From an uncultured Pseudacidovorax sp. (GTDB lineage: Bacteria > Pseudomonadota > Gammaproteobacteria > Burkholderiales > Burkholderiaceae_C): DNA of 45,389 nt. The notes below the pieces were generated by a model that was given only the letters and a program-made list of their open reading frames with translations, was not told the DNA's origin and did no database searches. Location: assembly GCF_913773995.1 (NCBI RefSeq), contig NZ_CAJYES010000182.1:1-45389 (forward strand). Direction: 5' to 3'. A program made the translations under genes and the position numbers. Below, piece by piece: positions 1 to 45,389 of the stretch; position 1 is the first letter of the stretch; each line of letters opens with the position of its first letter.

Positions 1-1188
1 GCCATCCGCTTCGTCGACGACGGCAGCGGCCTGCGCGCCGACCGCATCCGCGACCGCGCCGAGGCCCAGGGCCTGATCGAGCCCGGTGCGGCGCTGGACG
101 ACAACGCACTGGCCGAGCTGGTGTTCCGACCCGGCTTCACCACCGCGGCCGAGGTGTCCGAGCTGGCAGGACGCGGCATCGGCATGGACGTGGTGCGCGC
201 CGAGGTGACGGCGCTGGGCGGCCGCATCGAGACGCGCAGCACGGCTGGGCAGGGCACCGAGTTCCGCCTGGTGCTGCCGCTGACCACGGCGGTCACGCAG
301 GTCCTGATGCTGCGGGCCGGAGACCTGATCTTCGGCGTGCCCGCCAGCCTGGTGGAGCTGGTGCAGCGGGCTGGCGCGGCGGAGCTGGCGCAGGCCTATG
401 CCGACGCCCACAGCGGCTACGGTGGCGAGACGCTGCCCTTCTACTGGGCGGGCGCGCTGCTGCAGGCCACGGACGCCAGCGAGCAGCCCACCGGCCGCGC
501 CAACACCGTCGTGGTGGTGCGCAGTGCCGCCCAGCGCGTGCTGCTGCATGTGGACGAGGTGCTAGGCAGCCAGGAAGTCGTGGTCAAGAACCTGGGGCCG
601 CAGCTGTCGCGCGTGCCGGGCCTGGTCGGCATCACGGTGTTGGCCTCCGGCGCTGTGGTGATGATTCACAACCCCGTGGTGCTTGGCACCCTGCACGGGG
701 GCCAGGCGCGCCGGCGGCAGCGCCTGCCCGTGGAGCGGCCTGCGCCGGACGCGACGAGCCAGGAGGGTCGCGTGTCGGCCCAGGTGCCGCTCGTGATGGT
801 GGTGGACGATTCCATCACGGTGCGCCGCGTGACGCAGCGGCTGCTGCAGCGCGAAGGCTGGCGGGTGGCCCTGGCCGCCGATGGCCTGCAGGCGCTGGAG
901 CTGCTGCAGGGCGAGCGTCCTGCGCTGGTGCTGTCGGATATCGAGATGCCGCGCATGGACGGCTTCGACCTCGTGCGCAACATCCGCGCCGATGCGCAGC
1001 TGGCCGACCTGCCGGTGGTGATGATCACCTCGCGCATCGCGGCCAAGCACCGCGCGCATGCGCAGTCGCTGGGCGTGGACCACTACCTCGGCAAGCCCTA
1101 CGGCGAGGACGAGCTGCTGGCCCTGGTGCGCCGTTATGCCGCGCCGCTGGCGGCGGCCGAACCGGCTCTGGAAGACGCGGCAGGCTGA
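1..1188 (+). CDS. CheA-like hybrid histidine kinase/response regulator, C-terminal part (ChpA/PilL type)
   Basis: The frame is open from the first base, so the N-terminus (Hpt domains and the start of the kinase) lies outside the window. In visible numbering, residues 6-11 (DDGSGL) form an ATPase G1 box, GRGIGMDVV near residue 58 the G2 box, and TAGQGTEF the G3 box. A CheW-like domain follows (about 95-220). After a linker comes a receiver domain (about 264-380) with acidic pair D269/D270, phospho-acceptor D313 in LSDIEMP and K365. The order kinase-CheW-REC is that of CheA-type hybrids, as in ChpA/PilL of the type IV pilus chemosensory system. Pilus control is inferred from architecture only, since no pil gene is visible. 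A plain CheA-REC hybrid of another chemotaxis cluster is the alternative. The next gene on the same strand starts 279 bases later and looks unrelated. Confidence 0.9.
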   Translation, partial: AIRFVDDGSGLRADRIRDRAEAQGLIEPGAALDDNALAELVFRPGFTTAAEVSELAGRGIGMDVVRAEVTALGGRIETRSTAGQGTEFRLVLPLTTAVTQVLMLRAGDLIFGVPASLVELVQRAGAAELAQAYADAHSGYGGETLPFYWAGALLQATDASEQPTGRANTVVVVRSAAQRVLLHVDEVLGSQEVVVKNLGPQLSRVPGLVGITVLASGAVVMIHNPVVLGTLHGGQARRRQRLPVERPAPDATSQEGRVSAQVPLVMVVDDSITVRRVTQRLLQREGWRVALAADGLQALELLQGERPALVLSDIEMPRMDGFDLVRNIRADAQLADLPVVMITSRIAAKHRAHAQSLGVDHYLGKPYGEDELLALVRRYAAPLAAAEPALEDAAG

Positions 1189-1282
1189 GGCGGCCCGCCC
1201 GCCATGGCGGGCCGGGTGGCATTCGTCCGCGACGCTTGCGGCATGCTTATTGCAGCCGTTGCCGGCATGTCAGTGATAACCC

Positions 1283-1319
1283 TTGCCGGCCCGCGCACGC
1301 TGCGCAGCGCAGCCGGCAA
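1283..1319. promoter_or_regulatory. 8-bp inverted repeat upstream of puuD
   Basis: TTGCCGGC (1283-1290) and GCCGGCAA (1312-1319) form a perfect inverted repeat with a 21-base spacer that itself contains the small palindrome GCTGCGCAGC. It lies in the 279-base gene-free gap 1189-1467 between the hybrid kinase and puuD. It could be an operator for a dimeric regulator or a hairpin ending kinase transcription. There is no T-run after it, which argues against an intrinsic terminator. The rest of the gap shows no gene. Confidence 0.35.
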
Positions 1320-1321
1320 AC

Positions 1322-1329
1322 TGTATACA
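1322..1329. promoter_or_regulatory. TGTATACA palindrome upstream of puuD
   Basis: A perfect 8-bp palindrome TGTATACA lies about 140 bases before the puuD start. Its core resembles operators of FadR-subfamily GntR regulators (TnGTATACnA-like). Its TATACA could also act as a -10 hexamer, although I see no good -35 at 16-18 bases. No GntR gene is in the window, so the regulator assignment is speculative. Confidence 0.25.
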
Positions 1330-1467
1330 CTCGCGTCCACAACAAAACCGCCGCAGCGGAGCGATGAGGCGCATCGGCCCCCCGATGCCAAGCGTTCGCG
1401 GCACCTTCTGCTTACAGCGCCCGCGGTGGTGAGCAGGACAGAACTCTCATCACCTCAGGGTTGAGCG

Positions 1468-2673
1468 ATGGAAAGCTACTACCTCGACTGGGCCAACCTG
1501 CTGCTGCGCTGGCTCCACGTCATCACCGCGATCGCCTGGATCGGTGCCTCCTTCTACTTCGTGATGCTGGACAACAGCCTCGAAAAGCCCAAGGACGCCG
1601 AGTCGCTGGACAAGGGCGTGGGCGGCGAGCAATGGGCCGTGCATGGCGGCGGCTTCTACAACATGCAGAAGTACGCGGTGGCGCCGCGCAAGATCCCCGA
1701 GCACCTGCACTGGTCCTTCTGGGAAAGCTACTCCACCTGGCTGAGCGGCTTCGCGCTCTTCACGGTGTCGTACCTGTGGAACGCCAGCACCTACCTCATC
1801 GACAAGAGCAAGATGGACTGGCAGCCCGGCGCCGCCATCGCGGTGGCCCTGGCCTTCTTCGTCGTGTTCTGGATGGTGTACGACGGCATCTGCCAGATCT
1901 TCGGCCGGCGCAAGAACGGCGACACCATCGTGGGCGTGCTCATCGCCGTCTTCATCGCTTTTGCGGCCTGGCTGGCCTGCCAGTGGTTCGCCGGCCGGGC
2001 GGCCTTCCTGCTGGTGGGCGCCATGATGGCCACGACCATGAGCGCCAACGTGTTCTTCTGGATCATCCCCGGCCAGCGCAAGAGCGTGGCGGCCCTGCGC
2101 GAGGGCAAGCCGGTCGACCCGATCCACGGCCAGCGCGGCAAGCAGCGCAGCGTGCACAACACGTATTTCACGCTGCCGGTGCTGTTCGCGATGCTGAGCA
2201 ACCACTACAGCTTCACCTACACGCATCCGCAGAACTGGATCGTGCTGCTGCTGATCATGCTGGGCGGCGCCGCCATCCGCCAGTTCTTCGTGGTGCGCCA
2301 CCGCTGGAAGCTGGGCAACGCGAAGAACCCGCTGCCCTACGCCATGCTCGGCATCGCCGTGCTAGGCCTGACCATCGTCTGGATGAAGCCCGCGCCGGTG
2401 GCGCCTCAGCCTGCTGCCGCGCAGGCTGCACCAGTGGCCTACGCCGAGGTGCAGAAGGTGTTCGAGCAGCGCTGCTACCTGTGCCACGGCGCCGCGGTGC
2501 AGATGAAGAACGTGCGCCTCGATTCGCCCGAGCAGGTGGCCGCGCACGCGCAGGCGGTCTACCAGCAGGTGGTGGTGACGAAGATCATGCCGATGAACAA
2601 CGCCACCGGCATCACCGAGGCCGAGCGGGCGCTGATCGGGCGCTGGTTCCAGTCCGGCGGAAAGACGAACTGA
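1468..2673 (+). CDS. puuD: Membrane-bound urate oxidase (urate hydroxylase) PuuD with C-terminal cytochrome c domain
   Basis: The 401-residue protein oxidises urate to 5-hydroxyisourate in the inner membrane and passes electrons to its own haem domain rather than to oxygen. The N-terminal ~310 residues carry about eight hydrophobic helices and begin MESYYLDWANLLLRWLHV, typical of the PuuD family. After a Pro/Ala-rich linker (about 311-325) comes a cytochrome c domain with CYLCH at residues 336-340 (haem c attachment) and a Met-containing stretch KIMPMNNATG as likely axial ligand. Family knowledge: PuuD replaces soluble uricase in many proteobacteria. An adjoining 8-oxoguanine deaminase and the xdhAB genes further on make it the urate-consuming step. 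The first ATG has a modest ribosome binding site (AGGG about 8 bases upstream). Length and domains are complete. Confidence 0.95.
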   Translation: MESYYLDWANLLLRWLHVITAIAWIGASFYFVMLDNSLEKPKDAESLDKGVGGEQWAVHGGGFYNMQKYAVAPRKIPEHLHWSFWESYSTWLSGFALFTVSYLWNASTYLIDKSKMDWQPGAAIAVALAFFVVFWMVYDGICQIFGRRKNGDTIVGVLIAVFIAFAAWLACQWFAGRAAFLLVGAMMATTMSANVFFWIIPGQRKSVAALREGKPVDPIHGQRGKQRSVHNTYFTLPVLFAMLSNHYSFTYTHPQNWIVLLLIMLGGAAIRQFFVVRHRWKLGNAKNPLPYAMLGIAVLGLTIVWMKPAPVAPQPAAAQAAPVAYAEVQKVFEQRCYLCHGAAVQMKNVRLDSPEQVAAHAQAVYQQVVVTKIMPMNNATGITEAERALIGRWFQSGGKTN

Positions 2674-2674
2674 C

Positions 2675-2790
2675 CCCCAGGCTTCGCGCACTTCGTGTCG
2701 CTTCGCCCACCCCCTTGCAGGGGGCACATCCTGCGGCCCGGCCCTTCGACAGGCTCAGGACAAGCCAAAGCCGGTTCCGCGGATGTCCCC
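2675..2790. repeat. Dispersed intergenic repeat (GCGGCCCGGC type) with a nested TTCGAC-type repeat
   Basis: The convergent gap between puuD and the deaminase holds a mosaic element: CCCCCTTGCAGGGGG hairpin, GCGGCCCGGC (2733-2742), then AGCCGGTTCCGCGG (2769-2782). The copy at 26847-26870 has the same two blocks almost adjacent. Here they are separated by about 26 bases containing CCTTCGACAGGCTCAGGAC, the signature of a second widespread palindromic repeat whose full form is at 12057-12100. I read this as one repeat inserted into another. Confidence 0.7.
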
Positions 2791-2816
2791 GCGTGGCCTG
2801 CTCCGCGGCCTGCCGA

Positions 2817-4211
2817 CTACGTGGTGCGCGCTGCTTCCGCCAACTGGATCGCGAGCTTGTTGTGTCGCTCCACCAGCGGCTGCAATTCCACCGTCGCCAG
2901 CTGGCCCTCCCGCACCACCACCCGCCCGTTGACCACCGTGTACGCCGCCTGCGGGCTGGCGCACAGCAGCAGGCTGGCGACGGGGTCGTGCACCGCGCCG
3001 CCGGCGAAGCCCAGGGTGCGCAGGTCGAACAGGGCCAGGTCGGCGCACATGCCGGGCGCGAGGTGACCGATGTCGCTGCGGCCCAGTACCTGCGCGCCGC
3101 CGCGGGTGGCCATGGCCAGGGCGTCGCGCGCGGTCATCTCGGCCGGGCCATGGTCGCAGCCGAAGGCGTCGAGCGATCGCCGCACCCGCGCCAGCAGCAG
3201 CGCCTGCCGGGCCTCGCCCACCATGTGCGCGCCGTCGTTGCTGGCGCTGCCGTCCACGCCCAGGCCCACCGGTACGCCGTCGTCGAGCATGCGGCGGATG
3301 GGCGCCAGGCCCGAGGCGAGCCGCATGTTGCTGCAGGGGCAGTGGGCCACACCGGTGCGGCTGCGCGCGAACAGGCCGATGCCCGCCTCGTCCAGCTTGA
3401 CGCAGTGGGCATGCCAGACGTCCTCGCCCAGCCAGCCGAGTTCCTGCGCATATTCGGCCGGCGTGCAGTTGAACTTTTCGCGGGTGAAGGCGATGTCGTG
3501 GTCGTTCTCGGCCAGGTGGGTGTGCAGGCGCACGCCATGCTGGCGGGCCAGGGCCGCGGCATCGCGCATCAGCTCGCGGCTGACCGAGAAGGGCGAGCAG
3601 GGCGCCACCGCGATGTTGACCATGGCGCCGTGGCTGCGGTCGTGCCAGGTGGTGATCAGGCGCTCGGTGTCACGCAGGATGGCCGCCTCGTCCTCCACCA
3701 CGCGGTCGGGCGGCAGCCCGCCCTTGGACTGGCCCAGGCTCATGGCGCCGCGCGAGGCGACGAAGCGCATGCCGATGGCCTGCGCGGCCTCGATGCTGTC
3801 CTCCAACCGCACGCCGTTGGGATAGATGTAGAGATGGTCGCTGCTGGTGGTGCAGCCCGACATCAGCAACTCGGCCATGGCCACCTGCGTGGAGACCTGC
3901 ACCATCTCGGGCGTGAGCCCGGCCCAGATCGGATAAAGCCCGCGCAGCCAGCCGAAGAGTTCCGCATCCTGCGTCGCCGGTATGGCACGCGTCAGCGACT
4001 GGTACATATGGTGATGGGTGTTGACCAGGCCCGGCATCACCAGGTGGCCGCGGGCATCGATCACCTCGTCGGCCTGCTGCGGCAGATCGGCGGCGGGGCC
4101 GATGGCCTCGATGCGGTGCCCGCGCACCAGCACCGAGGCATCGCGGAGTTCGGCCCGCGTGTCGTCGAAGGTCGCGACGCAGGTGGCGTTGCGGATCAGC
4201 AAAGTTTTCAT
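2817..4211 (-). CDS. 8-oxoguanine deaminase (amidohydrolase, PA0142/TRZ-ATZ type)
   Basis: A 464-residue zinc amidohydrolase that deaminates 8-oxoguanine to urate, feeding damaged guanine directly into PuuD. The metal-binding pattern is visible: NTHHHMY near residues 64-70, HTHLAEND and HAHC in the middle, and GVDGSASND carrying the Asp that activates water. The NTHHHMYQS, SDHLYIYPNG and DGSASNDG segments are those of the 8-oxoguanine deaminase branch rather than atrazine chlorohydrolase or guanine deaminase GuaD. This is family knowledge; the substrate is not provable from sequence alone. The start at 4211 is preferred over an upstream in-frame start at 4232 because AGAGGA sits 8 bases before it. 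It is convergent with puuD and divergent from glycerate kinase, sharing a 65-base promoter region. Confidence 0.88.
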   Translation of the reverse strand: MKTLLIRNATCVATFDDTRAELRDASVLVRGHRIEAIGPAADLPQQADEVIDARGHLVMPGLVNTHHHMYQSLTRAIPATQDAELFGWLRGLYPIWAGLTPEMVQVSTQVAMAELLMSGCTTSSDHLYIYPNGVRLEDSIEAAQAIGMRFVASRGAMSLGQSKGGLPPDRVVEDEAAILRDTERLITTWHDRSHGAMVNIAVAPCSPFSVSRELMRDAAALARQHGVRLHTHLAENDHDIAFTREKFNCTPAEYAQELGWLGEDVWHAHCVKLDEAGIGLFARSRTGVAHCPCSNMRLASGLAPIRRMLDDGVPVGLGVDGSASNDGAHMVGEARQALLLARVRRSLDAFGCDHGPAEMTARDALAMATRGGAQVLGRSDIGHLAPGMCADLALFDLRTLGFAGGAVHDPVASLLLCASPQAAYTVVNGRVVVREGQLATVELQPLVERHNKLAIQLAEAARTT

Positions 4212-4276
4212 CGGTACAGTCCTCTCGCCCAATCAAGGACCCGTGCATGGTCACGGCGTCCATGGAGACAACGAAC

Positions 4277-5617
4277 ATGATCGCATCCGACGCAGCCTCC
4301 GTGCCCGATCCGCGCCAGCAGCCGCAGGCCTTTCTGGAGCACCTCTACCGGGTGGCCGTGCGCCAGGCCCTGCCCCTGGCACGCATGGCCGAGTACCTTC
4401 CCCCGCCGCCGCGCGGCCGTACGCTGGTGCTCGGCGCAGGCAAGGCGGGCGGATCGATGGTGCAGGCGCTCGAGGCCCTGTGGCCGCAGGACGCGCCGCT
4501 GTCCGGCCTGGTGGTCACACGCTACGGTCACATCCCGCCGCGTCCCGAGGGCGTGCCGGCGCGCATCGAGCTGGTCGAGGCGGCCCACCCCGTGCCCGAC
4601 GCCGCCGGCCTTCGCGCGGCCGAGCGCATGCTCGCCCTGACGCATGGGCTCACGGCGGACGATCTGGTGCTGTGCCTGATCTCCGGCGGCGGCTCGGCGC
4701 TGCTCACGCTGCCGGCAGAAGGCATGACGCTGGAGGACAAGCAGCGCATCAATCGGCAGTTGCTCGAATCGGGCGCCCACATTGGCGAGATGAACTGCGT
4801 GCGCAAGCATTTGTCGCGCATCAAGGGCGGCCGGCTGGCCGCCGCCTGTGCGCCTGCGCGGGTGGTGACGCTCACCATCAGCGATGTCCCGGGCGACGAC
4901 CCGGCGGTGATCGCCAGCGGCCCCACGGTGCCCGATGGCAGCACCTGCGCGGAAGCCATCGGCATCCTGAAGCGCTATGACATCGACGTGCCCGCCCGGA
5001 TCATGGAAGGGCTGCAGGGGGGCTGCTTGGAAACGCCCAAGCCGGGCGACGCCGTGTTCACCGGCCACGCGGTGCACCTGATCGCGACGCCCCGTCAGTC
5101 GCTGGAGGCAGCGGCCGAGGCGGCGCGCGCCGCCGGAATCGAGGCCCATGTGCTCAGCGACGAGATCGAAGGCGAGTCGCGGGAGGTGGGCAAGGTGCAC
5201 GCCGCACTCGCCCGCGCGGTGGCCCAGCACGGGACACCCTTCGCGCGGCCCTGCGTGATCCTGTCAGGTGGCGAAACCACGGTGACCGTGCGCCAGCGCC
5301 CGCCCGGGAGTGCCAAGGGACGCGGCGGGCGCGCCGGCGAGTTCTGCATGGGACTGGCCGGCGCCTTGATGGGGCAGCCCGGCGTCTGGGCCCTGGCCGC
5401 CGACACCGATGGCATCGACGGCGTGGAGGACAACGCTGGCGCCTTCGTCGCGCCCGACACGCTGGCGCGTGCGGCGCAGCGTGGCCTGAAGCTGTCGGAC
5501 CACCTGGACCGCAACGACGCCTATGGCTTCTTCGACGCGCTGGGCGATCTGCTGGTGACCGGGCCGACCCACACCAACGTCAACGACTTCCGCGCGCTGC
5601 TGGTACTGCCGGGCTGA
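4277..5617 (+). CDS. ttuD: Glycerate 2-kinase (MOFRL family; often labelled hydroxypyruvate reductase TtuD)
   Basis: A 446-residue soluble kinase phosphorylating D-glycerate to 2-phosphoglycerate. N-terminal DUF4147 region: VLGAGKAGGSM near residue 51 and LISGGGSALL further on. C-terminal MOFRL region: ILSGGETTV, GRGGRAGEF and AADTDGIDGVED. The older name hydroxypyruvate reductase for this family is generally considered wrong. The start at 4277 is chosen over ATGs at 4247 and 4262 because GGAGA lies 8 bases upstream of it. It is divergent from the 8-oxoguanine deaminase. Purine breakdown through allantoin yields glyoxylate, and glyoxylate carboligase plus tartronate semialdehyde reductase make glycerate, so this gene plausibly completes carbon recovery; those two enzymes are not in the window. 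Confidence 0.9.
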   Translation: MIASDAASVPDPRQQPQAFLEHLYRVAVRQALPLARMAEYLPPPPRGRTLVLGAGKAGGSMVQALEALWPQDAPLSGLVVTRYGHIPPRPEGVPARIELVEAAHPVPDAAGLRAAERMLALTHGLTADDLVLCLISGGGSALLTLPAEGMTLEDKQRINRQLLESGAHIGEMNCVRKHLSRIKGGRLAAACAPARVVTLTISDVPGDDPAVIASGPTVPDGSTCAEAIGILKRYDIDVPARIMEGLQGGCLETPKPGDAVFTGHAVHLIATPRQSLEAAAEAARAAGIEAHVLSDEIEGESREVGKVHAALARAVAQHGTPFARPCVILSGGETTVTVRQRPPGSAKGRGGRAGEFCMGLAGALMGQPGVWALAADTDGIDGVEDNAGAFVAPDTLARAAQRGLKLSDHLDRNDAYGFFDALGDLLVTGPTHTNVNDFRALLVLPG

Positions 5618-5643
5618 TCGGGTGCAGCGCGGTCGGGCTCAGC

Positions 5644-6543
5644 TCAGGCCTGGCCGAAGATCTGTGCAGCCGGGGCCAGCCCTTCGAAGCGGGGCCTGGC
5701 GAACAGGTAGCCCTGCATCAGCTGCACGCCTTCGTGCAGGAAGAAATCGCGTTCCCCGGTGGTTTCGATGCCTTCGGCGATCACGGTGATCGCCAGTTCC
5801 TCGCACATGCGCAGGATGCCGCGCGCGATGGCCTGGCGCGGCCGGCTGGTGTCCACGCCGCGTATCAGGGCCATGTCCAGCTTGACGATGTCCGGCTGGA
5901 AATCGGCCAGCAGCGTCAGGCCTGCATAGCCGGCACCGAAGTCGTCGATGGCGGTGAGGAAGCCGCAGCGCTGGTATTCCGTCAGGATGGAGGCCAGCCA
6001 GGGCCCGTCGCTGACCCGCTCGCCCTCGGTCACCTCGAACACGATGCGCTCGCGCGGAAAGCCGTACTTGTCGGCCGCCTCGAGCGTGGTGCGGATGCAG
6101 ATCTCCGGCCGATAGACGGCCTGGGGCAGGAAGTTGATCGACAGCCGCGTGTCCATGCCCAGCCCCGCGGCGATGCGGATCGCGTTGACGCGGCAGGCCT
6201 GGTCGAAGCGGTAGCGGTTGTCGGCATTGACCTGGTCGAGCACCGTCATCGCGCCTTCCCCCTGCGGGCCACGCACCAGCGCCTCATGCGCCCAGATGGC
6301 ACGGCCTTGCATGTCGACGATCGGCTGGTAGGCGAAGCTGAAGGGAAAGAGCGGCACTTCGCTTTCCCGGCAGCCCTTGCAGCGCCCGCTGGCGGTGGAC
6401 CCGGAGCCGCCGGGGGCTGGATGGACGGCGATGGTGGGGAACATGGACACGTGGACCGCGTGTAAGGACGGCAGGGCCGGGGCGGCCATGACTTCAGGTG
6501 TCCGACCGGCTGCGAAGAAAAGGCCGCGACTGGCGGCCGTCAT
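5644..6543 (-). CDS. EAL-domain cyclic-di-GMP phosphodiesterase with N-terminal CxxC
   Basis: A stand-alone EAL domain (about residues 65-290 of 299) predicted to hydrolyse c-di-GMP. The catalytic set looks intact: EALVRG signature, Asn in SINFLP, Glu in FEVTEGE, DDFGAGY, Lys in VKLD, AEGIET and MQGYLF. There is no GGDEF partner, PAS or transmembrane segment. Just before the domain is GRCKGCRESE, a CxxC pair that I recall in similar short EAL proteins of Burkholderiales and that might bind metal or sense redox (inference). The sequence before it is low-complexity and its start is uncertain: ATGs at 6543, 6489 and 6444 are possible and none has a good ribosome binding site. It follows the thioesterase on the same strand after about 90 bases but is unlikely to share its function. 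Its end faces the glycerate kinase end, 26 bases away. Confidence 0.85.
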   Translation of the reverse strand: MTAASRGLFFAAGRTPEVMAAPALPSLHAVHVSMFPTIAVHPAPGGSGSTASGRCKGCRESEVPLFPFSFAYQPIVDMQGRAIWAHEALVRGPQGEGAMTVLDQVNADNRYRFDQACRVNAIRIAAGLGMDTRLSINFLPQAVYRPEICIRTTLEAADKYGFPRERIVFEVTEGERVSDGPWLASILTEYQRCGFLTAIDDFGAGYAGLTLLADFQPDIVKLDMALIRGVDTSRPRQAIARGILRMCEELAITVIAEGIETTGERDFFLHEGVQLMQGYLFARPRFEGLAPAAQIFGQA

Positions 6544-6636
6544 TCGTTACAGGATGTTGCCTCGCGATGGCCTGCCAACGTGTAGGCCGGGGTGCCGCGG
6601 CTTTGCGGTCCGGAGGCCGGGGTGTGGCCCAACACT

Positions 6637-7062
6637 TCACTCGCACAAGACGCGGATCTCCTGTGGGATGGGCAGCGCCCGCATCCGCCCATCCGGCCGC
6701 TTGCCACCGAAGATGCGCACTTCCTCGCATTCGAGGATCAGCGTCTCGCCCTCGGGGTCGTCCCGCGTCACGCGGTAGGCCTGCACGAAGCTCTTCTCGC
6801 GCCATTCGCGGATCTGGACGGCGAATTGCAAGGTGTCGCCATAGCTGGCGGTGCTGACGAAGCGCGCCTTGGTGTCCACCAGGGGCGTGCCGATCACACC
6901 CAGCGTGCGTGTCGTCTCCTCCCACCGCGGCACGCCGCAGCTGGCAAAGAAATGACGCGAGGCGGCATCGATCCAGCCGAAGAAGTTGGGAAACCAGACG
7001 ATGCCGGCAGGGTCGCAGTCGCCGAATTCGACGCGGGCGGTGTAGAGGATGGTCTTGGACAT
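6637..7062 (-). CDS. Hotdog-fold acyl-CoA thioesterase (4-hydroxybenzoyl-CoA thioesterase/YbgC family)
   Basis: A 141-residue single hotdog domain. Near the N-terminus FGDCDPAGIVWFPNFF carries the catalytic Asp (D17) of the 4-hydroxybenzoyl-CoA thioesterase type. The length and the later segments TKARFVSTASYGDTL and VTRDDPEGE fit the family. It is the last gene of the minus-strand set iorA-iorB-Bug-thioesterase, starting 28 bases after the Bug gene ends. IorAB makes aryl-acetyl-CoA from arylpyruvate, so a likely job is release of the free arylacetate and CoA (inference from neighbours). The true acyl group is unknown; other aromatic or short-chain acyl-CoAs are possible. Confidence 0.85.
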   Translation of the reverse strand: MSKTILYTARVEFGDCDPAGIVWFPNFFGWIDAASRHFFASCGVPRWEETTRTLGVIGTPLVDTKARFVSTASYGDTLQFAVQIREWREKSFVQAYRVTRDDPEGETLILECEEVRIFGGKRPDGRMRALPIPQEIRVLCE

Positions 7063-7090
7063 CGCGGCAGGTTAACGGCAGCGCAGGGCT

Positions 7091-8104
7091 TCAATCGGCC
7101 TTGATGCCCCGCTCCTTGATGATCGCGCCGAAGCGCGTCGAATCCGCCATCGCCCGGTCGTGGAAGGCCGCCGGCGTGCCGGGTGCGGCCTCGCCGCCCA
7201 ACTGCTGGATCCGATCCTTGACCATCGGCAGCGCCAGCACCTTGTTGATCTCGGTGTTGAGCCGCGCGATCACGGGCGCGGGCGTGCCGGCCGGCGCATA
7301 GAAGCCGAACACGGTGTCGGCATCGAAGCCTTTCAGGCCCGCCTCGGCCAGCGTGGGCACGTCGGGGAAGAGCGGCGAGCGCTGCGGGCTGCCCACCGCG
7401 AGCAGCCGCAACTTGCCGGCCTTGACCTGCTGCAGCGCGATGCCGGGGTCGAAGTAGTAGTCGATCTGGCCGGCCAGCAGATCCTGCAGCGCAGGCGCCG
7501 CGCCGCGGTAGGGCACATGGGTTGCGAAGGTGCCGGTCTGCGACTTGAACATCTCGCCGGCCAGATGCGGCGAGCTGCCCACGCCCGGCGAGCCGTAGGA
7601 GAGCTTGCCCGGCCGGGCCTTGAGGTAGGCGATGAACTCCTGGATGTTCTTCGGCGGCAACTCGGGCCGAATCACCAGGTAGACCAGCACGCGCGCGGCG
7701 GCGGCCACCGGCACGAGGTCCTTGGCGGGGTCGAAAGGCATCTTCTCGTACAGGTGCGGGTTCACGGACACCATGCCGCCCGAGCTCATCAGCAGCGTGT
7801 AACCGTCGGCCGGCGCGCGGGCCACCACCTCGCCGCCGATGTTGCCGTTGGCGCCGCCACGGTTCTCCACCACCACCGGCTGGCCCAGCGCCTCCGACAG
7901 CGGCTGGCCCACGAGCCGTGCCAGCTGGTCGGCCGCGCCGCCGGGCGGGAAGTTGACGACCACGCGGACGGGTTTGGTGGGCCAGGTCTGGGCGTGGGCG
8001 GCGAGTGGCGCAGCCAGTGCCGCGGCCATGCAGGCGGCACCCGCGAGGTGCAGTGCGAGGCGGCGGCGCGGGTTGCCGCGGGTGGGGTGGGGGTGAACGG
8101 CCAT
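7091..8104 (-). CDS. Bug-family periplasmic solute-binding protein (TctC type)
   Basis: A 337-residue secreted binding protein. The N-terminus has an Arg-rich n-region, a hydrophobic stretch and a signal peptidase I site at AAHAQ, then the mature start TWPTKPVRVVVNFPPGG that opens every Bug protein. ENRGGANGNIGGE and HVPYRGAAPALQDL are the usual ligand-pocket loops. GAAGGAGA 7 bases before the ATG is a strong ribosome binding site. It lies between iorB (32-base gap) and the thioesterase, with no TctA/TctB membrane genes nearby, as is common for Bug proteins in Burkholderiales. By context it may bind an aromatic keto- or carboxylic acid; this is inference, since Bug ligands cannot be read from sequence. 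Confidence 0.92.
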   Translation of the reverse strand: MAVHPHPTRGNPRRRLALHLAGAACMAAALAAPLAAHAQTWPTKPVRVVVNFPPGGAADQLARLVGQPLSEALGQPVVVENRGGANGNIGGEVVARAPADGYTLLMSSGGMVSVNPHLYEKMPFDPAKDLVPVAAAARVLVYLVIRPELPPKNIQEFIAYLKARPGKLSYGSPGVGSSPHLAGEMFKSQTGTFATHVPYRGAAPALQDLLAGQIDYYFDPGIALQQVKAGKLRLLAVGSPQRSPLFPDVPTLAEAGLKGFDADTVFGFYAPAGTPAPVIARLNTEINKVLALPMVKDRIQQLGGEAAPGTPAAFHDRAMADSTRFGAIIKERGIKAD

Positions 8105-8136
8105 CGTTGTGTCTCCTTCTGGGTTTGTCTTGAATC

Positions 8137-9795
8137 TCAGGCGCTCTGGCCGTGAGAACGGGGCGGGCGGCGCATCCAGCGGATGGGCTGCTCGGCCACC
8201 GGCCGCGGCGGGGCGCCGTGGGCACGCAGCGTGGCGTCGAGGGCGCTGCCGGCCTCGTCGGCCAGCGCGGCTTCACGGGCACTGGCAATGGCCTGCGCGC
8301 GCTCGGCGGGTGTGCGGCCGGGGCTGCGCGCCAGGTGGTCGACGATGTGCAGCAGGTTGGCCTTGCCGCGCTCGTTGGTGCTGCCGTAGCCCTTGATCAG
8401 CCGGCCGCACAGCGCGAGTTCATGGCCCAGGGCCCAGTCCTCGCGTGCGCCGGCCTCGACGGCGGCCAGCCAGTGCTCGATCAGCCGTTGCTCTTCGGCG
8501 AAGCGGCTGCCGATGGGCCGCAGCCGGCGCAGGCTGGCCAGCAGGCGCAGCGACGCCATGCCGATGACCGAATGGCTGCCCACCTTCAGCGGCAAGGCCC
8601 ATGGCGCCTGGCCACGGCGCTGGCGGGCGCGGTCCCAGTCCTGCAGCCGGCGGGCGAGCGCGGGCGGCAGGAGGGCGGCGAACTCCGGCACGCCGGGCTT
8701 GAAGTGGTCGTAGACGCGCAGCAAGTCGGCTTCTGTGGCCTTGACCTCGGTGCGCACCCGGTCGGCGCGGCTGGCGCGGGACTTGAGCACGGCCACCCGC
8801 ACGATGTCGTCGAAGGCCATCCACAGGGCCAGCCAGCGGGCCATCTCACGGGTCACGGCCGCGCCGTGCGTGCCGTCGGGGTCGGACGCGCGTTCGGCCT
8901 CCAGCACGCGTGCCAGGCGGTCCGCGTAGCGGCGGGCATAGGCCGCGTCCTGGTACTCCCGCGTGCGGGCATGACCCAGGGCCAGCATCTCGTGCACGGC
9001 GGCCGGAAAGCGGGTCGCCAGTTCGACGGGCAGCGTCGGCGTTTCGGTGGCTTCCACCGCCGGGTCTTTCAGCAGTGCGTCGACGAAGGCCGCCTGCTGG
9101 CGTGGTGCGTTGACAGCTTCGTAGGCCCGGGCGAAGCCGCGCAGGCTGGCCGCCGCCGTGGCGCCGGGCTTCTTGCCCGTGGCCGGATCGTGAATGGCCG
9201 CCTCGAAGGCCGCGCGCGGCCAGGGCAGCACGCCACTGCCGGCGATGGCGCCGAACATGATGCTGCTGATCACGGTGCCGCATTCGCGGGCCATCGCCGC
9301 CATGTCCAGCACCTGGTGCGCGCGGCTGAAGCGGCGCACCACCTCCAGCAGCTGTGCCGCATCGGCCCGGCCGTCGCCCAGCGCCATGCGCTCGGCGGTG
9401 GTGAGGCTGCGGCTGGAGGAGGTGATGACCTGCGTGCGGGCCGGATCGGCCATGCCATTGGCGATCTGGCGTGTGGTCTCCAGCAGTTCGGAGGAGACGA
9501 TCACGTCCAGCGCACCCGGGGCCGGCACCAGGCTGAACACCGGCTGGCGCCCCTGGAGCTGAACCAGCGGTACCGGAAACACCTCGACGTAGTAGGTGGT
9601 GGCGCCGGTGCGCTGGGCCACGCCGGGCACCGAGGTGCTCTGCGCTGGGTAGCCGGCATGGCGGGCGGCCTCGATCAGCCATTCGGTGAGCACGCCGCCG
9701 CCTTCGCCGCCCAGGGCGCACAGCAGCAGGGTGAGGGGGCGTTGGGTGTCGGCGTGGGTCATCGCGGGCGCGGCGGTGGAAGAGGGGACCGGCAT
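8137..9795 (-). CDS. iorB: Indolepyruvate ferredoxin oxidoreductase, beta subunit (long form)
   Basis: Partner of iorA in oxidising aryl-pyruvates with CoA to aryl-acetyl-CoA, CO2 and reduced ferredoxin. The N-terminal ~200 residues are the gamma-type oxidoreductase domain (LGGEGGGVL and TSVPGVAQRTGATTYYVE). The remaining ~300 are the helical extension seen in long bacterial IorB proteins (DUF6537 type), making 552 residues against about 200 for archaeal IorB. The start is uncertain: ATG at 9795 begins 11 bases after the iorA stop, and ATG at 9762 gives a protein 11 residues shorter. Neither has a clear ribosome binding site, which suggests coupling to iorA. An open frame continues upstream over iorA but is not coding there. 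Confidence 0.88.
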   Translation of the reverse strand: MPVPSSTAAPAMTHADTQRPLTLLLCALGGEGGGVLTEWLIEAARHAGYPAQSTSVPGVAQRTGATTYYVEVFPVPLVQLQGRQPVFSLVPAPGALDVIVSSELLETTRQIANGMADPARTQVITSSSRSLTTAERMALGDGRADAAQLLEVVRRFSRAHQVLDMAAMARECGTVISSIMFGAIAGSGVLPWPRAAFEAAIHDPATGKKPGATAAASLRGFARAYEAVNAPRQQAAFVDALLKDPAVEATETPTLPVELATRFPAAVHEMLALGHARTREYQDAAYARRYADRLARVLEAERASDPDGTHGAAVTREMARWLALWMAFDDIVRVAVLKSRASRADRVRTEVKATEADLLRVYDHFKPGVPEFAALLPPALARRLQDWDRARQRRGQAPWALPLKVGSHSVIGMASLRLLASLRRLRPIGSRFAEEQRLIEHWLAAVEAGAREDWALGHELALCGRLIKGYGSTNERGKANLLHIVDHLARSPGRTPAERAQAIASAREAALADEAGSALDATLRAHGAPPRPVAEQPIRWMRRPPRSHGQSA

Positions 9796-9806
9796 GGACG
9801 GTGTGG

Positions 9807-11960
9807 TCAGGCAGGACGCAGCGCGCGCACCATGGCGGACTGCAGGCCGTACAGCAGCCGCTCGTGCCAGCGCGGGTTCTGCACCACCTCGGCCCGGTAG
9901 AAGCTGGGGCACAGCGTGGCCGCATGCGCATTGGCGCCGCACAGGCCGCAGCCCACGCAGCCGTCGATGACGGTGGCCACCGGGTCCACCTTGAGCGGAT
10001 CGGGGTTGTCCTTGAGCGTGAGCGTGGGGCAGCCCGACAGGCGGATGCAGGCGTGGTCGCCGTTGCACACGTCCTCGTCCACGCCGTACTTGACGCGCAC
10101 CACGCGCTCGCCCTTCTTGAGCAGTTGCGCGATCCAGGGCTTGATGCGGCGCTGGCGCTCCAGCTGGCATTCGCCCTCGGCGATGATGACCTTCAGGCCC
10201 TCGAAGGACGTCGTGAACGCCTCGGTCAGCGTGGCCCGCATGGTCGCCACCTCGTAGGTGTGGACGGTGCGCATCCACTTCACGCCCAGGCCGCGCAGCG
10301 TGTCCTCGATGGTGTGGTTTTTGTGCGCCAGGCTCTGCTGCTTGTCCTCGGCGCGGGCCTTGGTGTCCTCGTCGGGCGTGGAGATGATGTCCTGCGTGCC
10401 GGTGGCGCTGGTGTAGCCGTTCTTGAAGATCAGCAGCACCGCGTCGTCGCCGTTGAACAGGGCGCTCTGCACGCCCGTGAGCAGGCCGTTGTGCCAGAAG
10501 CCGCCGTCGCCCATGATCGACAGCACCCGCCGCTGCATCATGGGCGAGACGCCCGCGCGGCTCGCCAGGCTCATGCCGTAGCCCAGGATCGAGTGGCCGC
10601 CGCTGAAGGGCTCGAAGGTGCCGAAGGCATGGCAGCCGATGTCGGCCGCGATGTGCACCTGGCCCACCTCCTGCTGCGCCAGCTTGAGGGCCGAGAACAC
10701 CGGCCGCTCCGGGCAGCCGATGCAGAAGCCCGGCGGCCGTCCCGGCAGCGGCTTGCCGAGCAGCTCGGCCACGGCGCGGCGGCGCGCGTCGTTGGCGGCC
10801 AGCCAGTCGGTGCCGGCCTGGCCGGCGCCTTCGGGCAGGTAGCAGGCGGCGAAGGTGACCAGGCCGCGCGTCAGCACCTCGGTGGTGTACTCGCCGGCCA
10901 TCTGCAGGAGGTCCTTGCCGTGCAGTGGCGTCTGCAGGTCACGGCGGCGCAGCAGGGTGGCGATGTCCTGCTCGATGTACTCGGGCTGGCCTTCCTCCAC
11001 CACCAGCAGGGCGCGCTTGCCGGCGGCGAACTGCACGATCTGGTCCGGCACGAGCGGGTAGGTGACGTTGAGCACCAGGATCGGGATCTCGCTCTGGCCG
11101 AAGGCATCAGCCAGGCCATGCTGCTGCAGCGCGCGGATGAGGGCGTTGTAGAGCCCGCCCTGCACCACGATGCCCAGGTCCTCGCGCTTTCCCGGCATCA
11201 GCTCGTTCAGGCCGTGCTCGGCGATGTAGCGCTGCGCGGCCGGAATGCGCTCGGCGCTCTTGCGCTTCTCGTGGCCGAAGGTGACCGGCGGATGGGCCAG
11301 GCGCTCGTAGTCGAAGCGGGCCGGCTCTTCCATGAGGCTGCGGGTGCTGACGGCCGGCGCGCGGTTGTCCTTGCAGTCGAAGCTGCCGCGCACATGGCAG
11401 GCGCGGATGCGCAGCTCCATCATGCAGGGCATGCTGGAGGCTTCGGAGAGGTTGAAGCCTTCCTCCACCATGCGCACCATCGTCGGCAGGTGCGGGCGCG
11501 GGTCGAGCAGGCACAGGCTGGACTTGAGCGCGTAGGCATGGGTGCGCTCCTGGATCACGCTGGCGCCTTCGCCGTAGTCCTCGCCCACCACGATCAGCAC
11601 GCCGCCGGTCACGCCCGGCGAGCTGAGATTGGAGAGGGCATCGGCCGCGACGTTGGTGCCGACGATGGACTTCCAGGTCACCGCGCCGCGCAGCGGGTAG
11701 TGGATGGAGGCGCCCAGCATGGCGGCGGCCGAGGCCTCGTTGGAGCAGGCCTCCACGTGCACGCCCAGCTCCTGCATGTAGTCGCGGCCCTGCACCATCA
11801 CGTCCAGAAGGTGCGACACCGGCGCACCCTGGTAGCCGCCCACGTAGGCGACCCCGGCCTGAAGCAGGCCCTTGGTGATGGCCAGGATGCCCTCGCCATG
11901 GAAGGTCTGGCCCGCGCCCAGGCGAAGCGCCTGCACTTCCTTGCTGAAGGAAACTTCCAT
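9807..11960 (-). CDS. iorA: Indolepyruvate ferredoxin oxidoreductase, alpha subunit
   Basis: A 717-residue thiamine-diphosphate enzyme for oxidative decarboxylation of indolepyruvate or phenylpyruvate. The N-terminal pyrimidine-binding region (GGYQGAPVSHLLD, EACSNEASAAAMLGAS) is followed by the TPP/Mg site (ADIGCHAFGTFEPF and SIMGDGGFWHNGL). The C-terminus has ferredoxin-like clusters: cysteines in CNGDHACIRLSGC and CVGCGLC (C668, C671, C674) plus C684. The start at 11960 has GGAGAG 8 bases upstream; the frame stays open to 12668 but that part lies antisense to the LysR gene and is rejected. It heads the operon iorA-iorB-Bug-thioesterase and is divergent from a LysR gene that probably controls it. 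Confidence 0.93.
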   Translation of the reverse strand: MEVSFSKEVQALRLGAGQTFHGEGILAITKGLLQAGVAYVGGYQGAPVSHLLDVMVQGRDYMQELGVHVEACSNEASAAAMLGASIHYPLRGAVTWKSIVGTNVAADALSNLSSPGVTGGVLIVVGEDYGEGASVIQERTHAYALKSSLCLLDPRPHLPTMVRMVEEGFNLSEASSMPCMMELRIRACHVRGSFDCKDNRAPAVSTRSLMEEPARFDYERLAHPPVTFGHEKRKSAERIPAAQRYIAEHGLNELMPGKREDLGIVVQGGLYNALIRALQQHGLADAFGQSEIPILVLNVTYPLVPDQIVQFAAGKRALLVVEEGQPEYIEQDIATLLRRRDLQTPLHGKDLLQMAGEYTTEVLTRGLVTFAACYLPEGAGQAGTDWLAANDARRRAVAELLGKPLPGRPPGFCIGCPERPVFSALKLAQQEVGQVHIAADIGCHAFGTFEPFSGGHSILGYGMSLASRAGVSPMMQRRVLSIMGDGGFWHNGLLTGVQSALFNGDDAVLLIFKNGYTSATGTQDIISTPDEDTKARAEDKQQSLAHKNHTIEDTLRGLGVKWMRTVHTYEVATMRATLTEAFTTSFEGLKVIIAEGECQLERQRRIKPWIAQLLKKGERVVRVKYGVDEDVCNGDHACIRLSGCPTLTLKDNPDPLKVDPVATVIDGCVGCGLCGANAHAATLCPSFYRAEVVQNPRWHERLLYGLQSAMVRALRPA

Positions 11961-12032
11961 GGTCTTGTCTCTCCGTCGTGGGGCGATGTGGCCGCGCGCG
12001 TCCTGGGGGCGGCGCCAGCGTGCGTCGTCGGG

Positions 12033-12117
12033 CCAGTCAACCAAAGTCCGTTCGGGCTGAGCTTGTCGAAGCCCGGGCACCCGCCCTTCGACAAGCTCAG
12101 GGCGAACGGTTGACTGG
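12033..12117. repeat. Long imperfect palindrome, TTCGACAAGCTCAG-type repeat
   Basis: Outer arms CCAGTCAACC (12033-12042) and GGTTGACTGG (12108-12117) and inner arms CTGAGCTTGTCGAAG (12057-12071) and CTTCGACAAGCTCAG (12086-12100) are perfect complements, with a GC-rich loop. The inner arms are a dispersed repeat found between genes in many proteobacteria. It sits in the 220-base divergent promoter region between iorA and the LysR gene, so it may separate the two promoters or affect mRNA ends. Confidence 0.85.
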
Positions 12118-12180
12118 CGATCGTTGCGCAGTGTCCGGCGCCTGGGGCATGTCCTCAATGCAATGAAGGCGCTAAGTGAT

Positions 12181-13104
12181 ATGAACGGCGTGCATATGGA
12201 GAAGCTGGACCTCAACCTGCTGCGCGTCTTCGACGCCGTGCATCGCACCCGCAACGTGAGCCGCTCCGCAGAGGCGCTTGGGCTCACGCAGCCCGCCGTG
12301 AGCCATGGCCTGACCCGGCTGCGGCTGGCGCTGGGCGACGCACTGTTCACCCGGGTGGCTGGCGGCGTCGCACCTACGCCCAGAGCCGACCGCCTGGCGT
12401 CGGCGGTGCACGCCGCGCTGGCCACGCTGGACCAGGCCGTGGCCGAGCCCGAGCGCTTCGACCCCGCCCGATCGCGCAAGACCTTCCGCATCCACATGAG
12501 CGACATCGGCGAGGGACGCTTTTTGCCGCCGCTGATGCGGCACCTGCGCGCCCTGGCACCCGGCGTGCGGCTGGAGACGCTGCCCCTGCGGCCGCAGGAC
12601 ATCGCCCCCGCGCTCGACGAGGGCCGCATCGACCTGGCCTTCGGTTTTCTGCCCAAGGTGAAGGACACGCGGCGCCAGCACCTGCTGAACGACCGCTACA
12701 TCGTGCTGGTGCGCGATGACCATCCCTTTGCGCGTCGCACCCTGCGCGGCAAGGCACTGCTGACGGCGCTGCAGGGGCTGGAGTTCGTCGCCGTGCGCTC
12801 GCATGCCGACACGCTGCGCATCCTGCAGCTGATGCAGCTGGAGGAGCGCGTGCGTCTGGTGACCGAGCATTTCATGGTGCTGCCCGCCATCGTGCGCGAG
12901 ACCGACCTGGCGGTCGTCATGCCGCGCAACATCGCGCGCAGCTTCGGCGAGGGCGCCGGCTTCGCCATTGTGGAGCCCGACTTTCCGCTGCGCGACTTCG
13001 GCGTCGCCCTGCACTGGAGCCGCCGTTTCGAGGACGATGCGCCCAACCGCTGGCTGCGCGGCGAGATCGTGCGCCTGTTCGGGGAAGCGGGCGCACCGTC
13101 CTGA
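12181..13104 (+). CDS. LysR-family transcriptional regulator (divergent from iorAB)
   Basis: A 307-residue LysR regulator. The winged helix-turn-helix occupies residues ~8-65 (LDLNLLRVFDAVHRTRNVSR, then LGLTQPAVSHGLTRLR), followed by the effector-binding domain with two periplasmic-binding-like lobes (TFRIHMSDIGEGRFLPPL onward). Residues VSRSAEALGLTQPAVSHGL and DALFTRVAGGVAPTPRA resemble the NodD/LinR-like branch that often senses aromatic compounds. Starts at 12181 and 12196 are both possible; 12181 has AAGG about 11 bases upstream. It is divergent from iorA, the usual arrangement of a LysR activator and its target, so an arylpyruvate or arylacetate effector is a reasonable guess. Its stop is 12 bases from the convergent permease stop. 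Confidence 0.9.
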   Translation: MNGVHMEKLDLNLLRVFDAVHRTRNVSRSAEALGLTQPAVSHGLTRLRLALGDALFTRVAGGVAPTPRADRLASAVHAALATLDQAVAEPERFDPARSRKTFRIHMSDIGEGRFLPPLMRHLRALAPGVRLETLPLRPQDIAPALDEGRIDLAFGFLPKVKDTRRQHLLNDRYIVLVRDDHPFARRTLRGKALLTALQGLEFVAVRSHADTLRILQLMQLEERVRLVTEHFMVLPAIVRETDLAVVMPRNIARSFGEGAGFAIVEPDFPLRDFGVALHWSRRFEDDAPNRWLRGEIVRLFGEAGAPS

Positions 13105-13116
13105 GGCGTGGCTGGG

Positions 13117-15045
13117 TCAGTGTGCCGCTGAAGGCTGCACGTCGAAGGCCCGCAGCCGTGCCGCTGCGATGGGGTTGGCATCGGCGACGAGGTCGTCGAA
13201 GCGGTAGTTGGCGATGCGCGCCACCTCGACCAGCCCCGCCGCGCGTTCCACCGCCTTCGCGTTGCCCAGCCGTTCCCAGCCCTGCGCGACGATGCGGGCG
13301 TAGTTGGCGTCGCGGGCGCTCACGATGAAGGGAAAGCCGAACTGCGCGCGGTAGGCGTGGGCCATTTCCAGCACGTCGTCCTGGGCGTTGCCGGCCATGC
13401 CTGCCTTCTCATGGTCGAGCAAGTAGGCATTGGCGGCGTCGGCCTCGCTGCCCAGGTCGGGGAAGGCGTTCATCAGCGCATCCTGATGCTCTGCCGTGGC
13501 GCTCAGCAGCGTGTCCTGGAAGGCAGTGCGCAGGTCGTGGGTGTTGCGGAAGGGGCGCATGGCGAAGGCCTGCTCCAGCACCCAGGGCATGTGCTGCACC
13601 ACCGGGCCGAAGGTGGCGTCGAACTCCGGACGCGCCATGGCGTTGACCTGCTCCAGGCTCACCAGTCGGCCCGGCCGGCCGGCGACGGCCGTGTGCGGAC
13701 TGCCACCCAGGTGGTTGAACACGACGTTAAGCACGATGGCGGTCAACGCACCCAGCGTGATGCCGCTGCCGAACACGATCTCGGCCCAGGCCGGAAAGGC
13801 GGTCGTGACGAAGGGCTGCGCCGTCACCAGCATGCCCAGGCCCAGGCTGGTGCCCAGGATCACGATGTTGCGGTGGTCGTTGAAGTCCACCTTCGACAGG
13901 GTCTGCACGCCCACCACGGCCACGGCCGCGAACATGGCCAGCGCCGCGCCGCCCAGCACCGGATGCGGAATGCCTTCGACGATGGCGGCGGCCTTGGGCA
14001 GCGAGCCGAGCACGATCATGATGATGCCGGCGGCCACCACCACCCAGCGGCTCTTGACCTGCGTCAGCCGCACCAGGCCCACGTTCTCGGCGAAGCAGGT
14101 GTAGGGAAAGGAATTGAACACGCCGCCCAGGAAGGTGGCGGCGCCGTCGGCGCGGATGGCGCGGGCGATGTCCTCGCTGCCGACGCGCTTGCGCACGATC
14201 TCGCCTGTGGCGTAGACGTCGCCCGTGGTCTCGACCATGGTGATGCACATCACGATCAGCATCGAGACGATGGCCGTGATGCTGAAGGTGGGCATGCCGA
14301 AGTAGAAGGGCGAGGTGTAGCCGAACCAGGCAGAGCTGGCGACCTTGTCGAAATGCGCATCGCCCAGCACCCAGGCGACCAGCGTGCCGACGACCAGACC
14401 CAGCAGCACGGCCACGGTGGCCATGAAGCCGCGGAACAGCCGCTGGATCAGCACGATCAGCGCCAGCGTGCCGAAGGCATAGAGGCAGTTCTTAAGCAGC
14501 ACCGGGTTCTGGATGGCATTGGGCCCCTTGCCCACCACGATGTCGTTGGCCGCCACCGGCAGCAGCGCGATGCCGATGATCAGGATCACCGAGCCCGTGA
14601 CGATGGGCGGAAAGAAGCGGATCAAGCGCGCGAAGTAGGGCGCCGCGAAGAAGGTGAACAGCCCGGCGACGAGCACCGAGCCGTAGATCTCCAGCAGACC
14701 CGTGACGCCGCCGCCGGCCGCCAGGCCGATGGCGATCATGGGGCTGACGGCCGTGAACGTGACGCCCTGGAGCAGCGGCAACCGTACGCCCACCTTGCCG
14801 ATGCCCCAGGCCTGGAGGATCGACGCGATGCCGCAGGTGAACAGGTCAGCATTGATGAGGTGGATCAGTTGCTCGCTGCTGAGCCCCAGGGCCCCCGCCA
14901 GGATGATCGGCACCAGCACGGCGCCCGCATAGAACGCGAGCACATGCTGGAAGCCGTAGGCGGCAAGTTGGGGAATGGGCAGCACTTCATCGACGGGGTG
15001 GACCTGCCGGGTGGCAGAGGAAGAGGGTGTGACAGCGGTTTTCAT
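13117..15045 (-). CDS. NCS2 purine/urate permease fused to an OHCU-decarboxylase-like (UraD) domain
   Basis: A 642-residue two-domain protein. Residues ~25-450 are an NCS2 (nucleobase-ascorbate) transporter closest in style to UacT/XanQ: His34 in GFQHVLAFYAGAV on TM1, FNSFPYTCFAENVGLVRLT containing the NAT signature (first residue Glu rather than the Gln usual in xanthine/urate carriers), and about 12-14 helices. Residues ~461-635 match OHCU decarboxylase, the step after HIU hydrolase in urate breakdown: VNAMARPEFDATFG, MPWVLEQA, RPFRNTHDL, HEKAGMAG and FGFPFIVSARD. The HPDL motif of UraD, whose His is catalytic (His67 in the zebrafish enzyme), reads AFPDLG here (Phe528), while Glu546 and Arg578 remain. 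The fused domain may therefore be inactive or work differently. Start 15045 has AAGAG-like sites upstream. Divergent from xdhA. Confidence 0.9.
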   Translation of the reverse strand: MKTAVTPSSSATRQVHPVDEVLPIPQLAAYGFQHVLAFYAGAVLVPIILAGALGLSSEQLIHLINADLFTCGIASILQAWGIGKVGVRLPLLQGVTFTAVSPMIAIGLAAGGGVTGLLEIYGSVLVAGLFTFFAAPYFARLIRFFPPIVTGSVILIIGIALLPVAANDIVVGKGPNAIQNPVLLKNCLYAFGTLALIVLIQRLFRGFMATVAVLLGLVVGTLVAWVLGDAHFDKVASSAWFGYTSPFYFGMPTFSITAIVSMLIVMCITMVETTGDVYATGEIVRKRVGSEDIARAIRADGAATFLGGVFNSFPYTCFAENVGLVRLTQVKSRWVVVAAGIIMIVLGSLPKAAAIVEGIPHPVLGGAALAMFAAVAVVGVQTLSKVDFNDHRNIVILGTSLGLGMLVTAQPFVTTAFPAWAEIVFGSGITLGALTAIVLNVVFNHLGGSPHTAVAGRPGRLVSLEQVNAMARPEFDATFGPVVQHMPWVLEQAFAMRPFRNTHDLRTAFQDTLLSATAEHQDALMNAFPDLGSEADAANAYLLDHEKAGMAGNAQDDVLEMAHAYRAQFGFPFIVSARDANYARIVAQGWERLGNAKAVERAAGLVEVARIANYRFDDLVADANPIAAARLRAFDVQPSAAH

Positions 15046-15160
15046 GGTTTTGCTCTTGGAGCTTCTTGGAGGGAAAAGGACACGCCGACCTGCGCGATGA
15101 GAGGCGGCGCCACGGCTCGGCATCGGTGGCGTGCCGGAGGCCGGAGAGGGGAAGGTCAAG

Positions 15161-15205
15161 TCATATAAGAAATCCCTGATTGGCGTTATATGTGCTCTTA
15201 TATGA
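15161..15205. promoter_or_regulatory. Three-copy TTATATG(A) element, candidate purine-catabolic operator
   Basis: CATATAAG (15162-15169) and CTTATATG (15197-15204) form an inverted repeat with a 27-base spacer, and a third TTATATG (15186-15192) lies 11 bases before the last as a direct repeat. They stand out as AT-rich in a GC-rich genome and lie in the 373-base divergent region (15046-15418) between the permease-UraD fusion and xdhA. A shared operator for both directions is the likely role; the A/T hexamers may overlap -10 boxes. The rest of this gap shows no gene. Confidence 0.55.
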
Positions 15206-15418
15206 AGTTAAATGTCATTAACGTCGCGATACGCCACGCAAGAGTTGTGCCTCCCAACGGTCGCGCCGTTGGCGTGAAAACTGCTGGGCATCAGGTCGTG
15301 TCTCCGGCCGCCATACGGATTGCCAGATGGGCGATATGGTTGGACCGGTATCTACGGACGCGAGACTGCGAATAACTTCACGGCCGCCCTGCGCGTTGCA
15401 CCGCGGCGGCCCCGCCCG

Positions 15419-17014
15419 ATGCCCCAAAACAGTTCCATGACCCACACCACCCAACCCATCCAGTTCTTCCACCGCGGCCGCGTGGTGGCGGTCGACGGCG
15501 TGCATCCGACCCGGTCCGTGCTGGACTGGCTGCGCGAGGACGCACGTTGCACCGGCACCAAGGAAGGCTGCAATGAAGGCGACTGCGGCGCCTGCACCGT
15601 GGTCATCGGCGAGCTGGCCGCTGACGGCGAGGCCGGTGCCGTCGGCGGGTTGAAGCTGCAGACGGTCAATGCCTGCATCCAGTTCCTGCCCACGCTGCAT
15701 GGCAAGGCGCTGTTCACCGTCGAGGACCTCAAGGCGCAGACGGCCTGCGTGCACGACGGCGAGCGGCATTCCAAGCATCCGGTCCAGCAGCTGCACCCGG
15801 TGCAGCAGGCCATGGTGGACTGCCATGGCTCGCAGTGCGGCTTCTGCACGCCAGGGTTCGTGATGTCGATGTGGGCCAGCTACGAGCAGCATGGTGCCCG
15901 CGGCAGCCGGCCCACGCGCCAGCAGCTCGCCGACGAGCTGTCGGGCAATCTGTGCCGCTGCACCGGCTACCGGCCCATCCTCGATGCGGGTCAGAAGATG
16001 TTCGATCTTCCGCCGGTCAAGCTGGACACGGCGCCGGTGGTGCAGGCGCTGCAGGCACTGCGCAGCGAGGCCACCTTCGACTACACCGCGCCCCTGGGCC
16101 AGCGCACCGACCACTTCCATGCACCGGTCAGCCTCGAAGCCTTCGCCGAACTGCGGGCAGCCAAGCCGCAGGCGAGGCTGCTGGCGGGCTCCACCGACAT
16201 CGGCCTGTGGGTCAACAAGCAGTTCCGCGATCTGGGCGACATCCTCTACATCGGCAACGTGCCCGAGCTCAAGCGCATCGACCTGGTGGAGCAGGACGAG
16301 CTGTGGATCGGCGCTGCGGTCTCGCTGGAGGACGCCTGGTCCGCCATCGTGCAACGCGCCCCCTCGTTGCAGGATGTGTGGCTGCGCTTCGCCTCGCCGC
16401 CGATCCGCCATGCGGGCACGCTGGGCGGCAACGTGGCCAATGGCTCGCCCATCGGCGACTCGCCGCCCATCCTCATGGCGCTCGATGCCGAGGTGGAGCT
16501 GCGCAAGGGCCACTGCGTGCGCCGCATGCCGCTGACCGATTTCTACGTGGATTACATGAAGAACCAGCTGCAGAGCGGCGAGTTCGTGCAGGGCATCGCC
16601 CTGCCGCTGATGGCCTTCCAGCGCCAGTTGCGCGGCTACAAGATCAGCAAGCGCTTCGACTGCGACATCTCGGCCCTGTGCGCCGGCTTTGCGCTGGAGC
16701 TGGATGGCGAGGTGGTGCGCAGCATCCGCCTGGCCTACGGCGGCATGGCCGCCACCGTGCGCCGTGCCACGCAGGCCGAGGCTGCGCTCGTGGGCAGGCC
16801 CTGGACGCAGCAGGCGGTGGACGCCGCCAAGGCCGCGCTGGCCCAGGACTTCAAGCCGCTGACCGACCTGCGGGCCTCTGCCGACTACCGGCTGCAGGTG
16901 GCGCAGAACCTGCTGCAGCGATTCTGGCTCGAGACGCGCACGCACGAGCCGCTGGAGGCGCAGGACACCAGCGTCTGGACGGTGATGCCCCACGCCCCTG
17001 CCTTCGGAGCCTGA
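15419..17014 (+). CDS. xdhA: Xanthine dehydrogenase small subunit (2Fe-2S and FAD)
   Basis: The iron-sulfur/flavin subunit of the two-subunit bacterial xanthine dehydrogenase, oxidising hypoxanthine to xanthine to urate with NAD+. The plant-type 2Fe-2S domain has CNEGDCGAC (C51, C56, C59 with this start). The second cluster domain has CGFCTPGF and CRCTGYRPI. The FAD domain starts near residue 215 and shows LLAGSTDIGLWV and ASPPIRHAGTLGGNVANGSP. About 531 residues, slightly longer than the family norm. Starts at 15419 and 15437 (MTHTTQ) are both possible; neither has a visible ribosome binding site. The operon partner xdhB starts 3 bases after the stop. The upstream TTATATG elements probably regulate it. 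Confidence 0.94.
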   Translation: MPQNSSMTHTTQPIQFFHRGRVVAVDGVHPTRSVLDWLREDARCTGTKEGCNEGDCGACTVVIGELAADGEAGAVGGLKLQTVNACIQFLPTLHGKALFTVEDLKAQTACVHDGERHSKHPVQQLHPVQQAMVDCHGSQCGFCTPGFVMSMWASYEQHGARGSRPTRQQLADELSGNLCRCTGYRPILDAGQKMFDLPPVKLDTAPVVQALQALRSEATFDYTAPLGQRTDHFHAPVSLEAFAELRAAKPQARLLAGSTDIGLWVNKQFRDLGDILYIGNVPELKRIDLVEQDELWIGAAVSLEDAWSAIVQRAPSLQDVWLRFASPPIRHAGTLGGNVANGSPIGDSPPILMALDAEVELRKGHCVRRMPLTDFYVDYMKNQLQSGEFVQGIALPLMAFQRQLRGYKISKRFDCDISALCAGFALELDGEVVRSIRLAYGGMAATVRRATQAEAALVGRPWTQQAVDAAKAALAQDFKPLTDLRASADYRLQVAQNLLQRFWLETRTHEPLEAQDTSVWTVMPHAPAFGA

Positions 17015-17017
17015 ACG

Positions 17018-19450
17018 ATGAACAAGCCGATCGACCCCGCCCTGCTGCAGTCCGCCGAGGCCTTCGCCGACTACGCCGCCAACACGGCCGCCCGCATCGA
17101 CACCCAGGCCGAGGCCCAGGCGCTGGCCCAGGGCGCCCGTGTGGGCATCAGCCGTCCGCACGAATCCGCCCACCTGCATGTGGCCGGCGAGGCCACCTAC
17201 ACCGACGATCTGCCCGAGCTGGCCGGCACCCTGCACTGTGCCCTCGGCCTGTCAGCCGTGGCGGCCGGCCGGCTGGAAGGGCTGGACCTGGACGCCATCC
17301 GCGCGATGCCCGGCGTGGTGGACGTGATCGTGGCCGAGGACATTCCGGGTGCCAACGACTGCGGCTCCATCGTGCATGACGATCCTGTTCTGTGCGACGG
17401 CGAGATCCGCTTCCTCGGCCAGCCGCTCTTCGCCGTGATCGCCCGCACCCGCACCGAGGCCCGCCGCGCCGCCGCGCGCGCCAAGGAGGTCGCGCGTGTG
17501 GTGCCCGCCGAGCCGGTACTGACGCCCCAGCAGGCCCATGCCCGCGGCCAGTACGTGGTGCCGCCCATGCACCTGGCCCGCAGCGACAAGGGGCTGGCCG
17601 TGCGCGCCGCCATCGAGGCCGCGCCGCACCGCCTCAAGGGCGAACTCGACGTCGGCGGTCAGGAACAGTTCTACCTCGAAGGCCAGATCAGCTACGCCAT
17701 TCCCAAGGAAGGCGGGGCGATGCAGGTCTACTGCTCGACCCAGCATCCCACCGAGATGCAGCACCTCGTGGCGCATGCGCTGCACCTGCATTCCAACGAG
17801 GTGCACATCGAATGCCGACGCATGGGCGGGGGCTTCGGCGGCAAGGAGTCGCAGTCGGGCCTGTTCGCCTGCATCGCCGCCGTGGCGGCCAACAAGCTGC
17901 GGCGCCCGGTCAAGCTGCGTCCTGACCGCGACGACGACTTCCTGATCACCGGCCGCCGGCACTGCTTCTGGTACGAGTATGAAGTGGGCTTCGACGACGA
18001 GGGCCGCATCCTCGGCGCCGAGATCAGCATGGTCTCGCGCGCCGGCCATTCGGCCGATCTCTCGGGCCCGGTGATGACCCGCGCCCTGTGCCACTTCGAC
18101 AATGCCTACTGGCTGCCCGAAGTGAGCATGCATGGCTTCTCGGGCCGCACCAACACGCAGAGCAACACCGCCTTCCGCGGCTTCGGCGGGCCGCAGGGCG
18201 CCATCGCGGTCGAATACGTGCTCGACTCCATCGCCCGTCAGCTGGGTCGCGATGCGCTGGATGTGCGCCGCGCCAATTTCTACGGCAAGACCGAGCGCAA
18301 CGTCACGCCCTACGGCCAGACGGTGCGCGACAACGTGATCCACGAGCTCGTCGGCCAGCTCGAGGATTCGAGCGCCTACCGCGCGCGGCGCGATGCCATC
18401 GCGGCCTTCAATGCAAAGAGCCCGGTGCTCAAGCGCGGCATGGCGCTCACGCCGATCAAGTTCGGCATCAGCTTCAACGTGCCGCACTTCAACCAGGCGG
18501 GTGCGCTGGTGCATGTCTACACGGATGGCTCCATCCTGGTGAATCATGGTGGCACCGAAATGGGGCAGGGCCTGAACACCAAAGTGGCGCAGGTGGTGGC
18601 GCATGAGCTGGGCGTGGAATTCGAGCGCGTGCGCGCCACGGCCACGGACACCACCAAGGTGGCCAACACCTCGGCCACCGCGGCATCGACCGGCGCCGAC
18701 CTCAACGGCAAGGCGGCGCAGGACGCTGCACGCCAGATCCGGCAGCGGCTGGCCGACTTCGCCGCGCGCCGGCATGGCGGCACGCCCGACGCGGTGGGCT
18801 TCGCCAACGGCAAGGTGCAGGTGGCCGGGCGCGAGATGACCTTCGCCACGCTGGTGGCCGAGGCCTACACCGACCGTGTGCAGCTGTGGTCCGACGGCTT
18901 CTACAGCACGCCCGGCCTCCACTGGAACTCGCAGACCATGCAGGGCCATCCCTTCTACTACTTCGCCTACGGTGCCGCCGTCAGCGAGGTGGTCGTCGAC
19001 ACCCTGACCGGCGAATGGAAGCTGCTGCGCGCCGACGTGCTGCACGACGCCGGCCGCTCGCTCAACCCGGCGGTGGACATCGGCCAGGTCGAAGGCGCCT
19101 TCATCCAGGGCATGGGCTGGCTCACCACCGAGGAGCTGGTCTGGCATCCGGGCAACGGCAAGCTGCTCACGCATGCGCCCAGCACCTACAAGATTCCGAC
19201 GGCCAACGACTGCCCCCCTGTGTTCAACGTGCGGCTCTTCGATGGGCCCAATGCCGAGGATTCCATCCACCGCAGCAAGGCCGTGGGCGAGCCGCCGCTG
19301 CTGCTGCCCTTCTCGGTGTTCTTCGCCATCCGCGATGCCGTGTCGGCCGCAGGGGGTCACCGGGTCGATCCGCCGCTGCGGGCACCCGCCACCAGCGAGG
19401 CGATCCTGCGTGCCTTGAACGCGGTCCAGGCCGCGCCGTCGGCCGCCTGA
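17018..19450 (+). CDS. xdhB: Xanthine dehydrogenase large subunit (molybdenum-binding)
   Basis: The 810-residue molybdopterin subunit that forms the active site with XdhA. Signature elements in order: ARVGISRPHESAHLHVAGEA N-terminal start of the aldehyde-oxidase fold, MGGGFGGKESQ for cofactor contact, RTNTQSNTAFRGFGGPQG with the substrate-orienting Arg, GTEMGQGLNTKVAQV, and KAVGEPPLLL with the catalytic base Glu758. All look intact, so an active enzyme is expected. It is coupled to xdhA (3-base gap). The operon then runs into a LysR gene; xdhC, the factor that inserts sulfurated molybdenum cofactor and usually follows xdhB, is not next to it nor elsewhere in this window. Confidence 0.95.
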   Translation: MNKPIDPALLQSAEAFADYAANTAARIDTQAEAQALAQGARVGISRPHESAHLHVAGEATYTDDLPELAGTLHCALGLSAVAAGRLEGLDLDAIRAMPGVVDVIVAEDIPGANDCGSIVHDDPVLCDGEIRFLGQPLFAVIARTRTEARRAAARAKEVARVVPAEPVLTPQQAHARGQYVVPPMHLARSDKGLAVRAAIEAAPHRLKGELDVGGQEQFYLEGQISYAIPKEGGAMQVYCSTQHPTEMQHLVAHALHLHSNEVHIECRRMGGGFGGKESQSGLFACIAAVAANKLRRPVKLRPDRDDDFLITGRRHCFWYEYEVGFDDEGRILGAEISMVSRAGHSADLSGPVMTRALCHFDNAYWLPEVSMHGFSGRTNTQSNTAFRGFGGPQGAIAVEYVLDSIARQLGRDALDVRRANFYGKTERNVTPYGQTVRDNVIHELVGQLEDSSAYRARRDAIAAFNAKSPVLKRGMALTPIKFGISFNVPHFNQAGALVHVYTDGSILVNHGGTEMGQGLNTKVAQVVAHELGVEFERVRATATDTTKVANTSATAASTGADLNGKAAQDAARQIRQRLADFAARRHGGTPDAVGFANGKVQVAGREMTFATLVAEAYTDRVQLWSDGFYSTPGLHWNSQTMQGHPFYYFAYGAAVSEVVVDTLTGEWKLLRADVLHDAGRSLNPAVDIGQVEGAFIQGMGWLTTEELVWHPGNGKLLTHAPSTYKIPTANDCPPVFNVRLFDGPNAEDSIHRSKAVGEPPLLLPFSVFFAIRDAVSAAGGHRVDPPLRAPATSEAILRALNAVQAAPSAA

Positions 19451-19526
19451 TCGCTGCGCCGGGGTCGTGGCCGCCGGACCCCGCCGTGGGGCCGGGCGCC
19501 GCCTGTCTCTGGCAGAGTCACGCCCC

Positions 19527-20468
19527 ATGCGAGACCAGGCCCTCTTCGACAAGATCGATCTGCACCTCATCCGGGTGCTCTACACCGTGCTCACCGACCG
19601 CAGCGTTTCGCGCGCGGCCCTGCGGCTGGGCATGTACCAGCCGGCCGTGTCGGCCGCACTCAAGCGGCTGCGCGAGCTCTCGGGTGATCCGCTGCTGGTG
19701 CGCTCGGGCTCGGGCATGGTGCCCACGGAAGCTGGCCTGCGCATGATCGAGCCGGCGGCCAGCATCCTGCGCGCGGCCGAGATGCTGTTCTCGGACGTGC
19801 GCGGCTTCGATCCGCAGACGGCGGCCACCACCTTCCGCATCGCGGCCAACGACTACCTCGACCCGCTGTTCCTGCCGCTCGTGGTGACACAGATCAAGCG
19901 GCTGGCGCCCCTCACGCGCATCGAGATCCATCCGCTCTCGTCCGATTCCGACTACCACGCCCACCTGGCCGAAGGCACGCTGGACCTGGTGATCGGCAAC
20001 TGGCTCAAGCCGCCGGAAGACCTGCACATGTCGCGCCTCTTCGGCGACGAGGTGGTGTCGATGGTGAGCCAGGAACACCCCGCCGTGCGCCGCGGCTGGG
20101 ACATCGAGACCTGGCTGGAGGCCGAGCACATCGCGCCCACGCCCACGCACCCGGGCGCGCGCGGCATCATCGACCAGCTGCTCGATGCCATCGGGCGGCA
20201 GCGCAACATCACGGCGCGTTGCGCACACTTCAGCCTGATCCCGCAGATGGTGGCCAGCAGCCTGCTGGTGCTGACCACGGGGCGCCAGTTCTGCGAGCGC
20301 TTCGCGCAGCAGTTGCCGGTGCGCATCCTCGACTGCCCGGCCACGTTGCCGCGCCTGCTCTATTACCAGCTCTGGCATGAGCGCACGCATTCGTCGAGTG
20401 CGGCGCAGTGGCTGCGCGAGCAGGTCAAGAACGCGGCCGCCTCGCTGCGTCAGCCCGGCGGCCCCTGA
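19527..20468 (+). CDS. LysR-family transcriptional regulator, probable purine-catabolism regulator
   Basis: A 313-residue LysR protein with the helix-turn-helix at residues ~10-68 (KIDLHLIRVLYTVLTDRSVS, LGMYQPAVSAALKRLREL) and an effector domain beginning TFRIAANDYLDPLFLP. It is translated in the same direction as xdhAB, 76 bases after xdhB, and is followed within 45 bases by the AzgA-type permease. Placement inside the purine block suggests it senses a purine or urate-pathway intermediate. Start 19527 places the helix-turn-helix at the normal distance; an in-frame start at 19467 would add 20 low-complexity residues. The fused-permease/xdhA divergent region is its most likely target. LysR operators are usually T-N11-A dyads, so the TTATATG copies there would be an unusual site for it. 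Confidence 0.88.
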   Translation: MRDQALFDKIDLHLIRVLYTVLTDRSVSRAALRLGMYQPAVSAALKRLRELSGDPLLVRSGSGMVPTEAGLRMIEPAASILRAAEMLFSDVRGFDPQTAATTFRIAANDYLDPLFLPLVVTQIKRLAPLTRIEIHPLSSDSDYHAHLAEGTLDLVIGNWLKPPEDLHMSRLFGDEVVSMVSQEHPAVRRGWDIETWLEAEHIAPTPTHPGARGIIDQLLDAIGRQRNITARCAHFSLIPQMVASSLLVLTTGRQFCERFAQQLPVRILDCPATLPRLLYYQLWHERTHSSSAAQWLREQVKNAAASLRQPGGP

Positions 20469-20513
20469 TTCCTTTCGCTTTCCTCATCCACAACAACACC
20501 GGAGACAAAACCC

Positions 20514-21815
20514 ATGAACGCGATCGAGCGGCTGTTCAAGCTGCAGGAACACGGCACGACCGTGCGTACCGAACTGCTGGCCGGCCTGACCACCTTCCTC
20601 ACGATGGCCTACATCATCTTCGTCAACCCGTCGATCCTGGGTGATGCGGGCATGCCGAAGGAGGCCGTGTTCGTCGCCACCTGCGTGATCGCCGCACTGG
20701 GCTCGGCCATCATGGGCCTGTATGCCAACTACCCGATCGCGCTGGCGCCGGGCATGGGCCTGAACGCCTACTTCGCCTACGGCGTGGTGCAGCACATGGG
20801 CTTCACCTGGCAGGCGGCGCTGGGGGCGGTGTTCGTCTCGGGTTGCCTGTTCCTGCTGGTGACGCTGTTCCGCATCCGCGAGCTGATCATCCGCGGCATT
20901 CCGCTGTCGCTGCGCTATGCCATCACGGTGGGCATCGGCCTGTTCCTGGCGCTGATCGCGCTCAAGAGCGCGGGCATCGTCGCCGCCTCGCCGGCCACCT
21001 ATGTGACGCTGGGCGACCTGCACCAGCCCGCGGCCGTGCTGGCGGTGCTGGGCTTCTTCCTGATCGTGATGCTGGACCGGCTGAAGGTGCCGGGCGCCAT
21101 CCTGATCGGCATCGTGGCCGTGACGCTGGCGAGCTTCTTCTTTGCCGGCAATCAGTTCAAGGGCGTGGTGTCGGCGCCGCCTTCCATCTCGCCCACGCTG
21201 CTGCAGCTGGACATCAAGGGCGCGCTGGCTGGAGGCATCCTGAACGTGATCCTGGTGTTCTTCCTGGTCGAGCTGTTCGACGCCACCGGCACGCTGATGG
21301 GCGTGGCCAAGCGCGCCGGCCTGCTGGTGCCGGGCAAGATGGACCGGCTCAACAAGGCGCTGCTGGCCGACTCGGGCGCCATCTTCGCGGGCTCGCTGCT
21401 GGGCACCTCCAGCACCACGGCCTATGTGGAGAGTGCGGCTGGCGTGCAGGCCGGCGGCCGCACGGGCCTCACGGCGCTGACGGTGGCGGTGCTCTTCCTG
21501 GCCTGTCTGTTCATTGCGCCCCTGGCCGGCGTGGTGCCGGCCTATGCGACGGCGCCCGCCCTGTTCTTCGTGGCATGTTTGATGCTGAGGGATCTGACCG
21601 AACTCGACTGGAACGAGACCACCGAGGTCATCCCCGCGGCCATCACCGCGCTGGCCATGCCCTTCACCTATTCCATCGCCAACGGCCTGGCCTTCGGCTT
21701 CATCAGCTATGCGGTGCTGAAGCTGATCACCGGCCGGGCGCGGGAGGCGCACTGGATGGTGTGGGTGATCGGCGGGATCTTCCTGTTCAAGTACATCTAC
21801 CTGCCGGGTCACTGA
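20514..21815 (+). CDS. AzgA-type purine permease (xanthine/hypoxanthine/guanine:H+ symporter, NCS2 family)
   Basis: A 433-residue membrane protein of the AzgA-like branch (GhxP/GhxQ/PurP/AdeQ) of the nucleobase symporters. Characteristic parts: GTTVRTELLAGLTTFLTMAY near the start, ALAPGMGLNAYFAYGVV on TM3, DATGTLMGVAKRAGLL on TM8, and TSSTTAYVESAAGVQAGGRT, the substrate-site loop of this branch. Twelve to fourteen helices are expected. GGAGA 8-9 bases before the ATG is a good ribosome binding site. Members carry adenine or hypoxanthine/guanine; which one cannot be told here. It is followed by a separate ABC nucleoside importer, so the locus has several uptake routes of different type. Confidence 0.92.
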   Translation: MNAIERLFKLQEHGTTVRTELLAGLTTFLTMAYIIFVNPSILGDAGMPKEAVFVATCVIAALGSAIMGLYANYPIALAPGMGLNAYFAYGVVQHMGFTWQAALGAVFVSGCLFLLVTLFRIRELIIRGIPLSLRYAITVGIGLFLALIALKSAGIVAASPATYVTLGDLHQPAAVLAVLGFFLIVMLDRLKVPGAILIGIVAVTLASFFFAGNQFKGVVSAPPSISPTLLQLDIKGALAGGILNVILVFFLVELFDATGTLMGVAKRAGLLVPGKMDRLNKALLADSGAIFAGSLLGTSSTTAYVESAAGVQAGGRTGLTALTVAVLFLACLFIAPLAGVVPAYATAPALFFVACLMLRDLTELDWNETTEVIPAAITALAMPFTYSIANGLAFGFISYAVLKLITGRAREAHWMVWVIGGIFLFKYIYLPGH

Positions 21816-21829
21816 CCGGCCCGGGCCGG
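21816..21829. other. Perfect 14-bp palindrome CCGGCCCGGGCCGG after the permease stop
   Basis: A self-complementary GC block lies directly after the permease stop codon, with a T5 run about 28 bases later. It may slow or partly end transcription between the permease and the ABC operon, but the T-run is too far for a standard intrinsic terminator. Confidence 0.3.
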
Positions 21830-21888
21830 CCCGAGCGACTAGCATTCACCGTTTTTCTCAACAAGAGCGACCCCCGAAGGCCACCCCC

Positions 21889-23430
21889 ATGTCCCCCCCC
21901 AGACTCCAGCTCGCGCACATCACCAAGCGCTATCCCTCGGTGGTCGCCAACAGCGACGTGTCGCTCACCGTCCTGCCCGGCGAAACTCATGCCGTGCTGG
22001 GCGAGAACGGCGCTGGCAAGTCCACGCTGATGAAGATCATCTACGGCTCGGTCAAGCCGGACGAAGGCACGGTGAGCTTCAATGGCCAGCCGGTCACCAT
22101 CCGCAATCCGCAGGAGGCGCGGCAGCTGGGCATCAGCATGGTGTTCCAGCACTTCAGCCTGTTCGACACGCTGACGGTGGCCGAGAACGTCTGGCTGGGC
22201 CTGGACAAGAGCCTGGCCCTGGCCGAGGTCACGCGCCGCATCGTGGCCAAGGCCGGCGAATACGGCCTGGAGATCGACCCGCTGCGCCCGGTCCATACCC
22301 TGTCGGTGGGCGAGATGCAGCGGGTGGAAATCATCCGCGCGCTGCTCACCGACCCCAAGCTGCTGATCCTGGACGAGCCCACCTCGGTGCTGACGCCGCA
22401 GGCGGTGCAGAAGCTGTTCGTGGTCCTCAAGAAGCTGGCGTCAGAGGGCTGCTCCATCCTGTACATCAGCCACAAGCTGCATGAGATCCGCGAGCTGTGC
22501 ACGGCCTGCACGGTGCTGCGCGGCGGCAAGGTCACCGGCGTGTGCAATCCGCAGCAGGAGACCAACGAGTCGCTGTCTCGCCTGATGATCGGCGCCGAGC
22601 CGCCGCCGCTGACGCACCGGCCCTCCAATGTGGGCGAGGTGGCGCTGGCGGTCGAGCGCCTCAGCCTGCCGCGCGAGGACCAGTTCGGCGTCGACCTGGA
22701 AGGCATCTCGCTGCAGGTGCGCGCGGGCGAGGTGGTGGGCATCGCTGGCGTGTCGGGCAATGGCCAGAAGGAGCTTCTGTACGCCCTGTCGGGCGAGGAC
22801 GTGCGGGCCGAGTCCGGCATGGTCCGCCTCGTCGGCCAGGGCGCCGGCCGCCTGCGCCCACGAGCGCGCCGAAAGCTGGGCCTGCATTTCGTGCCGGAGG
22901 AGCGGCTGGGCCGCGGCGCCGTGCCCACGCTGGGCCTCGCCCACAACCTGCTGCTCACGCGCGACGACGCGGTGGGCAGCGGCGGCTGGCTGCGCATCGG
23001 GCAGCTGGAGCAGCAGGCCCGGGCCATCATCGAGCGCTTCAAGGTCAAGGCCGGCGGGCCGCAGTCGGCGGCCAAGTCGCTGTCGGGCGGCAACCTGCAG
23101 AAGTTCATCGTCGGCCGCGAGATCGACGCCAGGCCCAAGCTCTTCATCGTCTCGCAGCCGACCTGGGGCGTGGACGTGGGCGCCGCGGCGCTGATCCGCG
23201 CCGAAATTCTGGCGCTGCGCGACGCGGGCTGCGCCGTGCTGGTGGTCAGCGAGGAGCTGGACGAGCTGTTCGAGATCAGCGACCGGCTGCATGTGATCGC
23301 CAAGGGGCGGCTGTCGCCCTCCATCGACCGGGCGGCGGCCACCGTGCCGCAGATCGGCGAATGGATGAGTGGACTGTGGGAGGGCGCTAGCGTGCGCACG
23401 AACGAGGAGGGCATCCATGCTCAAGCTTGA
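21889..23430 (+). CDS. ABC transporter ATP-binding protein, nucleoside/purine importer (BmpA-NupA type, two ATPase domains)
   Basis: A 513-residue tandem ATPase driving the importer encoded by the next genes. Domain 1: Walker A GENGAGKST, Q-loop VFQHFSLFD, signature LSVGEMQR and Walker B LLILDEPTS followed by a switch His in YISHKL. Domain 2 is degenerate as in the whole class: GVSGNGQKE at the P-loop, intact LSGGNLQK, and LFIVSQPTWGVDVG in place of a standard Walker B with Glu. The organisation matches the ribose/nucleoside (YufO/NupA, RbsA-like) family. It overlaps the first permease gene by 14 bases, so the two are translationally coupled. Its neighbours (BMP lipoprotein, AzgA permease, xdhAB) point to nucleosides or purines as substrate. 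Confidence 0.93.
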   Translation: MSPPRLQLAHITKRYPSVVANSDVSLTVLPGETHAVLGENGAGKSTLMKIIYGSVKPDEGTVSFNGQPVTIRNPQEARQLGISMVFQHFSLFDTLTVAENVWLGLDKSLALAEVTRRIVAKAGEYGLEIDPLRPVHTLSVGEMQRVEIIRALLTDPKLLILDEPTSVLTPQAVQKLFVVLKKLASEGCSILYISHKLHEIRELCTACTVLRGGKVTGVCNPQQETNESLSRLMIGAEPPPLTHRPSNVGEVALAVERLSLPREDQFGVDLEGISLQVRAGEVVGIAGVSGNGQKELLYALSGEDVRAESGMVRLVGQGAGRLRPRARRKLGLHFVPEERLGRGAVPTLGLAHNLLLTRDDAVGSGGWLRIGQLEQQARAIIERFKVKAGGPQSAAKSLSGGNLQKFIVGREIDARPKLFIVSQPTWGVDVGAAALIRAEILALRDAGCAVLVVSEELDELFEISDRLHVIAKGRLSPSIDRAAATVPQIGEWMSGLWEGASVRTNEEGIHAQA

Positions 23431-24556
23431 GTTGCGGCCGCAGCTGTCGCGTTTCTGGAGCTACGGCTCGCCCATCCTGGCGCTGCTGATCACGGTGGTG
23501 ATCGGCGTGATCCTGTTCGCCGCGCTGGGCAAGGACCCGGTGCGCGGGCTGCAGGTCTTCTTCTGGGAGCCGATCAAGAGCAGCTACGCCATCGGCGAGC
23601 TGCTGGTCAAGGCCACGCCGCTTCTGGTCATCGCGTTGGGGCTGGCGGTTTGCTTCCGCTCCAACGTATGGAACATCGGCGCCGAGGGGCAGTTCGTGCT
23701 GGGCGCCATCGCCGCGGGCGGCATGGCGCTGCTGGCCGACAAGAACACCGGCCCGTGGATCGTGCCGGCCATCCTCGTGGCGGGCATGCTGGGCGGCATG
23801 CTGTGGGCGGGCATCGTGGCGTGGCTGCGCGACGTCTGCAATGCCAACGAAATCCTCACCAGTCTGATGCTGGTCTACGTGGCCACGCTGCTGCTGCTGT
23901 GGCTGGTGGGCGGCCCCTGGAAGGACCCGATGGGCTATAACTTCCCGCAGACCAAGACCTTCGAGGCGGTCACGCAGATACCGCGGCTGATGAAGGGCTC
24001 GCGCGTGACCATCGGCGTGGTGATTGCGCTGGTGGGCGTGGCGGCGCTGTGGGTCTTCCTGTTCCGCACGCGGCTGGGCTTCGCGCAGCAGGTGGGTGGG
24101 CTGGCACCGGCGGCGGCGCGTTATGCAGGCTTCTCGGCCCGGCGCGCGGTGTGGATCGCGCTGCTGACCTCGGGCGCCGCGGCCGGCCTGGCCGGGGCGC
24201 TCGAAGTGGCCGGTCCCATCGGCCAGCTCACGCCCTACGTGCCGGCGGGCTACGGCTTCGCGGCCATCATCGTGGCCTTCGTGGGACGGCTGCATCCGGT
24301 GGGCATGGTGTTCTCGGCCATCCTGATGAGCATGTTCTACATCGGCGGCGAGTTGGCGCAGTCCCGTCTGGGCCTGCCCAAGTCGCTGACGGCGGTGTTC
24401 CAGGGCCTGCTGCTATTCACGCTGCTGGCCTGCGACACGCTGGTGGCCTACCGCGTGCGCATGAAGACCGCGGCGCGGCCGTTGTCGCCCGCGGCAGGCA
24501 CCTCGTCGCTGCAGGTATCGACGCCCGATGTCGTCCCCCAAGTCAAGGAGGCCTGA
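23417..24556 (+). CDS. ABC transporter permease 1, nucleoside/purine importer
   Basis: A 379-residue inner-membrane permease of the BPD_transp_2 family (YufP/NupB type), with about nine to ten helices. Family segments visible: NVWNIGAEGQFVLGAIAAGG, CNANEILTSLMLVYVA, and GAAAGLAGALEVAGPIGQLT. The start at 23417 has GAGGAGG 6 bases upstream and overlaps the ATPase end by 14 bases; the frame is open further upstream but lies within the ATPase. The last ~30 residues are a Ser/Thr/Pro-rich cytoplasmic tail. The gene ends in GGAGGCCTGA, a sequence repeated exactly just before permease 2 at the far side of a dispersed repeat. Confidence 0.92.
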   Translation: MLKLELRPQLSRFWSYGSPILALLITVVIGVILFAALGKDPVRGLQVFFWEPIKSSYAIGELLVKATPLLVIALGLAVCFRSNVWNIGAEGQFVLGAIAAGGMALLADKNTGPWIVPAILVAGMLGGMLWAGIVAWLRDVCNANEILTSLMLVYVATLLLLWLVGGPWKDPMGYNFPQTKTFEAVTQIPRLMKGSRVTIGVVIALVGVAALWVFLFRTRLGFAQQVGGLAPAAARYAGFSARRAVWIALLTSGAAAGLAGALEVAGPIGQLTPYVPAGYGFAAIIVAFVGRLHPVGMVFSAILMSMFYIGGELAQSRLGLPKSLTAVFQGLLLFTLLACDTLVAYRVRMKTAARPLSPAAGTSSLQVSTPDVVPQVKEA

Positions 24557-24635
24557 ACATGAACCCCCACGCTCATCACTTCGCGTATTCGCAGCCCCCC
24601 GAGGGGGCGCAGGCCTCCCTCGGGGCGGCCCGGCG
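24557..24635. repeat. Dispersed intergenic repeat flanked by 10-bp direct repeats
   Basis: An element of about 79 bases with the typical blocks CCCCCACGCTCATCACTTCG, a GCCCCCCGAGGGGGC hairpin and GCGGCCCGGC (24625-24634, the core shared with 2733-2742 and 26847-26856). GGAGGCCTGA occurs at 24547-24556 and again at 24636-24645, directly flanking the element like a target-site duplication. The duplicated segment contains the end of permease 1 and the ribosome binding site for permease 2. Confidence 0.7.
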
Positions 24636-24645
24636 GGAGGCCTGA
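24559..24645 (+). CDS. Possible 28-residue leader peptide inside a dispersed repeat
   Basis: An ATG 2 bases after the permease 1 stop, preceded by the strong site AAGGAGG, opens a 28-codon frame (MNPHAHHFAYSQ... ending ARREA) whose TGA is immediately followed by the ATG of permease 2. The sequence is almost entirely the dispersed repeat, so the peptide itself probably has no function. Translating it would, however, carry ribosomes through the hairpin at 24611-24643 and couple the two permease genes. This could also be an accident of the repeat. Confidence 0.35.
   Translation: MNPHAHHFAYSQPPEGAQASLGAARREA
24611..24643 (+). promoter_or_regulatory. Hairpin covering the ribosome binding site of permease 2
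   Basis: AGGCCTCCC (24611-24619) is perfectly complementary to GGGAGGCCT (24635-24643), with a 15-base GC-rich loop. The right arm contains the ribosome binding site GGGAGG of the permease 2 gene (ATG at 24646). In the mRNA this would hide the site unless a ribosome translating the short frame at 24559-24645 opens it. Confidence 0.5.
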
Positions 24646-25566
24646 ATGGAAAGCTACGCACTCCTCCTGGGCGCCATGCTCAGCGCCGGCACGGTGCTGG
24701 CCATCGCCGCGCTCGGCCTGCTCATCAACGAGAAGGCCGGCATCGTCAACCTGGGCGCCGAGGGCATGATGCTGTGCGCTGCCATCGGCGGCTTCGCGGC
24801 CTATGTGCACACGCACAATGCCTGGATCGGCTTCGCGGCCGGCATGGCCGTGGGCGCGCTGCTGGCGGGCCTGTTCGGCGTGCTGGTCATCTGGCTCAAC
24901 ACCAACCAGTACGCCACCGGCCTGGCCCTGTCGCTCTTCGGCGTGGGCTTCTCGGCCTTCGTCGGCATCAACTACGTGCAGGCCAAGGCGCCCGGCGGCA
25001 TGGCCTTCGCCGTTCCCGTGCTGGGCGACATCCCCTTCATCGGGCCGGCCTTGTTCCGCCACCATCCGCTGGTGTACTTCGCGGTGGCGCTCACCTTCGC
25101 GCTGATCTGGTTCCTCTACCGCACGCGGGCTGGGCTGGTGCTGCGCTCGGTGGGCGAGTCGCCCGAGTCGGCGCATGCGCTGGGCTATCCGGTCCGGCGC
25201 ATCCGCTTGATGGCCGTCATGGCCGGCGGCGCGCTGTGCGGCCTGGCGGGCGCCTACCTGTCGGTGGTCTACACCGGCCTGTGGGTGGAGAACATGGTGG
25301 CCGGCCGCGGCTGGATCGCGCTGGCCCTGACCACCTTCGCCACCTGGCGGCCAATGCGCGTGCTGCTGGGCGCCTACCTGTTCGGCGGCGTGACGCAACT
25401 GGGCTTCCACCTGCAGAGCGTGGGTGTCGACGTGCCCAGCCAGTTCCTGGCCATGATGCCCTACGTGGCCACCATCGTGGTGCTGGCGCTCATCTCGCGC
25501 AACCCCGCCTTCATCCGCGTCAACATGCCGGCGTCGATCGGGAAACCTTTCTACCCCGGCTCATAA
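24646..25566 (+). CDS. ABC transporter permease 2, nucleoside/purine importer
   Basis: A 306-residue membrane permease of the BPD_transp_2 family (YufQ/NupC type), forming the heterodimeric channel with permease 1. It is nearly all hydrophobic helices (about eight to ten) with the family segments INEKAGIVNLGAEGMMLCAA, NTNQYATGLALSLFGVG and VGESPESAHALGYPVRRIR, the cytoplasmic coupling helix that meets the ATPase. The ATG directly follows a repeat-borne TGA and its GGGAGG ribosome binding site is in a hairpin. The BMP gene follows 56 bases after its stop. Confidence 0.92.
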   Translation: MESYALLLGAMLSAGTVLAIAALGLLINEKAGIVNLGAEGMMLCAAIGGFAAYVHTHNAWIGFAAGMAVGALLAGLFGVLVIWLNTNQYATGLALSLFGVGFSAFVGINYVQAKAPGGMAFAVPVLGDIPFIGPALFRHHPLVYFAVALTFALIWFLYRTRAGLVLRSVGESPESAHALGYPVRRIRLMAVMAGGALCGLAGAYLSVVYTGLWVENMVAGRGWIALALTTFATWRPMRVLLGAYLFGGVTQLGFHLQSVGVDVPSQFLAMMPYVATIVVLALISRNPAFIRVNMPASIGKPFYPGS

Positions 25567-25622
25567 TGCGCGCTGCATTTTTTCCGTTCCCTCAACGTCT
25601 TGCTGCCAAGGACCTTTAGACA

Positions 25623-26786
25623 ATGACCGATCTGAACAAGCGCTCGCTGCTCAAGCTCGCCGCCATCTCCACCGCGGCCGCTGCCGTCCTGATGGGCTGC
25701 GGCAAGAAGGAAGAGGCCCCGGCCGCAGCCGCCCCCGCGGCGCCTGCGCCCACCGCCGCTGCCCCGGCCCCGGCTTCAACGGCGCCGCTGGAGATCGCCT
25801 TCGCCTATGTCGGCCCGGTCGGCGACGGTGGCTGGACATTCGCCCACGACAACGGCCGCAAGGCGCTGGAGAAGGAATTCGGCGACAAGATCAAGACCAC
25901 CTTCGTCGAGAGCGTGCCCGAGTCGGCGGACGCCGAGCGCGTGTTCCGCGACTTCGTGGGCCAGGGCAAGAAGCTGATCTTCGGCACCACCTTCGGCTAC
26001 ATGGAGCCCATGCTCAAGGTCGCCGGCGACGCCAAGGAGGTGAAGTTCGAGCATGCCACCGGCTACAAGACGGCCGAGAACATGCGCACCTACGACAGCC
26101 GCACCTACGAAGGCGCGTACATGGCCGGCATCATCGCCGGCGCCATGACCAAGTCGAACAAGCTGGGCGTGGTGGGTTCGGTGCCGATTCCCGAGGTGCT
26201 GCGCAACATCAACAGCTTCACGCTGGGCGCCCAGTCGGTGAACCCCAAGATCACCACTAACGTGGTGTGGGTCAACGAATGGTTCAGCCCGCCCAAGGAA
26301 ACCGAGGCAGCCACCGCTTTGATCAACGGCGGTGCCGACGTGCTGTTCCAGAACACCGATTCGCCGGCCGTGCTCAAGACCGCGCAAGAGAAGGGCAAGC
26401 GCGCCTTCGGCTGGGACAGCGACATGACCGCCTATGGTCCCAAGGCCCACCTGGCTTCGGCCGTGATCAACTGGGGCCCGTACTACATCAAGGCCACGAA
26501 GGACGTGCTGGACGGCACCTGGACCACCGGCCAGACCTGGTGGGGCGTGAAGGAAGGCGCGATCGACCTGGTTTCCGTGGCCGACGACGTGCCAGCCGAC
26601 ATCAAGGCCAAGGTCGAGGAGGTCAAGAAGGGCCTGAAGGATGGCACCTTCCAGATCTGGAAGGGCCCGATCGTCGGCCAGGACGGCAAGGAGCTCATCG
26701 CCGCCGGCGCAGCCGCTGACGACAAGTTCCTGTCGGGCGTGAACTTCTACGTCAAGGGCGTTGAGGGCAAGGTGCCCGGCAAGAAC

Positions 26787-26789
<3 letters not shown>
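25623..26789 (+). CDS. BMP-family ABC transporter substrate-binding lipoprotein (nucleoside/purine)
   Basis: A 388-residue lipoprotein anchored at the outer face of the inner membrane. The signal peptide ends in lipobox LMGC with Cys26 as the lipidated residue; a 30-residue Ala/Pro linker follows. The binding domain starts EIAFAYVGPVGDGGWTFAHD, the PnrA/BmpA signature, and includes FGTTFGYMEPM, TYEGAYMAGIIAG and FGWDSDMTAYGP. This branch (Med/PnrA, PF02608) binds nucleosides or purines and works with RbsA-like ATPases and YufP/YufQ permeases, exactly the preceding genes. AAGGA about 10 bases before the ATG serves as ribosome binding site. A strong terminator follows at 26890. Confidence 0.93.
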
Positions 26790-28019
<1,230 letters not shown>

Positions 28020-28042
28020 GCGCCGCAGAACCGGAATCCACC

Positions 28043-28381
28043 GTGCACCACCGTGCGCTTAGACATTGGCTGCTTCCAATCCTGTTCTGCGTGCTCGCAG
28101 GTTGTGCAAGTCGCCATGAGGACGAGATCGACATCGCTTACACCGGCTATTCAGACGAGCGCGTCGTTCAGGAGATCCGGCGGCTGGAAGCAAATCCATC
28201 CGCCAAGCCCACGCTGCCCCTACATCGCGTGCAGTACCTCGGCAGGCGGGCGTATCTGCTAACGTCGCCCTGCTGCGACCAGTTCAACTATCTCTACAGC
28301 GCCGAGGGCGTTCTACTGTGTGCGCCCTCGGGTGGCCTGACCGGGCGCGGCGATGGGAAATGCCTTGGCGAGGTGAAGTAG
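28043..28381 (+). CDS. Small Cys-rich lipoprotein of unknown function
   Basis: A GTG start gives 112 residues with a short signal peptide (LLPILFCVLAGC) whose lipobox VLAGC makes Cys21 the lipid anchor. The mature part contains YLLTSPCCDQFNYLYSAEG, then LLCAPSGGLTGRGDGKC. This CCDQ...C-PSGG-TG-GDG-C pattern resembles small uncharacterised bacterial proteins (DUF6970-like, from memory). Four Cys in the mature part may form disulfides in the periplasm. It lies 23 bases after the adenine deaminase stop on the same strand, with weak GGA before the start. GC content is lower than in its neighbours. I cannot assign a function. Confidence 0.7.
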   Translation: MHHRALRHWLLPILFCVLAGCASRHEDEIDIAYTGYSDERVVQEIRRLEANPSAKPTLPLHRVQYLGRRAYLLTSPCCDQFNYLYSAEGVLLCAPSGGLTGRGDGKCLGEVK

Positions 28382-28466
28382 CGCGCCAGCGGCCGCTCGC
28401 CTGTCCGCGGCCTCAAGGTACACGCCAGCCTTTGCGCGCGTTGTACTCAGCAGCGTCTCTGAAGCG

Positions 28467-30005
28467 CTAACCGCGCTTCGGGCTGACCGTCTTGCGATAG
28501 CCCACCCGCCCCTTGTCGTCCACACTTTCCAGGTGGACATCGAAGCCCCATAGCCGCGCAACGTGCTTGAGCACCTCGGGCGTCTCTTCGTGCAGCGGCC
28601 GGTTGTTGCGCTGGGTGTGGCGCAGCGTCAGCGAGCGGTCGCCGCGCAGGTCCACGTTCCAGACCTGGATGTCGGGCTCGCGGCTGCCCAGGTCGTACTG
28701 CCGCGCGAGCGATTCGCGCAGGGCCCGGTAGCCGGCTTCGTCGTGGATCGCGGCTACTTCCAGTTCCGGATCGGCCTCATGGTCGCGGATGGCGAAGAAG
28801 CGGAAGTCGCGCATCACCTTTGGGCTCAGGAACTGGCCGACGAAACTCTCGTCCTTGAAGTTGCGCATGGCATAGTCCAGCGTCGTCAGCCAGTTGGAGC
28901 CGGCGATGTCCGGAAACCACTGCCGGTCTTCCTCGGTGGGCTTCTCGCAGATGCGCTTCAAGTCGCTGTACATCGCGAAGCCGAGCGCATAGGGATTGAT
29001 GCCGCTGTAGGCCCGGTGGCCCACGGGCGGTTGGTACACCACCGCCGTGTGCGAGCTGAGCCACTCGATCATGAAGCCGTCGGCCAGCAGGCCGCGGTCG
29101 TACATGGTGTTGAGCAGGGTGTAGTGCCAGAAGGTGGCCCAGCCCTCGTTCATGACCTGCGTCTGGCGCTGCGGATAGAAGTACTGCGCCACCTTGCGCA
29201 CGATCCGCACCACCTCGCGCTGCCAGGGTTCCAGCAGGGCGGCGTTCTTCTCGATGAAGTACAGCAGGTTCTCCTGCGGTTCCTCGGGGAAGCGGCGTGC
29301 GGACTGCGGGTCCTGAGTAGCCGCAGCACCGCGCGGCACGGTGCGCCACAGGTCATTGAGCTGGCGCTGGATGTAGGCCTCGCGTTCAGCCCGGCGTTCC
29401 TTCTCCTGCGCCAGCGAACGCTTCTGCGGCCGGCGATAGCGGTCCACGCCGTAGTTCATCAGCGCGTGGCAGGAGTCGAGAAGGTCTTCCACGGCCTCGA
29501 CGCCGTTGCGCTCTTCGCACTCGGCGATGTAGTTCTTGGCGTAGACCAGGTAGTCGATGATGGACGAGGCATCCGTCCACATCCGGAAGAGGTAGTTGCC
29601 CTTGAAGAAGCTGTTGTGGCCATAGGCCGCGTGGGCGATCACCAGCGACTGCATGGCCATCGTGTTCTCCTCCATCAGGTAGGAGATGCACGGGTCGGAG
29701 TTGATGACGATCTCGTAGGCCAGGCCCATGTGGCCGCGGCGGTAGTTCTTCTCGGTGGCAATGAACTGCTTGCCGTAGGACCAGTGACGGTAGAGCACCG
29801 GCATGCCCACGCTGGCGTAGGCATCCATCATCTGCTCGGCCGAGATGATCTCCAGCTGGTTCGGGTAGGTGTCAAGGCCGAAGGCGCGCGCGGTCTTCGC
29901 GATCTCGTCGTGATAGGTCTCGATGAGTTCGAAGGTCCAGTCGGACGGGCTGGGCAGGCGCTCGGGCGCGCGCTCGAAGAGGGGGGGCAGGCGGGACGGG
30001 GTCAT
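28467..30005 (-). CDS. spoVR: SpoVR family protein
   Basis: A 512-residue cytoplasmic protein of the SpoVR/YcgB family. Family segments: DWTFELIETYHDEI near the N-terminus, GHMGLAYEIVINSDPCISYLMEENTMAMQ, MNEGWATFWHYTLLNTMYDRGL (His/Glu-rich, metal-like), and HTAVVYQPPV with GINPYALGFAMYSDL. Biochemical function is unresolved; it is named for cortex formation in Bacillus but is common in non-sporulating bacteria, almost always next to yeaH and yeaG as here. AAGGA 5 bases before the ATG supports the start. It is the third gene of the minus-strand set yeaG-yeaH-spoVR, with a 24-base gap after yeaH. Confidence 0.94.
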   Translation of the reverse strand: MTPSRLPPLFERAPERLPSPSDWTFELIETYHDEIAKTARAFGLDTYPNQLEIISAEQMMDAYASVGMPVLYRHWSYGKQFIATEKNYRRGHMGLAYEIVINSDPCISYLMEENTMAMQSLVIAHAAYGHNSFFKGNYLFRMWTDASSIIDYLVYAKNYIAECEERNGVEAVEDLLDSCHALMNYGVDRYRRPQKRSLAQEKERRAEREAYIQRQLNDLWRTVPRGAAATQDPQSARRFPEEPQENLLYFIEKNAALLEPWQREVVRIVRKVAQYFYPQRQTQVMNEGWATFWHYTLLNTMYDRGLLADGFMIEWLSSHTAVVYQPPVGHRAYSGINPYALGFAMYSDLKRICEKPTEEDRQWFPDIAGSNWLTTLDYAMRNFKDESFVGQFLSPKVMRDFRFFAIRDHEADPELEVAAIHDEAGYRALRESLARQYDLGSREPDIQVWNVDLRGDRSLTLRHTQRNNRPLHEETPEVLKHVARLWGFDVHLESVDDKGRVGYRKTVSPKRG

Positions 30006-30029
30006 CGTGTCCTTGGCTCCTGACGGCGC

Positions 30030-31316
30030 TCAGGCGGCGGCCGCCGCGCCTTCTTTCTTGAACAGCTCGCGGAACACCGGGTATATGTCCTGCGCGCTCG
30101 ACACCTTGCGCATCGCGAAGTGGCCGAAACGCTCTTCGAGCTGCGTGTACTCCTGCCACAGGTTCTGCTCGGCCTCGGCCACCTGCACATAAGCGTAATA
30201 GCGCACCAGCGGCAGGATCGAATCGGCCAGCAGCTCGCGGCAGCGCCCGCTGTCCTGGTGCCAGTTGTCGCCGTCGCTGGCCTGCGCGCCGTAGATGTTC
30301 CACTCGCTGCTGGGATAGCGCGCGCGGATGATGTCGCGCATCAACACCAGCGCGCTCGAGACCACCGTGCCGCCGGTCTCGGTGGCATGGAAGAAGTCGT
30401 CCTCGCTCACCTCCTGTGCCTGCGTGTGGTGGCGGATGAAGACGAGCTCGATCTTCTCGTAGTGCTTGGTGAGGAAGAGGTACAGCAGCATGAAGAAGCG
30501 CTTGGACATGTCCTTGCGCGCCTCGTCCATGGAGCCGGAGATGTCCATGAGGCAGAACATCACCGCCTTGGCGCTGGGCACCGGCGTGCGAACCCGGCTA
30601 CGGTAGCGCAGGTCGATGGGGTCGATGTAGGGCACGTGCCGCGCGCGGCGGCGGATGCCGTCCAGCTCGTCCTGCAGCGACTTCATCAACTCCGCATCGG
30701 ACTCGGGCTCTCGTGCCAGGTCCGCGATGCGGGCCTCGAGCGCGCGGATGTCCTTGCGGTCCTGCCCGCCCAGCGCGATGCGCCGCGCCAGCGCGCCGCG
30801 CATGGAGCGCACCACGTGCAGGTTGTTAGGTGTGCCGTCGCTGGTGAAGCCGGCCCGGTGGCTCTTCCACTCGGGCACCTCGGCCAGCTGCGTGCGGATC
30901 AGGTGGGGCAGGGCGAGGTCCTCGAAGAAGACCTGCATGAATTCCTCGCGCGTGAGGCGGAAGACGAAATCGTCCTCGCCTTCGCCACTGTCGCTGGCCT
31001 GCCCACTGCCCGAGCCGCCACCGCCCTGGCCCTTGGGCCGCTCGATGCGGTCGCCGCGCACGTACTCCTGGTTGCCCGGGTGCACGTATTCGCGGTTGCC
31101 GCCCTGCGCATGGCCGAAGGTGGGTTCAGACACATCGCGCCGGGGCAGGGTGATGTCTTCGCCCGCCTCCAGGTTGCGGATGCCCCGGCCGCTGACCGCC
31201 TTGCGCACCGCGTCGCGGATCTGCGTGCGGTAGCGGCGCAGGAAGCGCTCGCGGTTGCCGACCGACTTGTTCTTGCCCGACAGTCGCCGGTCAATGATCT
31301 GCTGGAACATCGCCAA
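30030..31316 (-). CDS. yeaH: YeaH/YhbH family protein (DUF444, von Willebrand A-like)
   Basis: A 428-residue cytoplasmic protein. The N-terminal third is basic (IIDRRLSGKNKSVGNRERFL and RDAVRKAVSGRGI), followed by a Gly/Ser linker (GQGGGGSGSGQASDSGEGED). The C-terminal half resembles a von Willebrand A fold with a MIDAS-like CLMDISGSMDEARK, then DEFFHATETGGTVVSSAL-like residues around 330. It is the middle gene between yeaG and spoVR. In enterics yeaGH respond to nitrogen starvation and stationary phase, and YeaH is thought to act with the YeaG kinase; this is known for relatives and inferred here. Confidence 0.94.
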   Translation of the reverse strand: MAMFQQIIDRRLSGKNKSVGNRERFLRRYRTQIRDAVRKAVSGRGIRNLEAGEDITLPRRDVSEPTFGHAQGGNREYVHPGNQEYVRGDRIERPKGQGGGGSGSGQASDSGEGEDDFVFRLTREEFMQVFFEDLALPHLIRTQLAEVPEWKSHRAGFTSDGTPNNLHVVRSMRGALARRIALGGQDRKDIRALEARIADLAREPESDAELMKSLQDELDGIRRRARHVPYIDPIDLRYRSRVRTPVPSAKAVMFCLMDISGSMDEARKDMSKRFFMLLYLFLTKHYEKIELVFIRHHTQAQEVSEDDFFHATETGGTVVSSALVLMRDIIRARYPSSEWNIYGAQASDGDNWHQDSGRCRELLADSILPLVRYYAYVQVAEAEQNLWQEYTQLEERFGHFAMRKVSSAQDIYPVFRELFKKEGAAAAA

Positions 31317-31350
31317 GGTGCAGCACCTCCATGGTGGCGGAGAGGATCGG

Positions 31351-33273
31351 TCAGGACGACTTGCGCACGCGCAGGTACCACTCGCAGAGCAGGCGCACCT
31401 GCTTGGGCGTGTAGCCCTTCTCGACCATGCGCGTGACGAAGTCCTCGTGCTTCTTCTGCTCGTCGGCGCTGCTCTTGGCGTTGAAGCTGATCACGGGCAG
31501 CAGCTCTTCGGTGTTCGAGAACATCTTCTTCTCGATCACCGTGCGCAGCTTCTCGTAGCTGGTCCATGTCGGGTTGCGGCCGTTGTTGCTGGCCCGGGCC
31601 CGCAGCACGAAGTTGACGATCTCGTTGCGGAAGTCCTTGGGGTTGGAGATGCCCGCGGGCTTCTCGATCTTCTCCAGCTCGGCATTGAGCGCCGCACGGT
31701 CGAAGACCTCACCGGTGTCCACGTCGCGGTACTCCTGGTCCTGGATCCAGTAGTCGGCATAGGTCACGTAGCGGTCGAAGATGTTCTGGCCATACTCCGA
31801 GTAGCTCTCGAGGTACGCCGTCTGGATCTCCTTGCCGATGAACTCCGCATAGCGCGGCGCCAGCATCTCCTTGATGTAGCCGATGTACTTCTGCTCGGTC
31901 TCGGGCGGGAACTGCTCGCGCTCGATCTGCTGCTCCAGCACGTACATCAGGTGCACCGGGTTGGCAGCGACCTCGGTGCTGTCGAAGTTGAAGACCTTGG
32001 AGATGATCTTGAAGGCGAAGCGGGTGGACACGCCGCTCATGCCCTCGTCGACGCCCGCGTAGTCGCGGTACTCCTGCAGCGACTTGGCCTTGGGATCGGT
32101 GTCCTTCAGGTTCTCACCGTCGTAGATCTGCATCTTGCTGAAGACGTTGGAGTTCTCCGGCTCTTTCAGGCGCGTGAGCACCGAGAACTGGGCCATCATC
32201 TTCAGCGTGCCCGGGGCGCAGGGCGCCTCGGCGAGCGAGGAGTTGCGCACCAGCTTGTCGTAGATGCGGATCTCTTCCGACACGCGCAGGCAGTACGGCA
32301 CCTTGACGATGTAGATGCGGTCGAGGAAGGCCTCGTTGTTCTTGTTGTTGCGAAAGGCCTTCCACTCGCTTTCGTTGCTGTGGGCCAGCACTACGCCGTC
32401 GAAGGGAATGGCGCCGAAGCCTTCGGTGCCCTTGAAGTTGCCTTCCTGCGTGGCGGTGAGCAGCGGATGCAGCACCTTGATCGGCGCCTTGAACATTTCC
32501 ACGAATTCCAGCAGGCCCTGGTTGGCCAGGCAGAGGCCGCCGGAGTAGCTGTACGCATCGGGGTCATCCTGGGCATAGGTTTCGAGCTTGCGGATGTCGA
32601 CCTTGCCGACCAGCGAGCTGATGTCCTGGTTGTTCTCGTCGCCCGGCTCGGTCTTGGCCACGGCGATCTGCTTGAGCACCGAGGGGTAGCGCTTGACGAC
32701 CTTGAACTGGCGGATGTCGCCGCCGTATTCCTCCAGGCGCTTGACGGCCCAGGGCGAAAGGATGCGCTGCAGGTAGCGCCGGGGGATGCCGTATTCCTTC
32801 TCGAGGATCTCGCCGTCCTCGGCCGCATCGAAGAGGCCCAGCGGCGACTCGTTCACCGGCGAGCCCTGGATGGCATAGAAAGGCACCTGTTCCATCAGCT
32901 GCTTGAGCCGTTCGGCGATGGAGCTCTTGCCGCCGCCCACCGGGCCCAGCAGGTAAAGGATCTGCTTCTTCTCTTCGAGGCCCTGGGCCGCATGGCGGAA
33001 GTACGAGACCACCTGTTCGATGGCGTCTTCCATGCCGTAGAACTCGCGGAAGGCCGGGTAGATCTTGATGACCTTGTTCGCAAAGATCCGCGACAGGCGC
33101 GGGTCGTTGCGGGTGTCGACCACCTCCGGATCCCCGATGGCCTTCAGCATCCGCTCGGCGGCGGTCGCGTAGGCCGTGGCGTCGCGCTTGCAGACGTTCA
33201 GGTAGTCCTGCAGCGACATGACCTCTTCGCGCGTGCGCTCGTACCGGGCGGTGAAATTGCTGATGACGTCCAT
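31351..33273 (-). CDS. yeaG: PrkA-family serine protein kinase YeaG
   Basis: A 640-residue protein with an AAA-like PrkA N-terminal domain and a kinase-like C-terminus. The Walker A is GPVGGGKSS at residues 110-118. Other family segments: LLTATQEGNFKGTEGFGAIP, VLAHSNESEW and DRIYIVKVPYCLRVSEE. Length is standard. It is the first gene of yeaG-yeaH-spoVR; GGAGG 9 bases before the ATG supports the start, and yeaH begins 34 bases after its stop. Relatives phosphorylate proteins during starvation or sporulation and in E. coli take part in the nitrogen-starvation response. I searched the upstream gap for a sigma-54 site and found none with correct spacing. Confidence 0.95.
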   Translation of the reverse strand: MDVISNFTARYERTREEVMSLQDYLNVCKRDATAYATAAERMLKAIGDPEVVDTRNDPRLSRIFANKVIKIYPAFREFYGMEDAIEQVVSYFRHAAQGLEEKKQILYLLGPVGGGKSSIAERLKQLMEQVPFYAIQGSPVNESPLGLFDAAEDGEILEKEYGIPRRYLQRILSPWAVKRLEEYGGDIRQFKVVKRYPSVLKQIAVAKTEPGDENNQDISSLVGKVDIRKLETYAQDDPDAYSYSGGLCLANQGLLEFVEMFKAPIKVLHPLLTATQEGNFKGTEGFGAIPFDGVVLAHSNESEWKAFRNNKNNEAFLDRIYIVKVPYCLRVSEEIRIYDKLVRNSSLAEAPCAPGTLKMMAQFSVLTRLKEPENSNVFSKMQIYDGENLKDTDPKAKSLQEYRDYAGVDEGMSGVSTRFAFKIISKVFNFDSTEVAANPVHLMYVLEQQIEREQFPPETEQKYIGYIKEMLAPRYAEFIGKEIQTAYLESYSEYGQNIFDRYVTYADYWIQDQEYRDVDTGEVFDRAALNAELEKIEKPAGISNPKDFRNEIVNFVLRARASNNGRNPTWTSYEKLRTVIEKKMFSNTEELLPVISFNAKSSADEQKKHEDFVTRMVEKGYTPKQVRLLCEWYLRVRKSS

Positions 33274-33766
33274 GGGTGCACACCTCCAATGGGTCGGCAG
33301 GATTCAACAACGAGCCACAGCGGATGACCAGGCCGCCAGGCTCCGGAAACTCCTCAGACGCGGTTCCAGCATACGGCAATACCTCTGTGAGCGTGCACCT
33401 GGATTAAAGGGGCGGAAGCCGCTTAATTCTTGGGGCCACACGCTGCTGCGAAGTTCCGCTTCGCCGTTGCGCATACGACAGTACGCAAAAGACGTGCCGA
33501 TGGATGCCAGTCCGGGAGGGACGCGCGTTGTCGCCCCTCAAAAGACCTACAGGCGTCAGCCCAGGCGCACGGCTTCGTAGGCTTGGGCCCTCAGGCAATA
33601 GCGCGGATGCGGCGTGGCGGTCGGGCAACAGTCTGCATGAGCGGCCCCAGTTGCAACGCGGTCTCGAGCGCGCATGTCCCACGCCAACGTGCAGTTGCCG
33701 GAATTCCCAATGATTTGCGGTGAGACCGATATTTCAGTATTTGCTCTGCGTCATCCGCGCGGGCAA
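33274..33766. other. Gene-free stretch between yeaG and the dnaJ terminator
   Basis: About 490 bases without a convincing gene. Short open frames on both strands (for example 33404-33682) have no ribosome binding site, no recognisable domain and overlap one another. It must hold the yeaG promoter on the minus strand, but I cannot point to clear -35/-10 boxes. GC content is somewhat lower than in neighbouring genes. Confidence 0.5.
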
Positions 33767-33803
33767 TAAAAAAGGCGCCGCGCGTCCTGGAACGCGCAGC
33801 GCC
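33767..33803 (-). terminator. Intrinsic terminator of the dnaJ gene
   Basis: Read on the minus strand: stem GGCGC-T-GCGCGT, loop TCCAGG, ACGCGC-G-GCGCC, then TTTTTTATTG. The strong GC stem and T6 tract lie about 40 bases after the dnaJ stop. Confidence 0.85.
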
Positions 33804-33844
33804 CTATTCCGGCGACCCGAGTTGGATCGTGCCGCGTCGGCCTG

Positions 33845-34990
33845 TCAGCTGAAGAATTCCTTGGCCTTGTCCAGCCAACCCTTCTCCTGCGGGCTGTGCT
33901 TGTCGCCACCCTTCTTGAGCGACTCGTCCAGGTCCTTGAGCAGCTTGCGCTGGTACTCGGTGAGCTTGACCGGCGTCTCGACGCGGATGTGGCAGTACAG
34001 GTCGCCCGGATAGCTGGAGCGCACGCCCTTGATGCCCTTGCCGCGCAGGCGGAACTGCTTGCCGCTCTGCGTGCCTTCGGGAATATCGATGGCGGCGGGA
34101 CCCTTCAACGTGGGCACCTCGATCTCGCCGCCGAGCGCAGCGGTGGTCATGCTGACCGACACCATGCAGTGCAGGTCGTCGCCGTCACGCTCGAAGACCT
34201 CGTTCTTCTTCAGACGGATCTCGATGTAGAGGTCGCCCGGCGGGCCGCCGTTGGTGCCCGGCTCGCCATTGCCGGTGCTGCGGATGCGCATGCCGTCGTC
34301 GATGCCGGCGGGGATCTTCACCTCCAGCGTCTTGTTGTTCTTGACCTTGCCCTGGCCATGGCAGGTGGGGCAGGGCTCGGGAATGATCTTGCCCGTGCCG
34401 CGGCATTGCGGGCAGGTCTGCTGCACGCTGAAGAAGCCCTGGCGCATCTGAACGGCGCCAGATCCGTGGCAGGTGGTGCAGGTGATCGGCTTGGTGCCGG
34501 GCTTGGCGCCGTTGCCGTGGCAGGTGCCGCATTCGTCCCAGCTGGGAATGCGGATCTGCGCGTCCTTGCCGTCGGCCGCCTCTTCCAGCGTGATCTCCAT
34601 CGCATAGCTGAGGTCACTGCCGCGGAACACCTGGCGGCCACCACCACGACGGGCGCCCGCACCGCCGCCGAAGACGTCGCCGAAGATGTCGCCAAAGGCC
34701 TCGGCGAAGCCGCCGAAGCCCTCGGGGCCTCCGCCCATGCCGCCGCGCATGTTGGGGTCGACGCCGGCGTGGCCATACTGGTCGTAGGCCGCACGCTTGT
34801 CGGCGTCCGACAGCATCTCGTAGGCCTCCTTGGCCTCCTTGAACTTCGCCTCGGCCTCGGTGGCGGCATCGCCCTGATTGCGGTCAGGGTGGTACTTCAT
34901 CGCCAGCTTGCGATAGGCCTTCTTGATCTCGTCCTCGCCCGCGTTCTTGGGAACGCCGAGGACCTCGTAGTAGTCGCGTTTGCTTGCCAT
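33845..34990 (-). CDS. dnaJ: Chaperone protein DnaJ (Hsp40)
   Basis: A 381-residue co-chaperone that delivers unfolded protein to DnaK and stimulates its ATPase. J domain at residues ~1-70 with the essential HPD in KYHPDRNQ. A Gly/Phe-rich region follows ([19 protein letters not shown]). The zinc domain has four CxxCxGxG repeats: [24 protein letters not shown] and CPTCHGQG. The C-terminal substrate-binding domains end normally. It is the last gene of grpE-dnaK-dnaJ, separated from dnaK by an 89-base gap that contains a terminator-like hairpin, and is followed by its own terminator. Confidence 0.98.
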
Positions 34991-35017
34991 GGGACTCGCG
35001 CGGAAGCGGTTCGGTGG

Positions 35018-35060
35018 AAAACGAAAAGAGGCTGGACCACCCTTGGACAGGTGACCAGCC
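35018..35060 (-). terminator. Terminator/attenuator between dnaK and dnaJ
   Basis: Read on the minus strand: GGCTGGTCACC, loop TGTCCAAG, GGTGGTCCAGCC, then TCTTTTCGTTTT. The stem pairs GGCTGG with CCAGCC and CACC with GGTG around a small mismatch. Being only 20 bases after dnaK and before dnaJ, it probably reduces dnaJ transcription relative to dnaK. Confidence 0.75.
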
Positions 35061-35079
35061 CCGCGTCAGCTCAAGGCAT

Positions 35080-37023
35080 TCAGCCCTTCTTGACTTCCTT
35101 GACCTCGGCGTCGACCACGTTGTCGTCGGCCGGCTTGGCGCTCGCATTTTCTGCGCCAGCGCTACCCGTGCCCGCCGCACCCGCGGCGGCTTCGGCGGCC
35201 TGCGCGTCGGCGTACATCTTCTCGCCCAGCTTCTGGCTGGCGGTCATCAGCGCCGTGGTCTTGGCCTCGATGGCGTCCTTGTCGTCGGACTTCAGGACTT
35301 CCTCGAGCTCCTTGATGGCGGCCTCGATCTTGTCCTTTTCGCCGGCGTCCAGCTTGTCGCCGTGCTCGCCCAGCGACTTGCGCACGCTGTGCACCATGGC
35401 CTCGCCCTGGTTGCGCGACTGCACCAGCTCGACCTTCTTCTTGTCCTCGGCGGCGTTCAGCTCGGCGTCCTTCACCATCTTCTGGATCTCGTCCTCGGAC
35501 AGGCCCGAGTTCGCCTTGATGGTGATCTTGTTTTCCTTGCCGGTGCCCTTGTCCTTGGCACCGACGTGCAGGATGCCGTTGGCATCGATGTCGAAGCTCA
35601 CCTCGATCTGCGGCGTGCCGCGCGGTGCCGGCGGAATGCCTTCCAGGTTGAACTCGCCCAGCAGCTTGTTGCCCGAGGCGATCTCGCGCTCGCCCTGGAA
35701 CACCTTGATCGTCACGGCCGGCTGGTTGTCGTCGGCCGTCGAGAAGGTCTGCGCGAACTTCGTCGGGATCGTGGTGTTCTTGGTGATCATCTTGGTCATC
35801 ACGCCGCCCATCGTCTCGATGCCGAGCGACAGCGGGGTCACGTCCAGCAGCAGCACGTCCTTGCGGTCGCCGGAGAGCACCTGGCCCTGGATGGCGGCAC
35901 CGACGGCCACGGCCTCGTCGGGGTTGACGTCCTTGCGCGGCTCCTTGCCGAAGAACTCCTTGACCTTCTCCTGCACCTTGGGCATGCGGGTCTGGCCGCC
36001 CACCAGGATCACGTCGCTGATGTCGTTCACGCTGATGCCGGCGTCCTTGATGGCCGTACGGCAGGGCGCGATGGTGCGCTCGACCAGATCCTCGACCAGG
36101 CTCTCCAGCTTGGCGCGAGTCAGCTTGATGTTCAGGTGCTTCGGGCCGGTGGCGTCGGCGGTGATGTAGGGCAGGTTGACGTCGGTCTGCGAGGAGTTCG
36201 ACAGCTCGATCTTGGCCTTCTCGGCCGCTTCCTTCAGGCGCTGCAGCGCCAGCACGTCCTTCGACAGATCGACGCCCTGTTCCTTTTTGAACTCGGTGAT
36301 GATGTAGTCGATGATGCGCTGGTCGAAGTCCTCGCCGCCCAGGAAGGTGTCGCCGTTGGTAGACAGCACCTCGAACTGCTTCTCGCCGTCGACGTCGGCG
36401 ATCTCGATGATCGACACGTCGAAGGTGCCGCCGCCCAGGTCATACACGGCGATCTTGCGGTCGCCCTTGTCCTGCTTGTCCAGGCCGAAGGCCAGCGCGG
36501 CCGCGGTGGGCTCGTTGATGATGCGCTTGACTTCCAGGCCGGCGATACGGCCGGCGTCCTTGGTGGCCTGGCGCTGGCTGTCGTTGAAGTAGGCCGGCAC
36601 CGTGATCACGGCCTCGGTCACCGGCTCGCCCAGGTAGTCCTCGGCGGTCTTCTTCATCTTGCGCAGCACCTCGGCGCTGATCTGGGGAGGCGCCATCTTC
36701 TTGCCGCGCACTTCCACCCAGGCGTCGCCGTTGTCGGCCTTGGAGATGGTGTAGGGCATCAGGTCGATGTCCTTCTGCACTTCCTTCTCTTCGAACTTGC
36801 GGCCGATCAGGCGCTTGACCGCATAGAGAGTGTTGCGCGGGTTGGTGACCGCCTGGCGCTTGGCCGAGGCGCCGACCAGCACCTCGCCGTCTTCCTGATA
36901 CGCAATGATGGACGGCGTGGTGCGCGCGCCTTCCGAGTTCTCGATCACGCGGGTGTTGTTGCCCTCCATGATCGCCACGCACGAATTGGTCGTGCCCAGG
37001 TCGATGCCGATGATCTTGGCCAT
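35080..37023 (-). CDS. dnaK: Chaperone protein DnaK (Hsp70)
   Basis: A 647-residue Hsp70. The ATPase domain starts [18 protein letters not shown] and contains [12 protein letters not shown] and [14 protein letters not shown]. The interdomain linker is followed by [14 protein letters not shown] of the substrate-binding domain. The C-terminal lid ends in an acidic/basic tail ([13 protein letters not shown]) close to the usual EEV-type ending. AGGAG 10 bases before the ATG is the ribosome binding site. grpE lies upstream with a 104-base gap containing a second sigma-32-like promoter, so dnaK may be transcribed both from grpE and on its own. Confidence 0.99.
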
Positions 37024-37063
37024 GGTGTTGTTACTCCTGAATCTGAAGAATCTGTTGTGCTGA

Positions 37064-37091
37064 ACTTGTGGATAACCCGGCCGGATTCAAG
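37064..37091 (-). promoter_or_regulatory. Possible sigma-32 promoter of dnaK
   Basis: Minus strand: CTTGAAT (37085-37091), 13-base spacer, CCACAAGT (37064-37071). Compared with CTTGAAA/CCCCATnT the -35 has one mismatch and the -10 two. It lies in the grpE-dnaK gap, 40 bases before the dnaK ATG, and has the same spacing as the grpE promoter. Confidence 0.5.
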
Positions 37092-37127
37092 GGATGCGCC
37101 GGGGATTTCCTGTGGAGCAATGACGAA

Positions 37128-37685
37128 TTACTTGGGCGCCGCGACGGTGACCAGGGCCGGCCGCAGCACGCGCTCGGCGATGGTGTAGCCCTTCTGCAGC
37201 ACGCTCACGATGGTGTTGGCTTCCTGCTCGGCGGGCACCATCGAGATGGCCTGGTGCTGGTGCGGGTCGAATTTGGTGCCGGCGGGCGGCGCAATCTCGA
37301 TCACCTTGTTGCGTTCCAGCGCACTCTTGAGCTGGCGCAAGGTGGCCTCGGCGCCCTCGCGGATCTGCTCGGGCGTCGCTTCCTTGATGGCGAGGCCGGC
37401 TTCCAGGCTGTCGAGCACCGGCAGCATGCTCTCGGCGAAGGACTCCACCGCGAACTTGCGGGCCTTGGAGATTTCCTCGTCGGCGCGGCGACGGGCGTTC
37501 TGCACATCGGCCTGGGCGCGCAGGTACTGGTCGGCCAACTCGGCCGACTTGGCCTTCAGCTCGGCCAGTTCGGCTTCCAGGTTCTGCTCGGGCATGGCGG
37601 CTTCGGCATGCCCGGCGTCGTGCTGGGCGTCGGCTGCGGGCTGCTGGCCTTCTGGGGCGGGCGAATGGGGGGTGTTCTCCGTCAT
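37128..37685 (-). CDS. grpE: Nucleotide exchange factor GrpE
   Basis: A 185-residue DnaK exchange factor. The N-terminal ~45 residues are a disordered Pro/Ala/Glu tail. A long coiled coil follows ([20 protein letters not shown], then [20 protein letters not shown]), and the beta domain contains [16 protein letters not shown] and [20 protein letters not shown], the family signature. The start at 37685 is chosen because the in-frame upstream extension overlaps the sigma-32 promoter. First gene of grpE-dnaK-dnaJ. Confidence 0.96.
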
Positions 37686-37720
37686 GGTCGATGGAACGTT
37701 GGGGTTCGAAACTGCCCAGC

Positions 37721-37748
37721 AGCTAGGGACCCCAAAGCCCTTTTCAAG
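37721..37748 (-). promoter_or_regulatory. Sigma-32 (heat-shock) promoter of grpE-dnaK-dnaJ
   Basis: Minus strand: CTTGAAA (37742-37748, perfect -35), 13-base spacer, CCCTAGCT (37721-37728; six of seven informative bases of CCCCATnT allowing T/A shifts). It lies 36 bases before the grpE start, which fits RpoH control of the chaperone operon. Confidence 0.75.
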
Positions 37749-37825
37749 GTGGGGATGCTGCGCAAAGGCTAAGAAATTTCCAATGACAGCCGTCCGGGCC
37801 ATCAAGGAAGCCGATCAGGGCGAAG

Positions 37826-37855
37826 AAAAAGGCGGCCGCCATGGCGGGGCCGCCT
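37826..37855 (-). terminator. Intrinsic terminator after the FKBP gene
   Basis: Read on the minus strand: AGGCGGC, loop of 12 bases, GCCGCCT, then TTTTC. It lies about 20 bases after the FKBP stop codon. Confidence 0.8.
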
Positions 37856-37876
37856 TGGGACGCGAGGGGCCGGATC

Positions 37877-38227
37877 TCAGTGGGCGTCGAGCAGTTCGAC
37901 GTCGAACTTCAGCGTGGCGTTGGGCGGAATCACGCCGCCAGCGCCGCGTGCGCCGTAGCCCAGGCTCGGCGGGATGATGAGCGTGCGCTTGCCGCCGATC
38001 TTCATTCCAGCGACGCCTTCGTCCCAGCCCTTGATCACGTGGCCGGCGCCCAGCGGGAAGGCGAAGGGGTCATTGCGGTCCAGGCTGGAATCGAACTTGG
38101 CGCCCTGCTGGCCGTCGTTGTAGAGCCAGCCGGTGTAGTGCACATGCACGTGTTGTCCAGGGGTGGCTTCGGCGCCTTCGCCGACGACGGTGTCTTCGTA
38201 CTGCAGGCCGGATGCGGTGGTGGGCAT
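37877..38227 (-). CDS. FKBP-type peptidyl-prolyl cis-trans isomerase
   Basis: A 116-residue single FKBP domain. Pocket residues are those of a typical FK506-binding protein: [20 protein letters not shown], then [25 protein letters not shown] (Val-Ile-Trp core), [19 protein letters not shown] with the conserved Tyr, and [11 protein letters not shown] at the end. There is no signal peptide, so it acts in the cytoplasm, where it speeds proline isomerisation in folding proteins. It sits just upstream of the grpE-dnaK-dnaJ set but with its own terminator, so it is a separate unit. Confidence 0.95.
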
Positions 38228-38296
38228 GGAGATTCCTTTGGGATGGACGGGCCGCGCCGGCAGCGGGGGGCCGGGCGGAGGGGCAAACGCGCGAGT

Positions 38297-38638
38297 TTAG
38301 GCGGAGGGCGATGCCTCGGCCGGCGTCGCGGGTGTCTTCTTGACGAGACCGACCTGCCAGCGGCCGGCAAAGGCCTGCAGGTCGGACAGGCGCTTGAGCA
38401 GGTCCTGCCCGCTGGTGGTAAGGCAGTAGCCGTCGCCGCCATGGCACAGCAGGCCGGCTTCGCGCAGTTCCTTGATACGGGTGTTGAGGGTGTTGGGCGT
38501 GATGCCGCCCACGCTGTCCTGCAGCAGGCGGAAGGTCTGCGGGTGGCCGTCCCTCAGGGCCCACAGCACGCGCAGCGCATAACGCGCTTCGAGCAGCGCC
38601 AGCAGTTGCCGCACGGCGGCCTGGTCTTTGGAGCTCAT
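38297..38638 (-). CDS. HxlR-type winged-helix transcriptional regulator
   Basis: A 113-residue small DNA-binding protein. The winged helix spans about residues 12-85: LLEARYALRVLWALRDGHPQ, then GGITPNTLNTRIKELREAGL (recognition helix) and GYCLTTSGQDLLKRL (wing and following helix). It lacks the N-terminal Cys common in redox-sensing HxlR proteins. The Ala/Pro-rich tail is unstructured. The ATG at 38638 is preferred to the TTG at 38644 because GAGGAGGG lies 7 bases upstream of it. Its target is unknown; neighbours are FKBP downstream and psd upstream, both on the same strand, and neither obviously regulated by it. Confidence 0.85.
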   Translation of the reverse strand: MSSKDQAAVRQLLALLEARYALRVLWALRDGHPQTFRLLQDSVGGITPNTLNTRIKELREAGLLCHGGDGYCLTTSGQDLLKRLSDLQAFAGRWQVGLVKKTPATPAEASPSA

Positions 38639-38725
38639 CGGCAAACCCTCCTCGTCGTGGGCCGGGGGTGGCCCGGTAGGTCGTGTCGGGGCTGGGGCCG
38701 GCCGTGCAGCCGGTCGTGCCGCAGT

Positions 38726-39580
38726 CTATCGGTGCGCACCCGCGCCGGCCATCGGCTCACCCAGGCGCACGGCGCGCCCCGGTGCCCAGTCTGGGTTGAA
38801 CGACAGGGCGGGCGACGGAAACAGCATCACCACCGTCGAGCCCAGCAGGAAGCGCCCCATCTCCTGGCCCTTGGCGAAACGCAGGGCCGGATCGTCGTAG
38901 CGCCATTCGCGGATCTCGCCGCCGCGCGGTGGATTGACCACGCCATGCCAGACGGTCGCCATGCTGCCGACGATGGTGGCACCCACCAGCACCAGCACGA
39001 AAGGACCGTGGTCGCCCTCGAAGACGCAGACCACCCGCTCGTTGCGGGCGAAGAGCCCCGGCACGCCGCGCGCCGTGGTCGGATTGACCGAGAACAGCGC
39101 CCCCGGCACATAGATCATGCGCATGAGCCGCCCGTCGCAGGGCATGTGGATGCGGTGGTAGTCGCGCGGACTCAGGTAGAGCGTGGCAAAGCTGCCGTCC
39201 TGGAACTGCGCCGCCAGGCCGGCATCGCCGCCGACCAGGGCCGTGGTCGTGTAGCGATGGCCCTTGGCCTGGAAGATCTGGTCGCCCGCGATGGGGCCGA
39301 ACTGGCTGATGGCGCCATCCACCGGGCAGACCAGCGGCGCGTCGGCGATCGGCCGCGCGCCGGGCTTGAGGGCGCGGGTGAAGAACTCGTTGAAGCTGGG
39401 ATAGCGCGCGATGTCGCTCTCGATCGCCTCGCTCATGTCGACACCGTACTTGGCGACGAAGTTGCGGATGATCCAGGTCGTCAGTGCGCCGCGCTCCTTG
39501 CCGGCCACCCAGCCTGCGAAGGAGGTCAATGCCTGCTTGGGATAGAGGTACTGGGGGAGAACGGCGAAGCGGTCGGACAA
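38726..39580 (-). CDS. psd: Phosphatidylserine decarboxylase proenzyme
   Basis: A 284-residue membrane-associated enzyme making phosphatidylethanolamine. The self-cleavage site LGST is at residues 246-249, so Ser248 becomes the pyruvoyl group after cutting between Gly247 and Ser248. The protease residues are visible as the Asp of CPVDGAISQFG and the His of SPRDYHRIHMP. The N-terminus MSDRFAVLPQYLYPKQALTS is the family start, and its codon is TTG; no ATG gives a better beginning. A 125-base gap upstream separates it from the DUF3299-type gene. Confidence 0.96.
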   Translation of the reverse strand: MSDRFAVLPQYLYPKQALTSFAGWVAGKERGALTTWIIRNFVAKYGVDMSEAIESDIARYPSFNEFFTRALKPGARPIADAPLVCPVDGAISQFGPIAGDQIFQAKGHRYTTTALVGGDAGLAAQFQDGSFATLYLSPRDYHRIHMPCDGRLMRMIYVPGALFSVNPTTARGVPGLFARNERVVCVFEGDHGPFVLVLVGATIVGSMATVWHGVVNPPRGGEIREWRYDDPALRFAKGQEMGRFLLGSTVVMLFPSPALSFNPDWAPGRAVRLGEPMAGAGAHR

Positions 39581-39705
39581 GGGGACACCGGCGATCGTGG
39601 GCGTTCGATTCTATCGAGGGGGTCCCCGCCAGCCGCCCCGGGATTTGTACGGTGCAGGCGCCTTGCGCTGCCAGCGCCGCATCCTGCGAAGCAAGGAGAA
39701 GCCCG

Positions 39706-40299
39706 TCAGCGTGAGCGACTCGAGTAGGGCTGCGCGGTCGCCAGCGCCATCGCGTAGCCGGCCACGCCCATGTCCGTGCGCTCACGCGTCACGGCCAGGC
39801 TGCCGCTGACCCACACGGTGTCCATGTTCGCCAGCGTCTTCGACGGCGTCTTCAGCCTGACGTGCACGATCTGGTTCGCCGGCGGTGGCGGCGTATGGAT
39901 GCAGGCGCCGAAGTGCGGCACCAGCAGGAATTCCCGCAGGCCCTCCGGCCCCGACTCCAGCGCCACGACATAGCCCGCCAGGCGGATGCGTGCACCGTCC
40001 ATCGCCGTGTTGGCGGGCGCTGCATCCCAGGCCTCGCGAAGGCGGCGCAGGGCGCTCTGCGCGCGGGGGTCGCCGTCGGTCAGTCGGCTGACATCCAGCC
40101 CCTTGAACTCCGCCATGGGTTGCCAGTCCTTGGGCACGAGGTCGTCCCAGCCGATGGTGCGCAGCGTCGACCCGGCCGCTTGAGGGGGCCTGGCGTCCAC
40201 TGGCAGTGGCGCCTTCGGCTGCGCCTGTACGGCGCCAGCGGCGAGGAACGCGCCCGCCACAAGCGCAAGCGTGATGCTGCGGCATGAGAGTCGATGCAT
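39706..40299 (-). CDS. DUF3299-type exported protein
   Basis: A 197-residue protein with a cleavable signal peptide (LALVAGAFLAAGAVQA, cleaved at VQAQ). The mature part has TIGWDDLVPKDW near the start, RLAGYVVALE in the middle, FLLVPHFGACIHTPPPPANQ, and KTLANMDTVWVSGSLAV, which are the hallmarks of DUF3299 proteins. The CIH-P-PP-N stretch holds the conserved Cys and His and may bind a ligand or metal. ATG 40299 has AGAAGG 6 bases upstream. It starts 16 bases after the Sel1 gene stop, so the two are probably cotranscribed. Function is unknown; relatives often sit beside membrane transport genes. Confidence 0.82.
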   Translation of the reverse strand: MHRLSCRSITLALVAGAFLAAGAVQAQPKAPLPVDARPPQAAGSTLRTIGWDDLVPKDWQPMAEFKGLDVSRLTDGDPRAQSALRRLREAWDAAPANTAMDGARIRLAGYVVALESGPEGLREFLLVPHFGACIHTPPPPANQIVHVRLKTPSKTLANMDTVWVSGSLAVTRERTDMGVAGYAMALATAQPYSSRSR

Positions 40300-40315
40300 C
40301 GGAGGCCTTCTCACT

Positions 40316-41182
40316 TCAATTGATCAGGCCGAACTGCTGCTGGAAGCGCGGTCCGGCAAAACTGGGCAGGAAATGGTCATGGTCGTCGTGGGCGGAAACC
40401 CCCTCGCGGGATTTCTTGAACCACCACGTGGCCAGTTCGGCGTCCCGAGGCACGCCATCGCCAAGGCGGTAGGCCTCGGCCAGGGCACGTTGCGCATCGG
40501 GATTGCCGCTGTCGGCCGAGGCGTTGAGCCATCGCAGTGCTTGCTTGCGGTCCTGCTGGATCCCGAGTCCCGAGCGGTAGAGCTTGGCGAGTTCGTACTG
40601 CGCTGCGGGGGCGCAGCGATCGCTGGACACGGCTGCATTCCGGTAGAGGGCGGCCGCACGCGAGGGCCGCACGGGCAGGCCGCCGAGTCCATCGCGGTGG
40701 TAGGCGGCCAGGATGCACTGGGCGGGTATCGAGCCTTGCGCGGCGGCCTTGACCAGCCAGTGGGCGGCGCGGTGCGCGTCCTTGGCCAGTTGCGCCGAGC
40801 CGTTGTGGTGGAGCATGCCGAGCTCGTACTGGGCCTGTGCGTGGCCGCCCTGCGCCGCCTGCGTCATGAGCGCCGCCGCGGCGGCCGCATCCTGTCGGCC
40901 GCCGCTTAGGCCGGCGAGGTGTCGTGCCGCCCGGTAGGCCGCACGCGGATCGCCCATGCGTGCAGATTCGAGAAAGAGGGTGCGCGCTGCTTCGCGGTCC
41001 ATGGACTGGCCGTGGCCTTCGTCCAGGCGCACGGCCTGTTCGTAGAGTTGTGCGGCCTGCCGGGCCGTGGCGGGCGTCGCGGCGCCTGCCGACGGGTGCG
41101 AAGGTGGCACGCCGCTCGCAATGGCGGGCATGGCTGCGGCGCACATCCCGAGCAGCATGGCGGCGATGAGGGTCGTGTTCAT
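40316..41182 (-). CDS. Exported Sel1-repeat (TPR-like) protein
   Basis: A 288-residue protein with signal peptide MNTTLIAAMLLGMCAAAMPA cut near AIAS. The mature part is a chain of five to six Sel1-like repeats of about 36 residues: AARTLFLESARMGDPRAAYR, AAAALMTQAAQGGHAQAQYE, AAHWLVKAAAQGSIPAQCI, AALYRNAAVSSDRCAPAAQ and ALRWLNASADSGNPDAQRA. Such solenoids bind other proteins in the periplasm. ATG 41182 has AGGAAG 8 bases upstream. A partner is not identifiable. It lies after the metallo-beta-lactamase-fold lipoprotein on the same strand (111-base gap) and before the DUF3299-type gene. Confidence 0.85.
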   Translation of the reverse strand: MNTTLIAAMLLGMCAAAMPAIASGVPPSHPSAGAATPATARQAAQLYEQAVRLDEGHGQSMDREAARTLFLESARMGDPRAAYRAARHLAGLSGGRQDAAAAAALMTQAAQGGHAQAQYELGMLHHNGSAQLAKDAHRAAHWLVKAAAQGSIPAQCILAAYHRDGLGGLPVRPSRAAALYRNAAVSSDRCAPAAQYELAKLYRSGLGIQQDRKQALRWLNASADSGNPDAQRALAEAYRLGDGVPRDAELATWWFKKSREGVSAHDDHDHFLPSFAGPRFQQQFGLIN

Positions 41183-41293
41183 GGGCGGGGCTTCCTGGGT
41201 GAGCAAACTGCGCCGACCGGTCCGGCATGGAGCGCGTCCACCGCCGTGCCGGTCTAGAGCGAAGGCCGCCCGGCAGGCGGCGGCCTGCCGGCA

Positions 41294-43666
41294 TCAGCGG
41301 AAGGTGTCGGCCACGTTGGTGGGCACCACGATCTCGCTGGCCGGCGTGAGTCCCAGCGTCACCGACTTGCCGGCCGATATCTTGGCCAGCACCGTCTGTG
41401 CATCCTGCAGGCTGGACAGCCGCTGCGTGCGCAGGTATTCCCAGCCGTTGGCGTGCGTGGTCTCGACGGGACCGCCCTGGTAGACGATGGTCGCGTTCAT
41501 GCCGGGGCTGAACTGCGAGTAGTTGTTGGGCAGGAAGCCCTGGTAGGCATCGTTGACCTTGACGGCCACCTGCACGTAGTAACCCGTGGGATCGGCGACA
41601 TACGGATCCAGGGTGGTCGGAATGCCCGTTGCCAGCAGGGGCAGCGCGGGGTTCTTGTTCTGCGGAGCGACGAAGCCCTGGATGATGCGGCCGCCATCCA
41701 TGAGGGTCGCCGTCACCGATGGCACGCCGTTCTCGCGCCCAGGCTTGAAGGGCCCCGAGGTCTCGAGGCTGCGACGGGTGGGCGTGTTGATGTCAGTGGA
41801 CTTGTAGCTGACCACCGAGCGGCGCTTTTCCAGCTGGTTCGAGAACTCGCTCGCAATGCTCTGACCATTGACGACCGGCGCATCGAAGACCTTGGAGCGC
41901 AGCGCGTCGAGCATCGTCAACTGGCGCGCGGCATTGGAGGGATCGCGGTTGTAGGCCTTCAGTGCCTGATAGACCTCGACGATGGGGAAATGGTTGGTGT
42001 GCTGCGGCGCCACGAAGTCCACGTCGAACGCGTTCTGCATGTAGCTGAAGCCCGACTGCCAGGCCAGCCGCATCCAGCCGTTGGCGCTGGTGGGCCTCTC
42101 CAGACCGTTGAAGCCGTAGCCGCCGTGGTAGCCGAAGGTGTAGAACTTGCCGTCGGTCGGGTTCTTCACCTTGAACAGCATGTTGGTGGCACCGGTAGTG
42201 TGGCCGGGCGACCAGATCACCATGATCTGCACGTTGCCGAAGTCGTACCACTTGTCGTACTGGTAGAAGTCGGTGGTGCGCGCACGCAGCACGGTTTCGC
42301 TGGCCGGCAGCGTGCCGGCGATGGTCCAGGCATTGCCCTTCAGGTCGGAGGTGATGCCGAGGGTGTCTTCCTTTGAGCCCCACAGCTTCATCGGCTTGCC
42401 GGCGTTGTCCATCATCTTCAGCTCTTCCACCGCGGTGCCGTAGTGGTCAGCATGGGCGTGGGTGAGCCAAAGATCGGTGACCGACCGCGGGTCGATGCCC
42501 ACGAGCTCCATGTTCTTCCAGTACTGGTAGCCGCTGTTGGGCCAGCCGGCATCGACCTTGATCACCTTGTCGTCCGACGGATCGTTGGGCGTGCCCATGT
42601 CGGCCTTGAAGACGTACGAGGCGACTTCGTTGTCGCCGATGTAGTACATGGTGTTCTTCACCATCTCGAAGGGCTCGGTGCTGCGCGTGTAGGGCGCGGC
42701 GCTGACGCCGGTGGCGTTGATCGAGACGTAGGTTTGACCCGAAACCGGGTCGTTGCCCTTGTCCGCGAGCAGAGGGCTGAGCGTCGGTACGTCCCACACC
42801 GGCTTGCCGTCGGAGGTGGACTTGGGCGTGAAGTACCAGATCGCCACGACCTTGGCGTCGGCGGCGTTGCGGTGGTTCTTGTCGAAGACGAGGTAGGCCG
42901 CCTGCCGCGACGTCGTACCGTGGTAATAGTCGGCCGTCACCGGAATGGCGGCGAAGGTCGACGGTGCACTCTTGGCGTAGTCGGCCGTGTTTACCTCGTA
43001 GACCTTCACGGTGGGCGATACGGCGAAGGTTTCCTCGTAGCGCTTGATCGGATCGTTGTAAGGCCGCCCGGCCTGATCTGCCCGTACGACTGTCCCGTCG
43101 CCGACGGTGATGGACGTGCCTGTCTTGTTGTAGACCCAACCGGCCGCCACCATGGCGCCGGGCACGCCGGCGTTGGCGGTCACTTCGGGGCCATAGCGGG
43201 ACATGTCGAACTGGGCCGCCGTCGAATTCCCCTTGGACAGAATCACGTTGAACGTGGTGGCGACATCGGTGGCCACCAGGGCGTCGGATGTCGTGGCGCC
43301 GGGCAGCCAGTCGATCAGATCGCCCGGCTTGACCGCAGCGGCCAGGGCCTTGGCGGCATCCGCCGAGGCGATCGCACCGGTCGATACCGTCTGTGGCCCC
43401 TCTTGGGTCAGAACCTTGAGCCGCACGACCGTCCCCTGGCCGGCCGCCACCGCTTCCGGCGCCGCGTACACCATGCCGGCGGTGCGCTGCGGCACCGGAG
43501 CGGGTGCAGGCGCAGGCGCGGAGGGGGTGGAGGGCGTACCGGCGCTCGGCGGGCTGGCCGGGAAAGCGATAAAGCTACCGCTGGAGCCGCCGCCACCGCA
43601 GGCGGACACGGCTGCGACAGCCAGGGTGACGGCGGCCAGGCGGCCGGGGAAACTGGGGTTTTTCAT
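41294..43666 (-). CDS. Large metallo-beta-lactamase-fold lipoprotein
   Basis: A 790-residue lipoprotein. The signal peptide ends VSAC with Cys23 lipidated, followed by a Gly/Ser then Pro/Ala linker to about residue 62. A ~300-residue N-terminal region of unknown fold contains repeated Thr/Val-rich strands. The MBL domain has LTHAHADHYG near residue 400 (HxHxDH metal site), WSPGHTTGATN and APQHTNH as further ligands. The last ~170 residues are another uncharacterised domain. AGGAGA 6 bases before the ATG supports the start. This size is far beyond a lactamase (~260); subclass B3-like hydrolases are similar only in the core. The substrate is unknown. The neighbours Bug and garD are unlikely to share a pathway, though they lie on the same strand. 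Confidence 0.85.
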   Translation of the reverse strand: MKNPSFPGRLAAVTLAVAAVSACGGGGSSGSFIAFPASPPSAGTPSTPSAPAPAPAPVPQRTAGMVYAAPEAVAAGQGTVVRLKVLTQEGPQTVSTGAIASADAAKALAAAVKPGDLIDWLPGATTSDALVATDVATTFNVILSKGNSTAAQFDMSRYGPEVTANAGVPGAMVAAGWVYNKTGTSITVGDGTVVRADQAGRPYNDPIKRYEETFAVSPTVKVYEVNTADYAKSAPSTFAAIPVTADYYHGTTSRQAAYLVFDKNHRNAADAKVVAIWYFTPKSTSDGKPVWDVPTLSPLLADKGNDPVSGQTYVSINATGVSAAPYTRSTEPFEMVKNTMYYIGDNEVASYVFKADMGTPNDPSDDKVIKVDAGWPNSGYQYWKNMELVGIDPRSVTDLWLTHAHADHYGTAVEELKMMDNAGKPMKLWGSKEDTLGITSDLKGNAWTIAGTLPASETVLRARTTDFYQYDKWYDFGNVQIMVIWSPGHTTGATNMLFKVKNPTDGKFYTFGYHGGYGFNGLERPTSANGWMRLAWQSGFSYMQNAFDVDFVAPQHTNHFPIVEVYQALKAYNRDPSNAARQLTMLDALRSKVFDAPVVNGQSIASEFSNQLEKRRSVVSYKSTDINTPTRRSLETSGPFKPGRENGVPSVTATLMDGGRIIQGFVAPQNKNPALPLLATGIPTTLDPYVADPTGYYVQVAVKVNDAYQGFLPNNYSQFSPGMNATIVYQGGPVETTHANGWEYLRTQRLSSLQDAQTVLAKISAGKSVTLGLTPASEIVVPTNVADTFR

Positions 43667-43738
43667 GGTTGGTCTCCTGCTTCGGTCAATCGTTTTTCAT
43701 GCGCACCTCATGCCTGATGGTGCGGCGTCCAGACACTC

Positions 43739-43755
43739 CGGCCGCGAAGCGGCCG
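43739..43755. repeat. Perfect 7-bp hairpin with GAA loop
   Basis: CGGCCGC-GAA-GCGGCCG lies in the 177-base gap between the MBL lipoprotein and the Bug gene, about 90 bases after the Bug stop. There is no T-run on either side, so terminator function is uncertain. The rest of this gap shows no gene. Confidence 0.4.
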
Positions 43756-43843
43756 ATCCGCCGACCTGTGCCGACGGACTGGCGGTGCTTGCAAAGGACA
43801 GCGGGCTGCCGGCCTCCACGCCGTTAGGCCCGCTTCGTTGGAA

Positions 43844-44836
43844 TTACTCGGCCTTGATGTTGGCCGCCTTGATGACCTGTGCCCATTTCTGGACCTCGGC
43901 TTTCTGGAAGTCGGCGATCTGGGCGGTAGTCATGTCGGCCGGCTCCATGCCCAGGCTCTTCAGCCGCTCCTGCATCTCGGGCTCGGCCAGGATGGTGCGG
44001 ATCTCCTTGTGCAGGCGGTCCACGATGGGCGTCGGTGTGCCGGCTGGTACGAAGATGGCCTGCCACGAGACGACTTCGAAGTCCTTCAGGCCCTGGACGC
44101 CCGACTCGGCCACGGTGGGCACGTCAGGCATGGAGCCAAGGCGCTTGGCCGAGGTGACGGCGATGGCGCGCAGCTTGCCGCTCTGGATGTGGGGGCCGGC
44201 CACCACCGTGGTGTCGAACATCATGTCGACCTGGCCGCCGATCACGTCCTGTATGGCGGGGCCGCTGCCCTTGTAAGGCACATGGGTGAACTTCACCCCC
44301 GACTTGTAGGCCAGCAGTTCCAGCGCCAGGTGCTGCGAGGTGCCGGTGCCGGCGGAGGCCGACGACAGGCCGCCGCTCTTGGCCTTGCTGGCATTCAGGA
44401 CGTCCTGCAGGTTCTTGTAGGGGCTGTTGGCCGGCACCACCAGCACCACGGGATTGGTGCCGATCAGGGTGACCGGCGCGAAGGACTTGATCGGGTCGTA
44501 GCCGATGCGCGGGTACAGGCTCACATTGATCGCGTGCGAGCTGATGGTCCCGCCGAGCAGCATGTAGCCGTCGGCGGGTGCCCGCGCCGCGATCTCGGAG
44601 CCGATGCTGCCACCGGCACCGCCCCGGTTGTCGATGACCACGCTGGTGCCCAGCACCGGGCCGAGCTTCTGCGCGATCAGGCGGCCGACCGTGTCGGTGG
44701 TCCCGCCCGCAGGGAAGGGAACGAGATAGGTGATGGCTTTGCCGGAGGGCCAGTTGCCCTGCGCCAGGGCGGGAAGACCGCACGCAGCCAGGGCAGCGGC
44801 TGCGGCGGTGGTGTGGATGAAGTGGCGTCGTCGCAC
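43844..44836 (-). CDS. Bug-family periplasmic solute-binding protein (TctC type)
   Basis: A 330-residue secreted binding protein. The N-terminus MRRRHFIHTTAAAAALAACG is a Tat-like signal (RRxFI), with cleavage near ALAQ. The mature protein starts WPSGKAITYLVPFPAGGTTD. IDNRGGAGGSIGSE and THVPYKGSGPAIQDVIGGQ are the usual Bug ligand loops. The start codon is GTG with GGAGA 7 bases upstream. It lies 48 bases after garD on the same strand, so galactarate or another aldarate is a plausible ligand (inference). It is distinct from the Bug gene at 7091-8104. Confidence 0.92.
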   Translation of the reverse strand: MRRRHFIHTTAAAAALAACGLPALAQGNWPSGKAITYLVPFPAGGTTDTVGRLIAQKLGPVLGTSVVIDNRGGAGGSIGSEIAARAPADGYMLLGGTISSHAINVSLYPRIGYDPIKSFAPVTLIGTNPVVLVVPANSPYKNLQDVLNASKAKSGGLSSASAGTGTSQHLALELLAYKSGVKFTHVPYKGSGPAIQDVIGGQVDMMFDTTVVAGPHIQSGKLRAIAVTSAKRLGSMPDVPTVAESGVQGLKDFEVVSWQAIFVPAGTPTPIVDRLHKEIRTILAEPEMQERLKSLGMEPADMTTAQIADFQKAEVQKWAQVIKAANIKAE

Positions 44837-44884
44837 TCGTGTGTCTCCGTTTCTTGCTTGATCGAATGGAAGGGGAAAAGAGGG

Positions 44885-45389
44885 TCAGGTCACCGGCGCG
44901 GGGTTGAACAGCACCAGCTGGTTGTGCAGCTTCCACTGCTCGGCCCAGGTCCTCCTGCGGCCCGAGGCCACGTCCAGCATCAGACGGAACAGCTCCCAGC
45001 CCATGTCCTCGATGCTGGCATCGCCGTCGGCGATGCGGCCGGCGTTGACGTCCATCAGGTCGTGCCAGCGGCGCGCCAGGTCGCTGCGAGTGGCGACCTT
45101 GATGACCGGCGCCTCGGCCAGGCCGTAGGGCGTGCCCCGGCCGGTGGTGAAGACATGCAGGTTCATGCCCGCGGCCAGCTGCAAGGTGCCGCAGATGAAG
45201 TCCGAGGCCGGTGTGGCGGCATAGAGCAGGCCCTTCTGCCGCGCCTTCTCCCCGGGCGCCACGACACCGCTGATGGGTGCGGTGCCACTCTTGACGATGG
45301 AGCCCATCGCCTTCTCGACGATGTTGGACAGGCCGCCCTTCTTGTTCCCCGGCGTGGTGTTGGCGCTGCGGTCCACCTGGCCGCGTTGC
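44885..45389 (-). CDS. garD: Galactarate dehydratase, C-terminal part
   Basis: The last 168 residues of GarD, which dehydrates meso-galactarate to 5-keto-4-deoxy-glucarate; the N-terminal two-thirds lie beyond the right edge. Diagnostic segments: [59 protein letters not shown], and the exact family ending [15 protein letters not shown]. The UxaA/altronate dehydratase family is broader, but these segments match the GarD branch. The Bug gene follows 48 bases downstream, suggesting a galactarate uptake and use unit. Confidence 0.93.

Follow-up and report, generated by a model that had tools for sequence, protein, structure and literature searches.

A purine permease fused to a UraD-like domain that lacks the catalytic histidine: a candidate pseudoenzyme regulator of transport in Pseudacidovorax and actinobacteria

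Introduction

In a stretch of 45,389 nucleotides from an uncultured Pseudacidovorax sp. (contig NZ_CAJYES010000182.1; the window, hereafter), one gene joins an NCS2 permease of the PbuX type to a C-terminal domain derived from UraD, the OHCU decarboxylase of urate catabolism, and the catalytic histidine of that domain is replaced by phenylalanine. As the histidine is gone in every fusion that we found, the domain would be a pseudoenzyme. Judged from its residues, it would not decarboxylate OHCU at a useful rate and is very probably not the OHCU decarboxylase of the cell, a task that would be left to a separate, His-bearing UraD. We propose that, on the cytosolic side, the domain binds a metabolite of the pathway (OHCU, allantoin or urate), and that this binding would adjust the transport of urate or xanthine to the downstream flux, by analogy with the STAS domain on the related SulP carriers. 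Taken as a whole, this statement of a pseudoenzyme tail that gives metabolite-responsive regulation of transport is a prediction of function from sequence, to which we give slightly less than an even chance. Its more specific form, a built-in metabolite gauge in which the His-less UraD fold senses the unstable urate intermediate OHCU, or the product made from it, and restricts the uptake of urate or xanthine accordingly, the working UraD being a separate protein that is often encoded by the next gene, is put forward more tentatively.

The fusion gene and its neighbourhood

The fusion gene (13117-15045, minus strand; protein P0001) is an uninterrupted frame with an ATG start that encodes 642 amino acids. 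Its permease part matches PF00860 over residues 26-411 (E 1.8e-103; 13813-14970, minus strand, coordinates taken from the frame), and the best NCBIfam model for it is that of the PbuX xanthine permease, TIGR03173, which is matched over its full length (1-407 of 407) with 507.1 bits for a cut-off of 414.15. The UraD-like part matches PF09349 over residues 468-616 (13198-13644, minus strand), covering profile positions 1-154 of 155 (E 5.6e-31; 108.6 bits for a cut-off of 24), and scores 86.5 bits on the NCBIfam UraD equivalog-domain model TIGR03164, under the cut-off of 96.25. An NCS2 carrier and an OHCU-decarboxylase-like domain do therefore share one intact frame, as the original prediction had it. 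The entire permease domain is present, and whereas unfused PbuX-type relatives end in a short tail (7 of the 7 that were read), the fusion adds about 180 residues that form a domain. The C-terminus of NCS2 carriers lies inside the cell, so the UraD-like domain is expected to be cytosolic.

A gene for a LysR-family regulator (12124-13104, plus strand) lies convergent to the fusion gene, in the same order as in a second genus of the family (locus L038). On the other side, and divergent from it, are the genes of a XdhA-like small subunit of xanthine dehydrogenase (15320-17014, plus strand; an open reading frame whose start is not settled) and of a XdhB-like large subunit (17018-19450, plus strand). 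The gene context, with xdhAB adjoining here and uraD, uraH and uricase genes adjoining in Rhodococcus qingshengii, would fit a carrier of urate or xanthine. The window and the second genus have xdhAB beside the fusion, unlike two other Pseudacidovorax genomes (L033 and L037; P. intermedius DSM 21352, G177), in which no xdhAB match lies in the stretches of 10 and 18 kb fetched around the gene. Elsewhere in the window, at 1468-4232, a gene for a PuuD-type membrane urate oxidase (PF06181; 1468-2673, plus strand) is followed by a convergent amidohydrolase gene, whose product shares 26% identity with an amidohydrolase of the purine cluster of R. qingshengii; this pair shares the window with xdhAB and the fusion gene. 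At 4247-6543, a MOFRL/DUF4147 protein, which we take to be glycerate-kinase-like, is encoded beside an EAL-domain protein.

A reworked pocket in a preserved fold

We number positions by the chain of zebrafish UraD (2o70), which has its His at chain position 67 and its Glu at 87; we take these two to be the key catalytic residues of UraD, and the roles of the pocket positions 84, 87, 88 and 161 are likewise assumed from general knowledge. Phe528 of the window's protein (13462-13464, minus strand, from the frame), in the motif AFPDLG, aligns with His67 in a phmmer comparison with 2o70, in a profile-profile alignment and in multiple alignments. The places of Glu87 and Gln88 are taken by Asp544 and His545 (13411-13416, minus strand; profile-profile and multiple alignments), and that of Arg161 by Arg615 (13201-13203, minus strand; multiple alignments). 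Glu546 and Arg578 had been named beforehand as the UraD residues that remain: the arginine of position 161 is indeed retained, but as Arg615, Arg578 corresponding to zebrafish Arg124, and Glu546 corresponds to Ser89, a variable position, so that it is Asp544 that matches Glu87.

We compared 17 distinct fusions, counted after merging the loci of one genome and including one (L039) with a permease part truncated at the end of its contig, with 45 unfused UraDs. At position 67 the fusions have Phe (12) or Tyr (5) and never His, against His in 45 of 45 unfused proteins, or in 45 of 46 when a Tyr67 paralogue from the actinobacterium G1070 is included. The unfused set also leaves out a duplicate (C_L001) and nine A_ rows that are the same proteins as nine S_ rows; its 27 C_ rows are top-scoring matches and no random sample, and were trimmed around the HP motif, which is present in 27 of 27, none being lost thereby. 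The replacement of the catalytic His by Phe528 in AFPDLG is thus strongly supported: Phe or Tyr occupies the position across all the fusions (Phe alone in 12/17), and the outcome named in the original prediction as speaking against it, a His filling position 67 in some alignment, did not occur. A sequencing error or a change in a single strain was considered and rejected, given Phe or Tyr in 17 distinct fusions from separate records.

Of the positions that hardly vary in unfused UraD (90% invariance or more), six are altered in the fusions, namely 67, 84, 87, 88 and those of window residues 562 and 479 (Leu in UraD). Ser84, found in all 45 unfused proteins, is kept in 4/17 fusions; Glu87 (45/45) has become Asp in 15 and stays Glu in 2, an acid being present in every one; Gln88 (45/45) is His in 13 and Gln in 4; and the Asn at 562 (45/45) is Ala in 13, Thr in 3 and Asn in 1. 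Arg161 is kept throughout (17/17 fusions, 45/45 unfused). Among the invariants of the fold type, Pro498, Phe499 and Arg615 are conserved in 17/17 fusions, and Trp488, Arg497 and Arg592 in 16/17; none of the 17 has a premature stop in the matched UraD-like stretch. Read from these alignments, the pattern is that of a pocket that has been reworked and a fold that has been preserved. The fusions also have residues of their own, Gln484 and Arg506 (17/17) and Gly589 and Trp590 (16/17), together with a C-terminal tail in which A621, A623, N624 and P625 each occur in 16/17, the exception being the Rubrobacter fusion. The piece ADANP (621-625; 13171-13185, minus strand) belongs to this tail, and is atypical of unfused UraD.

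A structural model of the domain, made with five sequences, reached a pLDDT of 68 and a pTM of 0.64 (a model of the whole protein, with a pLDDT of 37, was unusable). At E < 0.01, Foldseek matched it in the PDB to OHCU decarboxylases, allantoin synthase and Atu2327 only, all of one family; the TM-scores, normalised by query length, were 0.47-0.58, and the rmsd values 5.6-9.4. By this modelling, the assignment of the OHCU-decarboxylase fold is sound and the model is too coarse for detail of the pocket.

The new residues at 87 and 88 raise the possibility that the domain is still an enzyme, with His545 and Asp544 standing in for His67 and Glu87 and OHCU or a related ureido compound as substrate. 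The Asp-His pair is found in 13/17 fusions, that is, in every one of the 12 Phe67 members and in a single Tyr67 member, and both Arg161 and the fold are retained, which would suit catalysis. Yet four fusions, those of Rubrobacter, L074, L075 and L076, combine Tyr67 with Gln88 and so have His at neither place (positions 67-84-87-88 read Tyr-Ser-Glu-Gln in Rubrobacter and L074, and Tyr-Ser-Asp-Gln in L075 and L076). As these four fall outside the clade of 13 described below, catalysis would have to have been lost and then regained. Moreover, Ser84, invariant in the unfused rows, is gone in 13/17 fusions, and a His-bearing UraD accompanies the fusion wherever this could be checked. We therefore regard a rebuilt enzyme as improbable. 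That Arg161 and an acid at 87 persist in each of the 17 fusions speaks more for a ligand pocket than for a mere scaffold, and, like a pocket that is rewired and not decayed, would fit a domain that binds a metabolite and regulates the carrier.

Distribution of the fusion

The 17 fusions come from Pseudacidovorax, the second genus of its family, actinobacteria and Rubrobacter. The architecture is rare and patchy: of 399 genomes sampled from the window's family, four, which represent two genera, carry it (the permease part being checked in 32 loci), and, within its own genus, it was found in 2 of 6 genomes among the matches listed from that draw. At the cut-offs used, draws from the order (399 genomes) and the phylum (398 genomes) each returned one fusion, in both cases from the window's own genome; three of the four profile matches in the phylum draw, considered as fusions, were rejected as ordinary HPEL UraDs. 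Two short peptide patterns run against named species genomes led to four loci, in Pseudacidovorax sp. NFM-22, P. intermedius DSM 21352, a proteobacterial metagenome assembly and a Microbacteriaceae bacterium. In the class of this Microbacteriaceae genome (G786), the domain profile found the fusion in 10 of 394 genomes, G786 counted; a full-length search of 389 genomes of that class recovered the same ten and added no other fusion, the match spanning both parts in nine of them and the permease part in one (G927).

Two plasmid records also carry it, from R. qingshengii (annotated as solute carrier family 23) and Rubrobacter radiotolerans (annotated as uraD). In the plasmid collection, 35 records cover 80% of the query, and the 60 records listed out of 526 include 24 of these: two single-gene fusions, three in which permease and uraD are annotated as neighbouring genes, 18 from Leisingera or Ruegeria with separately annotated genes, and one from Acinetobacter whose match stops at residue 543.

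No fusion that keeps HPDL, which had been named beforehand as the other outcome against the prediction, was found in the 399 order genomes (full-length protein, cut-off 1e-60, at most three candidates scored per genome), in the 389 genomes of G786's class (cut-off 1e-100, again at most three candidates per genome) or among the matches listed from the plasmid collection (24 of the 35 records covering 80% of the query); these searches reach PbuX-type permeases, and fusions with distant permeases would be missed. Where permease and uraD are unfused neighbours, the His is retained in both pairs read (Priestia and Deinococcus sp. QL22).

A separate UraD with histidine

Each of the 16 genomes or records that could be checked has a further UraD, one that bears the His. 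The genome of the window is among them, and the question of a second uraD that came with the original prediction is thereby answered: the gene (G000:C190:93535-94020) has HPEL intact, is joined to an AllC-like hydrolase and lies beside PuuE and UraH, on another contig than the fusion. Among eleven loci (L067-L077, from R. qingshengii and the ten genomes of G786's class found by the domain profile), nine have uraD and then uraH directly after the fusion gene, six of these with a uricase match within the fetched stretch. At the other two (L074 and L077) no uraD is nearby, and their genomes carry one elsewhere. The Rubrobacter plasmid has no second PF09349 match and no uraD adjoining the fusion, as far as the plasmid itself extends. 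Despite a fusion and a His-bearing UraD, G786 has no match to uricase (PF01014) or PuuD (PF06181), so the link to urate is not universal by those two models. Two actinobacterial loci, L075 (10272-11645) and L076 (5498-6838), have a second, unfused NCS2 permease gene between that of the fused one and the uricase gene.

The order of genes at the nine loci favours a different function, that of a docking or assembly module. The pseudo-UraD would pair with a catalytic UraD or with itself and gather the enzymes of the pathway around the carrier, where urate would be passed along and unstable intermediates would be processed next to the membrane; the fusion-specific Q484, R506 and G589-W590 and the tail around ADANP could form the contact surfaces. 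However, the catalytic UraDs encoded beside the fusions of actinobacteria fall in a distant branch (HPRIG type), and the candidate partner in Pseudacidovorax is the UraD-AllC fusion at another locus, so that one conserved docking surface is not obvious. Docking also has no need of Arg161 and of the acid at 87, which all 17 fusions keep. We consider this role unlikely, though less so than renewed catalysis, and continue to prefer a domain that would respond to a ligand.

The G1070 paralogue left out of the unfused set (L127; G1070:C109:153882-154328) is the third UraD-like protein of that actinobacterium. It has Tyr67 (YPDIG), keeps Ser84, Glu87 and Gln88, and lies in an open frame of 376 amino acids in which no permease was recognised by eye; it is possibly a second, independent pseudo-UraD.

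Origin and selection

In quick, midpoint-rooted trees, the fused domains form one clade of 17 (SH-aLRT 99), so the loss of the His counts as about one event and not 17. Beside this clade stands the unfused uraD of Deinococcus sp. QL22 (97), which keeps the His and whose gene overlaps that of the permease by four bases (L118, 3049-4958), plausibly a precursor-like state of the fusion. The permease tree, made without L039, places the Deinococcus carrier with the group to which all of its 16 fused carriers belong (86). Based on these trees and on present-day neighbours, a uraD immediately downstream of a gene for a purine permease is the probable ancestor of the UraD-like domain. In the permease tree the fused carriers are interspersed with six unfused ones, so the tail was lost there or the fusion arose more than once.

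Within the fusions, those with Asp-His at 87-88 form a clade of 13 (SH-aLRT 99), 12 with Phe67 and one, L068, with Tyr67; the branching order of L074, L075/L076 and the 13 has a support of 3. L068 is nested in the clade (91), so the change from Tyr to Phe happened twice or reverted once, and the path from His through Tyr to Phe would be reachable by single base changes (CAC, TAC, TTC). The proteobacterial fusions group with the Microbacteriaceae fusion (87 in the domain tree and 92 in the permease tree; a further tree leaves this unresolved), which suggests a transfer of the fusion, presumably from actinobacteria to proteobacteria. If the domain is a gauge, that gauge would be conserved from Rubrobacter through other actinobacteria to Pseudacidovorax.

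The UraD-like domain is under purifying selection, weaker than that on the permease. Comparison of the window with two congeners gives a dN/dS of 0.27 and 0.35 for the domain, against 0.06-0.07 for the permease, and the two congeners compared with each other give 0.17 and 0.06; wider pairs give 0.48 for the domain and 0.24 for the permease (second genus), and 0.44 and 0.34 (Microbacteriaceae). The constraint on the domain is thus moderate, as its dN/dS is four to five times that of the permease between congeners and in view of the values for the wider pairs. This faster evolution, along with the existence of related carriers that have no tail, would fit a passive leftover of gene fusion that folds, does no harm and has no other role. 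Against this, the domain is conserved in 17 sequences of distant bacteria, with clade-specific residues and a tail that extends beyond the PF09349 match, dN/dS between congeners is well below 1, and the matched stretch is free of stops. A passive leftover is accordingly very improbable. From the sequences, we would rank a sensing role first, followed by docking, a rebuilt enzyme and a leftover.

Relation to known systems

With UraD, or OHCU decarboxylase (PF09349; zebrafish 2o70, Klebsiella 3o7h), the fused domain shares its fold, sequence family, Arg161, RPF motif and acid at position 87. It differs in having Phe or Tyr at 67 and, in most fusions, alterations of Ser84, Glu87 (to Asp) and Gln88 (to His), and also in being attached to a permease while a separate UraD with His is present. 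UraD-AllC and the plant UraD-UraH fusions likewise combine a UraD domain with a partner of the same pathway. In the UraD-AllC protein of the window's own genome, the UraD keeps its His, whereas the fusion described here has a carrier as partner and has lost the His. The UraD of the plant fusion, TTL, was reported to be active (PMC2834698).

Carriers that bear a cytosolic regulatory or sensing domain are a familiar kind, SulP/SLC26 carriers with their cytosolic STAS domain being one example. SLC5/STAC sensor kinases are reported to join a carrier to a sensing module (PMC9100948). Compared with these, the NCS2-UraD fusion is distinct in that its appended domain derives from a downstream catabolic enzyme. 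Both a carrier with a cytosolic domain and a pseudoenzyme are known as kinds, and it is their combination within one pathway that is new. In the open-access literature, with subscription papers mostly outside it, we found no description of an NCS2-UraD fusion; domain databases may list the architecture.

In this fusion an enzyme would have become a non-catalytic component of a transporter that serves its own pathway, a clear example from nature of such a change, with an apparent series that runs from the overlapping genes of Deinococcus sp. QL22, with His, through the Tyr67 members to the Phe67 members. Should the domain be a sensor of OHCU or allantoin, it would reveal a way in which bacteria balance the uptake of urate against the removal of unstable intermediates. 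There is also a warning for annotation, in that the R. radiotolerans fusion (L116, 4983-6980; NZ_CP007515.1) is labelled as the uraD OHCU decarboxylase and yet lacks the catalytic His, its motif being YPDL.
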